A DNA stretch of 64,000 nt from an uncultured Acidobacteriia bacterium (GTDB lineage Bacteria; Acidobacteriota; Terriglobia; Bryobacterales; Bryobacteraceae), in contig CAINNJ010000043.1 in NCBI GenBank assembly GCA_903851195.1, positions 1 to 64,000 on the forward strand, given 5' to 3'. The notes under the pieces were generated by a model. It was not told the DNA's origin. It saw only the letters and a list, made by a program, of their open reading frames with translations, and did not search any database. Made by a program: the position numbers and the translations under genes. Position 1 is the stretch's first letter; the number at the start of each line of letters is the position of its first letter. Below are positions 1 to 64,000 of this stretch, piece by piece.

Positions 1-116
1 ACCTGATGGCACGAAATCAGGAGCCACGACGATACGTTTGGAAAGCCAAAGGCGAAGAAATCCTCGCGAAAATCCAGCGTGCCCGCGAAGCGCTCTCCTC
101 GGCACACGTTAAATGA
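1..116 (+). mobile_element. IS630-family transposase, C-terminal end (partial)
   Basis: An open frame runs in from the left edge of the window and stops with TGA at 114-116. Its last ~37 residues include YVWKAKGEEILAKIQRARE, which matches the usual C-terminal end of IS630-family transposases (a VW motif followed by an E-I-L-x-K-I helix). Only the tail is visible, so the catalytic DDE residues cannot be checked. IS630 elements insert at TA. A TA lies shortly after the stop, within GACACTAGCG around 133-142, and could mark the element edge, but the other end is outside the window. The next gene begins on the opposite strand. Confidence 0.6.
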
Positions 117-173
117 AGCTATTTGTCGGACATGACACTAGCGGGAATCGCGCGGGAATCGCGGCGAGAGAAA

Positions 174-1208
174 TTACTTCGCGAGTGTATAGAACGCGTA
201 ATGCAGATCCCAGGTAAATTCCTGGCCCGGCTGGATCGACATATCGATATACGGCTCCACCGAAACCACCGGCCGGATGGACCAGAGCATCGCCTTCGAA
301 AGCGGCCGGTTCCCCGTGACATGCATCCCGGCGCCCGCCGCCGTGCTTTCCACCCGAAAGTCATAATCCGAAGCCCGGTCGCTGTACCCGCCGATCAGCG
401 TCATCACCCGATCCTGGCCCGCCAGCGCCTTCTTGTACAGAATTTGCGTCCCTTGAATCTCCGCCAGATCGCCCGTCTGCGCATTGCTCGGCTGAATCGT
501 AAACGGGAATGAGATCGAGTAACCCGGACCCGCCGGCTGATGGTCCAGCGAGAGGAAATTGTGGTCGTAAGCGCTGGCCACAATCGCCTTCTTCCCCGTA
601 TTCCTCAGGCTGTGCGCGATCACCATCTCCGGCTTGCCCGCCACCAGCCGCACCGTCTTCTTATAGACGTATGAATAGCCCGCGGATCCGTCCAGCACCT
701 GCGTGAACTCCACCGAATCTTTGCCGCTCTTCACCGTCCACTTACCCGGATTCACCACGTCGTACTTCGTGAAATGGTCGTACGCGCCGGCGTCTCTTTT
801 CCGCAACTCACCCACGCCGATCTTGATGAAAAGTCCGCCCGCCGCCGCCTCGTCATAACCCAGCGCTTTATTGTCCGTGAAGAACTCCTCCACCGGACCG
901 GTGATCGCGGTGTTCGGCCCCGCCACGATATCCGCGCCTTCATAAACGAAATCGTGCACGTCGTCCCGTTCCTTCTGGAACCAGGGCGCGAAATAGTTGT
1001 GCCCCTTGTACTCCAGGCTGTAAATCACGCCGGACCAGTCGAACCGCGTGCCGCGATAAAACCCGGTCTGCGGATCCGGCGGATACAACGACGCACTGAT
1101 CTGCCCGTTCGCAATCCGCGCGGACGGCGGTTCGGCGCCCCCGGCGTACGGCGCCACCGCAAGAATCACCAGAAAGCCGAAAGCGGAGAATCTCATCAGG
1201 TGAATCAT
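174..1208 (-). CDS. Secreted protein, possibly galactose mutarotase-like fold
   Basis: A protein of 344 residues with a hydrophobic N-terminal signal (FSAFGFLVILAVAPYAGG) and no lipobox, so probably periplasmic or secreted. The ATG at 1208 is preferred because GGAAG lies five bases upstream; an in-frame ATG at 1196 is the alternative. The body is rich in beta strands, with a conserved-looking N-terminal block (RGTRFDWSGVIYSLEYKGH) and a late block with an aromatic/acidic pattern (SVEPYIDMSIQPGQEFTW). This resembles the sugar-binding beta-sandwich of aldose-epimerase-like proteins, but that is an impression from pattern and no catalytic residues were identified. It is divergent from the peroxidase operon starting at 1257, so both may share the 48-base gap. 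Confidence 0.7.
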   Translation of the reverse strand: MIHLMRFSAFGFLVILAVAPYAGGAEPPSARIANGQISASLYPPDPQTGFYRGTRFDWSGVIYSLEYKGHNYFAPWFQKERDDVHDFVYEGADIVAGPNTAITGPVEEFFTDNKALGYDEAAAGGLFIKIGVGELRKRDAGAYDHFTKYDVVNPGKWTVKSGKDSVEFTQVLDGSAGYSYVYKKTVRLVAGKPEMVIAHSLRNTGKKAIVASAYDHNFLSLDHQPAGPGYSISFPFTIQPSNAQTGDLAEIQGTQILYKKALAGQDRVMTLIGGYSDRASDYDFRVESTAAGAGMHVTGNRPLSKAMLWSIRPVVSVEPYIDMSIQPGQEFTWDLHYAFYTLAK

Positions 1209-1256
1209 ACACGCTTCCGCGTCCCGTGAAGCGGACCTGTAAAATACTGCCAGAGC

Positions 1257-2357
1257 ATGTTGAAAGTCGCCCGCCTTCGTTGTGTCGCCGTTTGTGCCGC
1301 CGCTCTCTGCTCGGCCTCCTGCGACAGTCTCAAAGAACCTCAGAAAGTTGCCGTCGCGCCCGCATCTCCGGTAGGAACCACCGTCGAAATCAAAGCCCCG
1401 CTCGGCCTGCCGCCAGTCCCGGTCCCGGCCGGCAATCGCCAGACCGCGAAATCCATCGCCCTGGGGCGCAAGCTTTATTACGACCGCATGGCCTCCGGCG
1501 ATGGCACCCTCTCCTGCGCCAGTTGCCACAACCCGGCTCGCGGCTTCACGGACGGCATGCCGGTCTCCACCGGTTTCAAAGGTCAGAAGGGCAAGCGCAA
1601 CGCTCCCACCGTACTCAACGCCGCCTACAGCCCGGTCCAGTTCTGGGACGGGCGCGCGCCAAGTCTCGAAGAGCAGGCCGCCGGACCCATCGCCAACCCC
1701 ATCGAAATGAACCAGCCCCACGAAGCGTTCATCGGCAAACTCGCGGGCAACGCGGAATACAAGAAGCTCTTCGAAGACGCCTTCGGACCGGGACCGATCA
1801 CGCTGCAGAAGGTGGAGATGGCCATCGCCGGCTTCGAGCGCACCATCATCAGCGGCAACTCGCCGTTCGATCGCTACCAGTTCGGCGGCGATAAGAAGGC
1901 CATGAGCCCGGCCGCCATCCGTGGCCTCGCGCTCTTCAAAGACGCCAACAAAGGCAACTGCGTGAAGTGCCACACCATCGATGAGAAGTACGCGCTGTTC
2001 TCCGACGGCAAGTTCCACAACCTCGGCGTGGGCGTCAACCCGGAAGGCGAGTTGACCGATCTCGGCCGCTTCGATGTCACGAAGGCCGAAGCCGACAAGG
2101 GCGCCTTCCGCACTCCGACCCTGCGCAACATCGCCCTCACCGGCCCCTACATGCACGATGGCAGCGTCAAAACCCTGCGCGCCGTGGTCGATTTCTACGT
2201 GGGCGGCGGCACTTCCAACCCCCAGCTCGATAAGGAAATCAAAGAACTGCATCTCTCCGGGAAGGAGCGCGAAGATCTGGTAGCATTCCTTGAGGCGCTC
2301 ACCGGAGACATGCCGGCCGACGTTGGCCCCCCGGACAGTAAATCGGATACAAAATGA
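1257..2357 (+). CDS. Di-heme cytochrome c peroxidase family lipoprotein
   Basis: 366 residues with a lipoprotein signal (lipobox ending at Cys22). There are two c-type heme motifs, CASCH at residues 87-91 and CVKCH at 235-239, with the spacing typical of the bacterial CcpA/MauG family. A His in FHNLGVG (about 254) and a Met in GPYMHDGS are candidate heme ligands of the second domain. Family members reduce peroxide or oxidise protein partners in the periplasm, taking electrons from small carriers. The downstream gene overlaps by four bases (ATGA at 2354-2357) and encodes a copper protein, so an electron-transfer partnership is a reasonable inference. TAAAAT a few bases before the start (around 1241-1247) could be a -10 element. 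Confidence 0.9.
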   Translation: MLKVARLRCVAVCAAALCSASCDSLKEPQKVAVAPASPVGTTVEIKAPLGLPPVPVPAGNRQTAKSIALGRKLYYDRMASGDGTLSCASCHNPARGFTDGMPVSTGFKGQKGKRNAPTVLNAAYSPVQFWDGRAPSLEEQAAGPIANPIEMNQPHEAFIGKLAGNAEYKKLFEDAFGPGPITLQKVEMAIAGFERTIISGNSPFDRYQFGGDKKAMSPAAIRGLALFKDANKGNCVKCHTIDEKYALFSDGKFHNLGVGVNPEGELTDLGRFDVTKAEADKGAFRTPTLRNIALTGPYMHDGSVKTLRAVVDFYVGGGTSNPQLDKEIKELHLSGKEREDLVAFLEALTGDMPADVGPPDSKSDTK

Positions 2358-3136
2358 AGACCCTCCGAATCCTGCGTGCAATAGCGGCGGCCGGCATCCT
2401 GGCCGGCTGCTCCTCCGCGCCCAAACCCGCGCCGGAAACCAAAACCGACAAAGCCCCCGCCGCAGCTCCCGTCTACTTCAAAGTCGATCCCGCCACCGCC
2501 GGCGTGCTCACCGGGAAAATCTCCTTCACCGGCAAAAAGCCCGCCCGCAAGAAGATCGACGTCAGCGAAGATCCGCAGTGCGCGAAAATGCACCAGACCG
2601 GCCTCTTCGACGAAGCCGTGGTCGTGAATCCCAACGGCACCCTCGCCAACGTCTTCGTCTACATCAAACAGGGTCTGGAGGGCAAAACCTTCGAGCCGCC
2701 CGCCGACCCCGTCACCATCGACCAGAGCGGTTGCTGGTTCAAACCGCGCGTCCTCGGCATCCAGACCGGGCAACTGCTGAACGTCACCAATTCCGACCCC
2801 GTCACCCACAACATCCACCCGCTCGCGCAGGTTAACCGCGTCTGGAATCAGAGTCAGGATCCCGGTTCCGAACCCCTGAAGCGCCGCTTCAAAGAGCGCG
2901 AAGTCATGATCCGCGTGAAGTGCAACATCCATTCCTGGATGCGCGCCTGGATCGGCGCCGTGGAACATCCGTACTTCGCGGTGACCGGCGCCGACGGCAG
3001 CTTCGAAATCAAGAACATCCCGCCCGGCGACTACACCATCGAAGCCTGGCAGGAACAGTACGGCACGCAGGAACAGAAGATCACGGTGAAGCCCTCCGCA
3101 AAACAGGATCTGGCCTTCACATTCAAAGGAGAATAA
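2354..3136 (+). CDS. Cupredoxin lipoprotein with carboxypeptidase regulatory-like tail
   Basis: 260 residues with a lipobox LAGC (Cys19). The central part contains a type 1 copper-type ligand set: His152/His155 in THNIH, then Cys190, His193 and Met196 in CNIHSWM. This arrangement is like plastocyanin/pseudoazurin and methylamine-utilisation-type cupredoxins. The last ~50 residues (DGSFEIKNIPPGDYTIEAW) form a carboxypeptidase regulatory-like or Cna-B beta domain often found in surface proteins. The start overlaps the stop of the di-heme peroxidase, and its own stop TAA overlaps the next ATG by one base, so three genes are translationally coupled. The likely role is electron exchange with the peroxidase at the cell envelope. 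Confidence 0.85.
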   Translation: MKTLRILRAIAAAGILAGCSSAPKPAPETKTDKAPAAAPVYFKVDPATAGVLTGKISFTGKKPARKKIDVSEDPQCAKMHQTGLFDEAVVVNPNGTLANVFVYIKQGLEGKTFEPPADPVTIDQSGCWFKPRVLGIQTGQLLNVTNSDPVTHNIHPLAQVNRVWNQSQDPGSEPLKRRFKEREVMIRVKCNIHSWMRAWIGAVEHPYFAVTGADGSFEIKNIPPGDYTIEAWQEQYGTQEQKITVKPSAKQDLAFTFKGE

Positions 3137-4170
3137 TGAACAAGCTGAAATGGATGGCGATCCCGTGCGCCGCGGTGCTCTTCACCGCCTGTTCGACGAC
3201 ACCGCCCAAGCCGACCGGCTACCGCGTCTATGTGACCAACGAAGTCTCGGGCGACCTGAGCATCCTCGATTCCGAAAAGATGGAAGTCGTCGCCACCGTG
3301 CCCCTCGGGAAGCGCCCCCGCGGCATCCACGCGAGTCCGGACGGCAAGTTCATCTACGTCGCGCTCAGCGGCACGCCCGCCGCGCCTCCCGGAGTGGACG
3401 AAGACTCCCTGCCCCCGCCCGATAAGAGCGCCGACGGCCTGGCCGTTTTCGACGTCGCCCAGAACAAAGTCACCAAGGTCATCTCCGGCGGCTCCGACCC
3501 CGAAAATTTCGACGTCAGCAAAGATGGGAAATTCATCTACGTTTCGAACGAAGACGCCTCCGGCGTGAGCTTCGTCGACATCGCCGCCGGCAAGGTCACC
3601 CAGACCGTCCACACCGGCGAACAGCCCGAAGGCGTCACCGTGACTCCCGACGGCAAACTGGTCTACTCTACCTGCGAAGAGGACGGCACCATCGTCGTCA
3701 TCGACCCCGCGGCGAGCAAAGCCCTGAAAACCTTCAAAGTCGGTCACCGCCCGCGCAACATCGTCTTCCTGCCCGATGGCTCCAAAGGCTACGTAAACGC
3801 CGAAAACGACGGTGGCCTGGTGCTCTTCGACGCCGTGAAGAACGAGCAGATTCAGCCCATCTCCCTCGGCACGCCGGGCGAGGTGAAGCCCATGGGCCTG
3901 GTGCTTTCGCCGGATGGCAAGAAGCTCTACGTCAGCACCGGCCGCGGCCACAAAGTCTTCACCGTGGACACCACAACCAACCAGGTCCTGGGCTCGCTCG
4001 AAGTCGGCCCGCGCCCCTGGGGCATCGGCGTCTCACCGGATGGCAAAACTCTCTTCACCGCCAACGGCCCGTCCAGCGACATCTCTGTCGTGGACCTCGC
4101 CACCAACACCGTCACGAAGAAGGTGAAGGGCGGCACCGGAACCTACGGCATGGTCGTCCTTCCCCGCTAA
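3136..4170 (+). CDS. YncE-like beta-propeller lipoprotein
   Basis: 344 residues, lipoprotein signal LFTAC (Cys19). The remainder is a run of about seven repeats of roughly 40-45 residues with the pattern SPDGK..YV.......V.VID......V..I..G..P.G, typical of YncE/40-residue YVTN beta-propellers. Clear repeats contain ASPDGKFIYV, TPDGKLVYST, LPDGSKGYV, SPDGKKLYV and SPDGKTLFT. The start used is the ATG overlapping the upstream TAA (TAATG at 3134-3138); a longer reading frame upstream lies inside the cupredoxin gene and has no signal peptide. Its role with the peroxidase and cupredoxin is unknown; propellers of this family act as scaffolds or bind ligands. Confidence 0.88.
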   Translation: MNKLKWMAIPCAAVLFTACSTTPPKPTGYRVYVTNEVSGDLSILDSEKMEVVATVPLGKRPRGIHASPDGKFIYVALSGTPAAPPGVDEDSLPPPDKSADGLAVFDVAQNKVTKVISGGSDPENFDVSKDGKFIYVSNEDASGVSFVDIAAGKVTQTVHTGEQPEGVTVTPDGKLVYSTCEEDGTIVVIDPAASKALKTFKVGHRPRNIVFLPDGSKGYVNAENDGGLVLFDAVKNEQIQPISLGTPGEVKPMGLVLSPDGKKLYVSTGRGHKVFTVDTTTNQVLGSLEVGPRPWGIGVSPDGKTLFTANGPSSDISVVDLATNTVTKKVKGGTGTYGMVVLPR

Positions 4171-4733
4171 ACGCTAACTGTCAACAGTGCGTCCAGACGC
4201 GCGTTGGCACTCTCCAGCATCGGCCGGGTCAGTTCCTGAATCCGGTCGATGCGGACCCGGGTATGTGAGTACAAAAACTTCGCCCGCACCTGCTCCGCCG
4301 TGAACTTCCCCTTCCGGACATAATCCAGAAACAGCTCCACATTCACATCCAGAAAACTCAGACTGTCCGCCGCCTGCACCAGATCCGCCTCGGGCCAGCC
4401 CCCGAATTCGTGCACGCGGATCAGCGCCTCCACCTTCTCCCGTAACTCCGCGACCGCCCCCTGCGCCGTGAGCCACTCCCCAACAATCCGCGCGCTGCGA
4501 TGGGAATGCGCGACGTAATAATCGTAATCTTCCCAACCACTCCAGACCGGCATATCAGGACCCGGAAAAGCCCGTTCCATATCGTGCGTCACCGTCGCCA
4601 GGCGTACATGTTCCTCCGCCTCCGGCGCGATCCGGTCCAGCCATTCCAGTGAATTGATCAGGTGCCGGCTATTGTGTTTGTACTTCCCGAGAACCCACTG
4701 CGAGGCGATTTCGACCAACGTTGTATACTCCAC
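4167..4733 (-). CDS. HD-domain-like protein of unknown function
   Basis: About 188 residues from the GTG at 4733. An ATG at 4784 is in frame but would lie 47 bases inside the divergent transporter gene, and a TTG at 4718 is also possible, so the start is uncertain. The sequence is mostly helical and contains a His early on (HNSRHLINSLEWLDRI), then THDMERAFP with an adjacent His-Asp pair, and later histidines (AHSHRSARIVGEW and IRVHEFGGW). That H...HD...H pattern suggests an HD-type metal-dependent phosphohydrolase fold. The stop overlaps the end of the convergent propeller gene by four bases. No substrate can be proposed. Confidence 0.65.
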   Translation of the reverse strand: MEYTTLVEIASQWVLGKYKHNSRHLINSLEWLDRIAPEAEEHVRLATVTHDMERAFPGPDMPVWSGWEDYDYYVAHSHRSARIVGEWLTAQGAVAELREKVEALIRVHEFGGWPEADLVQAADSLSFLDVNVELFLDYVRKGKFTAEQVRAKFLYSHTRVRIDRIQELTRPMLESANARLDALLTVSV

Positions 4734-4737
4734 AACA

Positions 4738-5967
4738 ATGCTCTCGTCTGTCCCCTCCCACGTCAAGCTCCGGCTCGGAATCATGATGTTCGTGAATTAC
4801 ATCGTCTGGGGCGCCTGGTATGTCACGATCACCAACTACCTCACCACGGCCCTGCATTTCACGGGCACCCAGGCGGGCGCGGTCTTCGGAACAGCCTCCA
4901 TCGCCTCCATCATTTCGCCCTTCTTCATGGGCCTCATCGCCGACCGCTACTTCGCCACCGAGAAAGTCATGGCCGTCCTCTACAGCCTTTGCGCGGTCCT
5001 CATGTTCCTGATGACCCGCGCCACCACCTTCGGCGAAGTCTACGGCCTGATGCTGCTGTTCTGCCTCTGCTACTTCCCGAACGTCGCCCTCACCAACACG
5101 CTCGGTTTCCAGCTTGTCAAAGACCCCGGCAAGGAATTCCCCATCATCCGCATGATGGGCACGCTCGGCTGGATCTTCATCACCAACGTGGTCGGCTACA
5201 TGAAGTGGGAAGGCACCACGGGCCAGTTCTGGGTCGCCCTGGTCGCATCGCTCGTGATGGTCGGCATCAGCCTCGGCCTGCTCCCGCACACGCCGCCCAA
5301 GGGCAAGGGCACGAAGTTCAACGCCCGCACCGCGCTCGGTCTGGACGCGCTGGTCATGATGAAGAACAAGGCGTTCTTCTTCTTCGCCATCGCCTCCGTG
5401 CTCGCCTGCATCCCGCTGACCTTCTACTTCTCTTTCACGAATGACTACCTGAACGAAGTCGGCGTGCCCAACGCGGCGGGCAAGATGTCCCTCGGGCAGG
5501 TTTCCGAAGTCGGCATGATGCTGCTGATGCCACTGATCTTCCGCTATCTCAGCGTCCGCGCCATCATCGTACTCGGCCTGGTCTGCTGGGTGGTGCGCTA
5601 CCTGCTGCTGGCGTTCGGCGACCCCGGCGGCAACATGTGGATGTTCTACGGCGCCATCCTGCTCCACGGCGCTTCTTACGATTTCTTCTTCATGACCGGA
5701 CAGCTCTACACCGATCAGGAGGCGCCCCCGCACCTGCGCAACGCCGCCCAGGGCTTCATCGTCTTCCTGACCTACGGCATCGGCATGCTGGTCGGCTCCC
5801 TGCTCTCCGGCGCAGCCGTGGACTACTTCACCCACACCGAAGCCGGCAAAGTAGTCCGCGACTGGCACACTTTCTGGCTGAGTTCCTCCGCCATGGCGGG
5901 CGTGATTCTGCTGATGATCCTGCTGACCTTCCGGACCTCCGCGAAGATCCGGCCCAACGAGGCGTAG
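4738..5967 (+). CDS. MFS transporter, nucleoside:H+ symporter (NHS) type
   Basis: 409 residues with about twelve hydrophobic segments. The N-terminal signature IMMFVNYIVWGAWYVTITNY is typical of the nucleoside:proton symporter branch of the major facilitator superfamily, and PFFMGLIADRYFATEKVM follows as the loop 2-3 motif. Homologues import nucleosides; in this phylum many are annotated only as MFS transporters, so the substrate is inferred. A TATACT hexamer at 4724-4729 lies nine bases before the ATG; if it is the -10 box the transcript would be nearly leaderless. The gene ends four bases before the stop of the convergent esterase. Confidence 0.85.
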   Translation: MLSSVPSHVKLRLGIMMFVNYIVWGAWYVTITNYLTTALHFTGTQAGAVFGTASIASIISPFFMGLIADRYFATEKVMAVLYSLCAVLMFLMTRATTFGEVYGLMLLFCLCYFPNVALTNTLGFQLVKDPGKEFPIIRMMGTLGWIFITNVVGYMKWEGTTGQFWVALVASLVMVGISLGLLPHTPPKGKGTKFNARTALGLDALVMMKNKAFFFFAIASVLACIPLTFYFSFTNDYLNEVGVPNAAGKMSLGQVSEVGMMLLMPLIFRYLSVRAIIVLGLVCWVVRYLLLAFGDPGGNMWMFYGAILLHGASYDFFFMTGQLYTDQEAPPHLRNAAQGFIVFLTYGIGMLVGSLLSGAAVDYFTHTEAGKVVRDWHTFWLSSSAMAGVILLMILLTFRTSAKIRPNEA

Positions 5968-5971
5968 GACC

Positions 5972-7933
5972 CTACTTTCCGTCGTCCGCCAGCAGTTCCC
6001 ACTTCTCGCCGAAGAACCCCGCCGCTGCGATCTTGCCGGGCCAGCGGCGGTCCGGCGGCGACGTCAGATCCACCACCGCGTAATCGGGCAGTTCCGCCAC
6101 CTGCCACGAGTTGCTCGAATTGGCCGACTCCCGGAACGTGAACCCGCTGTTGATCACCACATACTTCTTCGGATTCAGCGGATTCGGATAGATCATGACC
6201 GGTGCGCTCGTGGCCGAGGGGAACCGCCGGCTCCCGAGCACAATCGCATCCGCCGTCCAACGCACCGGCAGCTTGTCCGCGATCCGCGCCAGCACCTTGT
6301 TGCTCTGCGGATCCCCCCACAGCACCAGATTGCTCGACGCGATGTCGGCGTCGGTAATCGCCGCGTCGTCCTTCACCCGCGCCTCGCCCCGAAACAGCCC
6401 GCGCCACTGCTGAATGGCGCGCTCCTGTTCGGATTTCGCCCACTTACCGACTACTTCATTCATTGGCGTGCCGGTCGGCCGCACCATCACGAAACTGTCC
6501 ATAAACGCGTGGTCGATCGGCCCCTGCAGATTATGCCGCTTGCGCAGTTCGTTCGCGTCGTCAGCCGCCAGCGCCCACTTGCCGCCGCTCTTCCGAAAAT
6601 GCGCCGTCCATGACCCGTCGGTCAGCGCGCCCGGAACCACCAGGCTCTGCCCGTCCAGGTCCACCGTCACCTTCGACGCCGGATTCAGCAAGCCCGCCGC
6701 CACGCCCATCTCGAAGCTGACCGCGGCAACATTCGAAGTCTTCGCCCGCACGCCGTGATCGCTCGTAACTTCGGCCTCCACGCGCGCCCGGTCCCAATGC
6801 TTCTCCAGGCCATCCACCACCACCCAGCGCATGCGGTTGTACTGCAGCGTCCACGTGGTGAACCGGATCTGCCGGGGCCACTCGTTGCGCCCCTTCGCGG
6901 CAATCCCGTCGATCATACTGCTGAGTTGCACCTTCGCGGCGGGCGTATACGCGTGGCCGATATTCAGTCCCCAAACGCGCGACAGCGTGAGCCCTTCGGC
7001 TTCCATATTGCGCGCCATGATATCCGCGGCTTGCCGCTGCGGATCCTGATCCCCGTTGTACGCCACAATCGGCAGTTCGAAGAAATTGGCCGCGTAGTCG
7101 GTCGCGTTCGTCAGATGATAGAGCTTCTGTTCCCACCACGTCGGAACGTACTTCGAATTCTTCTGGTACTCCAGCGTCTCCGCGAAACCCGCGCCCGGAG
7201 CCGCCGCCGCGAAGTCCGTCGCATTGTGCGCCGCGATGTGCCACACCGAAGCCCCGCCCATGCTGAAACCCCGCACCAGGATCCGGTTCTCATCCACGCT
7301 GTAATGCTTCTTCACATCGTCCAGCGCCTCGAAGAAATCCACCTCGCCCGCGAACTTGCTCGCGTTGCAGTACCGGCCGTAGAGGTGCAGCATGATCGTG
7401 TCGGTCGGCTGGAACTCGCCCGGATTCTGCATGCGGTCATACAGGAAATCCACCTCGTTCAGAGTTTCGCTGCGGCCATGGAACCAGCCGTCCACGCGCC
7501 ACCGGTGCGGCTTGTCCGGCCCGTACGTCGGCGGCACCACCAGACCGTAAGGCTGCACGCTGCCATCGATCTTCGAGATATACCCGCGCACCACCAGCCC
7601 CGTCGCCCGCGTCCAGGGCGCATCGCCATGCGCCAAAGCATCGGCGCGTTCCGAACCCACCCGCAGCAGCTCCTTCGCCCGGAAAATCTGCTCCTGCCGG
7701 AAGAACTCATTGCCCTCCAGCGCAAACCGCACCGCGTTGTGGAACACCAGAACATCCGGGTAATGCGGATTGTTCTTTAACCCGTCCAGCTTTGCGCCCA
7801 ACCGGTCCAGCCCGGCGCGCAGCTGCTTCTGATCCGCCTCCGGCACCGGAATCCCCGGCGCGGGCAGCGGCTTGTTCACGGGAGCCTGGGCGTTTAAAGC
7901 AAAAGCGAAAACCACAATGGCGAAGGGTTTCAT
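5972..7933 (-). CDS. Large secreted alpha/beta-hydrolase (prolyl oligopeptidase-like), copy 1
   Basis: 653 residues with a signal peptide (MKPFAIVVFAFALNAQA). The nucleophile elbow GFSMGG is at 222-227 (Ser224), preceded by a DENRILVRG strand. A later NGDQDP loop and the His in NIGHAYTP are candidates for the catalytic Asp and His. The family is the peptidase S9/PHB depolymerase-like esterases; the natural substrate is unknown. The C-terminal ~300 residues form a separate beta-rich region that contains no obvious catalytic motif. A close full-length paralogue lies at 58878-60854. It is divergent from the sulfatase gene, with 40 bases between the two starts. Confidence 0.82.
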   Translation of the reverse strand: MKPFAIVVFAFALNAQAPVNKPLPAPGIPVPEADQKQLRAGLDRLGAKLDGLKNNPHYPDVLVFHNAVRFALEGNEFFRQEQIFRAKELLRVGSERADALAHGDAPWTRATGLVVRGYISKIDGSVQPYGLVVPPTYGPDKPHRWRVDGWFHGRSETLNEVDFLYDRMQNPGEFQPTDTIMLHLYGRYCNASKFAGEVDFFEALDDVKKHYSVDENRILVRGFSMGGASVWHIAAHNATDFAAAAPGAGFAETLEYQKNSKYVPTWWEQKLYHLTNATDYAANFFELPIVAYNGDQDPQRQAADIMARNMEAEGLTLSRVWGLNIGHAYTPAAKVQLSSMIDGIAAKGRNEWPRQIRFTTWTLQYNRMRWVVVDGLEKHWDRARVEAEVTSDHGVRAKTSNVAAVSFEMGVAAGLLNPASKVTVDLDGQSLVVPGALTDGSWTAHFRKSGGKWALAADDANELRKRHNLQGPIDHAFMDSFVMVRPTGTPMNEVVGKWAKSEQERAIQQWRGLFRGEARVKDDAAITDADIASSNLVLWGDPQSNKVLARIADKLPVRWTADAIVLGSRRFPSATSAPVMIYPNPLNPKKYVVINSGFTFRESANSSNSWQVAELPDYAVVDLTSPPDRRWPGKIAAAGFFGEKWELLADDGK

Positions 7934-7973
7934 AGGAATTCCACATCATATCGCCGCGTATAGAATTGTTCCC

Positions 7974-9353
7974 ATGGCCCAGCCCATCGAACGCCGGATT
8001 TTCCTCGCGGGACTCGCCGGCTCCGGCTCCGCGAGTGCCCTGCAGCAGGACGCCGGCCGGCTGCCTAACATCCTCTACCTCCACTCGCACGATTCCGGCC
8101 GCTACCTCCAGCCCTTCGGCGCGCCCGTGCCTACGCCGAACCTGCAGCGCCTCGCCGAAAGCGGCATTCTCTTCCGCAAAGCCTTCAGCGCCGCCCCCAC
8201 CTGTAGCCCCAGCCGCGCCGCCCTGCTCACCGGCCAGTCGCCCCACGCGAGCGGCATGCTCGGCCTCGCCCATCGCGGCTTCGCCCTGCACGACTACAGC
8301 CGGCACATCCTGCACACCCTGCGGCCTCACGGCTACATCTCCGCGCTCGCCGGCATCCAGCACATCGCGAAAACTCCGGCGCCCATCGGTTACGACCAGG
8401 TCCTCTCCACGCGCAGTACCCGCGCCGCCGATGTCGCGCCCGCCGCCGTGGCTTTTCTCGAAAAGAAGCACGACAAACCCTGGTACTTCGAAGTCGGCTT
8501 CTTCGAAACGCATCGCGAGTTCCCGAAACCCGGCCCCGCCGAAGACGCCCGCTTCATCCAGCCGCCGCTTCCCCTGCCGGACACACCCCAGACCCGCGAC
8601 GACATGGCGGGCTTCAAAGCCAGCGCCCGCATCATGGACGGCGCGGTCGGTCAGGTGCTCGCCGCGCTGGAGCGCACCGGTCAGGCCGCCAACACCCTCG
8701 TCATCTCCACCACGGACCATGGCATCGCCTTCCCCTCCATGAAGTGCAACTGCACCGACCAGGGCATGGGCGTCAGCCTCATCCTGCGCGGCCCCCACGG
8801 GTTCAGCGGCGGCAAAGTCTGCGACGCCATGGTCTCCCATGTCGACATCTTCCCCACCCTCTGCGACTACCTGGGAATCGCGCGCCCCGCCTGGCTGACC
8901 GGCAAATCGATGCTGCCGCTGATTCGCGGCGAAGTGAAGGAGATCAACGAAGAGATCTTCGCGGAAGTGACGTACCACGCGGCTTACGAACCGCTCCGTG
9001 CCGTGCGCACGCAGCGCTGGAAATACGTGCGGCACTTCGGCGACAAACACACGCCCGTGCTGCCCAACTGCGACGATGGCCCAAGCAAAGCGTTATGGGT
9101 GGAAAACGGCTGGCGGACCCGCCCGGTGCCGGACGAAGCCCTTTACGACCTGCTGTTCGACCCCGCCGAGCGCGCCAACATGGCCGCCGACCCGACCATG
9201 GCGGAAACGCTCAAAGACATGCGCGGCAGACTCGATCGCTGGATGAAAGCCACCAACGACCCGCTGCTGAAAGGCCCCGTCCCGCTGCCCCCGGGCGCGG
9301 TCGTGAACGATCCGAACGGCACCTCCCCGCAGGAAACGCCGTCCGGAAATTAA
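7974..9353 (+). CDS. Sulfatase (formylglycine-dependent)
   Basis: 459 residues. After a short N-terminal signal-like stretch (RRIFLAGLAGSGSASAL) the protein begins PNILYLHSHDSGRY, with metal-binding acidic residues, and carries CSPSR at 77-81, the C/S-x-P-S-R motif in which the Cys is converted to formylglycine. Downstream FPTLCDYLGI and LRAVRTQRWKYVRHF are family hallmarks. Sulfatases of this type remove sulfate esters from polysaccharides or other organics. The ATG at 7974 fits the family start; a longer frame to 7872 overlaps the divergent esterase and looks spurious. No sulfatase-activating enzyme is visible in the window. Confidence 0.9.
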   Translation: MAQPIERRIFLAGLAGSGSASALQQDAGRLPNILYLHSHDSGRYLQPFGAPVPTPNLQRLAESGILFRKAFSAAPTCSPSRAALLTGQSPHASGMLGLAHRGFALHDYSRHILHTLRPHGYISALAGIQHIAKTPAPIGYDQVLSTRSTRAADVAPAAVAFLEKKHDKPWYFEVGFFETHREFPKPGPAEDARFIQPPLPLPDTPQTRDDMAGFKASARIMDGAVGQVLAALERTGQAANTLVISTTDHGIAFPSMKCNCTDQGMGVSLILRGPHGFSGGKVCDAMVSHVDIFPTLCDYLGIARPAWLTGKSMLPLIRGEVKEINEEIFAEVTYHAAYEPLRAVRTQRWKYVRHFGDKHTPVLPNCDDGPSKALWVENGWRTRPVPDEALYDLLFDPAERANMAADPTMAETLKDMRGRLDRWMKATNDPLLKGPVPLPPGAVVNDPNGTSPQETPSGN

Positions 9354-9365
9354 GGTCCTCTCTCA

Positions 9366-9409
9366 ATGTGGGGCGGGATGGAATCCTGCGGCGGGTTGGA
9401 AACCCGCCC
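9366..9409. repeat. Twin-hairpin intergenic repeat, copy 1
   Basis: A 44-base unit identical to the one at 41986-42029. It can fold into two adjacent hairpins with the same GGA loop: GCGGGAT-GGA-ATCCTGC (9373-9389, one G-U pair on one strand) and GGCGGGTT-GGA-AACCCGCC (9390-9408, eight perfect pairs). It lies between the convergent sulfatase and gcvPB genes, ending 15 bases from the gcvPB stop codon. It resembles REP/BIME-type elements and may act as a bidirectional terminator or an mRNA 3' stabiliser. No U-tract follows either arm. Confidence 0.85.
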
Positions 9410-9424
9410 GCTGCGCCCGGGGAA

Positions 9425-10900
9425 CTAAGGCTTCCAGCGCACAATCGGCTTCCGTGCGGCAGTCACCTCATCCACCCGCGTGGTGCGCGTCAAATGTGGC
9501 GCGGAGGTCACCTTTTCGGTCTCCTCCTCCACTTCCTTCGCAATCGAAATCATCGCATCGATAAACAAATCGAGCTCCTGCTTCGACTCCGTCTCCGTCG
9601 GCTCGATCATCAGCGCCCCGTGCACAATCAGCGGAAAGCTGACCGTATACGGATGGAAACCATAATCGATCAGGCGCTTCGCCATATCGCCCGTGCGCAC
9701 GCCCTTCGCCGCCTGCCGGTCGTCGCTGAACACCACTTCGTGCATGTTCGGGCGCTTGTACGGCAGATCGAAATACGGCGCCAGCTTGTGCCGGATGTAA
9801 TTCGCGTTCAGCACCGCGTCCACGGTCGCGTTCCGGAGCCCGGGTCCGCCATGCGCCAGGATATACGCCAGCGCCCGCACCAGCACGCCGAAATTCCCGT
9901 AAAACGCCCGCACCTTGCCGATCGACTGCGGCACGTCGTAATCCCACGTGAGCGAATCGGAGAGCCGCTTCAGCCGCGGCACCGGCAGAAACGGTTCCAG
10001 ATGCTTCTTCACCGCCACCGGACCGCCCCCCGGACCACCACCGCCATGCGGCGTCGAGAACGTCTTGTGCAGGTTGATGTGCATCACGTCGATGCCGAAA
10101 TCCCCTGGCCGCGCAATACCCACCAGCGCGTTCAGATTCGCGCCGTCCATGTACACCATGCCGCCCTTGGCATGGATAATTTCCGTCGCGCGGATGATGT
10201 TCTCCTCGAACACACCGAGCGTGTTCGGATTCGTCACCATCAGCGCCGCGACGTCGTCGTCCATCAGCCGGGAAAGCTCTTCCAGGTCGATCATGCCCTG
10301 GTCGTTCGACCGGACATTCTGCACCCCGTACCCCGCGATTCCCGCCGTCGCCGGATTCGTGCCATGCGCCGAATCGGGCACCAGAATCCGTTTGCGCGGA
10401 TTGCCCTGGGATTCGAGCAGCGCCCGCACCAGCAGGATGCCGGTCAGTTCCCCATGCGCGCCCGCCGCGGGCTGCAGCGTAATCGCGTCCAGCCCCGTGA
10501 TCTCGCACAGCGCGTCTTCCAGATGCGCCACCACTTCCATGGCGCCCTGCGACAAACTCTCCGGCTGGTAGGGATGCGACCACGCCAGACCTTCCAGCCG
10601 CGCCACCGCTTCATTGATGCGCGGGTTGTACTTCATCGTGCACGATCCCAGCGGGTACATGCCCAGGTCGATCGCGTAGTTCCACGTGGAAAGCCGCGTG
10701 AAGTGGCGAATCACTTCCACTTCGCTGACTTCCGGAAACCCCTCGATGCCGTCGCGCACCTGCGCCGCGCCCAGCGCTTCCGCCGGATCCACCGCCGGCA
10801 CATCGAGCGGCGGCAACTGATAGCCGATCTTGCCCGGCGAACTTTGTTCGAAGATCAGCCCTTCGTTCTGTGAAAGATGCGAGCGAACTTTCCGGATCAT
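9425..10900 (-). CDS. gcvPB: Glycine dehydrogenase (decarboxylating) subunit 2
   Basis: 491 residues, the usual length of the split P-protein beta subunit. The PLP lysine is Lys279 in [30 protein letters not shown] and [10 protein letters not shown] are further cofactor-site signatures. With subunit 1 it forms the P-protein of the glycine cleavage system, which decarboxylates glycine and passes the aminomethyl group to lipoyl-GcvH. The start is the ATG at 10900, overlapping the gcvPA stop by three bases (ATGA arrangement); a longer frame to 10960 lies inside gcvPA. It is the last gene of the T-H-PA-PB operon and is followed by the twin-hairpin repeat. Confidence 0.96.
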
Positions 10901-12213
10901 TGCTGGAAGGCCTCGGCCAGGGTGTCCATATCGGACCGTTTCGTCATTTCCGTCGCGCAAAGCAGGGCCGCGTCCTTCAGTTCCGGATAGAACTTCCCGA
11001 GCGGCAGCCCGCCGATAATCTTCTTGCCCAGCAACTCTTCGTTGATCGCTTCCGGCGACTTCCCGTTGGCCGACGCCACGAATTCATTGAAATAGGGCCC
11101 GCTGAAATGAGGCTTGATCTTCGACCCCAGATAATGCGCTTTCGCCAGGTTCTGCGTCGCCAGTTCCCGCAGCCCCTGCTTGCCGTAAAGTTCCATGAAG
11201 ACCGTGCCCATCAGCGCGATCAGCGCCTGGTTGGTGCAGATGTTCGATGTCGCCTTTTCCCGGCGGATATGCTGCTCGCGCGTGGCCAGCGTCAGACAGA
11301 ACGCCCGGTTGCCTTCCGAATCCAGCGTCTGCCCTACCAGCCGGCCAGGCAGTTGCCGGATGTACTTCTCTTTCGACGCGATAATCCCCGCGAAAGGCCC
11401 GCCATAACTGGGCGAGATCGCGAACGACTGCATCTCCCCGGCGACGATATCGGCATCGCGCGGCGGTTCCAGCAGACCCAGCGACACCGCTTCTGAGAAC
11501 GTGAACACCAGCAGCGCGCCGTGCGCATGCGCCAGCTCAGCCGCCTTCTTTACGTCCTCGATAATCCCGAAGAAATTCGGCGACTGAATAATCACACAGG
11601 CCGTCTGCTTATCGAGCTTCGCTTCCAGATCCGCCAGATCGATCTGCCCGGTCCCGGCGTCGTACCCGAACTCTTCAATCGGCAGCCCCTGGTTCTTCGC
11701 GTACGTGCGCTGCACTTCGCGATACTCCGGATGCACCGATCTCGCCACCAGAATCCTGCTGCGCCCCGTGATCCTTACCGCCATCATGGCCGCTTCCGGC
11801 ACCGCCGTCGAAGCGTCGTACATCGAGGCGTTCGCCACATCCATGCCCGTCAGCTGACAGATCATCGTCTGGAATTCGAAGATGGTGACCAGCGTCCCCT
11901 GCGAAATCTCCGATTGGTACGGCGTATAAGAGGTCAGAAACTCGCCGCGCGATACCACCGTATCCACCACCACCGGGCGGTAATGGCTGTACACGCCGGC
12001 GCCCAGAAAAGAGGCGTAACCGTTGCTGGTGCGCTCCGATTTGGCCTTGAAATAATCGACAATCTCGTACTCGGAAATACCCGGAGCAAGACCCAGCGGG
12101 CCGTGAATCCGTGCCTCGGCCGGTATTTGCCCGAACAGTTCATCGGCTGATGTCAGCCCGCAGGCCGCGAGCATCTCCTGACGCTCGGAGTCAGACTTCG
12201 GAAGATAGCGCAA
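10897..12213 (-). CDS. gcvPA: Glycine dehydrogenase (decarboxylating) subunit 1
   Basis: 438 residues covering the full alpha subunit of the split P-protein. Signatures include [12 protein letters not shown] near the N-terminus, [15 protein letters not shown] and [15 protein letters not shown]. It pairs with GcvPB to form the PLP-dependent decarboxylase of the glycine cleavage system. The two-subunit form is common in Acidobacteriota, Firmicutes and archaea, in contrast to the single-chain GcvP of enterobacteria. The start lies two bases after the gcvH stop and the end overlaps gcvPB by four bases, so the four genes are one transcription unit. Confidence 0.96.
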
Positions 12214-12215
12214 TT

Positions 12216-12602
12216 TTAACTTTCCGCTCCTACATAAGTTTGATAATCGGCAGCGGATAAAAGATTGTTAAATTCATTCGGATCCGACACGCGGATCTTA
12301 ATCAGCCAGGCGGCTTCGTGCGGATCTTCGTTCAGCTTCTCCGGCGACGACGTCAGCAGTTCGTTCGCCTCCAGCACCTCGCCGCCCACCGGCGCGTAGA
12401 TGTCGGACACGGCCTTCACGGATTCCACCGAGCCGAAGCTGTCGCCCTTGGCCAGCTGCGCCCCCGGCTTCGGCAGATCCACGTAAACGATGTCCCCGAG
12501 TTCTTCCTGGGCGTGGAAGGTGATGCCCACCGTCGCCGTATCCCCGGCCAGACTGACCCACTCATGTTCTTTCGTATAGCGATAGCTTTCCGGATAGTTC
12601 AT
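12216..12602 (-). CDS. gcvH: Glycine cleavage system H protein
   Basis: 128 residues, standard for the lipoyl carrier. The lipoylated lysine is Lys63 in [20 protein letters not shown], and the N-terminus has the usual YTKEHEW block and the [10 protein letters not shown] strand. It shuttles the aminomethyl group between the P-protein and GcvT and is reoxidised by dihydrolipoamide dehydrogenase, whose gene is not in the window. The ATG at 12602 overlaps the gcvT stop (12599-12601) in an ATGA arrangement. Confidence 0.97.
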
Positions 12603-13702
12603 TGAGGCCTCTTATAGAATGGCGTCGGCACGGTTTCGGCTTCGACCGCCTGATTTCGCACTACAATTTCGATCTTCTCACCGGGCTTCGCGCGCTCCAG
12701 CGGCAGGTAGCAAAGGCCGATATTGCGGTTCAGCGTCGGCGCGGGCGACCCGCTTGTCACCCACCCGGCGGGCTGCCCGCCGATCGTGACTTCATAACCG
12801 TCCCGCCCGATGCCGCGTCCGCGCATCTCGAAACCGGTCAGCTTTCGCTTGAGCCCCGCCTGCTTCTGCTTCACCAGCGCGTCCCGGCCGATGAACTCGC
12901 CCTTGTCGAACTTCACGATCCACCCGAGATCCGCTTCGAGCGGCGAAATCGACGCCCCGATCTCATGTCCGTAAAGCGCCATCTTGCTTTCCAGACGCAG
13001 CGTGTTGCGCGCCCCCAGACCGCAGGGCTTGATGCCGGCGGGCTTGCCGGCTTCCATGATCGCCTTCCAGACGTCCGCCGCCACGTCCGGCGCCACATAC
13101 ACCTCGAAACCGTCTTCCCCGGTGTACCCGGTCCGCGCGATGCGCGCCGGAACGCCCGCGAACATGCCGTCGGTGAACCAGTAATAGCGGATTCCGGCCA
13201 GCGGCGTTTCCGTCAGCTGTTGCGCGGTTTCGAGAGCCTTCGGCCCCTGAATCGCGAGCTGCGCGTACTTCCCGCTCGCGAATTCCACCTCGCACTCGAA
13301 ATCCCCGGACACCCCAACAATGTGCTCGAAATCTTTTTCCTGATTCGAGGCATTCACGCAAATAAAGAAGGAATCGTCGGCCACTTTATGGACCAGAATG
13401 TCGTCCACGAAACCGCCGTGCTCGTAGAGCAGTCCGGAATACTGCGCCTGACCGTGCTTCAGCTTTGAAACCGCGTTCGTGGTGACGAAATCGGTCAGCT
13501 TCGCGGCTTCCGGCCCGCGAATCTCGATTTCACCCATGTGGCTGACGTCGAAAAGGCCCACGGCATTCCGAACCGTGTTGTGTTCGTCGATGAGGCCGGT
13601 ATACTGCACCGGCATATCCCATCCGCCGAAATCAACCATCTTCGCGCCGAAGGCCCGGTGGACCTCATTCAGAGGTGTGCGTTTGAGCGGGGCGGTCGTC
13701 AT
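12599..13702 (-). CDS. gcvT: Aminomethyltransferase (glycine cleavage T protein)
   Basis: 367 residues, full length. Family signatures are FGGWDMPVQYTGLIDEH near residue 20, LFDVSHMGEIEIRGP, and ARTGYTGEDGFEVYV in the folate-binding region. It moves the methylene group from lipoyl-GcvH to tetrahydrofolate and releases ammonia. It is the first gene of the operon. TACAAT at 13716-13721 on the minus strand is a good -10 candidate and would leave a very short leader. No glycine riboswitch core was recognised upstream. Confidence 0.96.
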   Translation of the reverse strand: MTTAPLKRTPLNEVHRAFGAKMVDFGGWDMPVQYTGLIDEHNTVRNAVGLFDVSHMGEIEIRGPEAAKLTDFVTTNAVSKLKHGQAQYSGLLYEHGGFVDDILVHKVADDSFFICVNASNQEKDFEHIVGVSGDFECEVEFASGKYAQLAIQGPKALETAQQLTETPLAGIRYYWFTDGMFAGVPARIARTGYTGEDGFEVYVAPDVAADVWKAIMEAGKPAGIKPCGLGARNTLRLESKMALYGHEIGASISPLEADLGWIVKFDKGEFIGRDALVKQKQAGLKRKLTGFEMRGRGIGRDGYEVTIGGQPAGWVTSGSPAPTLNRNIGLCYLPLERAKPGEKIEIVVRNQAVEAETVPTPFYKRPQ

Positions 13703-13732
13703 TCGATAAGCACTTATTGTACGGCATCATCG

Positions 13733-13754
13733 GACCATTTCCGCCGAAATGGCC
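13733..13754 (-). promoter_or_regulatory. Leader-side hairpin upstream of gcvT
   Basis: On the minus strand GGCCATTTC and GAAATGGTC flank a four-base loop, giving a nine-pair stem with one G-U pair. It lies about 30 bases before the gcvT start, just upstream of the TACAAT (-10-like) sequence. It could be an operator palindrome or part of a longer leader RNA. The surrounding 155-base gap otherwise holds only the hairpin at 13798-13839. Confidence 0.35.
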
Positions 13755-13797
13755 GCACACCCGCGCTCGGCCCGCGCGCCTCTGGCAACCCGTGACT

Positions 13798-13839
13798 GAA
13801 GTGGGGAGATCCGCGCTGTGGGCGCGCCCTCCTCACTTC
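13798..13839 (-). terminator. Hairpin after the PIN toxin gene (terminator-like)
   Basis: GAAGTGGGGAG (13798-13808) and CTCCTCACTTC (13829-13839) are inverted copies with one mismatch, separated by a GC-rich loop that has weak internal pairing. It lies 20 bases downstream of the stop of the minus-strand toxin gene and upstream of gcvT, so it could end toxin-antitoxin transcription. There is no run of U after the stem, so classical Rho-independent termination is not supported. Confidence 0.35.
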
Positions 13840-13858
13840 TGCCATTCCGCTGCCAGTA

Positions 13859-14299
13859 TTACTGCTTCACAAGAACCTTGAGAAGAGCGATCTCGTCCAT
13901 GACCCGGATGTCGCTGCGCTCGCAGAATGCAAGGACATTGGGGGTGTAGAAGTCGCGGTCGCGCACGCAGAGTATTTCGGCACCGGCTGAGAGCGCCGTG
14001 TAGACGATAACGTCGTCGTGGGGATCGGAGAGCACCACCGGGATGCCCGGTTCCGGCTCGACGATACGGGCTACCGATTCGAGAAACCGCACATGCTCGT
14101 GGATCTCCTCCGCAGTGAGGCCGTAGAGCGCCTGCATCCGGGGATGGGCCAGCACTTTGCCGACTTCCCCGAGGATGAAGGGCGAGAGCGCGAGGGTGTG
14201 ATCGGGGTCGGCCGCGACGGTATCAACGACGCGCCTTGCGGGTCCGCTCGCGCGCTTTGTGGCGCGGACTAAAATGCCTGTGTCGAAAGTGATGATCAC
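13859..14299 (-). CDS. PIN-domain toxin (putative VapC-like ribonuclease)
   Basis: 146 residues from the GTG at 14299. The fold signature is IITFDTGILVRA at the N-terminus (first acidic residue), SPFILGEVGKVL (conserved Glu), and SDPHDDVIVYTALSAGAEIL followed by CVRDRDFY (further acids), which fits the metal-binding set of PIN/PilT ribonucleases. Such proteins cleave RNA and are held inactive by a partner. The start codon begins immediately after the antitoxin stop (14300-14302), so the pair is co-translated. It belongs to the branch usually annotated as putative toxin-antitoxin PIN proteins. Confidence 0.85.
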   Translation of the reverse strand: MIITFDTGILVRATKRASGPARRVVDTVAADPDHTLALSPFILGEVGKVLAHPRMQALYGLTAEEIHEHVRFLESVARIVEPEPGIPVVLSDPHDDVIVYTALSAGAEILCVRDRDFYTPNVLAFCERSDIRVMDEIALLKVLVKQ

Positions 14300-14563
14300 T
14301 TAGGAGCGATGACGTACGTGATCGGTCGCCGCATCGATGGCGGCATCGAGTTCGTCTTCCGGGATATCTTTCACGCGCCCGGCAATGCGGTCAAGACTGT
14401 CGCGGTACTGCGCGAAGCGGGCGGTGCGCTCGGCAGCTTGCGGAGCATCCCTGATCACTTTCGAGGGACGGATGGTCAGGCTTTCGTCTTCACGCAAAGC
14501 GCGGCCGAGGATGCCTTCGATGGCCACCTTCTGGTCGGGCGAGAGATCTTTGACATGCACCAT
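14300..14563 (-). CDS. Antitoxin partner of the PIN toxin
   Basis: 87 residues starting MVHVKDLSPDQKVAIEGILG. The start at 14563 is preferred over one at 14620 because AAGGA lies about seven bases upstream. No ribbon-helix-helix or AbrB motif is obvious; the middle segment (REDESLTIRPSKVI) and the acidic, helical C-terminus (DIPEDELDAAIDAATDHV) are typical of small antitoxins that wrap a toxin. The gene abuts the toxin gene, and antitoxin-first order is the usual arrangement. Function is inferred mainly from position. Confidence 0.75.
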   Translation of the reverse strand: MVHVKDLSPDQKVAIEGILGRALREDESLTIRPSKVIRDAPQAAERTARFAQYRDSLDRIAGRVKDIPEDELDAAIDAATDHVRHRS

Positions 14564-14634
14564 AGTGATTCCTTGTTGCCTGATCCCGGAGTAACGCGCG
14601 GTGATGTCGCGCGTTTTCATCGCCGAGAGCTGGA

Positions 14635-15978
14635 CTACGCCACCGGAGGATGATCCGTAACCTGCCAGTTCTTCTCGTTAAAATAAAGAACCTTGCCCTG
14701 CCGGTACGACATCACCGCCATCGTGATCAGCACCTGCGCCCGCGCGCCGGTCTCCACATCGAGCGTCGGTTTCTCCCGCGAACGCATGCAGTCGAGGAAA
14801 TTCGCGATGTGTTTCTGCATAATATCTTCCTGCGGAACCGGAATTTTGACTTCCTCTTCCGTGCCGAACCGCGCGGGCCAGGACGGATCCACATACTGCT
14901 TGCCGCGCTTCTCCGGACGCACCGTGATGAACGGCGTGTAGCTCTCGAACTTGCCGTGATCCACCATGGTCAGCGTGCCGGCATGCCCGCGGATCAGCCC
15001 CGGAATGTGCTGCGAATTCGCCATCGACGCGCTCAGCACCAGCGAATGCCCCTTCGGATAATCGCCCATCACGTTGAACGTGTCCGGAACTTCCCGCTCG
15101 TCGTGAAACTCGTAGATACCGCCGCCCGCCATCACCTTCGCCGGGAACTGCGGCTCGCCCCAGCAGATATTCATGGGCGCCACCACGTGATAAAAAAGGT
15201 CCGTCGCAATGCCGCCCGAATAGTCCCAGTATTTGCGGAACCGGAAATACCGGTCCGCGTTATACGGCCGCTGCTGCGCCGAACCGAGCCACATCTTCCA
15301 GTCGAGATAATCCTCGCCCTTGCCCGTCGGCCCCGCCGCGTTGTCGATCGGATAGTTCCACTCCCCGTCGAGCGAGTTCCGGTGATACGATCCCTGGCTC
15401 ATGATCATGTCCCCGATCATGCCGTCCGCAATCGCCTTCTTCGCCTTCGCCCACTGGTCGCCGGACGTGGTCTGCGACCCCACCTGCAGCACCCGCTTCG
15501 TCTCCTTCACGGTGCTCACCAGCTGCCGCGCTTCCGCGATCGTATGGACCATGGGCTTTTCCAGGTAAACGTCCTTGCCCTTATCCATCGCCGCAATCGC
15601 AATCGGCGCGTGCCAGTGATCCGGCGTCGCGATATAAACCGCGTCGATCTCCGGATTGTCCAGCACCTCGCGATAATCCAGCGTGCCCTTGACCTTGTGA
15701 TACTCGGCGTTCAGATTGACGCGCTTCTGATAAACGTCGCACACCATCGCGATGCGGGCGTTGTGCGTCAGCCCGGCCTTGGCGAAGTCCTTCGCCACCC
15801 CGGTGCCCCGGCCCCCGCAGCCGATGACGCCGACGTTGATGCGATCGTTCGCCCCCAGCACCCGTGCGGGCGCGGGCCGGGCGCCGAACGCCGCCCGCGT
15901 CAGAGAGGAAGCGACACCCAGGGCCGCGGTGTTCTTCAGAAAATTTCTGCGGTCGAAACTGATGGCGTTTTCCGGCAT
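14635..15978 (-). CDS. Gfo/Idh/MocA-family dehydrogenase, Tat-exported
   Basis: 447 residues. A twin-arginine signal ([18 protein letters not shown]) opens the protein, followed by a Rossmann NAD(P)-binding motif in [14 protein letters not shown] and the family motif VYLEKPM with the conserved Lys. The C-terminal beta domain includes [12 protein letters not shown]. Family members oxidise or rearrange sugars and sugar acids and often hold their cofactor tightly when exported. The ATG at 15978 places the Tat signal at the terminus; a longer frame to 16575 overlaps the divergent sigma factor gene. Planctomycetes and Acidobacteriota encode many such exported paralogues; the substrate cannot be told. 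Confidence 0.9.
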
Positions 15979-16032
15979 GGCTGGTCTGTTCCTTTGCGCT
16001 GACCCAAATTCTATCGAATCCGCGCAGTTCGT

Positions 16033-16057
16033 GGAACTTCCCCGTCGCCGCCGTGAC
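16033..16057 (+). promoter_or_regulatory. Possible ECF-type promoter of the sigma factor gene
   Basis: GGAAC at 16033-16037 matches the common -35 core of ECF sigma promoters, and CGTGACA about 14 bases later could be the -10 side. It lies 20-45 bases before the sigma gene start, so it would allow autoregulation. The spacing is slightly short and the match is weak. Confidence 0.25.
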
Positions 16058-16077
16058 AATAACAGCAGACCGGGAAC

Positions 16078-16659
16078 ATGCGGGAACCAGAAACAATCCG
16101 GGATGACGAACTGAAGCGGTTCCGCGCCGGCGATCGCGAGGCCTTCACCGCGGTCTACAGCGCCCATTACCCGGCCGTCTTTCGTTTCGCGCTGCATATG
16201 ACCGCCGATAGCCAAAAGGCCGCCGAAACCGCCCAGGACGTTTTCGTCTGGCTGATTCATCACGCGGAGGATTACGACCCGGCCCGCGGCTCTCTCGGCG
16301 CGTTCCTGACCGGCGTGGCCCGGAAGTTTCTGCAACGCCGCCGGTACAAGGAACAGCGCTGGGTGCCCTTCGACGAAACGCTGGCCGACCGGGATCGCCG
16401 GCCTGAAGGTCCGGAGCCCGACACCTCCGATGCGGACCGCCTGCGAGCCGCCATCGCGGCCCTTCCGGAGCGATATCGCGAAGTGGTGGCGCTCTGCGAT
16501 CTGGAAGGGAAGAGTTATGAAGAAGCCGCCGCGGCTCTGGAATGCGCCGTGGGAACGGTCCGCTCGCGGCTGCATCGGGCGCGGGATTTGCTGGCGAGAA
16601 AGTTACAGCGCAAGCCGGAAGAATCGAAGTGCGAAGTGAGAATGACATGGTCAAAATGA
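16078..16659 (+). CDS. ECF-type RNA polymerase sigma factor
   Basis: 193 residues. Region 2 lies around residues 20-85 ([38 protein letters not shown]) and region 4 around 120-180 ([20 protein letters not shown] followed by an HTH with [17 protein letters not shown]). It directs RNA polymerase to a stress or envelope regulon. The next gene overlaps its 3' end and looks like an anti-sigma factor, and a third coupled gene encodes a secreted protein, so the three form one regulatory unit. The inducing signal is not evident. Confidence 0.92.
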
Positions 16660-17381
16660 ATTGTGCGGATTACAAAAATGCCCTGATCGAGACCGCGAGA
16701 GCCTTGCAGGCCCCGCCCGCAGACCTGAAGTCCCATCTGGATACGTGCGCAAAATGCCGCGCCGATTTCGCATCGCAACGGCGTTTAACCGAAGCGCTCC
16801 GGATCGTCCGCGCGGATGCCGCCACCGCTCTGCCGCCTCCCGCCGCCGAACTGCTGTTGCTCGCGGAGTTCAACCGGGTCCGCCGCAAGCCCGCCCCGCC
16901 CGTCCGATACCGGATCGCAGCGGGCGCCCTCGCCGCCTCGCTGTTAGCGGGTTGGGCCGGATGGACGCTGCTGGAACGCAGCCCCGCCCCCGCGACAAAG
17001 CAGTCTCCCGTAGTGATCGCGGCCCGCGCCAATTCACCAGCGCCGCCCGCGACCACCGCCCCGGAAGTCCCTAAAACCGTCCGGCCCAAACGACACAAAC
17101 CCGCGCTACCGCCATCTCCCGCGCCGGCCGAAACATTAGCCGAAAACGACGCCCCCTTCGTCTCCATCCCGTTCACCGCGCCGCTCGCCCCGTACGAGCG
17201 AGCCGACGTGGTCCGCGTCGAACTTCCCGTCTCGGCCCTGATCGCCGCCGGCCTGCCCGTTCGCGTGCCCGATCCCGCCGCCCGAGCCCGCGCGGATCTC
17301 CTCGTGAGCGAAGATGGCCGCGCCCGCGCCGTACGCCTGATTTCCGTTTCCGATTCCGTTTCCTACAGGAGCATTCGATGA
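16647..17381 (+). CDS. Anti-sigma factor with zinc-finger-like motif and one membrane span
   Basis: 244 residues from the ATG at 16647; the ATG at 16656, which overlaps the sigma stop in an ATGA arrangement, is equally plausible. The N-terminal cytoplasmic part has HLDTCAKC (His-x3-Cys-x2-Cys), the ZAS/putative zinc-finger signature of anti-sigma factors. One membrane segment follows (RIAAGALAASLLAGWAGWTL). The outer part is Pro/Ala-rich and ends in a small beta-like region. It would hold the sigma factor at the membrane. The stop overlaps the next gene by four bases. Confidence 0.8.
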   Translation: MVKMNCADYKNALIETARALQAPPADLKSHLDTCAKCRADFASQRRLTEALRIVRADAATALPPPAAELLLLAEFNRVRRKPAPPVRYRIAAGALAASLLAGWAGWTLLERSPAPATKQSPVVIAARANSPAPPATTAPEVPKTVRPKRHKPALPPSPAPAETLAENDAPFVSIPFTAPLAPYERADVVRVELPVSALIAAGLPVRVPDPAARARADLLVSEDGRARAVRLISVSDSVSYRSIR

Positions 17382-18223
17382 CAACCAGACAAACCCTCAT
17401 GGCAACGGCCTGCTTCGCGTCCCTCTGCGGCGCCATGCACGGCCAGACTCCCGACAAAACCATCGCCTTTCAGTACTTCGTGAACGACGATAAAACGGCC
17501 GGCAACTTCACCTTCGCCCGTGTCGACGCTCTGAACATGAAGACTGCCGTCGGCCACCCCCTCTCGGCCACCGAAGAGCGGCGCACCGTGCAGGTCCTGG
17601 GCGACGGCACCCGTATCGACAAGAAGGAAACCGATAAATATTTCCGCGATGCCGAGGGCCGCACCCGGATCGAACGCGAAAACGGCGGTTCCGTTATGAT
17701 TTCCGATCCCGTCGCGGGCTCCAGCGTTGAGATGAGCACGGCCAACAAAACCGCCCACAAGATGATGGTGATGAAATCCGATTTCCGTTCGGGACCGGTG
17801 GATGCCGCAGCCCTCGAAAAGTTAAAAGCCGAGATGGCCGCCAGGCCGGGGACCCTCGCCGCAACCGCCGCCGCCGGGGCAGCCATCGTCACACGTTCCA
17901 AAACCGTCACCATCTCGAAAGAAATGGCCGAAGGCCAGCGTGACGCCGCCGAAGACCTCGGCACGCAGATCGTTAACGGCGTGCCCGCCCAGGGCACCCG
18001 TTCCACCATCACCATTCCGGTCGGCCAGATCGGGAACGATCGGGAAATCAAAGTGGTCTCCGAACGCTGGTTCTCGAACGAGTTGCAGATGCTGATCAAG
18101 AGCAGCAATATCGACCCGCGCTTCGGCGAAACCACCTACCAGCTCACCAACATCGTGCAGGGCGCGCAGGACCCGTCCCTCTTCCAGATCCCCGCGGACT
18201 TCAACGTCAACGGCCCGCGCTGA
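17378..18223 (+). CDS. Secreted protein coupled to the sigma/anti-sigma pair
   Basis: 281 residues with an N-terminal signal (LMATACFASLCGAMHGQ). No known domain was recognised. The sequence has a FARVDALN block, then VQVLGDGTRIDKKETDKYFRDAEGR, a conserved-looking stretch that could form beta strands, and ends FQIPADFNVNGPR, a tail often seen in secreted acidobacterial proteins of unknown function. The start is embedded in the upstream stop (ATGA), so it is made with the anti-sigma factor and may act as its periplasmic sensor or as the first target of the regulon. Confidence 0.75.
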   Translation: MTTRQTLMATACFASLCGAMHGQTPDKTIAFQYFVNDDKTAGNFTFARVDALNMKTAVGHPLSATEERRTVQVLGDGTRIDKKETDKYFRDAEGRTRIERENGGSVMISDPVAGSSVEMSTANKTAHKMMVMKSDFRSGPVDAAALEKLKAEMAARPGTLAATAAAGAAIVTRSKTVTISKEMAEGQRDAAEDLGTQIVNGVPAQGTRSTITIPVGQIGNDREIKVVSERWFSNELQMLIKSSNIDPRFGETTYQLTNIVQGAQDPSLFQIPADFNVNGPR

Positions 18224-18259
18224 TGTAAGCATCCCGACCATTCAGTCCCACTGAACACC

Positions 18260-18296
18260 GCCATGGCGAAGCGATTGCTCGCTGCTTCGCCATGGC
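18260..18296 (+). promoter_or_regulatory. Perfect 13-bp hairpin covering the start codon of the first aldo-keto reductase
   Basis: GCCATGGCGAAGC (18260-18272) and GCTTCGCCATGGC (18284-18296) are exact inverted copies with an 11-base loop. The ATG of the aldo-keto reductase gene (18292-18294) is inside the right arm, and no Shine-Dalgarno sequence is visible outside the structure. In RNA this would hide the start codon. It may alternatively serve as a terminator for the secreted protein gene ending at 18223. Confidence 0.6.
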
Positions 18297-19290
18297 CGGC
18301 GCAGAAATTCCCCAGCGTACTCTTGGCAAAACTTCCCTCCGCGTCTCCGCGCTCACTCTCGGCGGGCATCATCTCGGCAACACGAAGAGCGAGCAGGAAT
18401 CCCTCCGCATCATCGATGAAGCCTTCGACGGCGGCATCACCACGTTTGACAACTGCTGGGAATACCATCTGGGTGCCACCGAAGTCATGCTGGGCAAGGG
18501 GCTCAAAGGCAAACGCGACAAAGCAATCATCATGACCAAAGTCTGCACGCACGGTCGCGATAAAGACCTCGCCATGCAGATGCTCGAACAGTCCCTCCGC
18601 CGCCTCCAGACCGACCATCTCGATGTCTGGCAGATCCACGGCGTCACCTTCTATAACGATCCCGACCTTTTCATCCGGCCCAACGGCGCCGCCGAAGCGC
18701 TCACTCTCGCGAAGAAGCAGGGCAAGGTCCGCGCCGTCGGCTTTACCGGCCACAAAGACCCGCGCATTCACCTCGCCATGCTGGCCACCAACTTCCCGTT
18801 CGATACCTGCCAGTTCCCCCTCAATCCCATGGACGCGAATTTCCGCAGCTTCGAACGCATGGTGATTCCCGAATGCACCCGCCGCGGCATCGCGATGCTG
18901 GGCATGAAGCCCATGGGAGGCACCGGCGACATGATCACCAAAGGCGCTCTCACCGCCGAGGAATGTCTGCGTTACGCCATGAGTCTTCCGGTCGCCACCA
19001 CCATCGCCGGCGTGGACAAACTCGAAGTGCTGCACCAGAATCTCGAAATCGCGCGCGCCTTCCAGCCGATGGCGCCCGCCGAAATGCAGGCCCTCCGCGA
19101 TCGCGTGAAGACGGACGCCGGCGACGGCCACTTCGAACTCTACAAGACTTCCATCAAATACGACAACCCGGAAGCCCGTCTGGCCCATCAGTTCCCGCTC
19201 GATCCGAAGAGCAACGAAGTCCAGGAAATGATCTCCGCCACGAAGAACACCGGCAAGCCTTACACCACGCTCCCGCAACCCGCGAAATAA
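18292..19290 (+). CDS. Aldo/keto reductase, cytosolic
   Basis: 332 residues forming a complete (beta/alpha)8 aldo-keto reductase. The catalytic tetrad can be placed as Asp in TTFDNCWEYH, Tyr in the same block, Lys in AIIMTKVC and His in VWQIHGVTF. It reduces aldehydes or ketones with NADPH or interconverts sugar derivatives. There is no export signal, in contrast to the downstream paralogue. The start codon is within a strong hairpin. The second aldo-keto gene begins 14 bases after this stop, so the two are probably co-transcribed. Confidence 0.9.
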   Translation: MAGAEIPQRTLGKTSLRVSALTLGGHHLGNTKSEQESLRIIDEAFDGGITTFDNCWEYHLGATEVMLGKGLKGKRDKAIIMTKVCTHGRDKDLAMQMLEQSLRRLQTDHLDVWQIHGVTFYNDPDLFIRPNGAAEALTLAKKQGKVRAVGFTGHKDPRIHLAMLATNFPFDTCQFPLNPMDANFRSFERMVIPECTRRGIAMLGMKPMGGTGDMITKGALTAEECLRYAMSLPVATTIAGVDKLEVLHQNLEIARAFQPMAPAEMQALRDRVKTDAGDGHFELYKTSIKYDNPEARLAHQFPLDPKSNEVQEMISATKNTGKPYTTLPQPAK

Positions 19291-19304
19291 ACGGTTCCAG
19301 TCCC

Positions 19305-20324
19305 ATGAAATCCACATCCAAATCCGGCACCACCCGCCGCCGCTTCGTGAAAGGGTCCGCGCTCGCCGGCGCCGGCCTGGCCTTCGCCCAGCAAACCGCG
19401 GACATTCCGAAGCGGCCACTCGGCAAGACCGGCCTGCAGACGTCGATCTTGGGCGTCGGCGGCTATCACATCGGCACTGCCGAAGACGACGCCACCGGCG
19501 CGCGCATCATCCATGAAGCCATCGATCACGGCATCAACTTTTTCGACAACGCCTGGGAATACCATCAGGGCCTCAGCGAAGAGCGCATGGGCAAAGCGCT
19601 GGTGGGCCGCCGCGACAAAGTCATCCTGATGACCAAGCTCTGCACTCACGGCCGCGATAAAAAAGTCGCCATGCGCCAACTCGAAGAGTCGCTCGTAAGA
19701 CTGCGCACGGATCATCTGGACATCTGGCAGGTCCACGAAGTCGTCTACGATGACGACCCCGAGAGAATCTTCGCGCCCGGCGGCGCCATCGAAGCTCTCG
19801 AAGACGCGAAAAAGCAGGGCAAAGTGCGCTTCGTGGGCTTCACCGGCCACAAAGATCCGGACATCCACCTGAAGATGCTGGAACGAAATTACCCGTTCGA
19901 CACCGTGCAGATGCCGCTCAACATCCTCGACGCCACCTACGCCCGCAGCTTTCAGAAGCTGGTGCTCCCCGAACTGGTGCGCCGCGACATCGCGCCGCTC
20001 GGCATGAAGAGTCTCTGCGGCAGCGGCGAACCAGTGAAGAACGGGGTCTACACCGCCGAGGAAGGCATCCGCTACGCCATGAGTGTTCCCGGTGTCGCCG
20101 TCACCATCAGCGGCATGGAATCCCCCGAAATCCTGCAGCAAAACCTCAAAATCGCCGGCGGCTTCCAGCCTTTAAAACAGCAGCAAATGTCGCAACTCGC
20201 CGACCGCGCGCATCTCTACGCCGCCGACGGCCGCTACGAGCTCTTCAAATCGACGAAGAAGTACGATGGCGATCTGGGCCGTGAACAGCATCAGTTCCCG
20301 GTCTCCGAAGAGCTTCCGGCGTAG
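19305..20324 (+). CDS. Aldo/keto reductase with Tat signal
   Basis: 339 residues. A twin-arginine-type leader (TTRRRFVKGSALAGAGLAFA) precedes an aldo-keto reductase domain that closely resembles the upstream gene: FFDNAWEYHQG, VILMTKLCTHGRDKK and IWQVHEV carry the Asp/Tyr, Lys and His residues. Tandem duplication followed by gain or loss of the export signal is the simplest history. Exported aldo-keto reductases with Tat leaders are frequent in Acidobacteriota and Planctomycetes; the substrates are unknown. The 3' end overlaps the convergent phosphatase gene by 80 bases. Confidence 0.9.
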   Translation: MKSTSKSGTTRRRFVKGSALAGAGLAFAQQTADIPKRPLGKTGLQTSILGVGGYHIGTAEDDATGARIIHEAIDHGINFFDNAWEYHQGLSEERMGKALVGRRDKVILMTKLCTHGRDKKVAMRQLEESLVRLRTDHLDIWQVHEVVYDDDPERIFAPGGAIEALEDAKKQGKVRFVGFTGHKDPDIHLKMLERNYPFDTVQMPLNILDATYARSFQKLVLPELVRRDIAPLGMKSLCGSGEPVKNGVYTAEEGIRYAMSVPGVAVTISGMESPEILQQNLKIAGGFQPLKQQQMSQLADRAHLYAADGRYELFKSTKKYDGDLGREQHQFPVSEELPA

Positions 20325-20871
20325 CCACCAGAACTCCACAGTTCAAGGGCACACTCGCGTCGCTCCAACCTCCATTCAGGTGAGCGCTTAAAGCCTGCAG
20401 CACCGCCCCGTGCGTCACCACCACGATCTCGCGGCCGCCGATCCCGGCCAGTACGGGCCCCAGCGCGTCCAGAACCCGGATGCGCACGCCCTCCAGACTC
20501 TCTCCGCCCTCCGGCGCCCACTGCTCGAAGCGCGCCGGATCATACCCGGCATCGCTCAGCATCAGCCGCCCCATTTCCTCATAAGGCTGCCCTTTCAGAC
20601 ACCCGAAATCCCGCTCATGAATCCCCGGAACCACCCCGGCGTTCAGGCCCAGTTCGCCCGCGATCAATTCCCCGGTCTGCCGCGCGCGAAGTAATGCGCT
20701 GGTTAAAACCCGTTCCGGACGAAACTCCCGCGCCAGCCGCGCCCCCAGTTCGCGCGCCTGCGCCCGTCCCTCCTCCGTCAGCGGCACCTCGTCCGACTCC
20801 GCGAAACAGCGCCGTAAATTCGCGCCCGTCTCCCCGTGGCGCACCAGAATCACCAGACCCGAATCGCTCAA
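20245..20871 (-). CDS. Histidine phosphatase family protein (phosphoglycerate mutase-like)
   Basis: 208 residues. VRHGETGAN at about residues 10-18 has the catalytic His of the RHG motif, HERDFGCLKGQ follows, and VVTHGAVLQAL carries the second His. These features fit the GpmB/CobC branch, which removes phosphate from small molecules including sugar phosphates. The start appears to be TTG at 20871, directly after the stop of the preceding gene; a GTG a few codons later is possible. It is the last gene of the twelve-gene glycan cluster, where it may dephosphorylate an intermediate. Its 3' end is antisense to the aldo-keto reductase end. Confidence 0.85.
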   Translation of the reverse strand: MSDSGLVILVRHGETGANLRRCFAESDEVPLTEEGRAQARELGARLAREFRPERVLTSALLRARQTGELIAGELGLNAGVVPGIHERDFGCLKGQPYEEMGRLMLSDAGYDPARFEQWAPEGGESLEGVRIRVLDALGPVLAGIGGREIVVVTHGAVLQALSAHLNGGWSDASVPLNCGVLVATPEALRRPGTDAVHGPDRHRTSSSI

Positions 20872-21756
20872 TCAGGAATACCGTCGCACCATGCTCGCAC
20901 AGAAGTCCGCGAACTCCCCCGGCTCCCGTGGTGGACTCGTATGATTCGGCTGCAACCCCGCATGCTCCGGCGTAAAGCAAAACGTCACTGTAACCTCGAA
21001 ATCTTCCAGCGCCTTCATCTGCCGGTCGAACCACTTCATCGCATCGGGACGAAAGCTGTCCGCCCAGCTCAACCCCGTGCGCACATGCTTCACGCCCAGT
21101 TCCTTCAACCGCGAAACGGCGTCATCCAGCCGGTGGTCTTCGTAATGGAACCACTGGCAGATCCCGAACTCCGGCGTATACTCCCGAAACTGTTCAAAAG
21201 CGAGCTTTGGTGTGCCGTCTTCCCGCAGCAGGCCCATATAAAAGTGCCGATAGTAAGACGAACCTTCCGCCTCCCGATGCCGCGTCGTCGCCGGCCAGGC
21301 CCGAGGCAGATCGTACAGACTGTACCAGTGCACGCGCTCCGCCCGCCCCCGCAACAACTCGGCCGTCCGGCGCAAACCAAACTCCTGCACCTCCTCGGCG
21401 CCGAACGTCGACACCCCCACTTCGGACACCCACAACGGAAGCTCCGTCACCGCCCGGATCTCCGCCAGTTTCGTCGGCCACTCATTGATGGTCCAGTGAT
21501 TCCAGTCGAGCGGAAAGCCGTGCACCGCCACCACGTCCACATGCTTCAGCACGCACTGCCGCTGCATGTTCTTCAGAAACTGCGGGTCAATCGGCGAAAT
21601 CCCGCCCAGTACGCGCGGCAGCCGGGAATTTTCCGCCCTCACCGCGTTCGCCGCCAGCTTCACCATTTCCGCGAATATCTTCCAGTCCGGGTCGATCTCA
21701 AAATTCCAGTGCGACAGGTTGTTCGGCTCGTTCCACAACATCGCTGCTTCAACCAC
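20872..21756 (-). CDS. Glycoside hydrolase-like TIM barrel, apparently circularly permuted
   Basis: 294 residues. The protein opens with MLWNEPNN, the strand-4 acid/base motif of clan A glycosidases (Glu10), and has a second Glu at 112 in WVSEVG, a good nucleophile candidate. Residues 198-294 (FGICQWFHYEDHRLDDAV..., TGLSWADSF, VTFCFTPEHAG, EFADFCASMVRRY) line up with residues 14-114 of the fusion protein at 29977-32016, while residues 3-190 line up with its residues 118-300. So strands 1-3 of the barrel come after strands 4-8. The GTG start at 21756 is supported by AAGGAG five bases upstream. It overlaps the methyltransferase end by eight bases. Annotation pipelines would probably call it beta-xylosidase; the substrate is unknown. 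Confidence 0.75.
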   Translation of the reverse strand: MVEAAMLWNEPNNLSHWNFEIDPDWKIFAEMVKLAANAVRAENSRLPRVLGGISPIDPQFLKNMQRQCVLKHVDVVAVHGFPLDWNHWTINEWPTKLAEIRAVTELPLWVSEVGVSTFGAEEVQEFGLRRTAELLRGRAERVHWYSLYDLPRAWPATTRHREAEGSSYYRHFYMGLLREDGTPKLAFEQFREYTPEFGICQWFHYEDHRLDDAVSRLKELGVKHVRTGLSWADSFRPDAMKWFDRQMKALEDFEVTVTFCFTPEHAGLQPNHTSPPREPGEFADFCASMVRRYS

Positions 21757-22471
21757 GCGAACTCCTTCGCCGGCAAAGATAGACTTCCTCTTCCGGATGC
21801 GCCACAATCTCGAACCCCGCGCTGCGCAGCATCGCCTCGGCGCACGCGCGATTCGGAATCCACCAGTTCGTCGGATCCCCGGAATAGCGCTCCTCCACGA
21901 AATACATCGCCGGATAGCCAGGCTCTCCGAACACCGCGGTCTCCGCGAACGGATAATCCGCCTGCAACCGCGCCACCTCTTTGCTGCCGCGCTGCATCGA
22001 TTGAAAAATCATCAGGTCGCGCGCCACATGCTCATGAATCAGATCCAGCGCCAGCAGCGGATGCCGCAGGTGATACAGCACGCCCATGAAGAGCACCACA
22101 TCGAAGCGCTCCTGTAAGCGGGCCACATCATAGACATCCATCTCCCGGAATTCCACCTCCAGGCCGGACACCTCCGCGGCGAACCGCGCCTGCGCCAGAT
22201 ATCCCGAATCCGAATCGATACCCAGCACCCGCGCCGCGCCCCGCCGTTTCATCTCGAACGAATAAAACCCCGCGTTGCAGCCGATCTCCAGCACCGTCTT
22301 GCCCGTCAGATCCGCCGGCACGGCATCCCGGAAATTCGCCCACTTGATAGCGGGATAGTCGCCCAGAAAATGATGCGGCGCCGTCCACACGCCGCCCAGT
22401 TCCATGTTCTGGAACCACTCGCCCAGTTCGCGAATGCGCGTCCCCACGTCCTCCTGAGAAAGAGTTGTCAC
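21749..22471 (-). CDS. SAM-dependent methyltransferase (TIGR04290-like)
   Basis: 240 residues. Motif I is VLEIGCNAGFYSFEM, followed by VLGIDSDSGYLAQARF (motif II acid) and FDVVLFMGVLYHLRHP. The N-terminal RELGEWFQNMEL and C-terminal TNWWIPNRACAEAMLRSAGF are like the TIGR04290 methyltransferases which, from memory, are linked to the radical SAM/glycosyltransferase cluster called 'rhizo-twelve'. Sequence around HFLGDYPAIKWANF also resembles tRNA wobble methyltransferase CmoB relatives. The GTG start overlaps the preceding stop (GTGA at 22468-22471). It probably methylates a sugar of the cluster's glycan. Confidence 0.85.
   Translation of the reverse strand: MTTLSQEDVGTRIRELGEWFQNMELGGVWTAPHHFLGDYPAIKWANFRDAVPADLTGKTVLEIGCNAGFYSFEMKRRGAARVLGIDSDSGYLAQARFAAEVSGLEVEFREMDVYDVARLQERFDVVLFMGVLYHLRHPLLALDLIHEHVARDLMIFQSMQRGSKEVARLQADYPFAETAVFGEPGYPAMYFVEERYSGDPTNWWIPNRACAEAMLRSAGFEIVAHPEEEVYLCRRRSSRG
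21757..21767 (-). promoter_or_regulatory. Shine-Dalgarno site fixing the start of the permuted barrel gene
   Basis: On the minus strand AAGGAG (21767-21762) stands five bases before the GTG at 21756. It is inside the 3' end of the methyltransferase gene. It is one of the clearest ribosome sites in the window and shows that the protein really begins just before the WNEP motif, not at a lost upstream half-barrel. Confidence 0.6.
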
Positions 22472-23214
22472 GCCACCTTCTTTCCCGACAAATGCCGCTG
22501 CTCGGATAACATCTTCATCGCCTCCACATAGCCGTCCATGGTGCCCACGTCGTAATAACTCACGCCCGCCGGAACGCCCCACGCTTCCCCGCCACGCTCC
22601 AGCCAGGCGTTCACCAGCGTTCCCAGATACTCGTCGCTCCGCCCGCGTTCCACCCACAAATCGAACAGCTCCTGCAGCGTCCTCCCGGGCAGCTTGAACG
22701 CTCCCCAAATCCGGTTCGACTTCGCCTCCGGATCCTTCACCCGTATGCGCAGAACTCGTCCCTGTTCATCGCACTCCACGGAATCGAAAAACTGCGGCTC
22801 TTTCACCGGGAATAACAAAAACGGAAACCGGTCGTCCGGCAACGCCGCCAGCCCGTCGTCCGGAAACCAGATCGTGTCCGGCAAACCCACCAGCACCGGC
22901 TGATCCGGCACAATCACAGGCAACCCGCGAAAGATTGCGTCGCACAACCCCGCCGGCTGCGGCTGCACCGTATAACAAATCGACGCCGACCACGCCGACC
23001 CGCCGTAATACTCCAGAATGTCCGACTTATCCGCCGAAATCACGAAGCAGATTCGCGTCGCCCCCGCAATCGTGAAACGCTCCATCAGAAAATCGCTCAC
23101 CGCGCGCGGACGCCGCACCTCGCCCTCATACGTCCCCATCGGCAGCAGTTCTTTCGAAAACGCCAGCGGCTGAATCCGGCTGCCTTTCCCCGCCGCCGGA
23201 ATTATGCCCCACAT
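22468..23214 (-). CDS. Sugar-phosphate nucleotidyltransferase
   Basis: 248 residues beginning MWGIIPAAGKGSRIQPLAFS, the G-x-G-x-R nucleotide-binding signature of glucose-1-phosphate uridylyl/thymidylyltransferases, with KELLPMG close behind. VGLPDTIWFPDD supplies the metal-binding Asp, and SYYDVGTMDGYVEAM is the usual C-terminal block. It makes a nucleotide sugar, most likely UDP-, dTDP- or CDP-linked. The start at 23214 is preferred over one at 23247, since it begins at the conserved strand. It overlaps the upstream glycosyltransferase by 13 bases. Confidence 0.87.
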   Translation of the reverse strand: MWGIIPAAGKGSRIQPLAFSKELLPMGTYEGEVRRPRAVSDFLMERFTIAGATRICFVISADKSDILEYYGGSAWSASICYTVQPQPAGLCDAIFRGLPVIVPDQPVLVGLPDTIWFPDDGLAALPDDRFPFLLFPVKEPQFFDSVECDEQGRVLRIRVKDPEAKSNRIWGAFKLPGRTLQELFDLWVERGRSDEYLGTLVNAWLERGGEAWGVPAGVSYYDVGTMDGYVEAMKMLSEQRHLSGKKVA

Positions 23215-24305
23215 ACCGCGCCCGCCTCCACCGCCATCGACTTCCACGCGCCCAGAACATTCTCCAGTTCCAGCGCCCTCACGTCCGCCGTATGCAGCGC
23301 CAGCGTGCGCTCCCGCGCGTTGCGGCCGATCCGCGCCAGTTCCTCCGGCGACCGCAGCAGCGCCGCAACCGCATCGTCCGCCGACCGCCCGATCAGGATC
23401 TCCCGCCCCGGCGAATAGAACGTCTCAATCCCTTCCCAGACATCGCTCAGCACCGGCACGCCGCAGGCAGAAGCCTCGAAAAGCCGTCCTGATGGACAAT
23501 AGCCCATCTCCGCCATCGGCCCCCGCGTCACATTGAGAGTCAGTCCCGCCGAGCAGTAAAAATCGGGGTGCTGCGCCGGCGTCAGATGTCCCACGAAGTA
23601 AATATTCGGCAGCCACGGAAAATCGCTGTTGTAAGACGACCCGCCCATCAAAAACCCACGCTCCGGCATCCTCTCCGCCGGTTCGATAAACAGCGCCCGC
23701 AAAGCCGCATCCCGGTCCGCCGAGTAAGTCCCCATATAAGAGAGCCCCGCCCCGTAATCCGCCTGCGCTCCGGTCGGCTTATGAATATCCGGGTCCACGC
23801 TGCCGTACAGAGGAGCCACGCGAGGCGCGCCCAGCACCCGCCGCAGTTCGGTCAGGGTCCGGCCGCCCGCATAACTCAGCACCAGATCGAAATCCCGATA
23901 GCCGCGCGGTCCCACATACTCCACCTGCTCCCCCTTCGCGATCCGAGCCAGGGTTACCGGCGAATCCATGTCATAGAACACCCGCGCGGGACACACCGAA
24001 TGCAGCACCATCTCCGACGCCTGCAAAGCGTCCGGACAGTACGATGTCACCAGCGCCGCATCCGCCTCGTCCACATGCCGCCGGGCCAGCGCCTGCACCG
24101 CTTCCCAGCTCTCGTACAGCACCAGTTCGCCGCCCCCCGGAAGTTCCGTCAAATCCCTGGCGGACGAATACCACGGAACATCCCGCTCGAAAAACACAAC
24201 GTCATGGCCTTGGCGTCCCAGCGACGCGCAGAGCCCGCGCCACAGCGTCGCGTGACCGTTGCCCCAGGAAGAACTGACGCTCAGGCCGAAGATGACCAGC
24301 TTCAT
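23202..24305 (-). CDS. CgeB-like glycosyltransferase 1
   Basis: 367 residues with two Rossmann-like halves of a GT-B fold. The N-terminus MKLVIFGLSVSSSWGNGHAT and the C-terminal block PSGRLFEASACGVPVLSDVW followed by EGIETFYSPGREILI are typical of the CgeB/COG4641 glycosyltransferases, where the Glu in FEA contacts the nucleotide sugar. It is the closest paralogue of the next gene upstream, sharing SSWGNGHAT and the TLNVTR/TLNITR block. Donor and acceptor are unknown. The start overlaps the upstream stop by four bases (ATGA). Confidence 0.87.
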   Translation of the reverse strand: MKLVIFGLSVSSSWGNGHATLWRGLCASLGRQGHDVVFFERDVPWYSSARDLTELPGGGELVLYESWEAVQALARRHVDEADAALVTSYCPDALQASEMVLHSVCPARVFYDMDSPVTLARIAKGEQVEYVGPRGYRDFDLVLSYAGGRTLTELRRVLGAPRVAPLYGSVDPDIHKPTGAQADYGAGLSYMGTYSADRDAALRALFIEPAERMPERGFLMGGSSYNSDFPWLPNIYFVGHLTPAQHPDFYCSAGLTLNVTRGPMAEMGYCPSGRLFEASACGVPVLSDVWEGIETFYSPGREILIGRSADDAVAALLRSPEELARIGRNARERTLALHTADVRALELENVLGAWKSMAVEAGAVCGA

Positions 24306-25387
24306 ATCGACAACGCCTTTGCACTCCGCGCGCCCGCTTCCGCGTAATGCTGTTCCAGCTGCACGGCCCGCCTCTCCGGCGTATGCTCCGCGACAATCCT
24401 CTTCCTCGCCCGCTGCCCCAGCACGCGGCGCTGCGCATCGGAGAAATCCCGCAGATACCGGAGCGTGTCCTCCGGCCCCGAAGCCAGCAAAATCTCATAG
24501 CCCGGTTCGAAGATCGTGTCGAGACCGGTCCACCAGTCGCTGATCAGCGGCACCCCGCAGGCCCCCGCCTCGAACAACCGCACGCTCGGCGAATACCCGG
24601 CCGCCTTCATCGCGTCCCGCGTGATGTTCAGCGTAAAGCGCTGCGAACTGTAAAACTCCGGATGCTCGCGCGGCGACAGATGAATCGTCCTCTCCACATT
24701 CGCCGGCCATGGAATCGTCTCCGGATACATCGGCCCCGCCACCGCGAACCGCCCCTCCGCGCATCGCCGCGCCGGCTCCAGCAGCAGCGCCTCCAGCGAC
24801 GGCTGACGGTCGTCGCTGTAAGTGCCCAGATACCCCAGATCCCACCGCGTCGCCCGCGTCAACGGCCGGTACTGCCGAGGATCCACCGAACAATACAGCG
24901 CCCGCGCCATGGGCGAGCCGAACCGCTGTTCGATCCGCCGCAGCGTGGGTCCGCCCGTGAACGATAGATACAAGCCGTAGGCCGCAATCAGCTCGGCCGT
25001 CACGTAAGCGCACTCACCGCGGCCCAACTGCTCCAGCGTCACCGGCGTATCGATATCGTAGAACGCGGTGACGCCCTCCGCGACCTTCGTCACCCACCGG
25101 CCCACCGCAATGCCGTCCGGCACGAAGGAACCGACAATCACCAGGTCCGCATGCCGGACCTGCTGTTCATATTTCCCGAACAGCTCCTCCACGCTCTGGT
25201 ACAACTCCGTCCGCGCCCCCTGCGGCCGCGGCGTATCCCGATTCCCCGCATACCACTCGGTATCGCGCTCCAGAAACAGAATCTCGTGCCCGCGCCCCGC
25301 CAACCCCTGCACCAGACTCCGGTACGTTGTCGCATGCCCGTTCCCCCAGGACGAGGTAATCGACAGGCCAAGAATCGCGATCCTCAT
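24302..25387 (-). CDS. CgeB-like glycosyltransferase 2
   Basis: 361 residues, GT-B fold, beginning MRIAILGLSITSSWGNGHAT. VRLFEAGACGVPLISDWWTG and FEPGYEILLA are the C-terminal donor-binding block. SFTGGPTLRRIEQRFGSPMARALYCSVDP matches the equivalent segment of glycosyltransferase 1, so the two probably arose by tandem duplication. The ATG at 25387 is the conserved start; a frame extending to 25840 overlaps the next gene. Start and stop each overlap the neighbouring gene by four bases. Confidence 0.87.
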   Translation of the reverse strand: MRIAILGLSITSSWGNGHATTYRSLVQGLAGRGHEILFLERDTEWYAGNRDTPRPQGARTELYQSVEELFGKYEQQVRHADLVIVGSFVPDGIAVGRWVTKVAEGVTAFYDIDTPVTLEQLGRGECAYVTAELIAAYGLYLSFTGGPTLRRIEQRFGSPMARALYCSVDPRQYRPLTRATRWDLGYLGTYSDDRQPSLEALLLEPARRCAEGRFAVAGPMYPETIPWPANVERTIHLSPREHPEFYSSQRFTLNITRDAMKAAGYSPSVRLFEAGACGVPLISDWWTGLDTIFEPGYEILLASGPEDTLRYLRDFSDAQRRVLGQRARKRIVAEHTPERRAVQLEQHYAEAGARSAKALSI

Positions 25388-26475
25388 GACGCCACCCCGA
25401 CCCACCGCGCCGCATGACCTTCCAGGATGCCCTCCACCTGCGCCGCCCGATGCGCGTACGTGTGTTGCGCCAGCACGCGCCGGTAAGCCGCCCGGCCCAC
25501 TTCGCGCGCCCGTTCCCGCGTCAGTGCGCGCAGATGCCGCGCCACGCCGAACCCGTCCTCCGCCACCAGAATCTCCCGGCCCGGCTCGAAGAACTCTCCG
25601 ATTCCCGTCCAGCTGTCCGTGATGAGGCACGCCGCAGCGCCCGCCGCCTCGAACACACGCGTCGCGGGAGAAAACCCGTACGCCGCCATGCTCTCCCGCG
25701 AGATGTTCACCACCGCCAGCGGCGTGCAGTTGAACGCATTGTGATCGCGCGTATACACATGGTCCAGATACTGAATATTCGGCGGCATCGGCTTGTCTCC
25801 CCAGCCCGCCCCGCCCAGCAAAAACTGCATCCCGGGACACAGGCAGGCCGCGGTAATGAAGAACTCCTCCACGCGCCGCTCGCGGTCCGGCAGACGGTTC
25901 CCCAGAAAGCCCAGGCTCCCCTCGAAACGCGGATCGGGAGCCACCGGATAATGCGTCGAAGGGTCCAGCGCGTTATACACCGGAACACACGTTCGCGCCC
26001 CCAGCGCCTCATACGCCTTCACCACCGGAGCGCCTCCGCCGTAGGTGAGCACGGCATCGAACTGCGGAATCCGCTCGCGAAACACATCCCGCGGATCGCC
26101 GGCCGTCCGGTTCAGCGTGGCGGGCGCGTCCACATCCCAGAACACCACCAGATTCGAACTGCGCTTCAGTTCCGGAACCGCGCCTTCCAGCAACTCATCG
26201 AACACGCCCACACCACTCGCCTTCACGATCAGATCCGCGCCCGCCGCATCGTCCAAAGCTTCCCGCACCGAAGCCTCTGCAGCCGGATACACCACCACCT
26301 TCGCCCACGCCGGATCTTCCATATCCCGATGCGCCTGACGCTCGTACGCGTCCGGTTCATAGAACGTGATCCGGTGACCGCGTTCCGCCATCGCCCGCAG
26401 CATGCCCCTGTAATAAGTCGCCGCGCCGTTCCAGTACGCGGAAACCAGACTCGACCCAAAGAAAGCAATGTTCAT
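25384..26475 (-). CDS. CgeB-like glycosyltransferase 3
   Basis: 363 residues beginning MNIAFFGSSLVSAYWNGAAT, which has the same S-x-x-x-S-x-W-x-G pattern as its neighbours but is more distant. VFWDVDAPATLNR in the middle is equivalent to the FYDMDSP and FYDIDTP segments of the other two. ATRVFEAAGAAACLITDSWT followed by FFEPGREILVAED forms the donor block. It is one of four consecutive CgeB-like transferases in this operon. The ATG at 26475 overlaps the upstream stop. Confidence 0.86.
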   Translation of the reverse strand: MNIAFFGSSLVSAYWNGAATYYRGMLRAMAERGHRITFYEPDAYERQAHRDMEDPAWAKVVVYPAAEASVREALDDAAGADLIVKASGVGVFDELLEGAVPELKRSSNLVVFWDVDAPATLNRTAGDPRDVFRERIPQFDAVLTYGGGAPVVKAYEALGARTCVPVYNALDPSTHYPVAPDPRFEGSLGFLGNRLPDRERRVEEFFITAACLCPGMQFLLGGAGWGDKPMPPNIQYLDHVYTRDHNAFNCTPLAVVNISRESMAAYGFSPATRVFEAAGAAACLITDSWTGIGEFFEPGREILVAEDGFGVARHLRALTRERAREVGRAAYRRVLAQHTYAHRAAQVEGILEGHAARWVGVAS

Positions 26476-27590
26476 CCGTTCTGTCTTCCCTGTGCCGCCA
26501 TCGTTTTTTCCTCTCCCGCGATCGCGATCAGTTCGTTCATCCGGTGCGCGCACGTATGCCGGCTGCGAATCGTCTCCAGCCCGCACGCAGCCAGATCCCG
26601 CGCCAGTTCGTCGTCCCCCAAAACCCGCCGCAGTTGCCGCGTCATCTCTTCCCCGTCCCGCGCGAAAAGAAAATCGCGCCCCTCGCGAAACAGCCGCTCA
26701 CTGTCCCGCCACGGCGCCGACACCAGCGGAATCCCGCACGCCATTGCCTCGAACGGCCGGATCGTCGGGATCCCCGGCAGCGCCCGCGCATAAGGCCGCC
26801 GCGGGATATGCACCGTCGCCCGATACCGCGCGAACACCTCCGGCGCCTCGTAGTTCGGCAGATACCCGCCATACTCGATCCCCGCCGCCGCCAGCGCTTC
26901 CCGGGCCTCGTCCGGATACCGCACGCCATACACCTTCGCCCGCAGTCCCAGCGCCTTCACAGGCCCGATCAGAAACTCCCGGATCTCTTCGGTCCGTTCC
27001 CCGTCGCCCCAGTTCCCGATCCACACCACATCGCCCACCTTCGGCCCCCGGTTCAGCGGACGAAACACCGATGTATCGGCTGCCTCATGCCACGTCCACG
27101 CATCGCGCGCCCAGCCGTTGCGCAGATACAAATCCCGGATTACTTTGCCATAAGCCAGCACGCCATCGTAATGCTGCAAGTCATAGGCCGCCATGGCTTC
27201 CGGCTCTGTCACGCTGCGGTGGTGCGTGTCGTGAAAATACAACCGGTAAAACGGATACAACCGGTGATGCTCACCAACCCGCCGGACCAGCGCCGGCGTG
27301 TTCCACTCATGCACCAGCACCACATCGGCGGTCTCCAGAATCGCCGAAAGATTCAGCGTCGTCTCGTCATACAGCGTGCTCTGCAGCAGCGGATACGCGT
27401 TCTCAAAGGCCGCAATCGCCGCCTCCCCGTGTTCCCGCAGCAGATTCTCCCGGCTCCAGCCATCCTCCGGCTCGAAGATCCGGACCTCATGCCGCGCCCG
27501 CACCATTGCCGTCGCCAACCCCCGCAGGAAATGCGCATTCCCGTGATTCCAGTCGGAAACCAGGGAATGCGTGAAGATCACGAAACGCAT
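26472..27590 (-). CDS. CgeB-like glycosyltransferase 4
   Basis: 372 residues beginning MRFVIFTHSLVSDWNHGNAH. It keeps the family pattern at both ends (PTIRPFEAMACGIPLVSAPW followed by FREGRDFLFARDG), with VLVHEWN and YFHDTHHRSV in the first half. Longer loops set it apart from the three downstream paralogues, so it may act on a different acceptor. It overlaps the upstream GT4 gene by 13 bases and the downstream gene by four. Confidence 0.86.
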   Translation of the reverse strand: MRFVIFTHSLVSDWNHGNAHFLRGLATAMVRARHEVRIFEPEDGWSRENLLREHGEAAIAAFENAYPLLQSTLYDETTLNLSAILETADVVLVHEWNTPALVRRVGEHHRLYPFYRLYFHDTHHRSVTEPEAMAAYDLQHYDGVLAYGKVIRDLYLRNGWARDAWTWHEAADTSVFRPLNRGPKVGDVVWIGNWGDGERTEEIREFLIGPVKALGLRAKVYGVRYPDEAREALAAAGIEYGGYLPNYEAPEVFARYRATVHIPRRPYARALPGIPTIRPFEAMACGIPLVSAPWRDSERLFREGRDFLFARDGEEMTRQLRRVLGDDELARDLAACGLETIRSRHTCAHRMNELIAIAGEEKTMAAQGRQNG

Positions 27591-28693
27591 GCGAACTTCC
27601 TCATCGCGGCGTTCTCATACAGCCGGAAGTACTGCGCAGCCGTGCGCGAAGAATCATACTGCAGCGCCCGCTCATAGCCGCACCGCGCGTACTCCTCCCG
27701 CCGCGCCGGATCGGCAATCAGCGACTCCAGAGCTTCCCGCAACGCCCCCGCATCCGCCGGATCCACGAACACCGCGCTGTCCCCCCAGATCTCCCGCAGG
27801 CTTTCGATATCGCCCAGCACCAGCGCGCATCCCGAAAGCGCGGCCTCCAGCACCGACAGCCCGAACGGCTCGTAGCGGGCCGGCAACGCGTAAATCGCCG
27901 CGCGCGCATACCAGTCCCGCATCTCGCTGGCCGATAACCATCCGGTCATCCGGCAGCCGCCGAACTCCACCGGATCCGACGTCGATCCCGCGGGCGGCCT
28001 GCTCTCCCCCGCCGCGTATACCGGCCACGAAAGCGACCCCGCGATACGCGCGACACCAGCCGTATTCTTCGCCTCGTCCCAAAGCCGCCCCGCCGTAAAA
28101 ACAAACGGCTCCTTCTCTCCTCGGCGATACGCCCCGGCAGGCCGACCGTTCGGAATCACCTGCCAGGCCCCGTCCGGAACGTCATACAGAGACAACGAAC
28201 GCCCCATCGCGTGCGAAGGCACCGTCACCACATCCACGCCTCGAAACGCAGCCTTCACCTCCTCGCGATATCGATTCCACCGCGCCGGAGCCGCTTCGCC
28301 CTTCACCGCCAGCCACCACGAAAGCACGCACGAGTGCGCCGTCAAAACCGTCGCGGCCTGAAACGGACACACCCCCTGCCCATACGAATTCAGATGAATC
28401 ACATCCGGCCGGAACTCACGCTCCAGGCGCAGCAGCCACTCCCGCGATTGCGCCACGTCTAACCAGGGATCCTCCATCCACTCCAGCCGGTACTCACCTG
28501 CCGCGATCCGCAGCCCCGGATTCCGCGCCGCCTCCGCCCGCTGTCCCTCCGAAGGCAGCCCGCCCAGAGTCGCCAGCAGGACCTCCACGCCGTGCTCCCG
28601 AGCCAGACATCCCGCCAGATCCAGCGCGAACGTCCACACCCCACCCACCGTGTCCGTGGTCATCAGAACCCGGTGCACCGAATCCTCAACCAT
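27578..28693 (-). CDS. Family 4 glycosyltransferase
   Basis: 371 residues. The N-terminus VLMTTDTVGGVWTFALDLAG is the glycine-rich acceptor loop of GT4/GT-B enzymes. YALPARYEPFGLSVLEAALS carries the E-x7-E donor-binding motif. FVFTAGRLWDEAKN is the usual strand at the domain boundary. It transfers a sugar from a nucleotide donor to the growing glycan. It overlaps the radical SAM gene upstream by eight bases. It is the only GT4-type enzyme in the cluster; the other four are CgeB-like. Confidence 0.9.
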   Translation of the reverse strand: MVEDSVHRVLMTTDTVGGVWTFALDLAGCLAREHGVEVLLATLGGLPSEGQRAEAARNPGLRIAAGEYRLEWMEDPWLDVAQSREWLLRLEREFRPDVIHLNSYGQGVCPFQAATVLTAHSCVLSWWLAVKGEAAPARWNRYREEVKAAFRGVDVVTVPSHAMGRSLSLYDVPDGAWQVIPNGRPAGAYRRGEKEPFVFTAGRLWDEAKNTAGVARIAGSLSWPVYAAGESRPPAGSTSDPVEFGGCRMTGWLSASEMRDWYARAAIYALPARYEPFGLSVLEAALSGCALVLGDIESLREIWGDSAVFVDPADAGALREALESLIADPARREEYARCGYERALQYDSSRTAAQYFRLYENAAMRKFACVS

Positions 28694-29996
28694 TCACACC
28701 GCCACCGGTCTCCAGCTGCACCGTTTCCAGTTGCACAAGCGGAGCGGGCCGCTGCTCCTGAATATCGCTGAACTCATCGAACCGCGACAGATAGAACCGG
28801 TGCGCCCGCTCCCAAGCCTGGTCGTCCGGCCGACCCCACCGCTTCGTGTAATCGGGCGATCCCGGATACGGAAACAGCGGCACCGGCTGATTCGCCCAGA
28901 CCCCGTGCCGCAACAAATGCTGCCGCCACTCCTCCACCTGCTCCGGATCGTCATCGCTCGAATCCAGCAGATTCGCCTGCACGAACGGCACGCCCGCCTG
29001 CTCCTTCGCGAAAATCAGACGCCGCGACAGCTCCTCGGTGGACGCCTTGCACTTCTTGTCCAGCCGCGACCGCCCCGCCTCCGTGATGCTCTCCACGCCG
29101 GCCTCGATCGACACGCACCCCGCCGCCCCCAGCAGCGTCAGCATCTTCTCGTTCCACAGATCGATCCGCGTCTGCACGCCGAACTTGATATTCCGCGCGC
29201 GGATCACTTCCAGCACGTCCGCGTAAGCCAGAAAAATCTCGTCGATGAAGTACACGTAATCCACGCCGCACCGCACCAGCCCGTCCAGCTCTTCCGCGAT
29301 CACCTCCAGCGGCCGCCGCCGGAAACCGTTCCGGAAGTTATCCTTCGCGCAGAACGTGCAGTGATACGGGCACCCACGGGACGTCTCCATCTCCGCCCCA
29401 GGCCCCTCCGGCGGAACATCGAACCGGTGATGATGGTGCCGGTGCCGCTCGATCGTCTGCCGCTCCCAGAACAGCGCCGGCAGTTTCGACAGATCCGCCG
29501 CGTGCGGCCCGCCCTGCTCCACCACCCGGTCGCCACTCCGATAACAGATCGACTCCACCGTACTCCACGGCCGCACCAGCTTCGGCAGCACTTCCTCGCA
29601 CTCGCCCATCACCACCACATCCGCGCCCAGCTTCCGCAGCGTCGCTCGCGGCGTTGTCGACCCGTGCGGACCCACCGCCACCAGCACGCCGCCCGCCCCG
29701 CGCACCGCATCCATCACCTGCCGCGGCGCCCGCAACTCCGGCGGAGCGCAGCGCCAGAACAGATAACTGGGCGCCGTCGTCACCACCGTAAAGTCCGGCG
29801 CGAAAGCCTCCGTTCGCGACCGCACCTCGTCCGGCGTCAGACCGTCCAGTTGTCCATCCAACACCAGAACTTCATGACCTTCCCGCTCCAGCAGCGCTTT
29901 CGAATACCCGTATTCCAGCGGCAGATGAGGCTCCCGGCATCCAAAATAGATACTGGCTTCGAACGTCCACGGTGGATTAATGAGGCAGTAGCGCAT
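28686..29996 (-). CDS. Radical SAM protein with B12-binding-like N-terminal domain (TIGR04295-like)
   Basis: 436 residues. The 4Fe-4S cluster cysteines are Cys209, Cys213 and Cys216 (CPYHCTFC). The first ~140 residues look like a cobalamin-binding Rossmann domain (LEREGHEVLVLDGQL, FTVVTTAPSYLFWR, LGADVVVMGECEEVLPKL), but the classic DxHxxG lower-ligand motif is absent, so cobalamin would be bound base-off or not at all. A His-rich segment (HRHHHHR) lies at 185-191. I recall TIGR04295 as a B12/radical SAM family of the 'rhizo-twelve' system. It probably performs C-methylation or another radical change on a sugar. It overlaps the fusion gene by 20 bases. Confidence 0.88.
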   Translation of the reverse strand: MRYCLINPPWTFEASIYFGCREPHLPLEYGYSKALLEREGHEVLVLDGQLDGLTPDEVRSRTEAFAPDFTVVTTAPSYLFWRCAPPELRAPRQVMDAVRGAGGVLVAVGPHGSTTPRATLRKLGADVVVMGECEEVLPKLVRPWSTVESICYRSGDRVVEQGGPHAADLSKLPALFWERQTIERHRHHHHRFDVPPEGPGAEMETSRGCPYHCTFCAKDNFRNGFRRRPLEVIAEELDGLVRCGVDYVYFIDEIFLAYADVLEVIRARNIKFGVQTRIDLWNEKMLTLLGAAGCVSIEAGVESITEAGRSRLDKKCKASTEELSRRLIFAKEQAGVPFVQANLLDSSDDDPEQVEEWRQHLLRHGVWANQPVPLFPYPGSPDYTKRWGRPDDQAWERAHRFYLSRFDEFSDIQEQRPAPLVQLETVQLETGGGVNG

Positions 29997-32016
29997 GCAT
30001 CCCTTCCGCGGCGGACAGCGTCTGCGGAACGCTCACCCGCGGCGTCTTCGCCAGCCAGCGGTACAGCAGTTCCACCCCCTGCCGCGCATTCACCTTGGGC
30101 GACCACCCGGTCGCCGCTTTGAACCGCCGAGTGTCGGACACGTAATAGCGCTGGTCCGCGCAACGCCACGGTTCCATCCGGACCTCCGGCCTTGCACCAT
30201 GAATCTCCGCGATGATGTCCAGCAGTTCAATAAGACTGATCGTGTTCCCCAATCCCCCGCCGATATTGAATGCCTGCCCGGAAAGCGTATGGATATTCGC
30301 GTGCGCCAGCAGAAACGCATCCACCAGATCGTCCACGAACAGCAGATCCCGCACCTGCATGCCGTCCCCGTAAAGCACAATCGGCTTGCCCGCCAGCGCC
30401 CGCAGCAGGAAATGCGCGACCCACCCCTGATCCTCCGTTCCCATCTGGTGGAACCCGTAAATACAGCTCATCCGGAACACCACCGCCGAGAGCCCGAAGG
30501 TGCGCGCATAGTCGAGCACATACTGATCCGCCGCGCCCTTCGAACATCCGTAAGGACTGTGAAAATCGAGCGGACGCTCCTCGCTCACACCGCTTCGCAG
30601 CCCTGCTTCCAGCGGCTGATAACGCGTGCGGTTCTTCTCGAGCGCCAGATCCGCCAGTGACCCGTACACCTTATTCGTCGACGTAAACAGCAGCGGCGGC
30701 GGACTCTCCAGCGCCCGAATCTCTTCCAGCAGATTCAGCGTCCCGCCCACGTTCACTTCGAAATCCAGCAGCGGATCCACCAGACTCGTCGTCACCGCCA
30801 CCTGCGCCGCGAAATGGAACACCCGCTCCGCCCCGCGCACCGCCGTCTTCAGCGTCTGCCGGTTCCGGATATCCGCAATCTCCACCCGCAGCCGTTCCCC
30901 GTGCGCCTCCCGCAGCCACGCCAGATTCCGCTCCACGCCCGGCCGCGAAAGATCGTCGTACACCAGCACGGACTTCCCCGAAGACAGCAGCCGGCTCGCC
31001 AGATTCGTGCCGATAAAACCCGCGCCGCCCGTAATCAGCACATGGCGCTGTCCCGACCCCGCCAACGGCACCGAGGGCTTCTGCCGCACCGCCTTGCGCA
31101 CCGCCTCCACGCCGCCCTTCGACCACACACTGAACAGCAGTTTCGGACTCCCGTCCGCGCGCTGCAGGCCATAGTGATACTCGCGTTCATCGGAGTGGAA
31201 CGTATCGGTTGCCGAGCGCTCACTATCCTGCGTCTCCTTCCAGTAAACGCGTTCCACAGGCGCGCTCACGGCATCCACGAAGGCCTTTGCCTGAGCCTTC
31301 TCATCGTCCCTCCACGTCGGGAAACCCGTCGCCGTGATCCACAACTCCGGCTTGTGGCCCATGCGATCGAGCGCCCCCCGGATCGCCGCCGCTTCCGCCT
31401 TCCAGCCCTTCCACGCGAACTCCGGCGCGCCCGGAAATCCCTGCATTCCCACCGCGTCGATGTAATTCAAAACCCCGCGCTCCTGCATCATCCGCAGCCA
31501 GCCGGTATTCGAAGGCCAGAGCGCCGGCAACACCGTCTTCTTCCCCCGCGTACGAGCCCAGTACGCCGCCCCGCCGATCATCTCGCTGAACACGCGCCAT
31601 TCCGGATCCAGCCGCGCATCCCACTCGTTTAAATCGTCCGGACGGTTCCACAGTTCCAGCCATTCGAAATGCTTGCCGAAACGCGTGATAATCACATCGA
31701 TGAAATCCGCATAAGCTTTCGGCGTCTGTGGCGGCGATGAAAACTTCGGCACCACTCCCAGGCACGGCGGCGTGTAAAGGAAGCAGGGCAGCACGTTGAC
31801 CTCTTTGGCCAGCGCCGGCAGCAGCCACGCATACCAGCCGTCGCCCTCGGACGTAAACCACTCCGCCCACGACACCGCGGTGCGCAATTCCGTCACTCCC
31901 AGCGCCCGCGCGGCCGCCAGCACGCTCTCCACCCTTTCGAACTCGCCCGGCCGAAACCACTCCACCAGCCCGATTCGCGGACCCCCGTCTTCGCGAGGAA
32001 AGGGATGCGTCGTCAT
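29977..32016 (-). CDS. Fusion: degenerate glycosidase-like TIM barrel plus NAD-dependent sugar epimerase
   Basis: 679 residues. Residues 1-305 form a clan A glycosidase-like barrel in normal order, but the acid/base site reads ELWNRPDD (Arg125 where Glu is expected) and the nucleophile strand reads LWITATGF (Ala229 where the stand-alone relative at 20872-21756 has Glu112). Residues ~324-679 are an extended SDR: GGAGFIG at 330-336, STNKVYG, and YGCSK with the catalytic Tyr and Lys, similar to CDP-paratose/UDP-glucose 4-epimerase types. The barrel may bind the glycan or tether the epimerase without cutting. The ATG at 32016 overlaps the upstream stop (ATGA). Confidence 0.85.
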   Translation of the reverse strand: MTTHPFPREDGGPRIGLVEWFRPGEFERVESVLAAARALGVTELRTAVSWAEWFTSEGDGWYAWLLPALAKEVNVLPCFLYTPPCLGVVPKFSSPPQTPKAYADFIDVIITRFGKHFEWLELWNRPDDLNEWDARLDPEWRVFSEMIGGAAYWARTRGKKTVLPALWPSNTGWLRMMQERGVLNYIDAVGMQGFPGAPEFAWKGWKAEAAAIRGALDRMGHKPELWITATGFPTWRDDEKAQAKAFVDAVSAPVERVYWKETQDSERSATDTFHSDEREYHYGLQRADGSPKLLFSVWSKGGVEAVRKAVRQKPSVPLAGSGQRHVLITGGAGFIGTNLASRLLSSGKSVLVYDDLSRPGVERNLAWLREAHGERLRVEIADIRNRQTLKTAVRGAERVFHFAAQVAVTTSLVDPLLDFEVNVGGTLNLLEEIRALESPPPLLFTSTNKVYGSLADLALEKNRTRYQPLEAGLRSGVSEERPLDFHSPYGCSKGAADQYVLDYARTFGLSAVVFRMSCIYGFHQMGTEDQGWVAHFLLRALAGKPIVLYGDGMQVRDLLFVDDLVDAFLLAHANIHTLSGQAFNIGGGLGNTISLIELLDIIAEIHGARPEVRMEPWRCADQRYYVSDTRRFKAATGWSPKVNARQGVELLYRWLAKTPRVSVPQTLSAAEGMHALLPH

Positions 32017-33131
32017 ACCATCAAACCCCGCGCCGCCAGTTCGCCGCGAGCCTCCATACCGTGATCCACCGCGCTCTGACTTTCCAGCCACCCCGCCAGC
32101 ACTTCCAGACCCTGCTCCAGCGTCATCCGTGGCTCCCAGCCGAGCACCTCACGCGCCAGCGAAATATCCGCGAAGCAATGCCGGATATCGCCCACCCGGT
32201 ATTTCCCGGTAATGTCCGGTTCCATGTCGTTTCGCCCCAGAGCCCGGATGGTCCGCAGCGCCACATCCTTCACCGTCATCGGCACCCCGCTCGAAATATT
32301 AATCGCCAACCCCGGCGCGCGCGGCGATTCCAGCGCCAGCCAACAAGCCTCCGCTACGTCATACACGCTGACGAAATCCCGCATCTGCAGACCGTCTTCG
32401 AAAATCAGCGGCGCTTTCCCGTTTAATACCCGCGAAGCGAAGTTACTCAGCACGCCGGTATAGGGATTCGAAAGCGCCTGATAAGGCCCGTAAGTATTGA
32501 AAAACCGCAGCGCCACCGCCGGAATCCCGTAAGCCCGGCCAACCATCAGACACATCCGTTCCTGGTCGTACTTGGAAAGTGCGTAAACGGACGCCAGCGC
32601 GGGCGCCTTATCCTCCGGCGTCGCCACCGGCGTCAGTAGCTCGCCATCCTTGCCGCGCACTTCCCAGTCGCCGATCTTCAACTGCTCGATTTTCCGGTCC
32701 TGCGCCGCCTGCACCGCTCCGCCGGCATCCCGATACAACCCCTCGCCATAAATACTCATGCTGGAAGCGACCAGCAGCCGCTCTACCGGATGCCGCGTCA
32801 GAGCCTGCAGCAGCGCCGCCGTCCCCAGATTGTTGACGCTCGTATACTCCTCGATCTGGTACATGCTCTGACCCACGCCCACCAGCGAAACCAGATGAAT
32901 CACCGCATCCACCTGCTGCAGAGCCCGCGCCAGCGCCGCGGGATCCCGCACGTCCCCGATCTGAAGTTCCACCTCCGAAGACAAGTACTCCGGACGCTTC
33001 TGACCCGGCCCGTGCACCTGGGGAACAAGACTGTCCAGAGCTCTTACCCGATAGCCTTGCGACAGTAACTTATTGGCGACGTGGGCGCCGATAAATCCGG
33101 CCCCACCGGTAATAAGAACTTTCCTGCTCAT
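32013..33131 (-). CDS. NAD-dependent epimerase/dehydratase
   Basis: 372 residues. The Rossmann motif GGAGFIGAHVANKL is at about 9-22, VASSMSIYGEG carries the catalytic Ser/Thr region and VYALSKYDQERM the Tyr and Lys. It belongs to the extended SDRs acting on nucleotide sugars; the insert between residues 135 and 180 is characteristic of dehydratase/epimerase relatives. It is the first gene of the twelve-gene cluster. The ATG at 33131 is preferred because AGAAGG is about eleven bases upstream, whereas the in-frame GTG at 33140 would sit too close to it. Confidence 0.88.
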   Translation of the reverse strand: MSRKVLITGGAGFIGAHVANKLLSQGYRVRALDSLVPQVHGPGQKRPEYLSSEVELQIGDVRDPAALARALQQVDAVIHLVSLVGVGQSMYQIEEYTSVNNLGTAALLQALTRHPVERLLVASSMSIYGEGLYRDAGGAVQAAQDRKIEQLKIGDWEVRGKDGELLTPVATPEDKAPALASVYALSKYDQERMCLMVGRAYGIPAVALRFFNTYGPYQALSNPYTGVLSNFASRVLNGKAPLIFEDGLQMRDFVSVYDVAEACWLALESPRAPGLAINISSGVPMTVKDVALRTIRALGRNDMEPDITGKYRVGDIRHCFADISLAREVLGWEPRMTLEQGLEVLAGWLESQSAVDHGMEARGELAARGLMV

Positions 33132-33191
33132 GCTGGGCACAACCTTCTACAACTCTGGTTCCATACCTCGCACAAACAGAACCACTTCCCG

Positions 33192-33237
33192 GCTTACAGG
33201 TCGTATAGGTTACAAACCGGCAACAGAAACTGTAAGC
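33192..33237. promoter_or_regulatory. Inverted repeat in the divergent promoter region of the glycan cluster
   Basis: GCTTACAG (33192-33199) and CTGTAAGC (33230-33237) are perfect inverted copies separated by 30 bases. They lie between the epimerase start (33131, minus) and the TPR/glycosyltransferase start (33290, plus). Widely spaced inverted sites of this sort can be two half-operators for a dimeric regulator. No regulator gene was linked to it. Confidence 0.35.
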
Positions 33238-33289
33238 AGACCTTCTCTGCTTCGTAGCCAGTGGACATTTGAGTGCTCCGCCGCAGCCC

Positions 33290-34330
33290 ATGGCCCCCGC
33301 CATAACCGAAGGTCTGGAAACTTTCACCCGTGCTCTGACCCTCTTCCGGCAAAGGCGAATCGCCGAGTCGATTCCTTTGTTCCTTGCCGCGGAAGAATTG
33401 GGACACAATCCCGATGAGTGCGCCGGCTGCCGCTGGCAATGCTGGATGCTGCTGGGCGACTTCGAAAGAGCCTGGCAGGAAAGCGACCGGATCGCCTCAC
33501 CCGCCGGCACAACCCTCTGGGACGGTGCCCCGTTCACCGGCAAGCGGGTGGTGATTCGCTGCCTCCACGGCTTCGGCGACGCCATTCAGTTTCTTCGCTA
33601 TGCGCCGATGGTGCGCCGCCACGCCGCCGGGGTCTTTGTGGAAACGCACCCGGAACTCGTCCGCCTCTTCACAAATCTCCCCGGCGTCGACTCCGTCATC
33701 ACCTGGGCCGGCGGCAACCCGCTTCCCCGCACCGCCTGGGACCAGCACGTGGAAGTTATGGAACTCCCCCGCATCTTCCGCACCACCCTGGACACCATCC
33801 CCGCGCCGATCCCCTACCTCCACGTGCCCCCGGCAGCCATCGCCCGCAGCCGCCGCCACCTGCCCTCCGGCCCGAAACCGAACATCGGCGTGCTCTGGGC
33901 CTCCAGCATGTGGAACCCCGCCCGCTGCCTCCGCCTGACCGATTTGCTGCCGGTCCTGCGCTCCCCGGACTACACCTTCTGCAGCTTCCAGCGCGGCCCC
34001 GCGAAGGCCGAACTCTCCGCGCTGCCTCCGGCCCTCGACCTCCACGACACCGCCACCCACTCCCCGGATATTCAGGACACCGCCGACCTGCTGAACCTCG
34101 ATCTCCTCATCACCCCGGACACCATGGCCGCCCACCTCGCCGGAGCCCTCGGCATCCCCGTCTGGACCCTCCTCATTCACGAGTCCGACTGGCGCTGGAT
34201 GCTCGATCGCGCCGACACCCCGTGGTACCCGACCATGCGGCTCTTCCGTCAGCCCGAACCCGGCGACTGGACCTCCGTCGTCCGTTCCGTCGCAGCGGCC
34301 CTCCCGCGCTTTTTCGCAACCAGCCTGTAA
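33290..34330 (+). CDS. TPR-containing GT9/GT41-like glycosyltransferase
   Basis: 346 residues from the ATG at 33290; a TTG at 33269 is also in frame. The N-terminal ~75 residues form one or two TPR-like helical hairpins (RALTLFRQRRIAESIPLFLAA...). A GT-B-type domain follows: VVIRCLHGFGDAIQFLRYAP, PNIGVLWASS, and DLLITPDTMAAHLAGALGIP, a C-terminal block like heptosyltransferases and TPR-linked glycosyltransferases. It is divergent from the glycan cluster and could add a sugar to the same product or to protein. The start lacks an obvious ribosome site. Confidence 0.75.
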   Translation: MAPAITEGLETFTRALTLFRQRRIAESIPLFLAAEELGHNPDECAGCRWQCWMLLGDFERAWQESDRIASPAGTTLWDGAPFTGKRVVIRCLHGFGDAIQFLRYAPMVRRHAAGVFVETHPELVRLFTNLPGVDSVITWAGGNPLPRTAWDQHVEVMELPRIFRTTLDTIPAPIPYLHVPPAAIARSRRHLPSGPKPNIGVLWASSMWNPARCLRLTDLLPVLRSPDYTFCSFQRGPAKAELSALPPALDLHDTATHSPDIQDTADLLNLDLLITPDTMAAHLAGALGIPVWTLLIHESDWRWMLDRADTPWYPTMRLFRQPEPGDWTSVVRSVAAALPRFFATSL

Positions 34331-34397
34331 CAGAATCTACCGCCGGGACGACACGAACTAGTCCGCTCCGGACTACTATCTGGTACATTGGTCCCAC

Positions 34398-35987
34398 ATG
34401 ATTGCAGCAACCCGCGCCGGCCTTCTCGCCGGTCTTCGGGAAGACCTCGGCCTCAGGAGAATCGGAAGCGGACAGGCGCAGCTCGACGACTACTGGTCCG
34501 CCGTGGGCCAGATCGACCCCGCCGATACCGACGCCGCTTCCCTGCTTTGCTACGTAGCGCAATGGGTCGACGCCGGCTGGCGCGATGTCGACCTCGTGCA
34601 GCACGGTCTGCGCTCCTTCCCTCCCGGCCGCCGCGCCCAGCTCCGCCTCGTCGATTACGTCCACGTCCTCATGGCTGAAGGCATGGTCTGCGTCCATGAA
34701 GAACTGGTCCAGAAAGCCCTCATGAACTTCGGCCTCGTGCTCTCGCTGAAGGCCGAGATTGCCGACCCCCAACTCATCGCCCTGGCTCACTTCTGGTCCT
34801 CCCGCTGCCATCGCAAAGCCGGCGAATACGATGCCGCTCTGTCCCATGCCTCCGAGGGCGTCCGCCATGCCTCCGAAGCGAACATGAAGCCCATGGCCGC
34901 CGCCATGCGCGTCGCCGAAAGCTGGCTGCTCTTCCAGAAGGGCCGCACCAAAGACGCCCTCCGCCTGCTCTCCGAAGCCGACGCCGTCCTCCGCGAAACC
35001 GACGACTTCATCACCCGCGGCAATATCCAGTCGAGCTACGGCCGCATGTACCGCCGTGAAGGCCGCTACGATCTCGCGCTCCGCCACTTCTCCCACGCCA
35101 TCGACGAATACAGCAAGCGCGACCCCGAACACCGCAACCTCGCCCGCTCGCTCGCGAACATGGGCTATGTCGAGCGCCTCATCGCCCTCCAGCTCCGCAA
35201 GCGCATTGACGCCGATGCCGCCCAGCGCCGCAAGAGTTCTCCCGAACTCCGCCATGAGTACGAAGGCATGCGCAACCAGGCCCTCACGCACCTCGATCGC
35301 GCCACCGGCATCTACCGCCTCCACTCCAACCACCGCGGCGCCGGAACCGTCTGCGTCAACCGCGGCCACCTGCATCTCGACAGCGGCGACCTGCACCGCG
35401 CGCACGAAGAGGCGCGCCAAGCCTACACCCTCGGCGAAGAGAAACAGGACCTCATCCTCATGGCCCGCGCCCGCCTGCTCGAATGCATGGTGGAGAACAA
35501 CAAGCTCGAAGAAGGCATTGAGGATCCCGCCTGGGTGGCCCATCTCGCGCTCGAATCCGCCCGCGAGGCCGTGGATCTTTCGAAGCGCACCGAAAACCGC
35601 CGCCTCCAGGCGCGCGCCCTCATCTGGCAGGGCCTCACCATCTGCAATACGTCCTCCGGCTCCGGCGACGCCGCCCGCGAGATCTGCGACCAGGCCGGAG
35701 CCCTGCTCAAAAACGAAGTGCAGGATCACATCTGGGAAGACCTGCAGACCCTGAAATCTCACGTGGTCCGCGGCGGCAATCTCGATGCAACCCTGCACGG
35801 CTGGTCCCAGGGCGTCGTCGGCGAGCGCACCTTCCAGCAGCTCACCGAAGACTTCGCCGACCTCATCATCCCCAAGATCTGGGACCACGAAGGCCGCAAA
35901 GTGGCGCGCGTCGCCAAACGCCTCTCCATCTCACCGAAGAAGGTCCGCCGCGTCCTGGCGCGCCTCGGCCTCCACGGCGGCGTTTAG
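34398..35987 (+). CDS. TPR protein with C-terminal helix-turn-helix
   Basis: 529 residues, almost wholly helical. Tetratricopeptide-like repeats can be seen at LAHFWSSRCHRKAGEYDAAL, SSYGRMYRREGRYDLALRHF and NRGHLHLDSGDLHRAHEEAR. The last ~35 residues (IIPKIWDHEGRKVARVAKRL followed by SISPKKVRRVLARLG) read as a Fis-like or resolvase-like helix-turn-helix, so the protein may bind DNA in response to a partner or ligand held by the repeats. No kinase or receiver domain is present. The stop overlaps the end of the convergent YHYH gene by four bases. Confidence 0.72.
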   Translation: MIAATRAGLLAGLREDLGLRRIGSGQAQLDDYWSAVGQIDPADTDAASLLCYVAQWVDAGWRDVDLVQHGLRSFPPGRRAQLRLVDYVHVLMAEGMVCVHEELVQKALMNFGLVLSLKAEIADPQLIALAHFWSSRCHRKAGEYDAALSHASEGVRHASEANMKPMAAAMRVAESWLLFQKGRTKDALRLLSEADAVLRETDDFITRGNIQSSYGRMYRREGRYDLALRHFSHAIDEYSKRDPEHRNLARSLANMGYVERLIALQLRKRIDADAAQRRKSSPELRHEYEGMRNQALTHLDRATGIYRLHSNHRGAGTVCVNRGHLHLDSGDLHRAHEEARQAYTLGEEKQDLILMARARLLECMVENNKLEEGIEDPAWVAHLALESAREAVDLSKRTENRRLQARALIWQGLTICNTSSGSGDAAREICDQAGALLKNEVQDHIWEDLQTLKSHVVRGGNLDATLHGWSQGVVGERTFQQLTEDFADLIIPKIWDHEGRKVARVAKRLSISPKKVRRVLARLGLHGGV

Positions 35988-37264
35988 AGCTGCCCCTCGT
36001 CGTGCCCGGGACCCGGCCAGCCCTCTCCCGGAGGTGGAGGAGGCGGCGGCATCCCGCCCCGTCCGCCCCCGCGTCCCCCACCTGGCGGCGGCGACATCGC
36101 GTCGTCATGCTGCCGGTTCGACCACGAAGCCCCGTCCAGCATATTGAACAGCGCCACCCCGTTCACCCACCGCCCCAGCGGCCCCAGCTGATTCGTCGAC
36201 TTCACCGCCGCCGCCTGCGGCTGCCGCGGAAAACGATCCTGAAAATCCTGGTCGCGCGGCCAGTTCCGGAACACCTCGCCGCCCGGCTCGTACCACGGCC
36301 CCATCGTGTGACTGGCCAGCCCGGAACCGCTCACATATACCCAGTCCTTCGAATACAGCACCTCCGCGATATCCGGATGGGACGGCTTCGCCTGCCCCGG
36401 CCACGTCGCCACCGGCCCGGCCTCCGCCTTGTTCCCGTCCACCACCCGCGCGCTCTCGGCGTTGTACTTCCGCAGCCACGAACCAAGCAGCGGAGCCGCG
36501 TTGTCCGTCCCGTTGTAAGCTTCCACGGTCCCCGCGCTCACCCGCGTTTGCCGCGCCGGCACGATTCCGTAGTACTGCCGCCCCAGCACATACGGGAACG
36601 CCGGCGCGCCTTTCTCATCGATCGTCACGAAGTACGCGTAGGTGCCCTTCGGAAACTCGGGCGTCACCGCGAACCGCCCGTTGTAAAGATCCAGGCCATC
36701 GCCGCCGCCCGCGGTGAACTCGTAATCCTCCACATACCAGCCCAGCGGATGCGCCGCATCCACCGCGGGCCCGTACTGCGCCTCACTCAGCTTCTCGCTC
36801 ACCCCGTGCAGTTCCGCGGCCCACCGCGCCAGCGTATGCCGCTCCGTCATCGCGCGCAGATGGAAAGCGCTCTTCATCCGCGTCACGCCGCTTGCCGCAT
36901 CCGTCGCCTTCGCATAGCCGTACGGCCCGTAAATGGGATTGCCATCGTACGCCCACCCGAGAATCGGCGAGTGCCGCCACGGCCCCGCCTGCTCCACATA
37001 CCGGTTGCCGTCTTTGCGGATATTGTCGTTCAGCTGCAGCCGCAGACAGACCGGATTATCGTGGTAATGATACTCGCCCGTGGGAGGCTGATGCGCGTTG
37101 CACGGGTCGAACGTGGGGCTTTCCGCCAGCACGGCATTGCGCATCCAGATGCCGTCGCCGCCACCTCCGGGGCCGCGGCCCGGCCCGCCCCCCCGACCGC
37201 CCGGAGGCTGCGCGTACGCCGACATACTCAAAAGCAGTGAGATCGCCAAACCAGATCGGATCAT
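35984..37264 (-). CDS. Secreted YHYH-domain protein
   Basis: 426 residues with a signal peptide (LAISLLLSMSAYAQ). It contains TGEYHYHDNP, the signature of the YHYH domain, with conserved HSPILGWAYDGNPIYGPYGY after it. A Gly/Pro-rich low-complexity stretch follows the signal (PPGGRGGGPGRGPGGGGDG), and another forms the C-terminus (PPPGGGRGGGRGGMPPPPPP). The function of YHYH proteins is unknown; the clustered His residues suggest metal binding. It is the sole secreted protein between the TPR regulator and the sugar isomerase. Confidence 0.82.
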   Translation of the reverse strand: MIRSGLAISLLLSMSAYAQPPGGRGGGPGRGPGGGGDGIWMRNAVLAESPTFDPCNAHQPPTGEYHYHDNPVCLRLQLNDNIRKDGNRYVEQAGPWRHSPILGWAYDGNPIYGPYGYAKATDAASGVTRMKSAFHLRAMTERHTLARWAAELHGVSEKLSEAQYGPAVDAAHPLGWYVEDYEFTAGGGDGLDLYNGRFAVTPEFPKGTYAYFVTIDEKGAPAFPYVLGRQYYGIVPARQTRVSAGTVEAYNGTDNAAPLLGSWLRKYNAESARVVDGNKAEAGPVATWPGQAKPSHPDIAEVLYSKDWVYVSGSGLASHTMGPWYEPGGEVFRNWPRDQDFQDRFPRQPQAAAVKSTNQLGPLGRWVNGVALFNMLDGASWSNRQHDDAMSPPPGGGRGGGRGGMPPPPPPPGEGWPGPGHDEGQL

Positions 37265-37415
37265 GCTTCCACTTCACCACCGCCTCGTAAAGCAAATGTG
37301 TGCCGGACTGCCGAAATTGTGAAGCCCGCGTAAATCACCGGCGCGCCGCGCAAATTGATATATTGGGCACGCCCGTCAGGGAAGCACCGAAGCGACAACG
37401 CAGGGAGAGAGTCCG

Positions 37416-38516
37416 ATGAGTACACACCGCAGAGATTTTGCAAAACTGGCGCTCGGCAGCGCCGTCACCGGAGCCGCTGCCTTCCTCGGCGCCGCGGACG
37501 AAGCGTCCGCTAAAGTCCACAACAGCCAGCCCGGCATCAAACTGTGCGGACAGGCCTCCGCCAAACCCACCGACGAGGAACTGAAGTTCTGGCGTCAGAT
37601 GGGCTGCGGCTACGTGAGCGTCGGCTCCACGCCGGACCTCCGCACCGCCGACGGCTTCAAACAGATCAAAAAGACCTACGCCGACGCCGGCATCACCGTC
37701 TGGAACATCGGCAACACCAGCGTCCACAACATGCCGGAAGTCACCCTGAACCTCCCCGGCCGCGACAAGAAAATCGAGGAATACAAGCAATACCTGCGCA
37801 ACCTGGGCGAGGCCGGCATCTACTACACCACCTACGCCCACATGGGCAACGGCATCTGGTCCAGCGGCCGCGCCGAAATCCGCAACGCCTCCGCCCGCGA
37901 GTTCGACATGAACAGCCCGGACAAGGTCGGCGTCTGGGACGGCAAGCAGTTCCATGAGCCGTTCTCCCACGGCCGCGCCTTCACCCAGGAAGAGATCTGG
38001 GAAAACTACACGCACTTCATCAAACAGGTGGCGCCCGTGGCCGAGGAAGCCGGTGTCCGCATCGGCATCCACCCCGACGACCCGCCCGTGCCCGTGCTCG
38101 CCGGCGTCCCCCGCTGCATCTTCAGCAACTTCGACGGCTACCGCAAAGCCATGCAGATTGCCAACAGCCCCAACGTCGGCATCTGTCTCTGCTGCGGCAC
38201 CTGGCTCGAAGGCGGCAAAGCCCTCACCGGCAAAGATCCCGAGGAAATGATCCGCTACTTCGGCGCCGACAAAATCTGGAAAATCCACTTCCGCAACGTC
38301 AGCGCCCCGCTGCCCCACTTCGTCGAAACGTTCATGGACAACGGCTATTACGACATGTACAAAATCATGAAGGCGCTGCGGGATGTGAACTACGACGGCA
38401 TCGTGATTCTGGATCACACGCCCGGCCTGGCAGGCGGAAAATACACCGAACAGGCGTACGGTTTTGCTTACATGAAAGCGCTCTACAACCGCGCCAACGC
38501 CGAAGCCAAAGCCTGA
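37416..38516 (+). CDS. Tat-exported sugar isomerase/dehydratase (mannonate dehydratase-like)
   Basis: 366 residues. The N-terminus has a twin-arginine signal (THRRDFAKLALGSAVTGAAA). The rest is a xylose isomerase-like TIM barrel of the mannonate dehydratase branch: VRIGIHPDDPPVP carries metal-binding His and Asp, NVGICLCCGTWLEGG follows, and KIHFRNVSAP and VILDHTP provide further ligands. UxuA converts mannonate to 2-keto-3-deoxygluconate; exported relatives are common here but have no proven substrate. The stop is directly before the guaA stop on the other strand, so the genes converge with a one-base gap. Confidence 0.83.
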   Translation: MSTHRRDFAKLALGSAVTGAAAFLGAADEASAKVHNSQPGIKLCGQASAKPTDEELKFWRQMGCGYVSVGSTPDLRTADGFKQIKKTYADAGITVWNIGNTSVHNMPEVTLNLPGRDKKIEEYKQYLRNLGEAGIYYTTYAHMGNGIWSSGRAEIRNASAREFDMNSPDKVGVWDGKQFHEPFSHGRAFTQEEIWENYTHFIKQVAPVAEEAGVRIGIHPDDPPVPVLAGVPRCIFSNFDGYRKAMQIANSPNVGICLCCGTWLEGGKALTGKDPEEMIRYFGADKIWKIHFRNVSAPLPHFVETFMDNGYYDMYKIMKALRDVNYDGIVILDHTPGLAGGKYTEQAYGFAYMKALYNRANAEAKA

Positions 38517-38517
38517 A

Positions 38518-40266
38518 CTACTCCCACTCGATGGTCCCCGGGGGTTTGTGGGTCAGGTCGTAATAGACCGCCGCAATCTCCGGGATTTCCATCAATCGCC
38601 GCGCCATCTCCCGCAGCAACTCGTCCGGCATCGTGACGGAGTCCGCGGTCATGCCGTCCACCGACTGAATCGGCCGCAGCACCACCGAATCCCGCGCCTC
38701 GCCGTGGCCCGCCGGAATCAGAATCACCGGGAACTGCCAGACTTCCTTATCGAACTCCGAATCGCGCGAAAGCTCCCGCACCACCGCATCGGCCCGTCGT
38801 AACAGCGCCACCCGCCCGTGCGTGATCGTGCTCGCGAAAACCTGCTGGTGCTCCAGGCTTTCACGGCTGGCCACGCGCGCGATCACCCGGTTCACCCCGC
38901 GGCTCCGGTTCACCAGTTCCGTCGCTTCGTCCTGCAGCCTCGCGCCGGCCGACGGGAACGCCTCGATCGCCAGTACCGGCGCGTAACTCCGCGAATCGCC
39001 CTGCACGCCCACTGACCGCACCGGCAGCAGATACCCGTCCGGCATCCGCGTGAACGGCTGGTCTTCCTCCGCGCACAGACACCGGATCGCCAGCCCCGGC
39101 CCCGGAAACGGATGCCGTTCCAGCAACTGCGGCGCAAGCCCCAGTTCCCGCCCGATCGCCCGCACTTCGTCTTTATAGAAATCCGCCAGCGGCTCCACAA
39201 TGTGCCCGGATTCGATCAGCTTCTGAATCCCCGGCACCCGGTTGTGATGCGTCTTGATCGTGGCCGCCTTTGCCGTGCCGCCCGATTCGATCGTGTCCGG
39301 ATAAATCGTGCCCTGTCCCAGAATCCAGCGCCCGCTTAGCAGCCCCATCTCATGGATGATCCGCTCCTGCACCTTCACGAACTGCTCGCCGATGATATGC
39401 CGCTTGAGTTCCGGTTCCCGCACGCCTTCGAGCGCCGCCAGAAACTCCTCTTCGCACTCTTCAATCCGGATCAGCCCGAAAGCCCCGAACGTCTGCCGCA
39501 CGAACTCCGTCTCGCCCTCGCGCATCAGCCCCGTGTCTACGTAAACGCCGCGCACGCGGTCGGACCCCAGTGCATCCAGACACAGCATGAACGCCACCGT
39601 GGAATCCACGCCACCCGAGACGAAGAAGAAGATGTTCCGGTCTCCCGCCCGCTGCCGGATCAGATCCTCGACCAGCGGAATCCGCTGCCCCGCGTTCCAG
39701 TCCTTCTCGCACCCGCAGATATCGAACAGGAAATTGCGCAGAATCCGCATCCCTTCCGTGGTGTGGACCACTTCAGGATGAAACTGCACCGCATAGATGC
39801 GCCGCGCCGAATCTTCAATCGCGCCTGTATCGCACGTCGAAGTCGTCGCCAGAATCCGGAAACCGGCCGGCGGCGCGGCCACCTTATCCCGGTGCGACAT
39901 CCAGACCTGCTGATGATCGGCCACGCCGCGCAGCAGGTCGGACTCTTCGCCTGTCAGATCCAGCAGCGCGAGGCCGAACTCGCCTTTATCGCCCGGCCGC
40001 ACGTCCCCGCCCAGCAGATGCGCGATCAGCTGTTGTCCGTAGCAAATGCCCAGCACCGGGATGCCGGCCGTAAGCACCGCCATCTCCATCGTGGGACTCG
40101 AATGATCGTAAACGCTGCTGGGACCGCCCGAAATGATGATTCCGCGCGCGTGACGCAGCTTATCGAGCGGCGTCTCGCTCGGATAAACCTCCGAGGAGAC
40201 GCCCAGCTCTCTGATTTTGCGAGCAATAAGGTGACAATACTGACCGCCCGTGTCAAGTACTGCGAT
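38518..40266 (-). CDS. guaA: GMP synthase (glutamine-hydrolysing), start codon unclear
   Basis: About 583 residues if read from Ile (ATC) at 40266. The class I glutamine amidotransferase part has IAVLDTGGQYCHLIARKI, GIIISGGPSSVYDHSSP and the nucleophile Cys in LGICYGQQLIAH. The ATP pyrophosphatase part has FFVSGGVDSTVAF, and the dimerisation domain ends with KPPGTIEWE. It aminates XMP to GMP. The conserved frame continues upstream to the ctpA stop with no ATG, GTG or TTG, back to an in-frame stop inside ctpA; the first ATG (40089) would delete about 60 conserved residues. A non-standard start, a frameshift on the A5 run at the ctpA end or a sequence error are the options. Confidence 0.9.
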   Translation of the reverse strand: MAVLDTGGQYCHLIARKIRELGVSSEVYPSETPLDKLRHARGIIISGGPSSVYDHSSPTMEMAVLTAGIPVLGICYGQQLIAHLLGGDVRPGDKGEFGLALLDLTGEESDLLRGVADHQQVWMSHRDKVAAPPAGFRILATTSTCDTGAIEDSARRIYAVQFHPEVVHTTEGMRILRNFLFDICGCEKDWNAGQRIPLVEDLIRQRAGDRNIFFFVSGGVDSTVAFMLCLDALGSDRVRGVYVDTGLMREGETEFVRQTFGAFGLIRIEECEEEFLAALEGVREPELKRHIIGEQFVKVQERIIHEMGLLSGRWILGQGTIYPDTIESGGTAKAATIKTHHNRVPGIQKLIESGHIVEPLADFYKDEVRAIGRELGLAPQLLERHPFPGPGLAIRCLCAEEDQPFTRMPDGYLLPVRSVGVQGDSRSYAPVLAIEAFPSAGARLQDEATELVNRSRGVNRVIARVASRESLEHQQVFASTITHGRVALLRRADAVVRELSRDSEFDKEVWQFPVILIPAGHGEARDSVVLRPIQSVDGMTADSVTMPDELLREMARRLMEIPEIAAVYYDLTHKPPGTIEWE

Positions 40267-40280
40267 CTGCGAGGGAGAAA

Positions 40281-41870
40281 CTACTTTTTCATCCTCTCCA
40301 CGATGATTTTGCGGGCACTCGCCAGCAAAGCCTGCGCCTTCGGCATCGCGTTAACCGCGGCCTCTACTTCCGGATCCGTCATCACTTCGAACTTCGCGGC
40401 TTCATCCACGCTGAACGCAGTCTTGTAAATCTCGGCCTGCAGACGGCGGCGGATCTTGTCGTAGTCCTTCGTGAAATCGGCCTCGCTGAACGTCACTTTC
40501 TGCGTCAGCAGCCAGTCGTGGAACAGATCGATATTCTTGGTGTCGAGAGTCCAGCCGCTCGGCAGCTTTTCCTTGTGCACCGCGAAGAAGTGCTTCGTGT
40601 ACTCGGAAAACGCGAACTTCGAAAGCAGTTCGATCTCGAGCGGCGTCAGCTTCTCCGGCGTAAACTTCTCGTCCGGCGAAATTCCGCCGCCGCCATAAAC
40701 GGTGCGCCCGCCGTCGGTCATCTTCACGTCCGAAGGATTCCGCGTCGCCGTGTTGTTGCGGTAGTAATAGTCGAAGAACGAAACGTTGCTGTAATCGCGC
40801 TGGATCAGCCGTCCGCTCGGCGTGTAGTACTTCGCCGTCGTCAGCGTCAGCCCCGTGTTCTCGATCAGCGGATACACCGTCTGCACCAGACCCTTGCCGA
40901 ACGTGTTGTCGCCGATCACCCATGCGCGGTCGTGATCCTGCAACGCGCCGGAAACGATCTCGGCCGCGCTCGCGGAGTTCCGGTTCACAATCACCACAAT
41001 CGGATACGCCCGGCCATGGTTACCCGTGCGCGCCTGGTAAACCCGCTCCGGTGAACTGCGCCCCTTGTGCGACACGATCACTTCACCTTTGGGAATCAGG
41101 TGATCCACCACCGCCACGGCTTCCGTCAGCAGTCCGCCCGGATTGCTGCGCAGATCGAGCACCAGCCCCTTCAGGTTGTCCTCGTCCAGCGCCTTCATGC
41201 CGTCTTCGAACTCGCGGCCCGTGGTCTCGTTGAACTGTTCGATCCGGATATACCCGATCCCCGGCTTCAGCGCGAAAATCTCCGGCACGCTCTTCCGGCT
41301 GATCTCGTCGCGAACGATGTCGAAGATCACCGGCTTTTCCACGCCTTCGCGCGTTACCTTGATCTGCACCGCGGTGCCTTTCGGCCCCTTCAGCAGGTCG
41401 GCGACTTTCGTCGAATCCAGACCCTCGGTCAGCTTGTCGTTCACTTCGATGATGATGTCGCCCGGCCGCAGACCGGCTTTATACGCCGGCGAACCGACAA
41501 ACGGCGCAATCACGATCGTCTTGCCGTTCCGGCCCTGCACCTGCATGCCGACGCCGTAGTAATGCCCGCGCTGGTCTTCTCTCAGCCCTTCGAAGTCCTT
41601 GGGAGGAAAGAAGTTGGAGTGCGGATCGAGCGTGCGCAGCATGCCCGGAATGGCGCCTTTATAGATGGCCTTGTCCGCGCTCACCGCGTCGGCGAAATTC
41701 TGCTCGACCGTCGAGTACACGCGCGTGAAAGACTGCATGCTCGTCTTGACGTCGTCGTCGGAAGACGCTGCGGAAGCGACCTGCACTTTCGGTCCATAGA
41801 TGCCGCCGATCAGCGCGCACATCAAAACCAGCAGGGGGGTAAGGAAAAAAGAGCGGCGTTTCTGAGGCAT
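40281..41870 (-). CDS. ctpA: C-terminal processing peptidase (S41) with PDZ domain
   Basis: 529 residues. An N-terminal signal/anchor (FFLTPLLVLMCALIGGIYG) is followed by a tail-specific protease: a PDZ domain at about 100-190 (YGVGMQVQGRNGKTIVIAPF, AGLRPGDIIIEVN), then LVLDLRSNPGGLL, the catalytic Ser in NRNSASAAEIVSG and the Lys in GDNTFGKGLVQT. It trims or degrades periplasmic proteins. The last bases (ATGAAAAAGTAG) overlap the upstream extension of the guaA reading frame. A candidate -10 element lies at 41898-41903. Confidence 0.93.
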   Translation of the reverse strand: MPQKRRSFFLTPLLVLMCALIGGIYGPKVQVASAASSDDDVKTSMQSFTRVYSTVEQNFADAVSADKAIYKGAIPGMLRTLDPHSNFFPPKDFEGLREDQRGHYYGVGMQVQGRNGKTIVIAPFVGSPAYKAGLRPGDIIIEVNDKLTEGLDSTKVADLLKGPKGTAVQIKVTREGVEKPVIFDIVRDEISRKSVPEIFALKPGIGYIRIEQFNETTGREFEDGMKALDEDNLKGLVLDLRSNPGGLLTEAVAVVDHLIPKGEVIVSHKGRSSPERVYQARTGNHGRAYPIVVIVNRNSASAAEIVSGALQDHDRAWVIGDNTFGKGLVQTVYPLIENTGLTLTTAKYYTPSGRLIQRDYSNVSFFDYYYRNNTATRNPSDVKMTDGGRTVYGGGGISPDEKFTPEKLTPLEIELLSKFAFSEYTKHFFAVHKEKLPSGWTLDTKNIDLFHDWLLTQKVTFSEADFTKDYDKIRRRLQAEIYKTAFSVDEAAKFEVMTDPEVEAAVNAMPKAQALLASARKIIVERMKK

Positions 41871-41897
41871 TCCCGGTTCGGACCGTCCTTAGTTGGC

Positions 41898-41903
41898 AGT
41901 ATA
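41898..41903 (-). promoter_or_regulatory. Possible extended -10 of ctpA
   Basis: The minus strand reads TGTTATACTG, an extended -10 (TG-n-TATACT) 27 bases before the ctpA start. No convincing -35 is seen at the usual distance, which fits an extended -10 promoter. Confidence 0.3.
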
Positions 41904-41985
41904 ACAGTGCAGACGCGGGCCGAACCCGCTGGTTACGGTTCAATGTTACGAATCGGTTCTTTGATCGGGTGAAGCGGTTCTCCCG

Positions 41986-42029
41986 ATGTGGGGCGGGATG
42001 GAATCCTGCGGCGGGTTGGAAACCCGCCC
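41986..42029. repeat. Twin-hairpin intergenic repeat, copy 2
   Basis: Identical over 44 bases to the copy at 9366-9409 and in the same orientation, with hairpins at 41993-42009 and 42010-42028. It ends 15 bases from the stop codon of the minus-strand TlpA-like gene, the same distance as copy 1 from the gcvPB stop. It stands between that gene and the ctpA promoter region. Confidence 0.85.
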
Positions 42030-42044
42030 TACACTGTTGGGGTA

Positions 42045-42641
42045 CTAATTCCTCAGCAGCCGGTCGAGCGCGTGCCGGATGTTCGTATCCGGATCCTGAA
42101 ACAGCAGATCGTCCCCCATATGCTGGCTCACAATCTGCCCCCGCCGGTTGATAAACGCCAGAATCGGAACGAAATAGCCCTGCTCCACCGGCTGTTTCAG
42201 CCAGTTCATCACGGTGGTCTCATCCGAATAGCCCACCGGGAACCCGCGCACGAACTGCTCCGCGAAATGCGGCAGCCCCGCCTTCGCGCCCGTATCGAAC
42301 ACCGCCCCCAGCACCTGCACGCCCTTCGGCCCGTACTCTTTCTGGTACATTCCCAGTTGCTGCGCGAAGTGCTGGCAGTGCGGACACCCCGTCTGCATCA
42401 GCGCCAGCATCACCACTTTGCCTTTGAAACTGCTGAGCGGCTTATTGGACCCGTCCGCCATGTGGATGACGAACTCGGGCGCCGGCCGGGGCGGCGGTGT
42501 TTGCGCCACCACAACGGCAGCCAGCAGAAAGGCAAAGAGCGCACAGGCCGCTTTCGGCTGCGCCAAACGAAAGAGGAATCCGGCGGACCTGGCAGCCGGA
42601 AGCGAGTCCGTTGTGCGCGTATTCCGGAACAGAACCTTCAC
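42045..42641 (-). CDS. TlpA/ResA-like thioredoxin-fold protein
   Basis: 198 residues. A long N-terminal segment with one hydrophobic helix (AACALFAFLLAAVVVAQ) acts as signal or anchor. The thioredoxin fold follows with the redox motif CPHC in ALMQTGCPHCQHF, then GVQVLGAVFDTGAK and VPILAFINRRGQIV. It is probably a periplasmic thiol-disulfide exchange protein or peroxiredoxin-like factor. The Met at 42641 is the first in frame, and an unusually long cytoplasmic leader suggests the true start may be later. The twin-hairpin repeat follows its stop. Confidence 0.82.
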   Translation of the reverse strand: MKVLFRNTRTTDSLPAARSAGFLFRLAQPKAACALFAFLLAAVVVAQTPPPRPAPEFVIHMADGSNKPLSSFKGKVVMLALMQTGCPHCQHFAQQLGMYQKEYGPKGVQVLGAVFDTGAKAGLPHFAEQFVRGFPVGYSDETTVMNWLKQPVEQGYFVPILAFINRRGQIVSQHMGDDLLFQDPDTNIRHALDRLLRN

Positions 42642-42661
42642 GGTCTTATCTTAACCGCCCG

Positions 42662-43096
42662 TCATTTCGACGACGGAATCACCCGCGCCCGCTCCGGTCC
42701 GGCCCCCGCCGACGCCCGGTTCTTCGCCAGCCGCGCCGCCGCCCGCGCCCGCGCTTCCTCGGAAACCTGAATCCGATTCTGCACCGCCAGCGCCCCGCCC
42801 AGCCGCGCCAGCCGCGTCGCCACGCCTTTATGCTGGATCACGTCCGTCTTCCCCTCCAGCGTCGCCACGCCGTCGTGCACGGACACCGTGAACCGCTCCT
42901 TTACGCTCATCTTCGACCGCGCCAGCCGGGCTCGGATATTCCGCTCGATCTGCGCATCGCTCAATCCGTGCCGGACGCCGCCGGACGCCGGAACCGCTGC
43001 TCTGGATACACCGGGCGCCGCTTTCACCACCGGTGTCGGCTGGTCCGGTCCCGCGAAAACGGCGGCCAAAACCAGCGCAAGGAAATATTGCGGCAA
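42662..43096 (-). CDS. Secreted BON-domain protein
   Basis: 144 residues with a signal peptide (YFLALVLAAVFAG). Residues ~48-110 form a BON domain (LSDAQIERNIRARLARSK, FTVSVHDGVATLEGKTD with the conserved Gly, KGVATRLARLGGALAVQNRI). BON domains bind phospholipid and are found in OsmY and secretins. The tail is basic and alanine-rich (ARARAAARLAKNRASAG). It lies 20 bases upstream of the TlpA-like gene and is on the same strand, so the two may be co-transcribed. Confidence 0.82.
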   Translation of the reverse strand: MPQYFLALVLAAVFAGPDQPTPVVKAAPGVSRAAVPASGGVRHGLSDAQIERNIRARLARSKMSVKERFTVSVHDGVATLEGKTDVIQHKGVATRLARLGGALAVQNRIQVSEEARARAAARLAKNRASAGAGPERARVIPSSK

Positions 43097-43146
43097 GACT
43101 GTTTGCAGCGTACATCAAAATCGCGGCAGCGTCTGTACCTCTGCAA

Positions 43147-43860
43147 TTAGCAGGGAATAGGCGCTTCCGCCGGCGTGGCCGACTTCAACAGCGTGCTCTC
43201 CCCCTGCAGCAAATGCTCATACATCAGACTCCGCGCCCGCTCCGCCTCGCCCGCCTCAATCGCCCGCAGCATCTGCTCGTGCGCCTCCACCGGCGTGCCC
43301 TCGTCCCGCAGCGAAGACGTCACCGTCAGACTCCGCGACAACGCCCGGTGCAGCGACGAAAACATCCGCTGGCACACCCGATTCCCCGAAGCCCGCCAGA
43401 TTGCCTCGTGGAACCGCAGATCCTGATCCGCCAGCTCCTCCGCATCCATCGCCGGATTCGCCTTCATCGCCGCCACCGCTTTCCCCAGTTCCTCCAGATC
43501 GTCGTCCGACCTCCGGCTCGCCGCCCGCGCCGCCAGTTCCGGCTCCACAATCCGCCGCGCCTCGAACAGTTCCTGAAAGGAAATCCCGTCCACCAGAATC
43601 AGAAAATCCAGCGGAGCCCCCAGTGTGGTCGACGCATCCAGCGTCAGATACGTCCCGTCCCCCACCCTCTGGTGCACAATCCCCATCACATCCAGCGCCT
43701 TCAGAGCCTGCCGGATCGACCCGCGATTCACGCCGAATAGCCGCGCCAGTTCCCTCTCCGGCAGCAGCTTCCCTCCCGGGCTCAGTTCGCCGCTCGAGAT
43801 CATATCCTTCAATCCCGCCACAAGAGTGTGCGTCAGATCTTTTGCTTTACGCGCTGGCAT
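43147..43860 (-). CDS. GntR-family (FadR-type) transcriptional regulator
   Basis: 237 residues. A winged helix-turn-helix occupies residues ~8-75 (GGKLLPERELARLFGVNRGS, IRQALKALDVMGIV), followed by an all-helical FCD ligand-binding domain (DQDLRFHEAIWRASGN with the metal-binding Asp/His pattern, and later His in EAHEQML). FCD regulators respond to organic acids or sugars. The target operon is not certain. A GGGTA-GT-TACCC palindrome 16 bases upstream of the start could be the autoregulatory operator. Confidence 0.9.
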   Translation of the reverse strand: MPARKAKDLTHTLVAGLKDMISSGELSPGGKLLPERELARLFGVNRGSIRQALKALDVMGIVHQRVGDGTYLTLDASTTLGAPLDFLILVDGISFQELFEARRIVEPELAARAASRRSDDDLEELGKAVAAMKANPAMDAEELADQDLRFHEAIWRASGNRVCQRMFSSLHRALSRSLTVTSSLRDEGTPVEAHEQMLRAIEAGEAERARSLMYEHLLQGESTLLKSATPAEAPIPC

Positions 43861-43875
43861 TACCGGATCACCCAG

Positions 43876-43887
43876 GGGTAGTTACCC
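43876..43887. promoter_or_regulatory. Palindrome upstream of the GntR regulator
   Basis: GGGTAGTTACCC is a perfect 5-bp inverted repeat around GT, just before the gntR start at 43860. GGT/ACC half-sites are typical of FadR-subfamily operators, so autoregulation is plausible. Confidence 0.35.
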
Positions 43888-43942
43888 GTCGGAATCCGCC
43901 AAGCATATCAAAGGATTACGCCGGATGCTTGCCCATTTGCCG

Positions 43943-45052
43943 TCACGCCGCGAGCTTCTCCAGAATCCGCCGGAACGCTTCCTGGTCCGCCGGGACCGCC
44001 TCGCCGAACGCCTGCACCCGCGCCCGCCACAACTGCTCGGCCAGCGAAAGCAGTCCCTCCGCGGCTTCATTACTCACCGCCGCAGGCGTCTTCCCCGTGA
44101 GCGCCGCATCGGCCCGCTGCAATAAATCCTCAATCTCCGCCGAACTCTTCTCCGGCCGCGCGTCCGCCTGCTGCCGCAAGTCCCCCCGAACCCACTCCAG
44201 AATCCGGCTGCTCCGCCGGTACTTCTCCGCCGACGTCAGTTGCCGGGGCGTCGGATCCACCTCGGTGAGCATATCCACCAGCTCCAGCTGCGCCCGGATC
44301 GGCATCTCCGGACTGTGCATCGCGGCGCGAATGAACGCACTCCGCGCCTCCCGATACCGCCCGCTCTCCAGTTCCGCCTCGCCCAGCCCCGCGTACGACT
44401 CCCCGTCCAGCCGGTCTTTCTCCACCAGTTGCCGGTACACGTTCGCCGCCCTCGCCGGCGATCCCGCCTGCAGAAAATACCGCGCCAGCTTCTTCCGGAC
44501 CGCCCGATCCTCCCCCGCCTCTTCCTCCAGCGAGATCAGCTCACCCAGCATCTCCCCCCGCCGGTTCTGCCGCGCCAGCAGTTCGATCAGTTCCAGCCGC
44601 GCCGCCACCCGCTGCGCTGCCCCGTCTGCCCCCCAATGACCAAAAATGGCCCGGTGATAAAACGAATCCGCCTCCCCCGCGCCCTTCTCCCGAACCCGCA
44701 GACGAGCCGCCGCCAGATTCGCCTCGCCGTCATTCGGCTCACGGCTCAGCGCGGCAGTGATCCGCATCTCCGCCTCCGCCGTCTTCCCCGTCGCCGCCAG
44801 CGCGTTCCCCAACGCCAGTTCATAACCCGCGTTGTCCCGCGCCAGCACCCAGGCCTGACGCAATGGTTCCACCGCCGCCGTGGCCTTGCCCTCGGCCAGC
44901 AGCCGCGTCCCCATCGCGTAGTTCGCCGACGCCGCCCGCTGCATCTCGCCCGACTCCGTCTTCGCGAGAAACTTGTCCAGCGCCGCCAGCCCGCCAGCCG
45001 TCACCACCAGCACCACCGTCGTCCTGACAACAGCCTGCCGCCTGCTGATCAT
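43943..45052 (-). CDS. Membrane-anchored TPR protein
   Basis: 369 residues with one N-terminal hydrophobic segment (AVVRTTVVLVVTAGGLAAL). The rest is helical with TPR-like repeats (ANYAMGTRLLAEGKATAAVE, YELALGNALAATGKTAEAEM, SYAGLGEAELESGRYREARS). It probably acts as a scaffold at the membrane; no enzymatic motif was seen. The ATG at 45052 overlaps the stop of the ClC channel gene (45049), so it is translated with the channel and may be part of its complex or simply share its promoter. Confidence 0.72.
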   Translation of the reverse strand: MISRRQAVVRTTVVLVVTAGGLAALDKFLAKTESGEMQRAASANYAMGTRLLAEGKATAAVEPLRQAWVLARDNAGYELALGNALAATGKTAEAEMRITAALSREPNDGEANLAAARLRVREKGAGEADSFYHRAIFGHWGADGAAQRVAARLELIELLARQNRRGEMLGELISLEEEAGEDRAVRKKLARYFLQAGSPARAANVYRQLVEKDRLDGESYAGLGEAELESGRYREARSAFIRAAMHSPEMPIRAQLELVDMLTEVDPTPRQLTSAEKYRRSSRILEWVRGDLRQQADARPEKSSAEIEDLLQRADAALTGKTPAAVSNEAAEGLLSLAEQLWRARVQAFGEAVPADQEAFRRILEKLAA

Positions 45053-46773
45053 GACGGTTCGGACACCCCGTACACGGCCAGCAGCCCGCGCAGCGTCACC
45101 ATGCCCCGCAGCGCCCGCAGATCCGCCCGGCTGACCACCGGCAGCACGTCCACCTGACCGGCCCGCATCCTCTCCAGAGCCTGCCCGGCCGAGTTGTCCG
45201 GATGCACGTGCGGAAAAAGCGAACCCGTATCGATCACGTCCCGCAGCATCGCCTCCGGGCGCGCCGCCTCAATCTGACTCCGGTGCAGCATCCCGGCCAC
45301 CCGCCCGTCCTCGCCCACCACCCACGAGTTGCAGCCTTCGGTCTCGAAGAAAGCCCGCGCCTCCGCGATCCCCGCCTCCGGCGCCAGCATCGGAGCGTCC
45401 GCCGCCATCACGTCCCCCACCCGCACGCCCCCCTGCAGTTCGCGCGCCTCCGACGTGGGCAGATGCACGCCCTCCTGATGCGCCAGCGCCTCGTAGATCG
45501 GCTCTTCCTGCAGCTTCTGCGAAAGGAAAAAGCTGATCAGATTCGAGATCATCAGCGGCACGATAATCGCGTAATCCCGCGTCATTTCGAAGATCATGAT
45601 CACCGACGTCAGCGGCGTCCGCACAATCCCCGCGAAAGCCGTCCCCATCCCCACCAGCGCGTAAGCCCCCGGATTCGCCGTCGACGCCGGAAACAGCAGA
45701 TGCGCCACGCTCCCCACCGCCCCGCCGATCATCGCGCCGATAAACAAACTCGGCCCGAAAATCCCGCCCGCGTTCCCCGACGAATAACAAACCGGCGTCG
45801 CGATGATCTTCAGCACCGCCAGCAGCAGCAGCGTGCGCAGCGGAGCGTCCCCCCCCAGCACGCGGTCCACATAGTCGTACCCGACGCCCAGCACCTCCGG
45901 CACGAACCACCCCACCAGGCCCACCAGCAACCCGCCCGCCACCGGCTGGATCCAGACCGTCTTCCGGGGCAGCCGCCGGAACCAGATCCGCAGTTGCAGC
46001 AGCAGTTTGACGAACGCCACGGAGCCCAGTCCTCCGGCCACGCCCAGCACGGCGTAAATCGCCAGTTCCCAGGGACTCACCAGCTGATAGGCCGGCACGT
46101 GAAACAGCGGCTGATCCCCCAGAAACAAATGCAGCACCATCCAGGAGGTGGCCGAGCTCAGCACCACCGTCCCGATGGCCGTAGCGTGCAGATCCCCCAG
46201 AATCTCCTCGAGGGAAAACAGCACCGCCGCGATCGGTGTATTGAAAGCCGCCGCCAGTGCCGCCGCCGCGCCCACCGGCACCAGCGCCTTCACGTTTTCC
46301 GGACGCAGCCCGAAGCGCCGCCCGATCACCGAAGCGATCCCCGCGCCGATCTGCACCGAGGGCCCCTCGCGTCCCAGCGCGATCCCGCTCGCCAGCGAAA
46401 TCGAACAGCAGATCAGCTTGCCGAAAACCGTCTTCAGCGAGATGTAGCCGTCTTCGATGAACAGCGCGAATTTCGTCTGCGGAATGCCGCTGCCCCGCGC
46501 GCCCGGAAAGTACCGGAACAGCAGATAGCCGCTGACCAGCGCGCCAGCCGTCGGCACCAGCACCCGCCGCCAGGCGGCATTTCCAGGAGGATACATCCGG
46601 GCGCTCAGCCGGCCCGTAAGCAGCATGAACGCCACCACCGTCAGCCCGACCACCACGCCGATCACCAGGCTCAGCACAATCAGCAGCTGATCTTCGCGAT
46701 CCGCGAACCCGGTCCAGTTCAGCCGCCCCCGTGTTGAGGAGGTGTCTCGCGTGGAAGTAGTGTCTTCAGGCAT
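45049..46773 (-). CDS. ClC-family chloride channel/transporter with CBS pair
   Basis: 574 residues. Some ten or more membrane segments carry ClC signatures: GARGSGIPQ (usual GSGIP), SGIALGREGPSVQIG with the gating Glu, and GNAGGIFGPSLFIGA. Two CBS domains follow at about 440-570 (VRVGDVMAADAPML, VLPVVSRADLRAL), which usually sense nucleotides. It moves chloride or another anion, perhaps coupled to protons. The ATG at 46773 is used; a longer frame to 46863 overlaps the small zinc-ribbon gene. It is probably the second gene of a zinc-ribbon, ClC, TPR operon. Confidence 0.9.
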   Translation of the reverse strand: MPEDTTSTRDTSSTRGRLNWTGFADREDQLLIVLSLVIGVVVGLTVVAFMLLTGRLSARMYPPGNAAWRRVLVPTAGALVSGYLLFRYFPGARGSGIPQTKFALFIEDGYISLKTVFGKLICCSISLASGIALGREGPSVQIGAGIASVIGRRFGLRPENVKALVPVGAAAALAAAFNTPIAAVLFSLEEILGDLHATAIGTVVLSSATSWMVLHLFLGDQPLFHVPAYQLVSPWELAIYAVLGVAGGLGSVAFVKLLLQLRIWFRRLPRKTVWIQPVAGGLLVGLVGWFVPEVLGVGYDYVDRVLGGDAPLRTLLLLAVLKIIATPVCYSSGNAGGIFGPSLFIGAMIGGAVGSVAHLLFPASTANPGAYALVGMGTAFAGIVRTPLTSVIMIFEMTRDYAIIVPLMISNLISFFLSQKLQEEPIYEALAHQEGVHLPTSEARELQGGVRVGDVMAADAPMLAPEAGIAEARAFFETEGCNSWVVGEDGRVAGMLHRSQIEAARPEAMLRDVIDTGSLFPHVHPDNSAGQALERMRAGQVDVLPVVSRADLRALRGMVTLRGLLAVYGVSEPS

Positions 46774-46945
46774 CCGGTCGTGCCCAGAACGTTCGCTCGC
46801 AGACGATACAACGCCACTTGCGAAGCTTCGAAAAGGCAGTGAAGAAGCGCTCCAGGGAACCACGCCGTACCTGCGCGGGATATCTCAATCCGCACTTCGG
46901 GCACTGCGAAAGTTTAGTTTTTTGGTTACCGGGCGCTGGCTTCAC
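46766..46945 (-). CDS. Small zinc-ribbon protein
   Basis: A short frame of 59 residues from the GTG at 46945, just below usual gene-caller sizes. It contains SQCPKCGLRYPAQV and WRCIVCERTFWARPDA, two Cys-x2-Cys pairs 28 residues apart, as in treble-clef or zinc-ribbon modules. The stop overlaps the ClC start by eight bases, which supports translational coupling. An in-frame stop 18-20 bases before the GTG limits the length. The protein may bind nucleic acid or act as a metal-binding partner. The start codon is the weakest point. Confidence 0.6.
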   Translation of the reverse strand: MKPAPGNQKTKLSQCPKCGLRYPAQVRRGSLERFFTAFSKLRKWRCIVCERTFWARPDA

Positions 46946-47022
46946 ACCAACCTTTTTACCTTACGTCAGCCAGCCGCCCCGGCGCTTCCCGCGGTGTCAC
47001 AAAACCGACAGCTTTGCCCCCG

Positions 47023-49518
47023 CTAAACGTGATCCACTTCACGCACCCAGTCCGGCCGCTTCAGCACTTCCCGCGGCTTGCTGCCGTCCGGCGGTCCGAT
47101 CACCCCGTCCTTGTACATCATGTCCAGAATCCGCGCCGCTCGCCCATACCCCAGACGCAGCCGCCTCTGCAGCGTGGAAGTCGACGCCTTGCCCATTTCG
47201 AGCACCACCCGCAGCGCTTCCTCGTACATCGGATCCTGCTCGCCCGTCTCCGTCTCTTCCGGCTCCGACTCCGCATCGTCGCTCGGCGGCGCGATCAGAT
47301 ACGACTGATCGTACTCCGGCTTCGCCTGCGCCTTCCAGAAATCCACCACTTTGATGATTTCCGTCTCCGTCACGAACGCCCCGTGCACGCGCGTCAGTCG
47401 CGACGACCCCGGCGGCAGGAACAGCATGTCGCCCTTGCCCAGCAGATGCTCCGACCCCATCACGTCCAGAATGGTGCGGCTGTCCACCCGCGTCGCCACC
47501 CGGAAACTGATCCGTGCCGGAAAGTTCGCCTTGATGATGCCCGTGATCACGTCCACGCTCGGCCGCTGCGTCGCCAGCACCAGATGCATCCCCACCGCGC
47601 GCGCCATCTGCGCCAGCCGCGTTACGGACTCCTCCACGTTCCGGCCTTCCAGAATCATCAGATCGGCCAGCTCGTCGATCAGAATCAGAATATACGGCAG
47701 CGGCTTCAGCTCTTCGGCCTGCGGCGCCCCCGTCTCTTCTTCGAACAGACTGCGTGGCTGATGCTGCGCCTGCCGCACTTTCTTGTTGTACTGATCGATA
47801 TTCCGCGTGCCCTGTTCCGCGAGCAGCCGCAGCCGCCGCTCCATCTCCAGCACCGCGTTCTTCAGCGCGTTCGTCGCCTTCCTTGGATCCGTGATCACCG
47901 GCGTCAGCAGATGCGGCACACCCTCATACATCCCGAGTTCCACCCGCTTTGGATCCACCATGATCATCCGGACCTCGTCCGGCGTCGACTTATACAGAAT
48001 CGACATGATCAGCGAGTTGATCATCACCGATTTGCCCGACCCCGTCGACCCCGCGATCAGCACGTGCGGCATCGTCTCGAGCGTCGCCACCTTGATCCGC
48101 CCGTTGATGTCCTTGCCCATCGAGATCGTCATGAAAGAAGGCGAAGACTCGAATTCGTCCGATTCCAGAATCGCGCGCAGGCTGATGAGTTCCCGCTTCG
48201 TATTCGGCACCTCGATGCCGATCGTCGGCTTGCCCGGAATGCGCTCGATCAGAATCGATTCCGCCTGCAGCCCCAGGCACAAATCTTCCGTCAGCGTCGT
48301 GACTTTGCTGTACTTGATCCCCGCCTCCGGCTTGAACTCGAACGTCGTGACCACCGGACCCGGGTTGATCTGCACCACCGAGCCCAGAACGTTGAACTCC
48401 TCCAGCTTCGCCTTGATAGCGGCCGCCGTGTTCTTCAGTTCCTGCTCGTCGAACGCCGACCGGACCGGAATCTCGTTCAGCAGTTCCGTGGAAGGCAGCC
48501 GGTAAATCGTCGGCAGCTTCGGCTCGCGCTTGAGCGTCTTCGAGAACGGGAAATCCACCACGTTCGAAGGGGCCGGTGGCAGTTCGTCGAGCCGCCGGAT
48601 CGGAATCTCTCCGGCTTCCGTCTCCGCCTCGTCTTCCTCAACCGGACTACTCGCGGAAGGCTCGGCCGGGACAGGAGGATCGTCCCATGGCATCGTCTCG
48701 CTGACGGTCTCAGCTGCCACTTCCACGGGACGCCGCCCGCGCGTCCGCTGCGTGGGAATCGGCTCCGGAGCGATGGTCAGAGCGCTTGCCGGAGCAGCCG
48801 CCGGAGCGCTTTCCTCCACCTCGTCATCTTCAACCGAAGCCGCGGCTTTCTGCTTCTTCGCCGCCTTCTGAGCCGCCCGCTCCTTCTCCCGTTCCAGCGC
48901 CGCTTCCCGCCGCTGTTCCCGCCAGAACCGCCACCGGTCGCTTAGGTCCGAAAAGAACGCCCGGATCGGGAAGAACATCCGTTCTAACGACGCCAGAGTG
49001 AACGTGGAAACCAGGTACGTCGAAACGATCAGGCAGGTGGTCAGCACCACCGCCGCGCCCGACAGATTCAGCGCATGCTGCAGAACTCCCGCCACCAGAT
49101 ACCCCGTCGCGCCGCCCGGCAGAATCGTGTGGTCGAACATCCGCCACTCCGGCAGCAGCGCCGCCCAGCCGCACGCCGACAAAACCAGCAGCACCGTGCC
49201 CAGCAGGCGAATCAGCGGAGCCGGGATCTCTTCCGACCGGATCCACTTCCACCCCAGCCCGAAAATCAGCACCGGAAACAGGAACGCCGCGAGGCCAAAC
49301 GCCTGCAGGAAAATGTCCGCCAGATACGCGCCCACGGGCCCGATCAGGTTCTCCGTGTGGACCCGTCCGGTCACCGTATTCCACGAAGAATCAGTAGGAT
49401 GGAAGGAAGCGAAACTGAGCAGAACCAGGATGCCCGACGCAAGAAACAGCAATCCCATCACCTCGTTGAGGCGTCTGGATTGAGTTGGCGTGAAAAGCCT
49501 GAAAGTAAAAAGCCTCAT
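47023..49518 (-). CDS. ftsK: DNA translocase FtsK/SpoIIIE
   Basis: 831 residues. Four N-terminal membrane segments (e.g. VMGLLFLASGILVLLSF, FGLAAFLFPVLIFGLGW) are followed by a charged, Pro/Ala-rich linker (~220-330) and the motor: Walker A AGSTGSGKSVMIN, Walker B ILILIDELADLM, and VLATQRPSVDVITG. The C-terminal winged helix (gamma domain) is RRLRLGYGRAARILDMMYKD. It moves chromosomal DNA during division. The start at 49518 is chosen for the family pattern (MRLFTFRLFTPTQSRRLNEV); a frame to 49689 overlaps tex. Confidence 0.95.
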   Translation of the reverse strand: MRLFTFRLFTPTQSRRLNEVMGLLFLASGILVLLSFASFHPTDSSWNTVTGRVHTENLIGPVGAYLADIFLQAFGLAAFLFPVLIFGLGWKWIRSEEIPAPLIRLLGTVLLVLSACGWAALLPEWRMFDHTILPGGATGYLVAGVLQHALNLSGAAVVLTTCLIVSTYLVSTFTLASLERMFFPIRAFFSDLSDRWRFWREQRREAALEREKERAAQKAAKKQKAAASVEDDEVEESAPAAAPASALTIAPEPIPTQRTRGRRPVEVAAETVSETMPWDDPPVPAEPSASSPVEEDEAETEAGEIPIRRLDELPPAPSNVVDFPFSKTLKREPKLPTIYRLPSTELLNEIPVRSAFDEQELKNTAAAIKAKLEEFNVLGSVVQINPGPVVTTFEFKPEAGIKYSKVTTLTEDLCLGLQAESILIERIPGKPTIGIEVPNTKRELISLRAILESDEFESSPSFMTISMGKDINGRIKVATLETMPHVLIAGSTGSGKSVMINSLIMSILYKSTPDEVRMIMVDPKRVELGMYEGVPHLLTPVITDPRKATNALKNAVLEMERRLRLLAEQGTRNIDQYNKKVRQAQHQPRSLFEEETGAPQAEELKPLPYILILIDELADLMILEGRNVEESVTRLAQMARAVGMHLVLATQRPSVDVITGIIKANFPARISFRVATRVDSRTILDVMGSEHLLGKGDMLFLPPGSSRLTRVHGAFVTETEIIKVVDFWKAQAKPEYDQSYLIAPPSDDAESEPEETETGEQDPMYEEALRVVLEMGKASTSTLQRRLRLGYGRAARILDMMYKDGVIGPPDGSKPREVLKRPDWVREVDHV

Positions 49519-49585
49519 CCGACTGGCGGCCGGAAGATAACAGAGCAGAACCAGTATGCCAGAATTCCCGCTCCGGCGACAGGCA

Positions 49586-51865
49586 TCACCGTTTCTTCCA
49601 CTTGTCCGCCAAAGCCGAGATCCGGTCGTCCAGCCGGACTTCGGGCTTCGGCGCCGCAGCCGGTTTCGCCGCCGGTGCCGGACGCCCACCCTGTCGCGGC
49701 GCGCCTTCCTGCAGTGCCTTGATCGAAAGCGCGATCCGCTTCGATTTCAGATCCACATTCAGCACCGCCACCTTCACAATCTGCCCCACCTTCACGGCTT
49801 CGCTCGGGTCCTTAATGTACCGGTTCGAAAGCTCGCTGATGTGAACCAGACCGTCCTGATGCACCCCCACGTCCACGAACGCCCCGAACTTGGTCACGTT
49901 CGTAACCACGCCCTCCAGGGTCATCCCCGGCTTCACATCCGCCATCTCTTTCACTTCGTCGTGGAACTTCGGCGCCACGAACTTGTCCCGCGGATCCCGC
50001 CCCGGCTTCTTGAGTTCCTCCAGAATGTCCGTCAGCGTGTAAACGCCCACGCTGAAGTCTTCCTTCTTCACCCGCGACAGAACTTCCGGCGTGCGGATCA
50101 GCTCCGGAATCGAAATCCCCTGCGCCTTCGCGATCTGCTCCACCACCGGATACGACTCCGGATGCACCGCCGTCGAGTCCAGCGGATTCTCCCCGCCCCG
50201 GATTCGCAGAAATCCCGCCGCCTGCTCGAACGTCTTCGGCCCGATCCCCGACACCGCCGTCACCTGCACGCGCGACCGGAACTTCCCGTGCTCATTCCGG
50301 TACTCCACAATCTTCAGCGCCGTCCGCTCGCTGATTCCCGCCACATACCGCAGCAACGCCCAGGACGCCGTATTCAGATCCACGCCCACTCGGTTCACGC
50401 AGCTCTCGATCACCGCCTCCAGCGATTTCTGCAGCTGCCCCTGATCCACGTCATGCTGATACTGCCCCACTCCGATCGACTTCGGATCGATCTTCACCAG
50501 TTCCGCCAGCGGATCCTGCAGCCGCCGGGCAATCGAGATCGCCCCGCGCACCGTCAGATCCAGATCCGGAAACTCCTGCCGCGCAATATCCGACGCCGAG
50601 TAAATCGAAGCGCCGGATTCGTTCACCGTCACGCTGAACACGTGGTCGAGCGACTGCGCCTTGAAGAACTCCCGCACGAACGAATCCGTCTCGCGCGACG
50701 CCGTGCCGTTCCCGATCGCGATCGCCCGCACCTGGTACTTCGTCATCAGCTCTTTCAGAATCCGCGACGAACCCGCATGATCGTTCTTCGGCTGATGCGG
50801 ATAAATCACGCTGTGATCGAGAAACTTCCCGGTCTCATCCACCACCGCGATCTTGCAGCCCGTCCGAATCCCCGGATCGATCCCCAGCACCGCGATCTGC
50901 CCCGCCGGCGGCGAAAGCAACAGATTCTCCAGATTCTCCCGGAATACCTTGATCGCGTCCAGATCCGCCCGCTGCTTCAACTCCAGCCGGACCTCCGACT
51001 GAATCGACAGATTCAGCAGCCGCTTGTAGCAATCCTGCACGGCCAGTTCGAGTTGCGGCGTCCAGTCCCCCGGCCGCTTCAGAACCTGGCTTTTCAGATA
51101 CCCCAGCGGCCGCTCCGGCTCCAGTTCGATATTAAAGTAGAGAACATTCTCCGTCTCGCCGCGCCGGATCGCCAGCATGCGATGCGAAGGAATCTTCGCC
51201 ACCGGCTCGCGATACTCGTAATACATCTTGAACTTTTCCTGCTCGTCGACCGCGCCTTCCACCTTGCTCGATACGATCACCGCTTCGGCGAACATCATCT
51301 GCCGCAGCGCCTTGCGGAAATCCGCGTTTTCGCTGATTATTTCGGCCACAATGTGCCGCGCGCCTTCGAGCGCCTCGTCCACCGTCCCGACACCCTTTTC
51401 GGCGCTGATAAACGAAGCCGCGAACTCCGCGAGCGCCACGCCGGTCGCCTCCTGCGCCCACAGATACTGCGCCAGCGGCTCCAGCCCCTTCTCGCGCGCG
51501 ATGGTCGCCTTCGTCCGCCGCTTCGGCTTGTAAGGCAGGTAGAGGTCTTCGAGTTCGCTCTTGTCGAATGTGGCGAGGATGCGCGCCCGCAGTTCGTCCG
51601 TCAGCTTGCCCTGCTCTTCAATGGTGCGCAGGATCAGTTCGCGGCGGTCTTCCAGTTCCCGGAAATAAGCGAGCTTCTCTTCGATGGAGCGGATCTGCAC
51701 CTCATCCAGATTGCCCGTCGCTTCCTTCCGGTACCGCGCGATGAACGGCACCGTGCCGCCCTCGTCCAGCAGTTCGATAGTGGCCACCAGGCCCTTCATC
51801 GGAACGTTCAGCAACTGCGCGATGTGCAGGAGAATTTCGGGGGTTAACGACTTCGGTTCAGGCAT
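49586..51865 (-). CDS. tex: Tex-family RNA-binding protein with S1 domain
   Basis: 759 residues, standard length. The N-terminal HTH-like region (IELLDEGGTVPFIARYRKEA), the YqgF-like fold (VLGIDPGIRTGCKIAVVD), the helix-hairpin-helix part (ALLRYVAGISERTALKIVEY) and a C-terminal S1 domain (GMTLEGVVTNVTKFGAFVDV) are all present. Tex binds RNA and influences transcription and stress responses. The C-terminus adds a basic, proline/alanine-rich tail. It lies 67 bases before ftsK on the same strand and may share a transcript. Confidence 0.95.
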   Translation of the reverse strand: MPEPKSLTPEILLHIAQLLNVPMKGLVATIELLDEGGTVPFIARYRKEATGNLDEVQIRSIEEKLAYFRELEDRRELILRTIEEQGKLTDELRARILATFDKSELEDLYLPYKPKRRTKATIAREKGLEPLAQYLWAQEATGVALAEFAASFISAEKGVGTVDEALEGARHIVAEIISENADFRKALRQMMFAEAVIVSSKVEGAVDEQEKFKMYYEYREPVAKIPSHRMLAIRRGETENVLYFNIELEPERPLGYLKSQVLKRPGDWTPQLELAVQDCYKRLLNLSIQSEVRLELKQRADLDAIKVFRENLENLLLSPPAGQIAVLGIDPGIRTGCKIAVVDETGKFLDHSVIYPHQPKNDHAGSSRILKELMTKYQVRAIAIGNGTASRETDSFVREFFKAQSLDHVFSVTVNESGASIYSASDIARQEFPDLDLTVRGAISIARRLQDPLAELVKIDPKSIGVGQYQHDVDQGQLQKSLEAVIESCVNRVGVDLNTASWALLRYVAGISERTALKIVEYRNEHGKFRSRVQVTAVSGIGPKTFEQAAGFLRIRGGENPLDSTAVHPESYPVVEQIAKAQGISIPELIRTPEVLSRVKKEDFSVGVYTLTDILEELKKPGRDPRDKFVAPKFHDEVKEMADVKPGMTLEGVVTNVTKFGAFVDVGVHQDGLVHISELSNRYIKDPSEAVKVGQIVKVAVLNVDLKSKRIALSIKALQEGAPRQGGRPAPAAKPAAAPKPEVRLDDRISALADKWKKR

Positions 51866-51943
51866 GCGGAGGATCAGTCTTCATGTTACGGCGGTGCCGC
51901 CGAAGACTGTCATGGCCGGCGTCGGAACCTCGAAAGTTTCCGC

Positions 51944-52798
51944 TCAGTGAACGATCCTGAGAGCCCACACGATCACGGCCGCGCCCACCACGATCCGGTA
52001 GATCGCGAACGGCACGAAGCCATGCCGCCGCACCCACTGCAGGAACCACGCCACCACGGCCCACGCGACCACGAACGAGACCAGGAATCCGATCGCCAGC
52101 AGCACCCAGCCATGCGAATCGATATGCGCCGGCGGCTCGCCCGTCGAAGGCTTCAGGTACTTCAGCAGATCGTAACCGGTAGCCGCCGCCATCGTGGGAA
52201 TCGAAAGCAGAAACGAGAACTCCAGCGCCGCTGTCCGCGTCAGCCCGGCCACCTGACCCGCCGCGATGGTGACCATGGAGCGCGACGTCCCCGGCACCAC
52301 GGCCGCCAGAGTCTGGCAGATGCCGATCCAGATCGCCTGCCCGAAGCCCATCTCCTCCACGTCGTCCGTGTTACCGCTCGATGAATACAGCGAATCGATT
52401 GCCCACATCACGAAGCCGCCCACCACCAGCGCAACGCCCATCAGCAACAGATTCTCCAGATTCTTGCCGATCACTTTCTTCAGCAGCAACGCGGGCGCCG
52501 CCGTGCAAATGAAGGCCAGCAGCGTGAAGGTCAGCGGGTGCGTCAGCACCGTGCGGTCGCGCCGCCTGCCGCGCGGGAACGTCGCGAAAAAGCCCAGAAT
52601 CCGCTCGAAGAAAACGATGGGCAGGCACAGAATCGCGCCCAACTGGATCACGATCGAAAACATCTTCCAGTAACCGTCGTCCAGGTTGACGCCCAGCAGC
52701 GCCTCCGAGATGCGCAAATGCGCCGTGGAACTCACGGGCAGAAATTCAGTCAGGCCCTCGATCACGCCGAGGACGATGGAGAGAAGATAGTCGTTCAA
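51944..52798 (-). CDS. uppP: Undecaprenyl-diphosphatase
   Basis: 284 residues, about eight membrane segments. IEGLTEFLPVSSTAHLRISE and VPGTSRSMVTIAAG are the two catalytic signatures of UppP/BacA. It dephosphorylates undecaprenyl diphosphate for cell wall and polysaccharide synthesis, and excess gives bacitracin resistance. A 46-base gap separates it from the divergent pyk gene. It would recycle the lipid carrier used by glycan pathways such as the cluster at 20-33 kb, though it is not adjacent. Confidence 0.96.
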   Translation of the reverse strand: MNDYLLSIVLGVIEGLTEFLPVSSTAHLRISEALLGVNLDDGYWKMFSIVIQLGAILCLPIVFFERILGFFATFPRGRRRDRTVLTHPLTFTLLAFICTAAPALLLKKVIGKNLENLLLMGVALVVGGFVMWAIDSLYSSSGNTDDVEEMGFGQAIWIGICQTLAAVVPGTSRSMVTIAAGQVAGLTRTAALEFSFLLSIPTMAAATGYDLLKYLKPSTGEPPAHIDSHGWVLLAIGFLVSFVVAWAVVAWFLQWVRRHGFVPFAIYRIVVGAAVIVWALRIVH

Positions 52799-52844
52799 GA
52801 TCGAATTTTAGCGCGTTGTTGAGCGCGGTCCGATATCGTTAAAC

Positions 52845-54254
<1,410 letters not shown>

Positions 54255-54263
54255 AACAGGCCG

Positions 54264-55166
54264 ATGAAACTCCCCGCCCCAGGTCGCATGGTGCACGGCC
54301 TGCACGTACAGGTCGCGGGCCAGGGTGGTCCGGTGGTTATCCTCGAAGCGGGTATCGCCGCGAGTTCGGTGAGCTGGTCGCTCGTCCAGAACCGGGTGGC
54401 GGCGTTCACCACCGTGCTCAGTTACGATCGGGCCGGTTTCGGCTGGAGCGATTCCCAACCCTCGGCGGGCACTGCCCTCGACGCGGCGGAGAGTCTCGCC
54501 GCGATGCTGAGCGAGAGCGGCCTGCCCGGCCCGTACGTTCTCGCCGGGCACTCCTTCGGTGGCCTGATCGCTCGCCTGTTTCAACAGCGTTACCCCGAGC
54601 GGACCGCCGGACTCGTCCTGGTCGATCCCGTGGTCCGTGCCGAGTGGCGCGACGCCCCGGAGGAGAAACGCCGCATGCTGCGGCGCGGCGTCGCTCTTTC
54701 CCGCCGAGGCGCTCTCCTGGCGCGGATGGGTGTCGTGGGCTTCGCGCTTCGCCTGCTGACCGGCGGCTCTCAACGCGTCCCGAAACTGCTGGCCCGCGTC
54801 TCGGCGGGCAACGGAGCGGGCGTGACCGACAGGCTGGTCGGCGAGGTCCGGAAGATGCCCCGCGAAGTCTGGCCCGCCATCGCGCAGCACTGGAGCCAGT
54901 CCCGCTCCTTTTTGGCCATGGCCGACAACCTGGAACAATTGCCGCTGAGTGTCACGCAACTCGACGAAAGCCAGAGTCTCGGCGACCTGCCGGTCACGAT
55001 CCTTTCGGCCGCCCGGCCAAACCCGGAACACGTTCGTGACGCGGCGCTCTCGACGCGCGGTGAGCACATCGTGGTGCCCGAGTCCGGCCACTGGATTCAG
55101 CTGGACGCCCCCGATGCCGTCGTCGCCGCGATTGGCCGTGTGGTTGCAGAGGCTCGCACTCTGTGA
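54264..55166 (+). CDS. Alpha/beta hydrolase
   Basis: 300 residues. The nucleophile elbow is in YVLAGHSFGGLIARLFQQRY (GHSFG), an HG-like oxyanion region appears early (VVILEAGIAASSVSWSLVQ), and the terminal His is in HIVVPESGHWIQLDAPDAV. The fold fits the AB hydrolase superfamily; the substrate is unknown. The start is an ATG ten bases after pyk. It overlaps the next gene by four bases (GTGA), so both are translationally coupled. Confidence 0.88.
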   Translation: MKLPAPGRMVHGLHVQVAGQGGPVVILEAGIAASSVSWSLVQNRVAAFTTVLSYDRAGFGWSDSQPSAGTALDAAESLAAMLSESGLPGPYVLAGHSFGGLIARLFQQRYPERTAGLVLVDPVVRAEWRDAPEEKRRMLRRGVALSRRGALLARMGVVGFALRLLTGGSQRVPKLLARVSAGNGAGVTDRLVGEVRKMPREVWPAIAQHWSQSRSFLAMADNLEQLPLSVTQLDESQSLGDLPVTILSAARPNPEHVRDAALSTRGEHIVVPESGHWIQLDAPDAVVAAIGRVVAEARTL

Positions 55167-56113
55167 AGCACCGGCGCATCGTTTTCGGGGTCTGCTGCCT
55201 CTCCGGCCTGGCCCTCACGCAGGAGCGCCCCTTCCGCACCGAGACGCGCGTGGTGCAGGTTCCGGTGAGTGTCACCGACACGAAAGGCCACAACGTCGAC
55301 GGCCTCAAAGCGGCCGATTTCGTGGTCCTCGACGACGGCGCGGCCCAACAGATTGAACTGGATACGTTCGGAACGGGCGCCGCGCCCATTTCTCTGGTGA
55401 TCGCCATCCAGAACTCCGCCGTGTCCACTCCGGCGATGGTGAAGATCCGGCGCATCGGAGGGATGATCCAGCCCCTGGTGATCGGCCATCGCGGCGAGGC
55501 GGCCGTGATGACCTTCGACAACCAGATCCGCTGGCGGCAGGACTTCACCTCGGAGCCCGATCTGATCCAGGCGTCCGTCCGGAATCTCAAAAGCACGTCC
55601 CAGGCCCAGGCCAGGCTGTTCGATGCCGTGGTGGAGGCCGCGAACCGGATGAGAGACCGGAAGGGCCGCAAGGTGGTCCTGCTGATCTCGGAGACGCGCG
55701 ACCGGGGCAGTGAAGCTCGCCTCGAACAGGCCATCGAAGCGGTGGAACGGGAGGGCGTGGAGGTCTTCGCCGCGCCCTACTCCGCGACTGCGACCACGTG
55801 GATCGCGAAGCCCGAAGACCTGCCGCCGCCCTCGGCGCCCAACTACCTGGCCGTGTTCACGGAACTGTTCCGGCTGGCGAAGACCAACGACACGCAGGCG
55901 CTGACCCGGGCGACCGGCGGCTCGGAGTATCCGTTCCTCCGCGAGCGCGCCGTGGAGCAGGCCGTGGAGGCGCTGGGCGTCGAGGTACACAGCCAGTACA
56001 TCCTGAGCTTTCCGCCCGGGGCCGCCAGGCCGGGCATGCACCAGATCGACGTGTCGATTCCGGGCCGGGCGGATCTGAGTCTGCGCTCGCGACAGGCGTA
56101 CTGGGCCGAGTAG
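55163..56113 (+). CDS. VWFA-related acidobacterial domain protein
   Basis: 316 residues with an N-terminal signal (IVFGVCCLSGLALT). The start VVQVPVSVTDTKGHNVDGLK and the segment ADFVVLDDG are hallmarks of the VWFA-related family that is greatly expanded in Acidobacteriota. The von Willebrand A fold is visible in ISLVIAIQNSAVSTPAMVKI (modified metal site), AAVMTFDNQIRWRQDFTSEP and RKVVLLISETRDRG. It probably takes part in protein-protein contacts at the cell surface. The start is GTG, embedded in the preceding stop. Confidence 0.88.
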   Translation: MKHRRIVFGVCCLSGLALTQERPFRTETRVVQVPVSVTDTKGHNVDGLKAADFVVLDDGAAQQIELDTFGTGAAPISLVIAIQNSAVSTPAMVKIRRIGGMIQPLVIGHRGEAAVMTFDNQIRWRQDFTSEPDLIQASVRNLKSTSQAQARLFDAVVEAANRMRDRKGRKVVLLISETRDRGSEARLEQAIEAVEREGVEVFAAPYSATATTWIAKPEDLPPPSAPNYLAVFTELFRLAKTNDTQALTRATGGSEYPFLRERAVEQAVEALGVEVHSQYILSFPPGAARPGMHQIDVSIPGRADLSLRSRQAYWAE

Positions 56114-56119
56114 CGCACA

Positions 56120-57049
56120 ATGAGAGATATGGCTCAACCAATCGGGATCGCTACGGATCTCGCCTGGCTCCGTACCAGCATCTCCAACGTTTACTTCGCG
56201 GGCACCAGCGACAACTGGGTGCTCATCGACTCCGGTGTGATTGGTTACACCGACCTGATCGTCCGGGCCGCCGCTGCCCGTTTCGGCGAGGGCAGGAAGC
56301 CCGCCGCCATCGTTCTCACACATGGTCATTACGACCACGCCGGCTGCGCGCTCGACCTCGCTCGCCTGTGGGAGGTTCCGGTTTATGCCCACGCCCTCGA
56401 GTTTCCGTATCTGACCGGTAAATCGCTGTATCCACAAAAAGATCCGACCGTCGGCGGCGCCATGGGCTTCCTCAGCCGCTTCTTCCCGTCGCGGACCGTG
56501 AACCTTGCCGATGTGCTGCGCGAACTCCCGGCCGACGGGAGCGTCCCGGGCCTGCCGGGCTGGGTCACTCTGCACACGCCCGGGCACGCGCCGGGTCACG
56601 TCTGCTTCTGGCGGGAGAGCGACGGAACGCTGGTGGCGGGCGATGCGATCGCGACCGCGAATCTCGACTCCTGGCGGGATATCGTCAGCCAGAAACAGCA
56701 GATCGCGCGGCCTCCTTCGCCTTTCACCTATGACTGGGGGAAGGCGCGCGCGTCGGTTGAGCGGATCGAGGCGCTACACCCCTCCGTACTCGCCTGTGGC
56801 CACGGGGAGCCGATTACTACCGGTGTCGCCGGACAACTCGAGAGTTTCGCCGCCGCTTTTGCGCCGCCGCAACACGGCAGGTACGTGGAATTGGCGGCGC
56901 GGACGGACCGGGACGGCCTGGTCTACGAGCCTCCCGCCCCGCGCGATGCCCTGCCGAGGGTGGCGGCAGGCGTGGTGGCCGGCGTCTTCCTGCTGGCCGG
57001 GATGGTCTACCGGAAGCGGGGAAAAAAGGCGAACGAACAGTTGGGTTAA
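56120..57049 (+). CDS. Metallo-beta-lactamase fold hydrolase with C-terminal anchor
   Basis: 309 residues. The zinc motif is VLTHGHYDHAGCAL (HxHxDH), with further ligands in LHTPGHAPGHVCFW, VAGDAIAT and ACGHGEPIT. A hydrophobic segment near the end (VAAGVVAGVFLLAGMVY) followed by Arg/Lys suggests membrane attachment with the enzyme on one face. The family includes glyoxalase II-like and lactonase enzymes; the substrate is not identifiable. It begins six bases after the VWFA gene. An alternative start is the ATG at 56129. Confidence 0.88.
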   Translation: MRDMAQPIGIATDLAWLRTSISNVYFAGTSDNWVLIDSGVIGYTDLIVRAAAARFGEGRKPAAIVLTHGHYDHAGCALDLARLWEVPVYAHALEFPYLTGKSLYPQKDPTVGGAMGFLSRFFPSRTVNLADVLRELPADGSVPGLPGWVTLHTPGHAPGHVCFWRESDGTLVAGDAIATANLDSWRDIVSQKQQIARPPSPFTYDWGKARASVERIEALHPSVLACGHGEPITTGVAGQLESFAAAFAPPQHGRYVELAARTDRDGLVYEPPAPRDALPRVAAGVVAGVFLLAGMVYRKRGKKANEQLG

Positions 57050-57112
57050 CAAGAAACAAAACTGCAACGTGACATTCATATGTTTGAATGCGTACGGCAG
57101 TAATGTGGGACT

Positions 57113-58864
57113 GTGCCGTTCTCTTCCTTCCCCTCCAAACGCCTGCCACGGCCGCTCGCGACGGCGGTGAATCGACTGTTACAGATCGACCAGCTGGAGA
57201 AGCTTTACGACACAGCGCGCGCACGGGGCGAGTTTTCCCATGAGCTGCTGGGCGAACTCGGGGTGGATGTGCGGGTGAGCCAGACGGACATGGAAAAGAT
57301 TCCGGCCACCGGCGGCGTGGTGGTCGTCGCGAATCACCCGTTCGGTCTGCTGGACGGCGCCATCGTGACCGACCTGCTGACACGCGTCCGCACGGATCTT
57401 CGGGTGCTGACGAATTCGATGCTGAGCGAACTGCCGGAAGTCGCCCGGTACGGGATTTTCATCGATCCTTTCGAGCGCCCGGAGAGCCGTCAGGCCAACA
57501 GCCGCGGGCTGCGAGAGGCGCTGGCGCATGTGAAGCGCGGGGGGATGCTGCTGATTTTCCCCTCCGGCGAGGTCTCCCATTTCGATTTCCGGACGGGAGC
57601 GGTGCGCGACCCGAAGTGGCACAGCACGGCGGCCCGGCTGATCCGGATCACCGGGGCGAAAGTTGTCCCGATGCTGATTCGCGGCGCCAACGGAATCCCG
57701 TTCCAGATGCTGGGGATGGTGCATCCCCGGCTGCGCACGGCGGCCCTGCCCGCCGAACTGCTGAACAAGCGGGGCCGGGAAGTGGAAGTCCGGATCGGGA
57801 ACGCCATTGAACCGGCGCGTATCGAAGCGCTGCCGAACGACGAGGAAGCGATCCGCTACCTGCGGCTGCGCACCGATCTTCTGGCCCGGCGCGGCCTCTC
57901 CGTGGTGCCCGATCCCCTGTCGGTCACAGTGGATACGGTCGCGGCGCCGGCGGCTGAACTCGCCCGGGAGATCGCCACGCTGCCGGCGCAGTGTCTGCTG
58001 GAACAGTCCCGCGATCTGGACGTGTATCTGGCGGAAGCGCCGCGCATACCGAGCGTGCTCGCGGAAATCGGCAGGCTGCGGGAAGTGACATTCCGCGCGG
58101 CGGGGGAGGGCACGGGCGAGGCCACCGATCTCGACCGTTTCGATCCTCATTATCTGCACCTCTTTATCTGGAATCGCGAGAAGCAGGAGATTGTCGGCGC
58201 TTACCGGATGGGGGATGTGCCGCGGCTGCTCGCGCGGTTCGGGCGCAAGGGACTCTACACCAATTCCCTGTTCAAGTTCCGGCCGGGCTTTCTGGAAAAC
58301 ATGGGGCCGGCGCTGGAGATGGGGCGTTCGTTCATCCGGCCCGAGTACCAACGGCAGTACGCGCCGCTGCTGCTGCTCTGGAAGGGCATCGGCATCTATG
58401 TGTCCCGGCGGCCGGAGTACGCGACGCTCATCGGGGCGGTGAGCGTGAGCAACCAGTACACGAAAACCTCGCGGGAGCTGATTGCGCGGTTCTTTGAAAA
58501 GAACGGCCGGGCGGCGGATCGCGGAGCGGTGACTCCGCGGCATCCGCTTCGGGTGAACCTGCTGCGGGACTGGGAGTCGCGCGCGCTGTGTTCCCTTTCG
58601 CCGGATGTGGACGACCTTTCGGCGCCCATCGCCGATCTGGAACCGGACGGCAAGGGCTTGCCGATTCTGGTGAAGCAGTATGTGAAGCTGGGCGGCCAGT
58701 TGCTGGCCTTCAGCGTCGATCCGCGGTTCGGCAATACCCTGGACGGGTTCGTGGTGGTGGATCTGCGGCAGACGCCTCCCGAAGTGCTGGGCCGTTACAT
58801 GGGCAAGGAAGGCGCCCGCAGTTTCTTCGCGTGGCACGCGGCGCCCGCGCCGCGCGTGGCGTAG
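57113..58864 (+). CDS. OlsF-like bifunctional acyltransferase (ornithine-lipid type)
   Basis: 583 residues, GTG start. The N-terminal half is a PlsC-like acyltransferase with NHPFGLLD (the N/H-x4-D motif) and LLIFPSGEVSHFD. The C-terminal half resembles OlsB/GNAT N-acyltransferases (LDRFDPHYLHLFIWNREKQE and VGAYRMGDVPRL). This two-domain order matches OlsF, which makes ornithine lipids from ornithine by N- and O-acylation; a haemolysin-like annotation is common for the family. The gene lies in the G-rich part of the window. It is separated from the hydrolase by 63 bases, AT-rich compared with the flanking genes. Confidence 0.75.
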   Translation: MPFSSFPSKRLPRPLATAVNRLLQIDQLEKLYDTARARGEFSHELLGELGVDVRVSQTDMEKIPATGGVVVVANHPFGLLDGAIVTDLLTRVRTDLRVLTNSMLSELPEVARYGIFIDPFERPESRQANSRGLREALAHVKRGGMLLIFPSGEVSHFDFRTGAVRDPKWHSTAARLIRITGAKVVPMLIRGANGIPFQMLGMVHPRLRTAALPAELLNKRGREVEVRIGNAIEPARIEALPNDEEAIRYLRLRTDLLARRGLSVVPDPLSVTVDTVAAPAAELAREIATLPAQCLLEQSRDLDVYLAEAPRIPSVLAEIGRLREVTFRAAGEGTGEATDLDRFDPHYLHLFIWNREKQEIVGAYRMGDVPRLLARFGRKGLYTNSLFKFRPGFLENMGPALEMGRSFIRPEYQRQYAPLLLLWKGIGIYVSRRPEYATLIGAVSVSNQYTKTSRELIARFFEKNGRAADRGAVTPRHPLRVNLLRDWESRALCSLSPDVDDLSAPIADLEPDGKGLPILVKQYVKLGGQLLAFSVDPRFGNTLDGFVVVDLRQTPPEVLGRYMGKEGARSFFAWHAAPAPRVA

Positions 58865-58877
58865 CCGGCGATAACGG

Positions 58878-60854
58878 CTACTGGCCGTCGTTCGGGAGCA
58901 GTTCCCACTTTTCGCCGAAGAAACCGGCGACAGCGATTTTGCCGGGCCATTTCGGATCCGGCGGCGTGGTGAGATCCACGACCGCGTAATCCGGCAGATA
59001 GGCGACCTGCAGCGAGTTATTCGGTTCGGCGTACTCGCGGAAGGTGATGCCGCTGTTGATCACCACGTATTTCTTCGGATTCAGCGGATTCGGGTAGATC
59101 AGGACCGGGGCGCTGGTGGCGGCGGGGAACTTCCGGGCGCCGAGGACGACGGAATCGGCGGTCCACTGAATCGGCAGTTTGTCGATGATGCGGGCGAGGA
59201 CTTTGTTGCTTTGCGGATCGCCCCAGAGCACCAGGTTATTCGCCGCGATGTCGGCGTCCGTCACGGCGGAATCGTCTTTCACGGGGGCGTCGCCGCGCAT
59301 CTGAGTCCGCCATAGTTTCGCGGCGTGTTCCTGTTCGGATTGCGTCCATTTGCCGACGGTTTCGTTCAGCGGGGTGCCTGTGGGGCGGACGTTCAGGAAG
59401 GCGTCCATGAAGGCGTCGTCGATGGGTCCCTGCAGGTCATGCCTTTTGCGGGCCAGTTTTGAATCGTCCCCGGCAAGCGCCCATTTTCCGGCAGTCTTGC
59501 TGAAGCGGGCGGTCCAGGAACCGTCGGTCAGGGCTCCGGGAACGGTGAGGCTCTGGCCATCCAGAATGACGGTGGCTTTGAGGGCGGGGTTGAGCAGCGG
59601 GGCGCCGGTGCCCATCTCGAAGCTCAGCGCGGTGACGCCGGAGGTGGTGGCTTTCACGGTGTGGTCGCCTTCGACGGTGGCCGTGACGCGGGCGCGCTCC
59701 CAGTGTTTCTCCAGAGCATCGACCACGACCCAGCGCATGCGATTGAACTTGAGCGTCCAGGTGGTGAAGCGAATCTCCCGGGGGTAAGCCTGGCGGCCCT
59801 TGCGTGCGAGGGCGTCCATCCTGTTGTCGAGTTCCACGATGGCTTCGGGCGTGTAGGCGTGGCCGATGTTTTTGCCGATGACGCGCGAGAGCGTCATGCC
59901 TTCGGCTTCGAGATTGGTGGCCATGACGTCGGCGGCCTGTTTTTGCGCGTCTTTATCGCCGTTGTAGGCGACGACGGGGACGTTGAAGAAGTTGGCCGCG
60001 TAGTCGGTGGCGTTGGTGAGGTGGAGGAGTTTCTCTTCGAACCAGGTGAGCTTCGTGTTGCGGCGGGTGTAGCCGAAGAAGTCTTTGGTTTCGGCGAAGC
60101 CGGCTCCGGGGGCGATGGCGGCGAAGTCCGTGCCGTAGTGCGCGCCGATGTGCCAGGCGGAAGCGCCGCCCATGCTGAAGCCGCGGACGAGGATGCGGTT
60201 TTCATCCACGTGGAAACTCTTCTTCACGTCGTTGAGGGCTTCAAAGAAATCGACCTCGCCGGCGAAGGTGCTGGCGTTGCAGTAGCGCCCGTAGAGGTGG
60301 AGGACGATGGTGTCGCGGGGGGTGAACTGGCCCATATTGTGGGTGCGGTCCCAGAGGAAGCTGATTTCGCTGAGGGTTTCGCCGCGGCCGTGAAACCAGG
60401 CGTCGACGCGCCACTGGTGGGGGCGGTCGGGAGCGTAGGAGGGGGGCACGACGAGACCGTAGGGCTGGACGCTGCCGTCGATCTTCGAGACATAGCCGCG
60501 GACGACGAGGCCGGTGGCGCGGGTCCAGGGGGCGTCGCCGCGTTCGAGGTCGGCAGCGCGTTCGTTGCCCATGCGAAGGAGTTCTTTGCCGCGGAAGATG
60601 TCTTCGGCGGTGAAGAACTCATTGCCGTCGAGGGCGTAGCGGACGGCTTTGTGGAAGATGGCGGCGTCGGCGACGTGCGGGTTGGATTTCAGGGCGTCGA
60701 GACGTTTGCCGAGGCGGTCGAGGCCGGATTTGAGGGCGCGCTGGTCGGCTTCGGGGACGGCGACACCGGGCGGGGGGATGAGGTGGAGCTGGGGCGGCTG
60801 GCCGGGGGCCGGGATGGCGGTCAGCAGGAGGAGGAGGGCGGCGGGTGACTTCAT
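58878..60854 (-). CDS. Large secreted alpha/beta-hydrolase (prolyl oligopeptidase-like), copy 2
   Basis: 658 residues, signal peptide (SPAALLLLLTAIPAPGQ). It matches the protein at 5972-7933 along its entire length: GFSMGGASAWHIGAHYGTDF (nucleophile), NGDKDAQKQAADV, KNIGHAYTPEA, and the C-terminal YPNPLNPKKYVVINSG. Third-position composition differs strongly: the plus strand is very G-rich here, unlike copy 1. The ATG at 60854 gives the signal peptide; a longer frame to 61280 is spurious. Divergent to hsdM, with a 484-base gap between them. Confidence 0.83.
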   Translation of the reverse strand: MKSPAALLLLLTAIPAPGQPPQLHLIPPPGVAVPEADQRALKSGLDRLGKRLDALKSNPHVADAAIFHKAVRYALDGNEFFTAEDIFRGKELLRMGNERAADLERGDAPWTRATGLVVRGYVSKIDGSVQPYGLVVPPSYAPDRPHQWRVDAWFHGRGETLSEISFLWDRTHNMGQFTPRDTIVLHLYGRYCNASTFAGEVDFFEALNDVKKSFHVDENRILVRGFSMGGASAWHIGAHYGTDFAAIAPGAGFAETKDFFGYTRRNTKLTWFEEKLLHLTNATDYAANFFNVPVVAYNGDKDAQKQAADVMATNLEAEGMTLSRVIGKNIGHAYTPEAIVELDNRMDALARKGRQAYPREIRFTTWTLKFNRMRWVVVDALEKHWERARVTATVEGDHTVKATTSGVTALSFEMGTGAPLLNPALKATVILDGQSLTVPGALTDGSWTARFSKTAGKWALAGDDSKLARKRHDLQGPIDDAFMDAFLNVRPTGTPLNETVGKWTQSEQEHAAKLWRTQMRGDAPVKDDSAVTDADIAANNLVLWGDPQSNKVLARIIDKLPIQWTADSVVLGARKFPAATSAPVLIYPNPLNPKKYVVINSGITFREYAEPNNSLQVAYLPDYAVVDLTTPPDPKWPGKIAVAGFFGEKWELLPNDGQ

Positions 60855-61310
60855 TGACCGATATTCTATCGGGGGAGCTTCGGGGGTGGGGGCGGGAAGG
60901 GAAAAGTGCGTTTTTTGGGGAAAATCTAGGTTCCTTTTGCAAAATGCGAATTTTTTTGGTCCCTTCCCGGAGAAAAAAGGGGGCCGGACCGCCTGCGGGG
61001 GGGACGGGGCGGGTATGCGATTTTCAAGGATCGATTGGCCGGAGCCCTTTGCGGGGGCGGCCTTGTGGCGCCTTGGGGCTCCACGCACCACAAGTATGCA
61101 CGGAGCCGGATGGGTTTGTTGGTGGCGGGGCGGGTTAAGGTATTTGTTTTCAGTGAAAAATAGTTTGAAAATTGTTGGGAACGGGGGTGGCGTCAAAACT
61201 TCGCGCCGCTGGATCCCCTGTATGCCTGCGGATACTGTAAGGTAGTGGGATCCGAAGCCAGGAAGGCCACGCCGCCGCAAGGCTGCTTGCGCCGCGAGTG
61301 ACGCTTACTC
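60855..61310. other. Low-complexity intergenic region between esterase copy 2 and hsdM
   Basis: About 450 bases without a supportable gene. It contains runs of G and T (for example the T-rich tract at about 60950-60960 and G-runs around 60970-61010) and a CGCAAG-GCTG-CTTGCG hairpin at 61276-61291. Composition changes sharply from the flanking genes. Such a spacer is typical of the edge of a horizontally acquired restriction-modification locus. Confidence 0.5.
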
Positions 61311-61344
61311 GTGTTCAACCCATGCCCGTGTTCAACTCATGCCC
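61311..61344 (+). repeat. 17-bp tandem duplication over the hsdM start
   Basis: GTGTTCAACCCATGCCC (61311-61327) is followed directly by GTGTTCAACTCATGCCC (61328-61344), differing at one base. The hsdM ATG (61339) is in the second unit. The ATG in the first unit (61322) is out of frame. Confidence 0.75.
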
Positions 61345-63828
61345 ATAAAGAAATCCGACCTCTACTCTTCCCTCTGGGCCTCCTGCGACGAACTCCGCGG
61401 CGGCATGGATGCCAGCCAGTACAAGGACTATGTCCTGTTCATGCTGTTCATCAAGTACATCAGCGACAAATACGGCAACAGCACCGACTTCGCCCCGCCC
61501 GTCACCATTCCGAAGGGCTCCAGTTTCACCGACATGATCGCTCTGAAGGGAAAGAGCGACATCGGCGACAAGATCAACACCCAGGTGATTCAGCCTCTCA
61601 TCGATGCCAACACCCGCCTTGCCCGCAGCGACTTCCCCGATTTCAACGACCCGAACAAGCTCGGCGAAGGCGACGCTCTGGTGCAGCGGCTGACCAACCT
61701 GATCGGTATCTTCCAGAAGCCCGAACTCGATTTTTCTCAGAACCGCGCCGACCACGACGATATTCTGGGCGACGCCTACGAATACCTGATGCGGCACTTC
61801 GCCACGGAAAGCGGGAAGAGCAAGGGCCAGTTCTACACGCCCGCCGAGGTGAGCCGCGTGATCGCCAAAGTGATCGGCATCTCCCCCGCGAACACAAAAG
61901 CATCCACCACCGCGTACGATCCGACGTGCGGGTCGGGCTCGCTGTTGCTGAAGGTGGCCGCCCAGGCGGGGCGACGAATCACCCTCGAAGGCCAGGAGAA
62001 GGACGTGACCACGGCGGGCCTCGCCCGCATGAACATGATTCTGCATGACTTTCCCACGGCGACGATTCTGCCCGGCGACACCATCACCGCGCCCAAGTTC
62101 AAAGACGGCGAACAACTCCGCGCTTACGACTACGCCGTCGCCAATCCGCCCTTTTCCGACAAGGCCTGGAGCACCGGCCTCACGCCATCGAAAGATCCCT
62201 TCCAGCGCTTCGCGTGGGGCGAACCGCCGGCGAAGCAAGGCGATTACGCTTACCTGCTGCACCTGATCCGTTCTTTAAAAAGCACGGGCAAAGGCGCCTG
62301 CATCCTTCCCCACGGCGTCCTCTTCCGCAGCAATGCCGAGGCCGTAATCCGGAAACAGCTTGTGCTCTCCGGTTATCTCAAGGGCATCATCGGCCTGCCC
62401 GCCAACCTTTTCTACGGGACGGGCATTCCCGCGTGCATTCTGGTGATCGACAAAGAGAGCGCGGTGGCGCGCAAAGGCGTGTTCCTGCTCGACGCCTCGC
62501 GGGGTTTTATCAAGGACGGCAACAAGAATCGCCTCCGCGAGCAGGACATCCACCGGATCGTGGACACTTTCACCCGGCTGGCCGACGTTCCGCGCTACTC
62601 GCGGATGGTCCCCATCGCCGAGATCGCCGACCCGAAGAACGACTACAACCTCAACCTGCCCCGCTACATCGACAGCACCGAGCCCGAGGACCTCCAGGAT
62701 ATCGACGGCCATCTGCGCGGCGGCATTCCGGAGCGCGATCTGGATGCGTTTTCGGCGTATTGGAAGATTCTGCCCGGCGTCCGCGCCCTGCTGTTCGAAT
62801 CGGCGGGCCGCGCGGGCTACGCGAGCCTTCGCCTGCCGATCGCCGAGGTTAAACCCGCCATTCTGGGCCACCCCGAGTTTGCCGCATTCCAGCAGACGGC
62901 GACGAGAGTTTTCGACGATTGGCGCGCGGCGACAACACCCCTTTTGAACGCTTTTGGCATGGATGGCCATCCGAAAGCGCTGATCGAAACCATTGCCGAG
63001 GACTTGCTGGAGCGATTTCGCCAGGCGCCGCTGCTGGATGCCTACGATATTTACCAGCACCTGATGGACTACTGGGCCGAGACGATGCAGGACGACACGT
63101 ACCTGATTGCCGCCACCGGCTGGGTAAAGGGGGCGCAACCGCGCGAGATCGTGCAGGCGGAGAATAAGGACAAGAAGCTGGTCTGGCCGGAGCCGCACGA
63201 TTACCTGAAGGGCAAGCGGCGCTTCAAATCGGACCTGGTACCCGCGGCGATTCTGGTGGGACGCTACCTGGTTGCCGAACGTGACGCTCTGGAAGCGCTC
63301 GACGGCAGGATCGCCACTCTGGAGCAGGAACTCGACGAGATGCGGGAGGAAAACGGCGGCGAAGACGGGCTGCTGGCCGAGGTGATCGAGGGCGAGGGCG
63401 ATAACCAGAAGATTTCGCCGAAGGCAGTGAAAGCGAGGCTGAAGGAGATCGACAAGGAAGGCCATGCCGCCCTGTACGCGGAGGAGCGGGCGGCGCTTCA
63501 GGCGTATGCGGATTTGCTGGAGCGGCTGGCCGAGGCGAAGACCGGACGAAAGGCCGCCCAGGAGGAACTCGACAGGAAGATCGACGCGCGCTACCAGAAG
63601 CTGACGGAGGCGGAGGTCAAGTCGCTGGTGGTGGATGACAAGTGGATGGCCCGGCTGTCCGTGGCCGTGCGGGGCGAACTGGACCGCGTTTCCCAGACCC
63701 TGACCGGACGCATTCGGGAGTTGGCGGAACGGTACGCCACGCCGCTGCCGAGGCTGCTGGAAGAAGTGGAGACGCTCGCCGCCCGTGTGGATGAACACCT
63801 GAAAAAGATGGGGGCGGCATGGACCTGA
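61339..63828 (+). CDS. hsdM: Type I restriction-modification system DNA methyltransferase subunit
   Basis: 829 residues. The N-terminal helical domain (YKDYVLFMLFIKYISDKYGN) precedes the methyltransferase core with motif I YDPTCGSGSLLLKV and motif IV ANPPFSDK, the N6-adenine signature, and GQFYTPAEVSRV. Residues ~480-829 form an extended, largely coiled-coil tail (e.g. ALYAEERAALQAYADLLERL) beyond the usual ~500 residue length. HsdM methylates the host target site. No ribosome site was identified, and the start lies in a tandem duplication. The next gene overlaps its end by ten bases. Confidence 0.92.
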   Translation: MPIKKSDLYSSLWASCDELRGGMDASQYKDYVLFMLFIKYISDKYGNSTDFAPPVTIPKGSSFTDMIALKGKSDIGDKINTQVIQPLIDANTRLARSDFPDFNDPNKLGEGDALVQRLTNLIGIFQKPELDFSQNRADHDDILGDAYEYLMRHFATESGKSKGQFYTPAEVSRVIAKVIGISPANTKASTTAYDPTCGSGSLLLKVAAQAGRRITLEGQEKDVTTAGLARMNMILHDFPTATILPGDTITAPKFKDGEQLRAYDYAVANPPFSDKAWSTGLTPSKDPFQRFAWGEPPAKQGDYAYLLHLIRSLKSTGKGACILPHGVLFRSNAEAVIRKQLVLSGYLKGIIGLPANLFYGTGIPACILVIDKESAVARKGVFLLDASRGFIKDGNKNRLREQDIHRIVDTFTRLADVPRYSRMVPIAEIADPKNDYNLNLPRYIDSTEPEDLQDIDGHLRGGIPERDLDAFSAYWKILPGVRALLFESAGRAGYASLRLPIAEVKPAILGHPEFAAFQQTATRVFDDWRAATTPLLNAFGMDGHPKALIETIAEDLLERFRQAPLLDAYDIYQHLMDYWAETMQDDTYLIAATGWVKGAQPREIVQAENKDKKLVWPEPHDYLKGKRRFKSDLVPAAILVGRYLVAERDALEALDGRIATLEQELDEMREENGGEDGLLAEVIEGEGDNQKISPKAVKARLKEIDKEGHAALYAEERAALQAYADLLERLAEAKTGRKAAQEELDRKIDARYQKLTEAEVKSLVVDDKWMARLSVAVRGELDRVSQTLTGRIRELAERYATPLPRLLEEVETLAARVDEHLKKMGAAWT

Positions 63829-64000
63829 CAGAACCGGAACCGGCCGGGACCGACCTGACCGAGGCCGATCTGACCGAAACTGGCCTGACCCAAACGGGCG
63901 GCTACCGGCAACTCCTGGAGCATATTTCCGAAACCTATACCGCAGGCCGGGTTCGGGCCGTGCAGGCCGTGAACGCTCAGCTCGTCGAGACGTACTGGCA
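63819..64000 (+). CDS. Start of a DUF1016 (YhcG-like, PDDEXK nuclease) gene, cut by the window end
   Basis: The ATG at 63819 overlaps the end of hsdM by ten bases. The visible 60 residues begin with a repetitive acidic leader (DLTEADLTETGLTQTG), followed by YRQLLEHISETYTAGRVRAV and NAQLVETYW, which resembles the N-terminal domain of DUF1016 proteins often found between hsdM and hsdS. The nuclease domain would lie beyond the window. The leader has a DLTE/GLTQ repeat that is unusual for this family. Confidence 0.7.
   Translation, partial: MDLTEPEPAGTDLTEADLTETGLTQTGGYRQLLEHISETYTAGRVRAVQAVNAQLVETYW

Follow-up and report, generated by a model that had tools for sequence, protein, structure and literature searches.

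A circularly permuted, GH39-like TIM barrel conserved in a glycan-assembly gene cluster of distant bacteria

Does a short gene in the genome of an uncultured Acidobacteriia bacterium encode an intact barrel whose strands have changed places, or a broken or misread copy of an ordinary glycosidase domain, and what would such a protein do? We address this question in a window of 64,000 nucleotides, which is the whole stretch of DNA analyzed. Positions 20872..21756 on its minus strand form an open reading frame of 294 amino acids that runs from a GTG at 21756 to a TGA at 20872-20874. The first-pass annotation had fixed this start by an AAGGAG ribosome-binding site (21762..21767, minus strand) with a spacer of 5 bases, and the sequence bears out both. 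It further read the product as a circularly permuted barrel, by comparison with a fusion protein of the same gene cluster (29977..32091, minus strand), in which a canonical-order GH39-like barrel (approximately residues 38-320) is joined to an NAD-dependent epimerase (approximately residues 350-682).

The two parts of the permuted protein align with this fusion in exchanged order. Residues 1-195 (21172..21756, minus strand) represent canonical strands 4-8, moved to the front, and align with a score of 225 (z 33); residues 196-294 (20875..21171, minus strand) represent strands 1-3, moved to the end, and align with a score of 148 (z 24), and in neither case did any of 1,000 shuffles score as high. 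The strand order is 4-5-6-7-8-1-2-3. Local alignment places permuted residues 7-187 on fusion residues 147-320 and permuted 198-293 on fusion 41-138, where the fusion is numbered from the GTG at 32091 and its N-terminal 345 residues were used. The whole protein scores 358 against the fusion when swapped and 225 when unswapped, with 88 identities in 291 columns in the swapped alignment, which contains all four motif pairs that the first-pass annotation had quoted. Its expectation that halves aligned in swapped order would match, the C-terminal part included, is confirmed against the fusion and also against canonical relatives outside it.

The best match of the permuted protein in the PDB by sequence is Pseudomonas aeruginosa PslG, and in a single-sequence search of solved structures the E value moves from 3.2e-3 as is to 4.6e-9 after rotation. 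A profile of the permuted family (48 sequences, unswapped) places positions 198-293 on PslG 22-128 and positions 2-167 on PslG 131-304, and the new ends of the family abut at PslG 128/131. The protein thus shows similarity to a characterized GH39 enzyme both after rotation and by profile, the latter at E 3.2e-7 for both pieces together, against 0.85 for strands 1-3 and 0.0056 for strands 4-8 alone; the strand 1-3 piece is weak alone against PslG but strong against the fusion. The GH39 beta-xylosidase 4ekj is matched by the profile at E 0.68 only. We also rotated the permuted protein at every position and compared it with canonical proteins. The best cut fell within residues 185-201 for all five fusion domains and within 185-215 for six of seven further canonical proteins (two of the seven being fused domains), while the seventh (L148) gave a flat optimum from 117 to 251; two of the seven that are PslG-like by eye had their optimum at 193-201. 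Among 146 matching open reading frames, the permuted HMM scores higher than the rotated HMM in 117 (94 distinct) and lower in 27 (24 distinct), and the other two, copies of one diverged domain, are ties.

We scanned contigs with the permuted protein and obtained at least 591 stretches with at least 576 relatives, of which the best 80 were kept. All of these best 80 carry the permuted order at 70-80% identity, with matches that run from residue 1 or 2 to 286-294, are colinear over 286-294 of the 294 residues, give or take the first residues, and score 563 bits or more against the permuted profile. The search for homologs of the same order that the first-pass annotation had proposed is thereby answered, and a large family has the permuted order in common; it is not private to the window genome. 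Plasmids contribute 146 matching records, 66 of them from Sinorhizobium; the best place is 60-80% identical in 97 and below 60% in the other 49, in which it is the fused domain where looked at. A single contig alone would leave room for an event confined to this assembly or genome, in which the pieces of a severed canonical gene were put back in a new order, but the same order and junctions in all of the best 80 of at least 576 relatives, which come from other assemblies and include the complete chromosomes of Minicystis rosea and Sorangium cellulosum So ce26, and the 97 plasmid records at 60-80% identity leave that reading virtually no chance, and we reject it.

The start of the gene is conserved as well. 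In 79 of the best 80 loci a start codon stands just before strand 4, at the first aligned codon in 76 and one or two codons earlier in three; one locus (L026) has no start there. The frame upstream of the start stays open for 84 codons in the window, as it would if the real protein began further upstream and contained one complete canonical barrel with part of another behind it, but that upstream frame overlaps the neighboring methyltransferase gene. In nine of the 80 loci, moreover, the frame closes within 10 codons upstream, so strands 1-3 cannot fit ahead of the start, and none of the 117 permuted open reading frames, read from stop to stop and with the window's included, contains a second barrel piece outside the main match. 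With the start common to 79 of 80 loci, a misplaced start is next to impossible, and the first-pass argument against a truncated gene stands. Compared with four relatives, the permuted gene is under purifying selection, with a dN of 0.14-0.16 and a dS that exceeds 3.5 in two comparisons and is saturated, and hence not computable, in two. Automatic annotation hides the rearrangement under names such as "beta-xylosidase": Pfam covers only part of the protein (a partial PF11790 match, E 7.5e-5), an NCBIfam search with it returned no match up to E 1, and the product names in the 40 plasmid-record rows listed for the gene are beta-xylosidase, glycosyl hydrolase, hypothetical, or none.

The permuted sequences in our phylogeny are labeled Acidobacteriota, Pseudomonadota, Myxococcota, Gemmatimonadota, Verrucomicrobiota, Bacteroidota, Chloroflexota, Nitrospirota, and Armatimonadota, and the best 80 relatives likewise bear labels from at least nine phyla, with many metagenome bins among them; isolates stand behind the Pseudomonadota, Myxococcota, and Bacteroidota rows, and most other permuted rows are metagenome bins. 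Occurrence is patchy across whole-genome samples, which overlap and are in some cases centered on genomes already known to carry the permuted gene. It was found in 6 of 297 genomes of the window's phylum and 13 of 120 of its order, in 12 of 398 from the phylum of a Methylobacterium genome, and in 1 of 198 from the phylum of a Pontibacter genome. Three further orders, those of genomes G611, G320, and G661, gave 24 of 297, 3 of 17, and none of the 61 genomes sampled, respectively.

From 113 prepared sequences we built a tree of 50, comprising 29 permuted sequences (rotated, and hand-picked for spread), 15 fused domains, and 6 GH39-like proteins; the GH39-like fragments L097 and L098, the diverged fused domain L062 (the same as L114), and repeat fetches were left out. 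Each group falls on one side of a branch (permuted, 99/99; fused, 100/98; GH39-like, 100/98). The tree is unrooted, and if the GH39-like rows are taken as the outgroup, with the caution that their branches are long and the root arbitrary, the permuted group is sister to the canonical fused domain. One origin of the permuted clade followed by spread is the simple reading of this tree. The permutation would have happened once, either as this lineage separated from the canonical domain that is today joined to the epimerase or later, and the permuted gene would then have spread through many phyla with the glycan cluster described below; we infer transfer from the patchy distribution and the short branches. 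The reverse polarity, in which the permuted order came first within the family and the fused domain regained the canonical order by a second permutation, draws on the fact that an unrooted tree without an outgroup gives the change no direction. We consider it very improbable, as it needs two events where one would suffice. PslG has the canonical order, as do the GH39-like proteins found, which fall outside both groups, and the fused domains lie outside the permuted clade. Conservation of the same rearranged gene in sugar-assembly clusters of distant bacteria points to real and old fold shuffling, not to a broken gene. Separately, the most diverged permuted member is L096 (461 bits), which belongs to a genome in the same class as the window and falls outside all the other permuted rows of the tree.

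The first-pass annotation had called for structure predictions of the permuted protein and the fusion and for a check that the former closes into one barrel. The AlphaFold model of the permuted protein as a single chain is one closed eight-stranded barrel of alternating strands (pLDDT 89.6, pTM 0.89), in which residues 194-196 form a short link from helix 8 to strand 1, and the canonical fusion domain matches clan GH-A enzymes structurally over its whole length. VIA-align superposes model residues 1-195 on PslG with an rmsd of 2.3 over 175 residues at 21% identity. Sequence and model together show the opening site, the linker, and a full set of barrel elements: the cut falls in the loop that leads from helix 3 to strand 4, and some three residues now bridge the former ends, helix 8 and strand 1, with no barrel element lost. 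Helix-to-strand loops sit opposite the active site in this fold. A cut in such a loop, on the far face, means that the chemistry need not change. The model represents one chain only, and a domain-swapped dimer, in which half-barrels pair their strands between two chains and no closed monomer forms, is sterically feasible where old and new ends adjoin. Against the high-confidence single-chain barrel and the short linker, we give this arrangement a slim chance.

The protein is a naturally circularly permuted, conserved clan GH-A, GH39-like barrel, a structural claim as firm as computation makes it. It has the (beta/alpha)8 barrel of clan GH-A with its strands in the order 4-8, 1-3 rather than the canonical 1-8, which makes it a permuted derivative and not an ordinary clan member. 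As in other permuted TIM barrels, both parts resemble a canonical homolog in swapped order and the gene is intact and conserved in the permuted order. It lacks the C-terminal beta-sandwich accessory domain of GH39 enzymes, being a barrel of 294 residues only.

Natural permutations of the TIM barrel are few, and the first-pass description of them as rare is fair, judging from passages on GH70, transaldolase, and the PgaB CE4 domain, an (alpha/beta)7 barrel. In GH70 and GH13 enzymes, motif I lies on strand 3 and motif II on strand 4. Two papers describe GH70 as a permuted TIM barrel (PMC8398850, PMC9732880), and residue numbers in one place motifs II-IV before motif I (PMC8398850), so GH70 compared with GH13 is a naturally permuted glycosidase barrel whose break also appears to lie between strands 3 and 4. 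GH70, the best known case among glycosidases, nevertheless belongs to clan GH-H, acts on alpha-linkages, consists of large, multidomain, usually secreted enzymes, and is not closely related in sequence. Permuted TIM-barrel pairs described in excerpts of PMC2213659 and PMC2395249, transaldolase with class I aldolase and thiaminase I with phosphonopyruvate hydrolase, are not glycosidases. The PgaB CE4 deacetylase domain, a permuted barrel from a biofilm polysaccharide system according to part of PMC13366581, has a carbohydrate esterase fold instead, and the TIM barrel of PgaB is another domain. Our search of open-access papers found no description of a permuted clan GH-A or GH39 enzyme. The family described here is a compact, single-domain, widely conserved case within clan GH-A. 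GH3 enzymes show a swap in the order of their domains. Beta-glucosidases of an unspecified kind are listed among natural permutations in the portion of PMC2395249 consulted.

The permuted gene lies inside an operon-like run of cluster genes, all on the minus strand. Its stop adjoins the start of a histidine phosphatase gene (PF00300, 20245..20871), and its start is overlapped by 8 bases by the stop of a TIGR04290-family methyltransferase gene (21749..22708; E 1.2e-116 over ORF residues 89-312). Beyond these lie a sugar nucleotidyltransferase (PF00483, 22468..23247), three glycosyltransferase-like open reading frames named by neighborhood only (23202..24305, 24302..25840, and 25384..26586), a glycosyltransferase (PF13524, 26472..27590), a GT4-like glycosyltransferase whose NCBIfam matches are below the curated cutoffs (27578..28693), a TIGR04295-family B12-binding radical SAM protein (28686..29996; E 1.8e-216), the fusion, and a second NAD-dependent epimerase-like frame (32013..33140), assigned by the start of its sequence and its place in annotated clusters. 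The first and third of the neighborhood-named frames have no NCBIfam match and have homologs in the same clusters; we would guess from the next start that the first third of the second is probably untranslated. Scores of 387.9 bits for TIGR04290 (curated cutoff, 300) and 718.8 bits for TIGR04295 (cutoff, 400) place the locus among clusters of this kind. In 60 of the 77 loci with at least 1.5 kb of upstream sequence, the first cluster gene upstream is TIGR04290-like and ends within 400 bases of the permuted gene, and the two genes have an estimated overlap in ten loci; in Sinorhizobium meliloti R11, whose gene table is incomplete, no such gene is listed within 12 kb. Two tandem aldo/keto-reductase-like frames, judged from sequence, adjoin the cluster at 18292-20324.

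In two alphaproteobacterial clusters (L219, 14484-17927; L220, 9743-17948), an inositol-3-phosphate synthase gene stands beside the histidine phosphatase gene. No polysaccharide polymerase or flippase is named within the two annotated alphaproteobacterial cluster runs, and the glucan genes mdoG and mdoH lie about 3 kb downstream of one of them. The cluster product may be an inositol-headed oligosaccharide or glycolipid. A literature search of open-access papers found nothing on TIGR04290 or TIGR04295.

By analogy with clan GH-A, Glu10 in WNEPNN (codon 21727..21729, minus strand; strand 4) is the presumed acid/base and Glu112 in WVSEVG (codon 21421..21423, minus strand; strand 7) the presumed nucleophile. 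In the model Glu10 follows strand 2-8 and Glu112 lies within strand 108-113, each at its strand's end, and the two align with the NEP and E.G motifs of PslG and GH39-like proteins, so that sequence and model predict the clan GH-A arrangement of an Asn-Glu at the end of strand 4 and a Glu at the end of strand 7. That both glutamates are kept, as the first-pass annotation noted, extends to all 48 aligned permuted sequences and to all 117 distinct permuted proteins from 149 loci (Glu112 in 116 by motif search and in the other, L169, with WVAEVG, by eye). Arg226 (strand 2), Asn9, His79 (strand 6), and Trp144 (strand 8), which we take to be parts of the clan GH-A residue set, are likewise invariant in 48 of 48. 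These conserved residues suggest that the enzyme is a retaining beta-glycosidase or transglycosidase in which Glu10 serves as acid/base and Glu112 as nucleophile.

The nearest functional model is PslG (PDB 4zn2, 5bx9), a GH39 enzyme whose catalytic glutamates align with those of the permuted protein and whose gene also lies in a glycosyltransferase cluster. Three papers describe PslG as a retaining endo-beta-glucosidase (PMC11912335) that acts intracellularly and affects the localization and signaling of its cluster's polymer (PMC9075953), and PslG and GH39 structures as carrying a C-terminal beta-sandwich (PMC6933502). PslG thus differs in its canonical order and its additional domain from the bare, permuted barrel. 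A chain that begins at strand 4 leaves no room for a signal peptide, and together with the glycosyltransferase operon this makes intracellular trimming, editing, or recycling of the cluster's oligosaccharide or glycolipid, in the manner of PslG, the most likely role. The permuted protein is thus likely to be a cytoplasmic enzyme, either a retaining beta-glycosidase or a transglycosidase, whose substrate is the glycan made by the TIGR04290/TIGR04295 cluster.

The permuted protein might instead have given up glycoside hydrolysis to bind a glycan or catalyze a new reaction. Its gene sits in a biosynthetic cluster, the sister domain has lost its catalytic residues in many genomes, and PslG has little that matches the highly conserved loop ATTRHREAEGSSYYRHF. 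We nonetheless regard such a change as unlikely when both glutamates persist in 117 of 117 proteins and the four accompanying residues are invariant. For the explanation as a whole, a permuted clan GH-A, GH39-like barrel of single origin that spread with its cluster and serves as a retaining intracellular glycosidase or transglycosidase, we estimate a probability of about 0.82.

The canonical domain fused to the epimerase is the nearest tree group to the permuted proteins and shares with them the motifs LRT..[SC]WA, LWNEPNN, HGFP, and W[IV]TE.G.ST, but differs in strand order, in its fusion, and in the frequent replacement of its catalytic glutamates. The window's own fusion has Arg and Ala at the two places (NRP and WITATG), where active-looking relatives have NEP and WITE.G. 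Both glutamates are kept in 3 of 15 fused copies found alongside a permuted gene (14 genomes and one plasmid record, leaving out a fragment, L210, of a genome already counted) and in 5 of 5 from genomes with no permuted gene found (Fisher p 0.0036, which ignores kinship). They are also kept in 8 of 8 copies known from plasmid records alone. The replacements vary (R, H, Q, G, N, T, or P at one place and A, Q, or G at the other), which suggests several independent losses. A link between decay of the fused copy and presence of the permuted copy is suggestive only, since the intact fused copies are largely alphaproteobacterial kin. We also considered an obligate pair of permuted and fused proteins and rejected it, as 12 of the 50 genomes searched, out of 80 that carry the permuted gene, have a full-length fused domain, and five genomes have a fused domain with no permuted gene found.

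A broader account, which we put forward as tentative and somewhat doubtful, is that one old permutation yielded an additional form of the cluster's glycosidase, the permuted enzyme took over catalysis wherever it is present and its clade spread through many phyla, and the fused version decayed, repeatedly and independently, to a noncatalytic partner; the breakpoint shared with GH70 would hint at a favored opening site. Where the canonical sister occupies the same cluster, as in some genomes, natural proteins allow a direct comparison of how permutation affects folding, stability, and activity. We also observed a second cluster type (L089, L212, and L213) that combines the fused canonical domain with a UDP-glucuronate decarboxylase and four glycosyltransferases; a TIGR04290 gene is present in L089 and L213 and a TIGR04295 gene in L212, with no permuted gene listed nearby.
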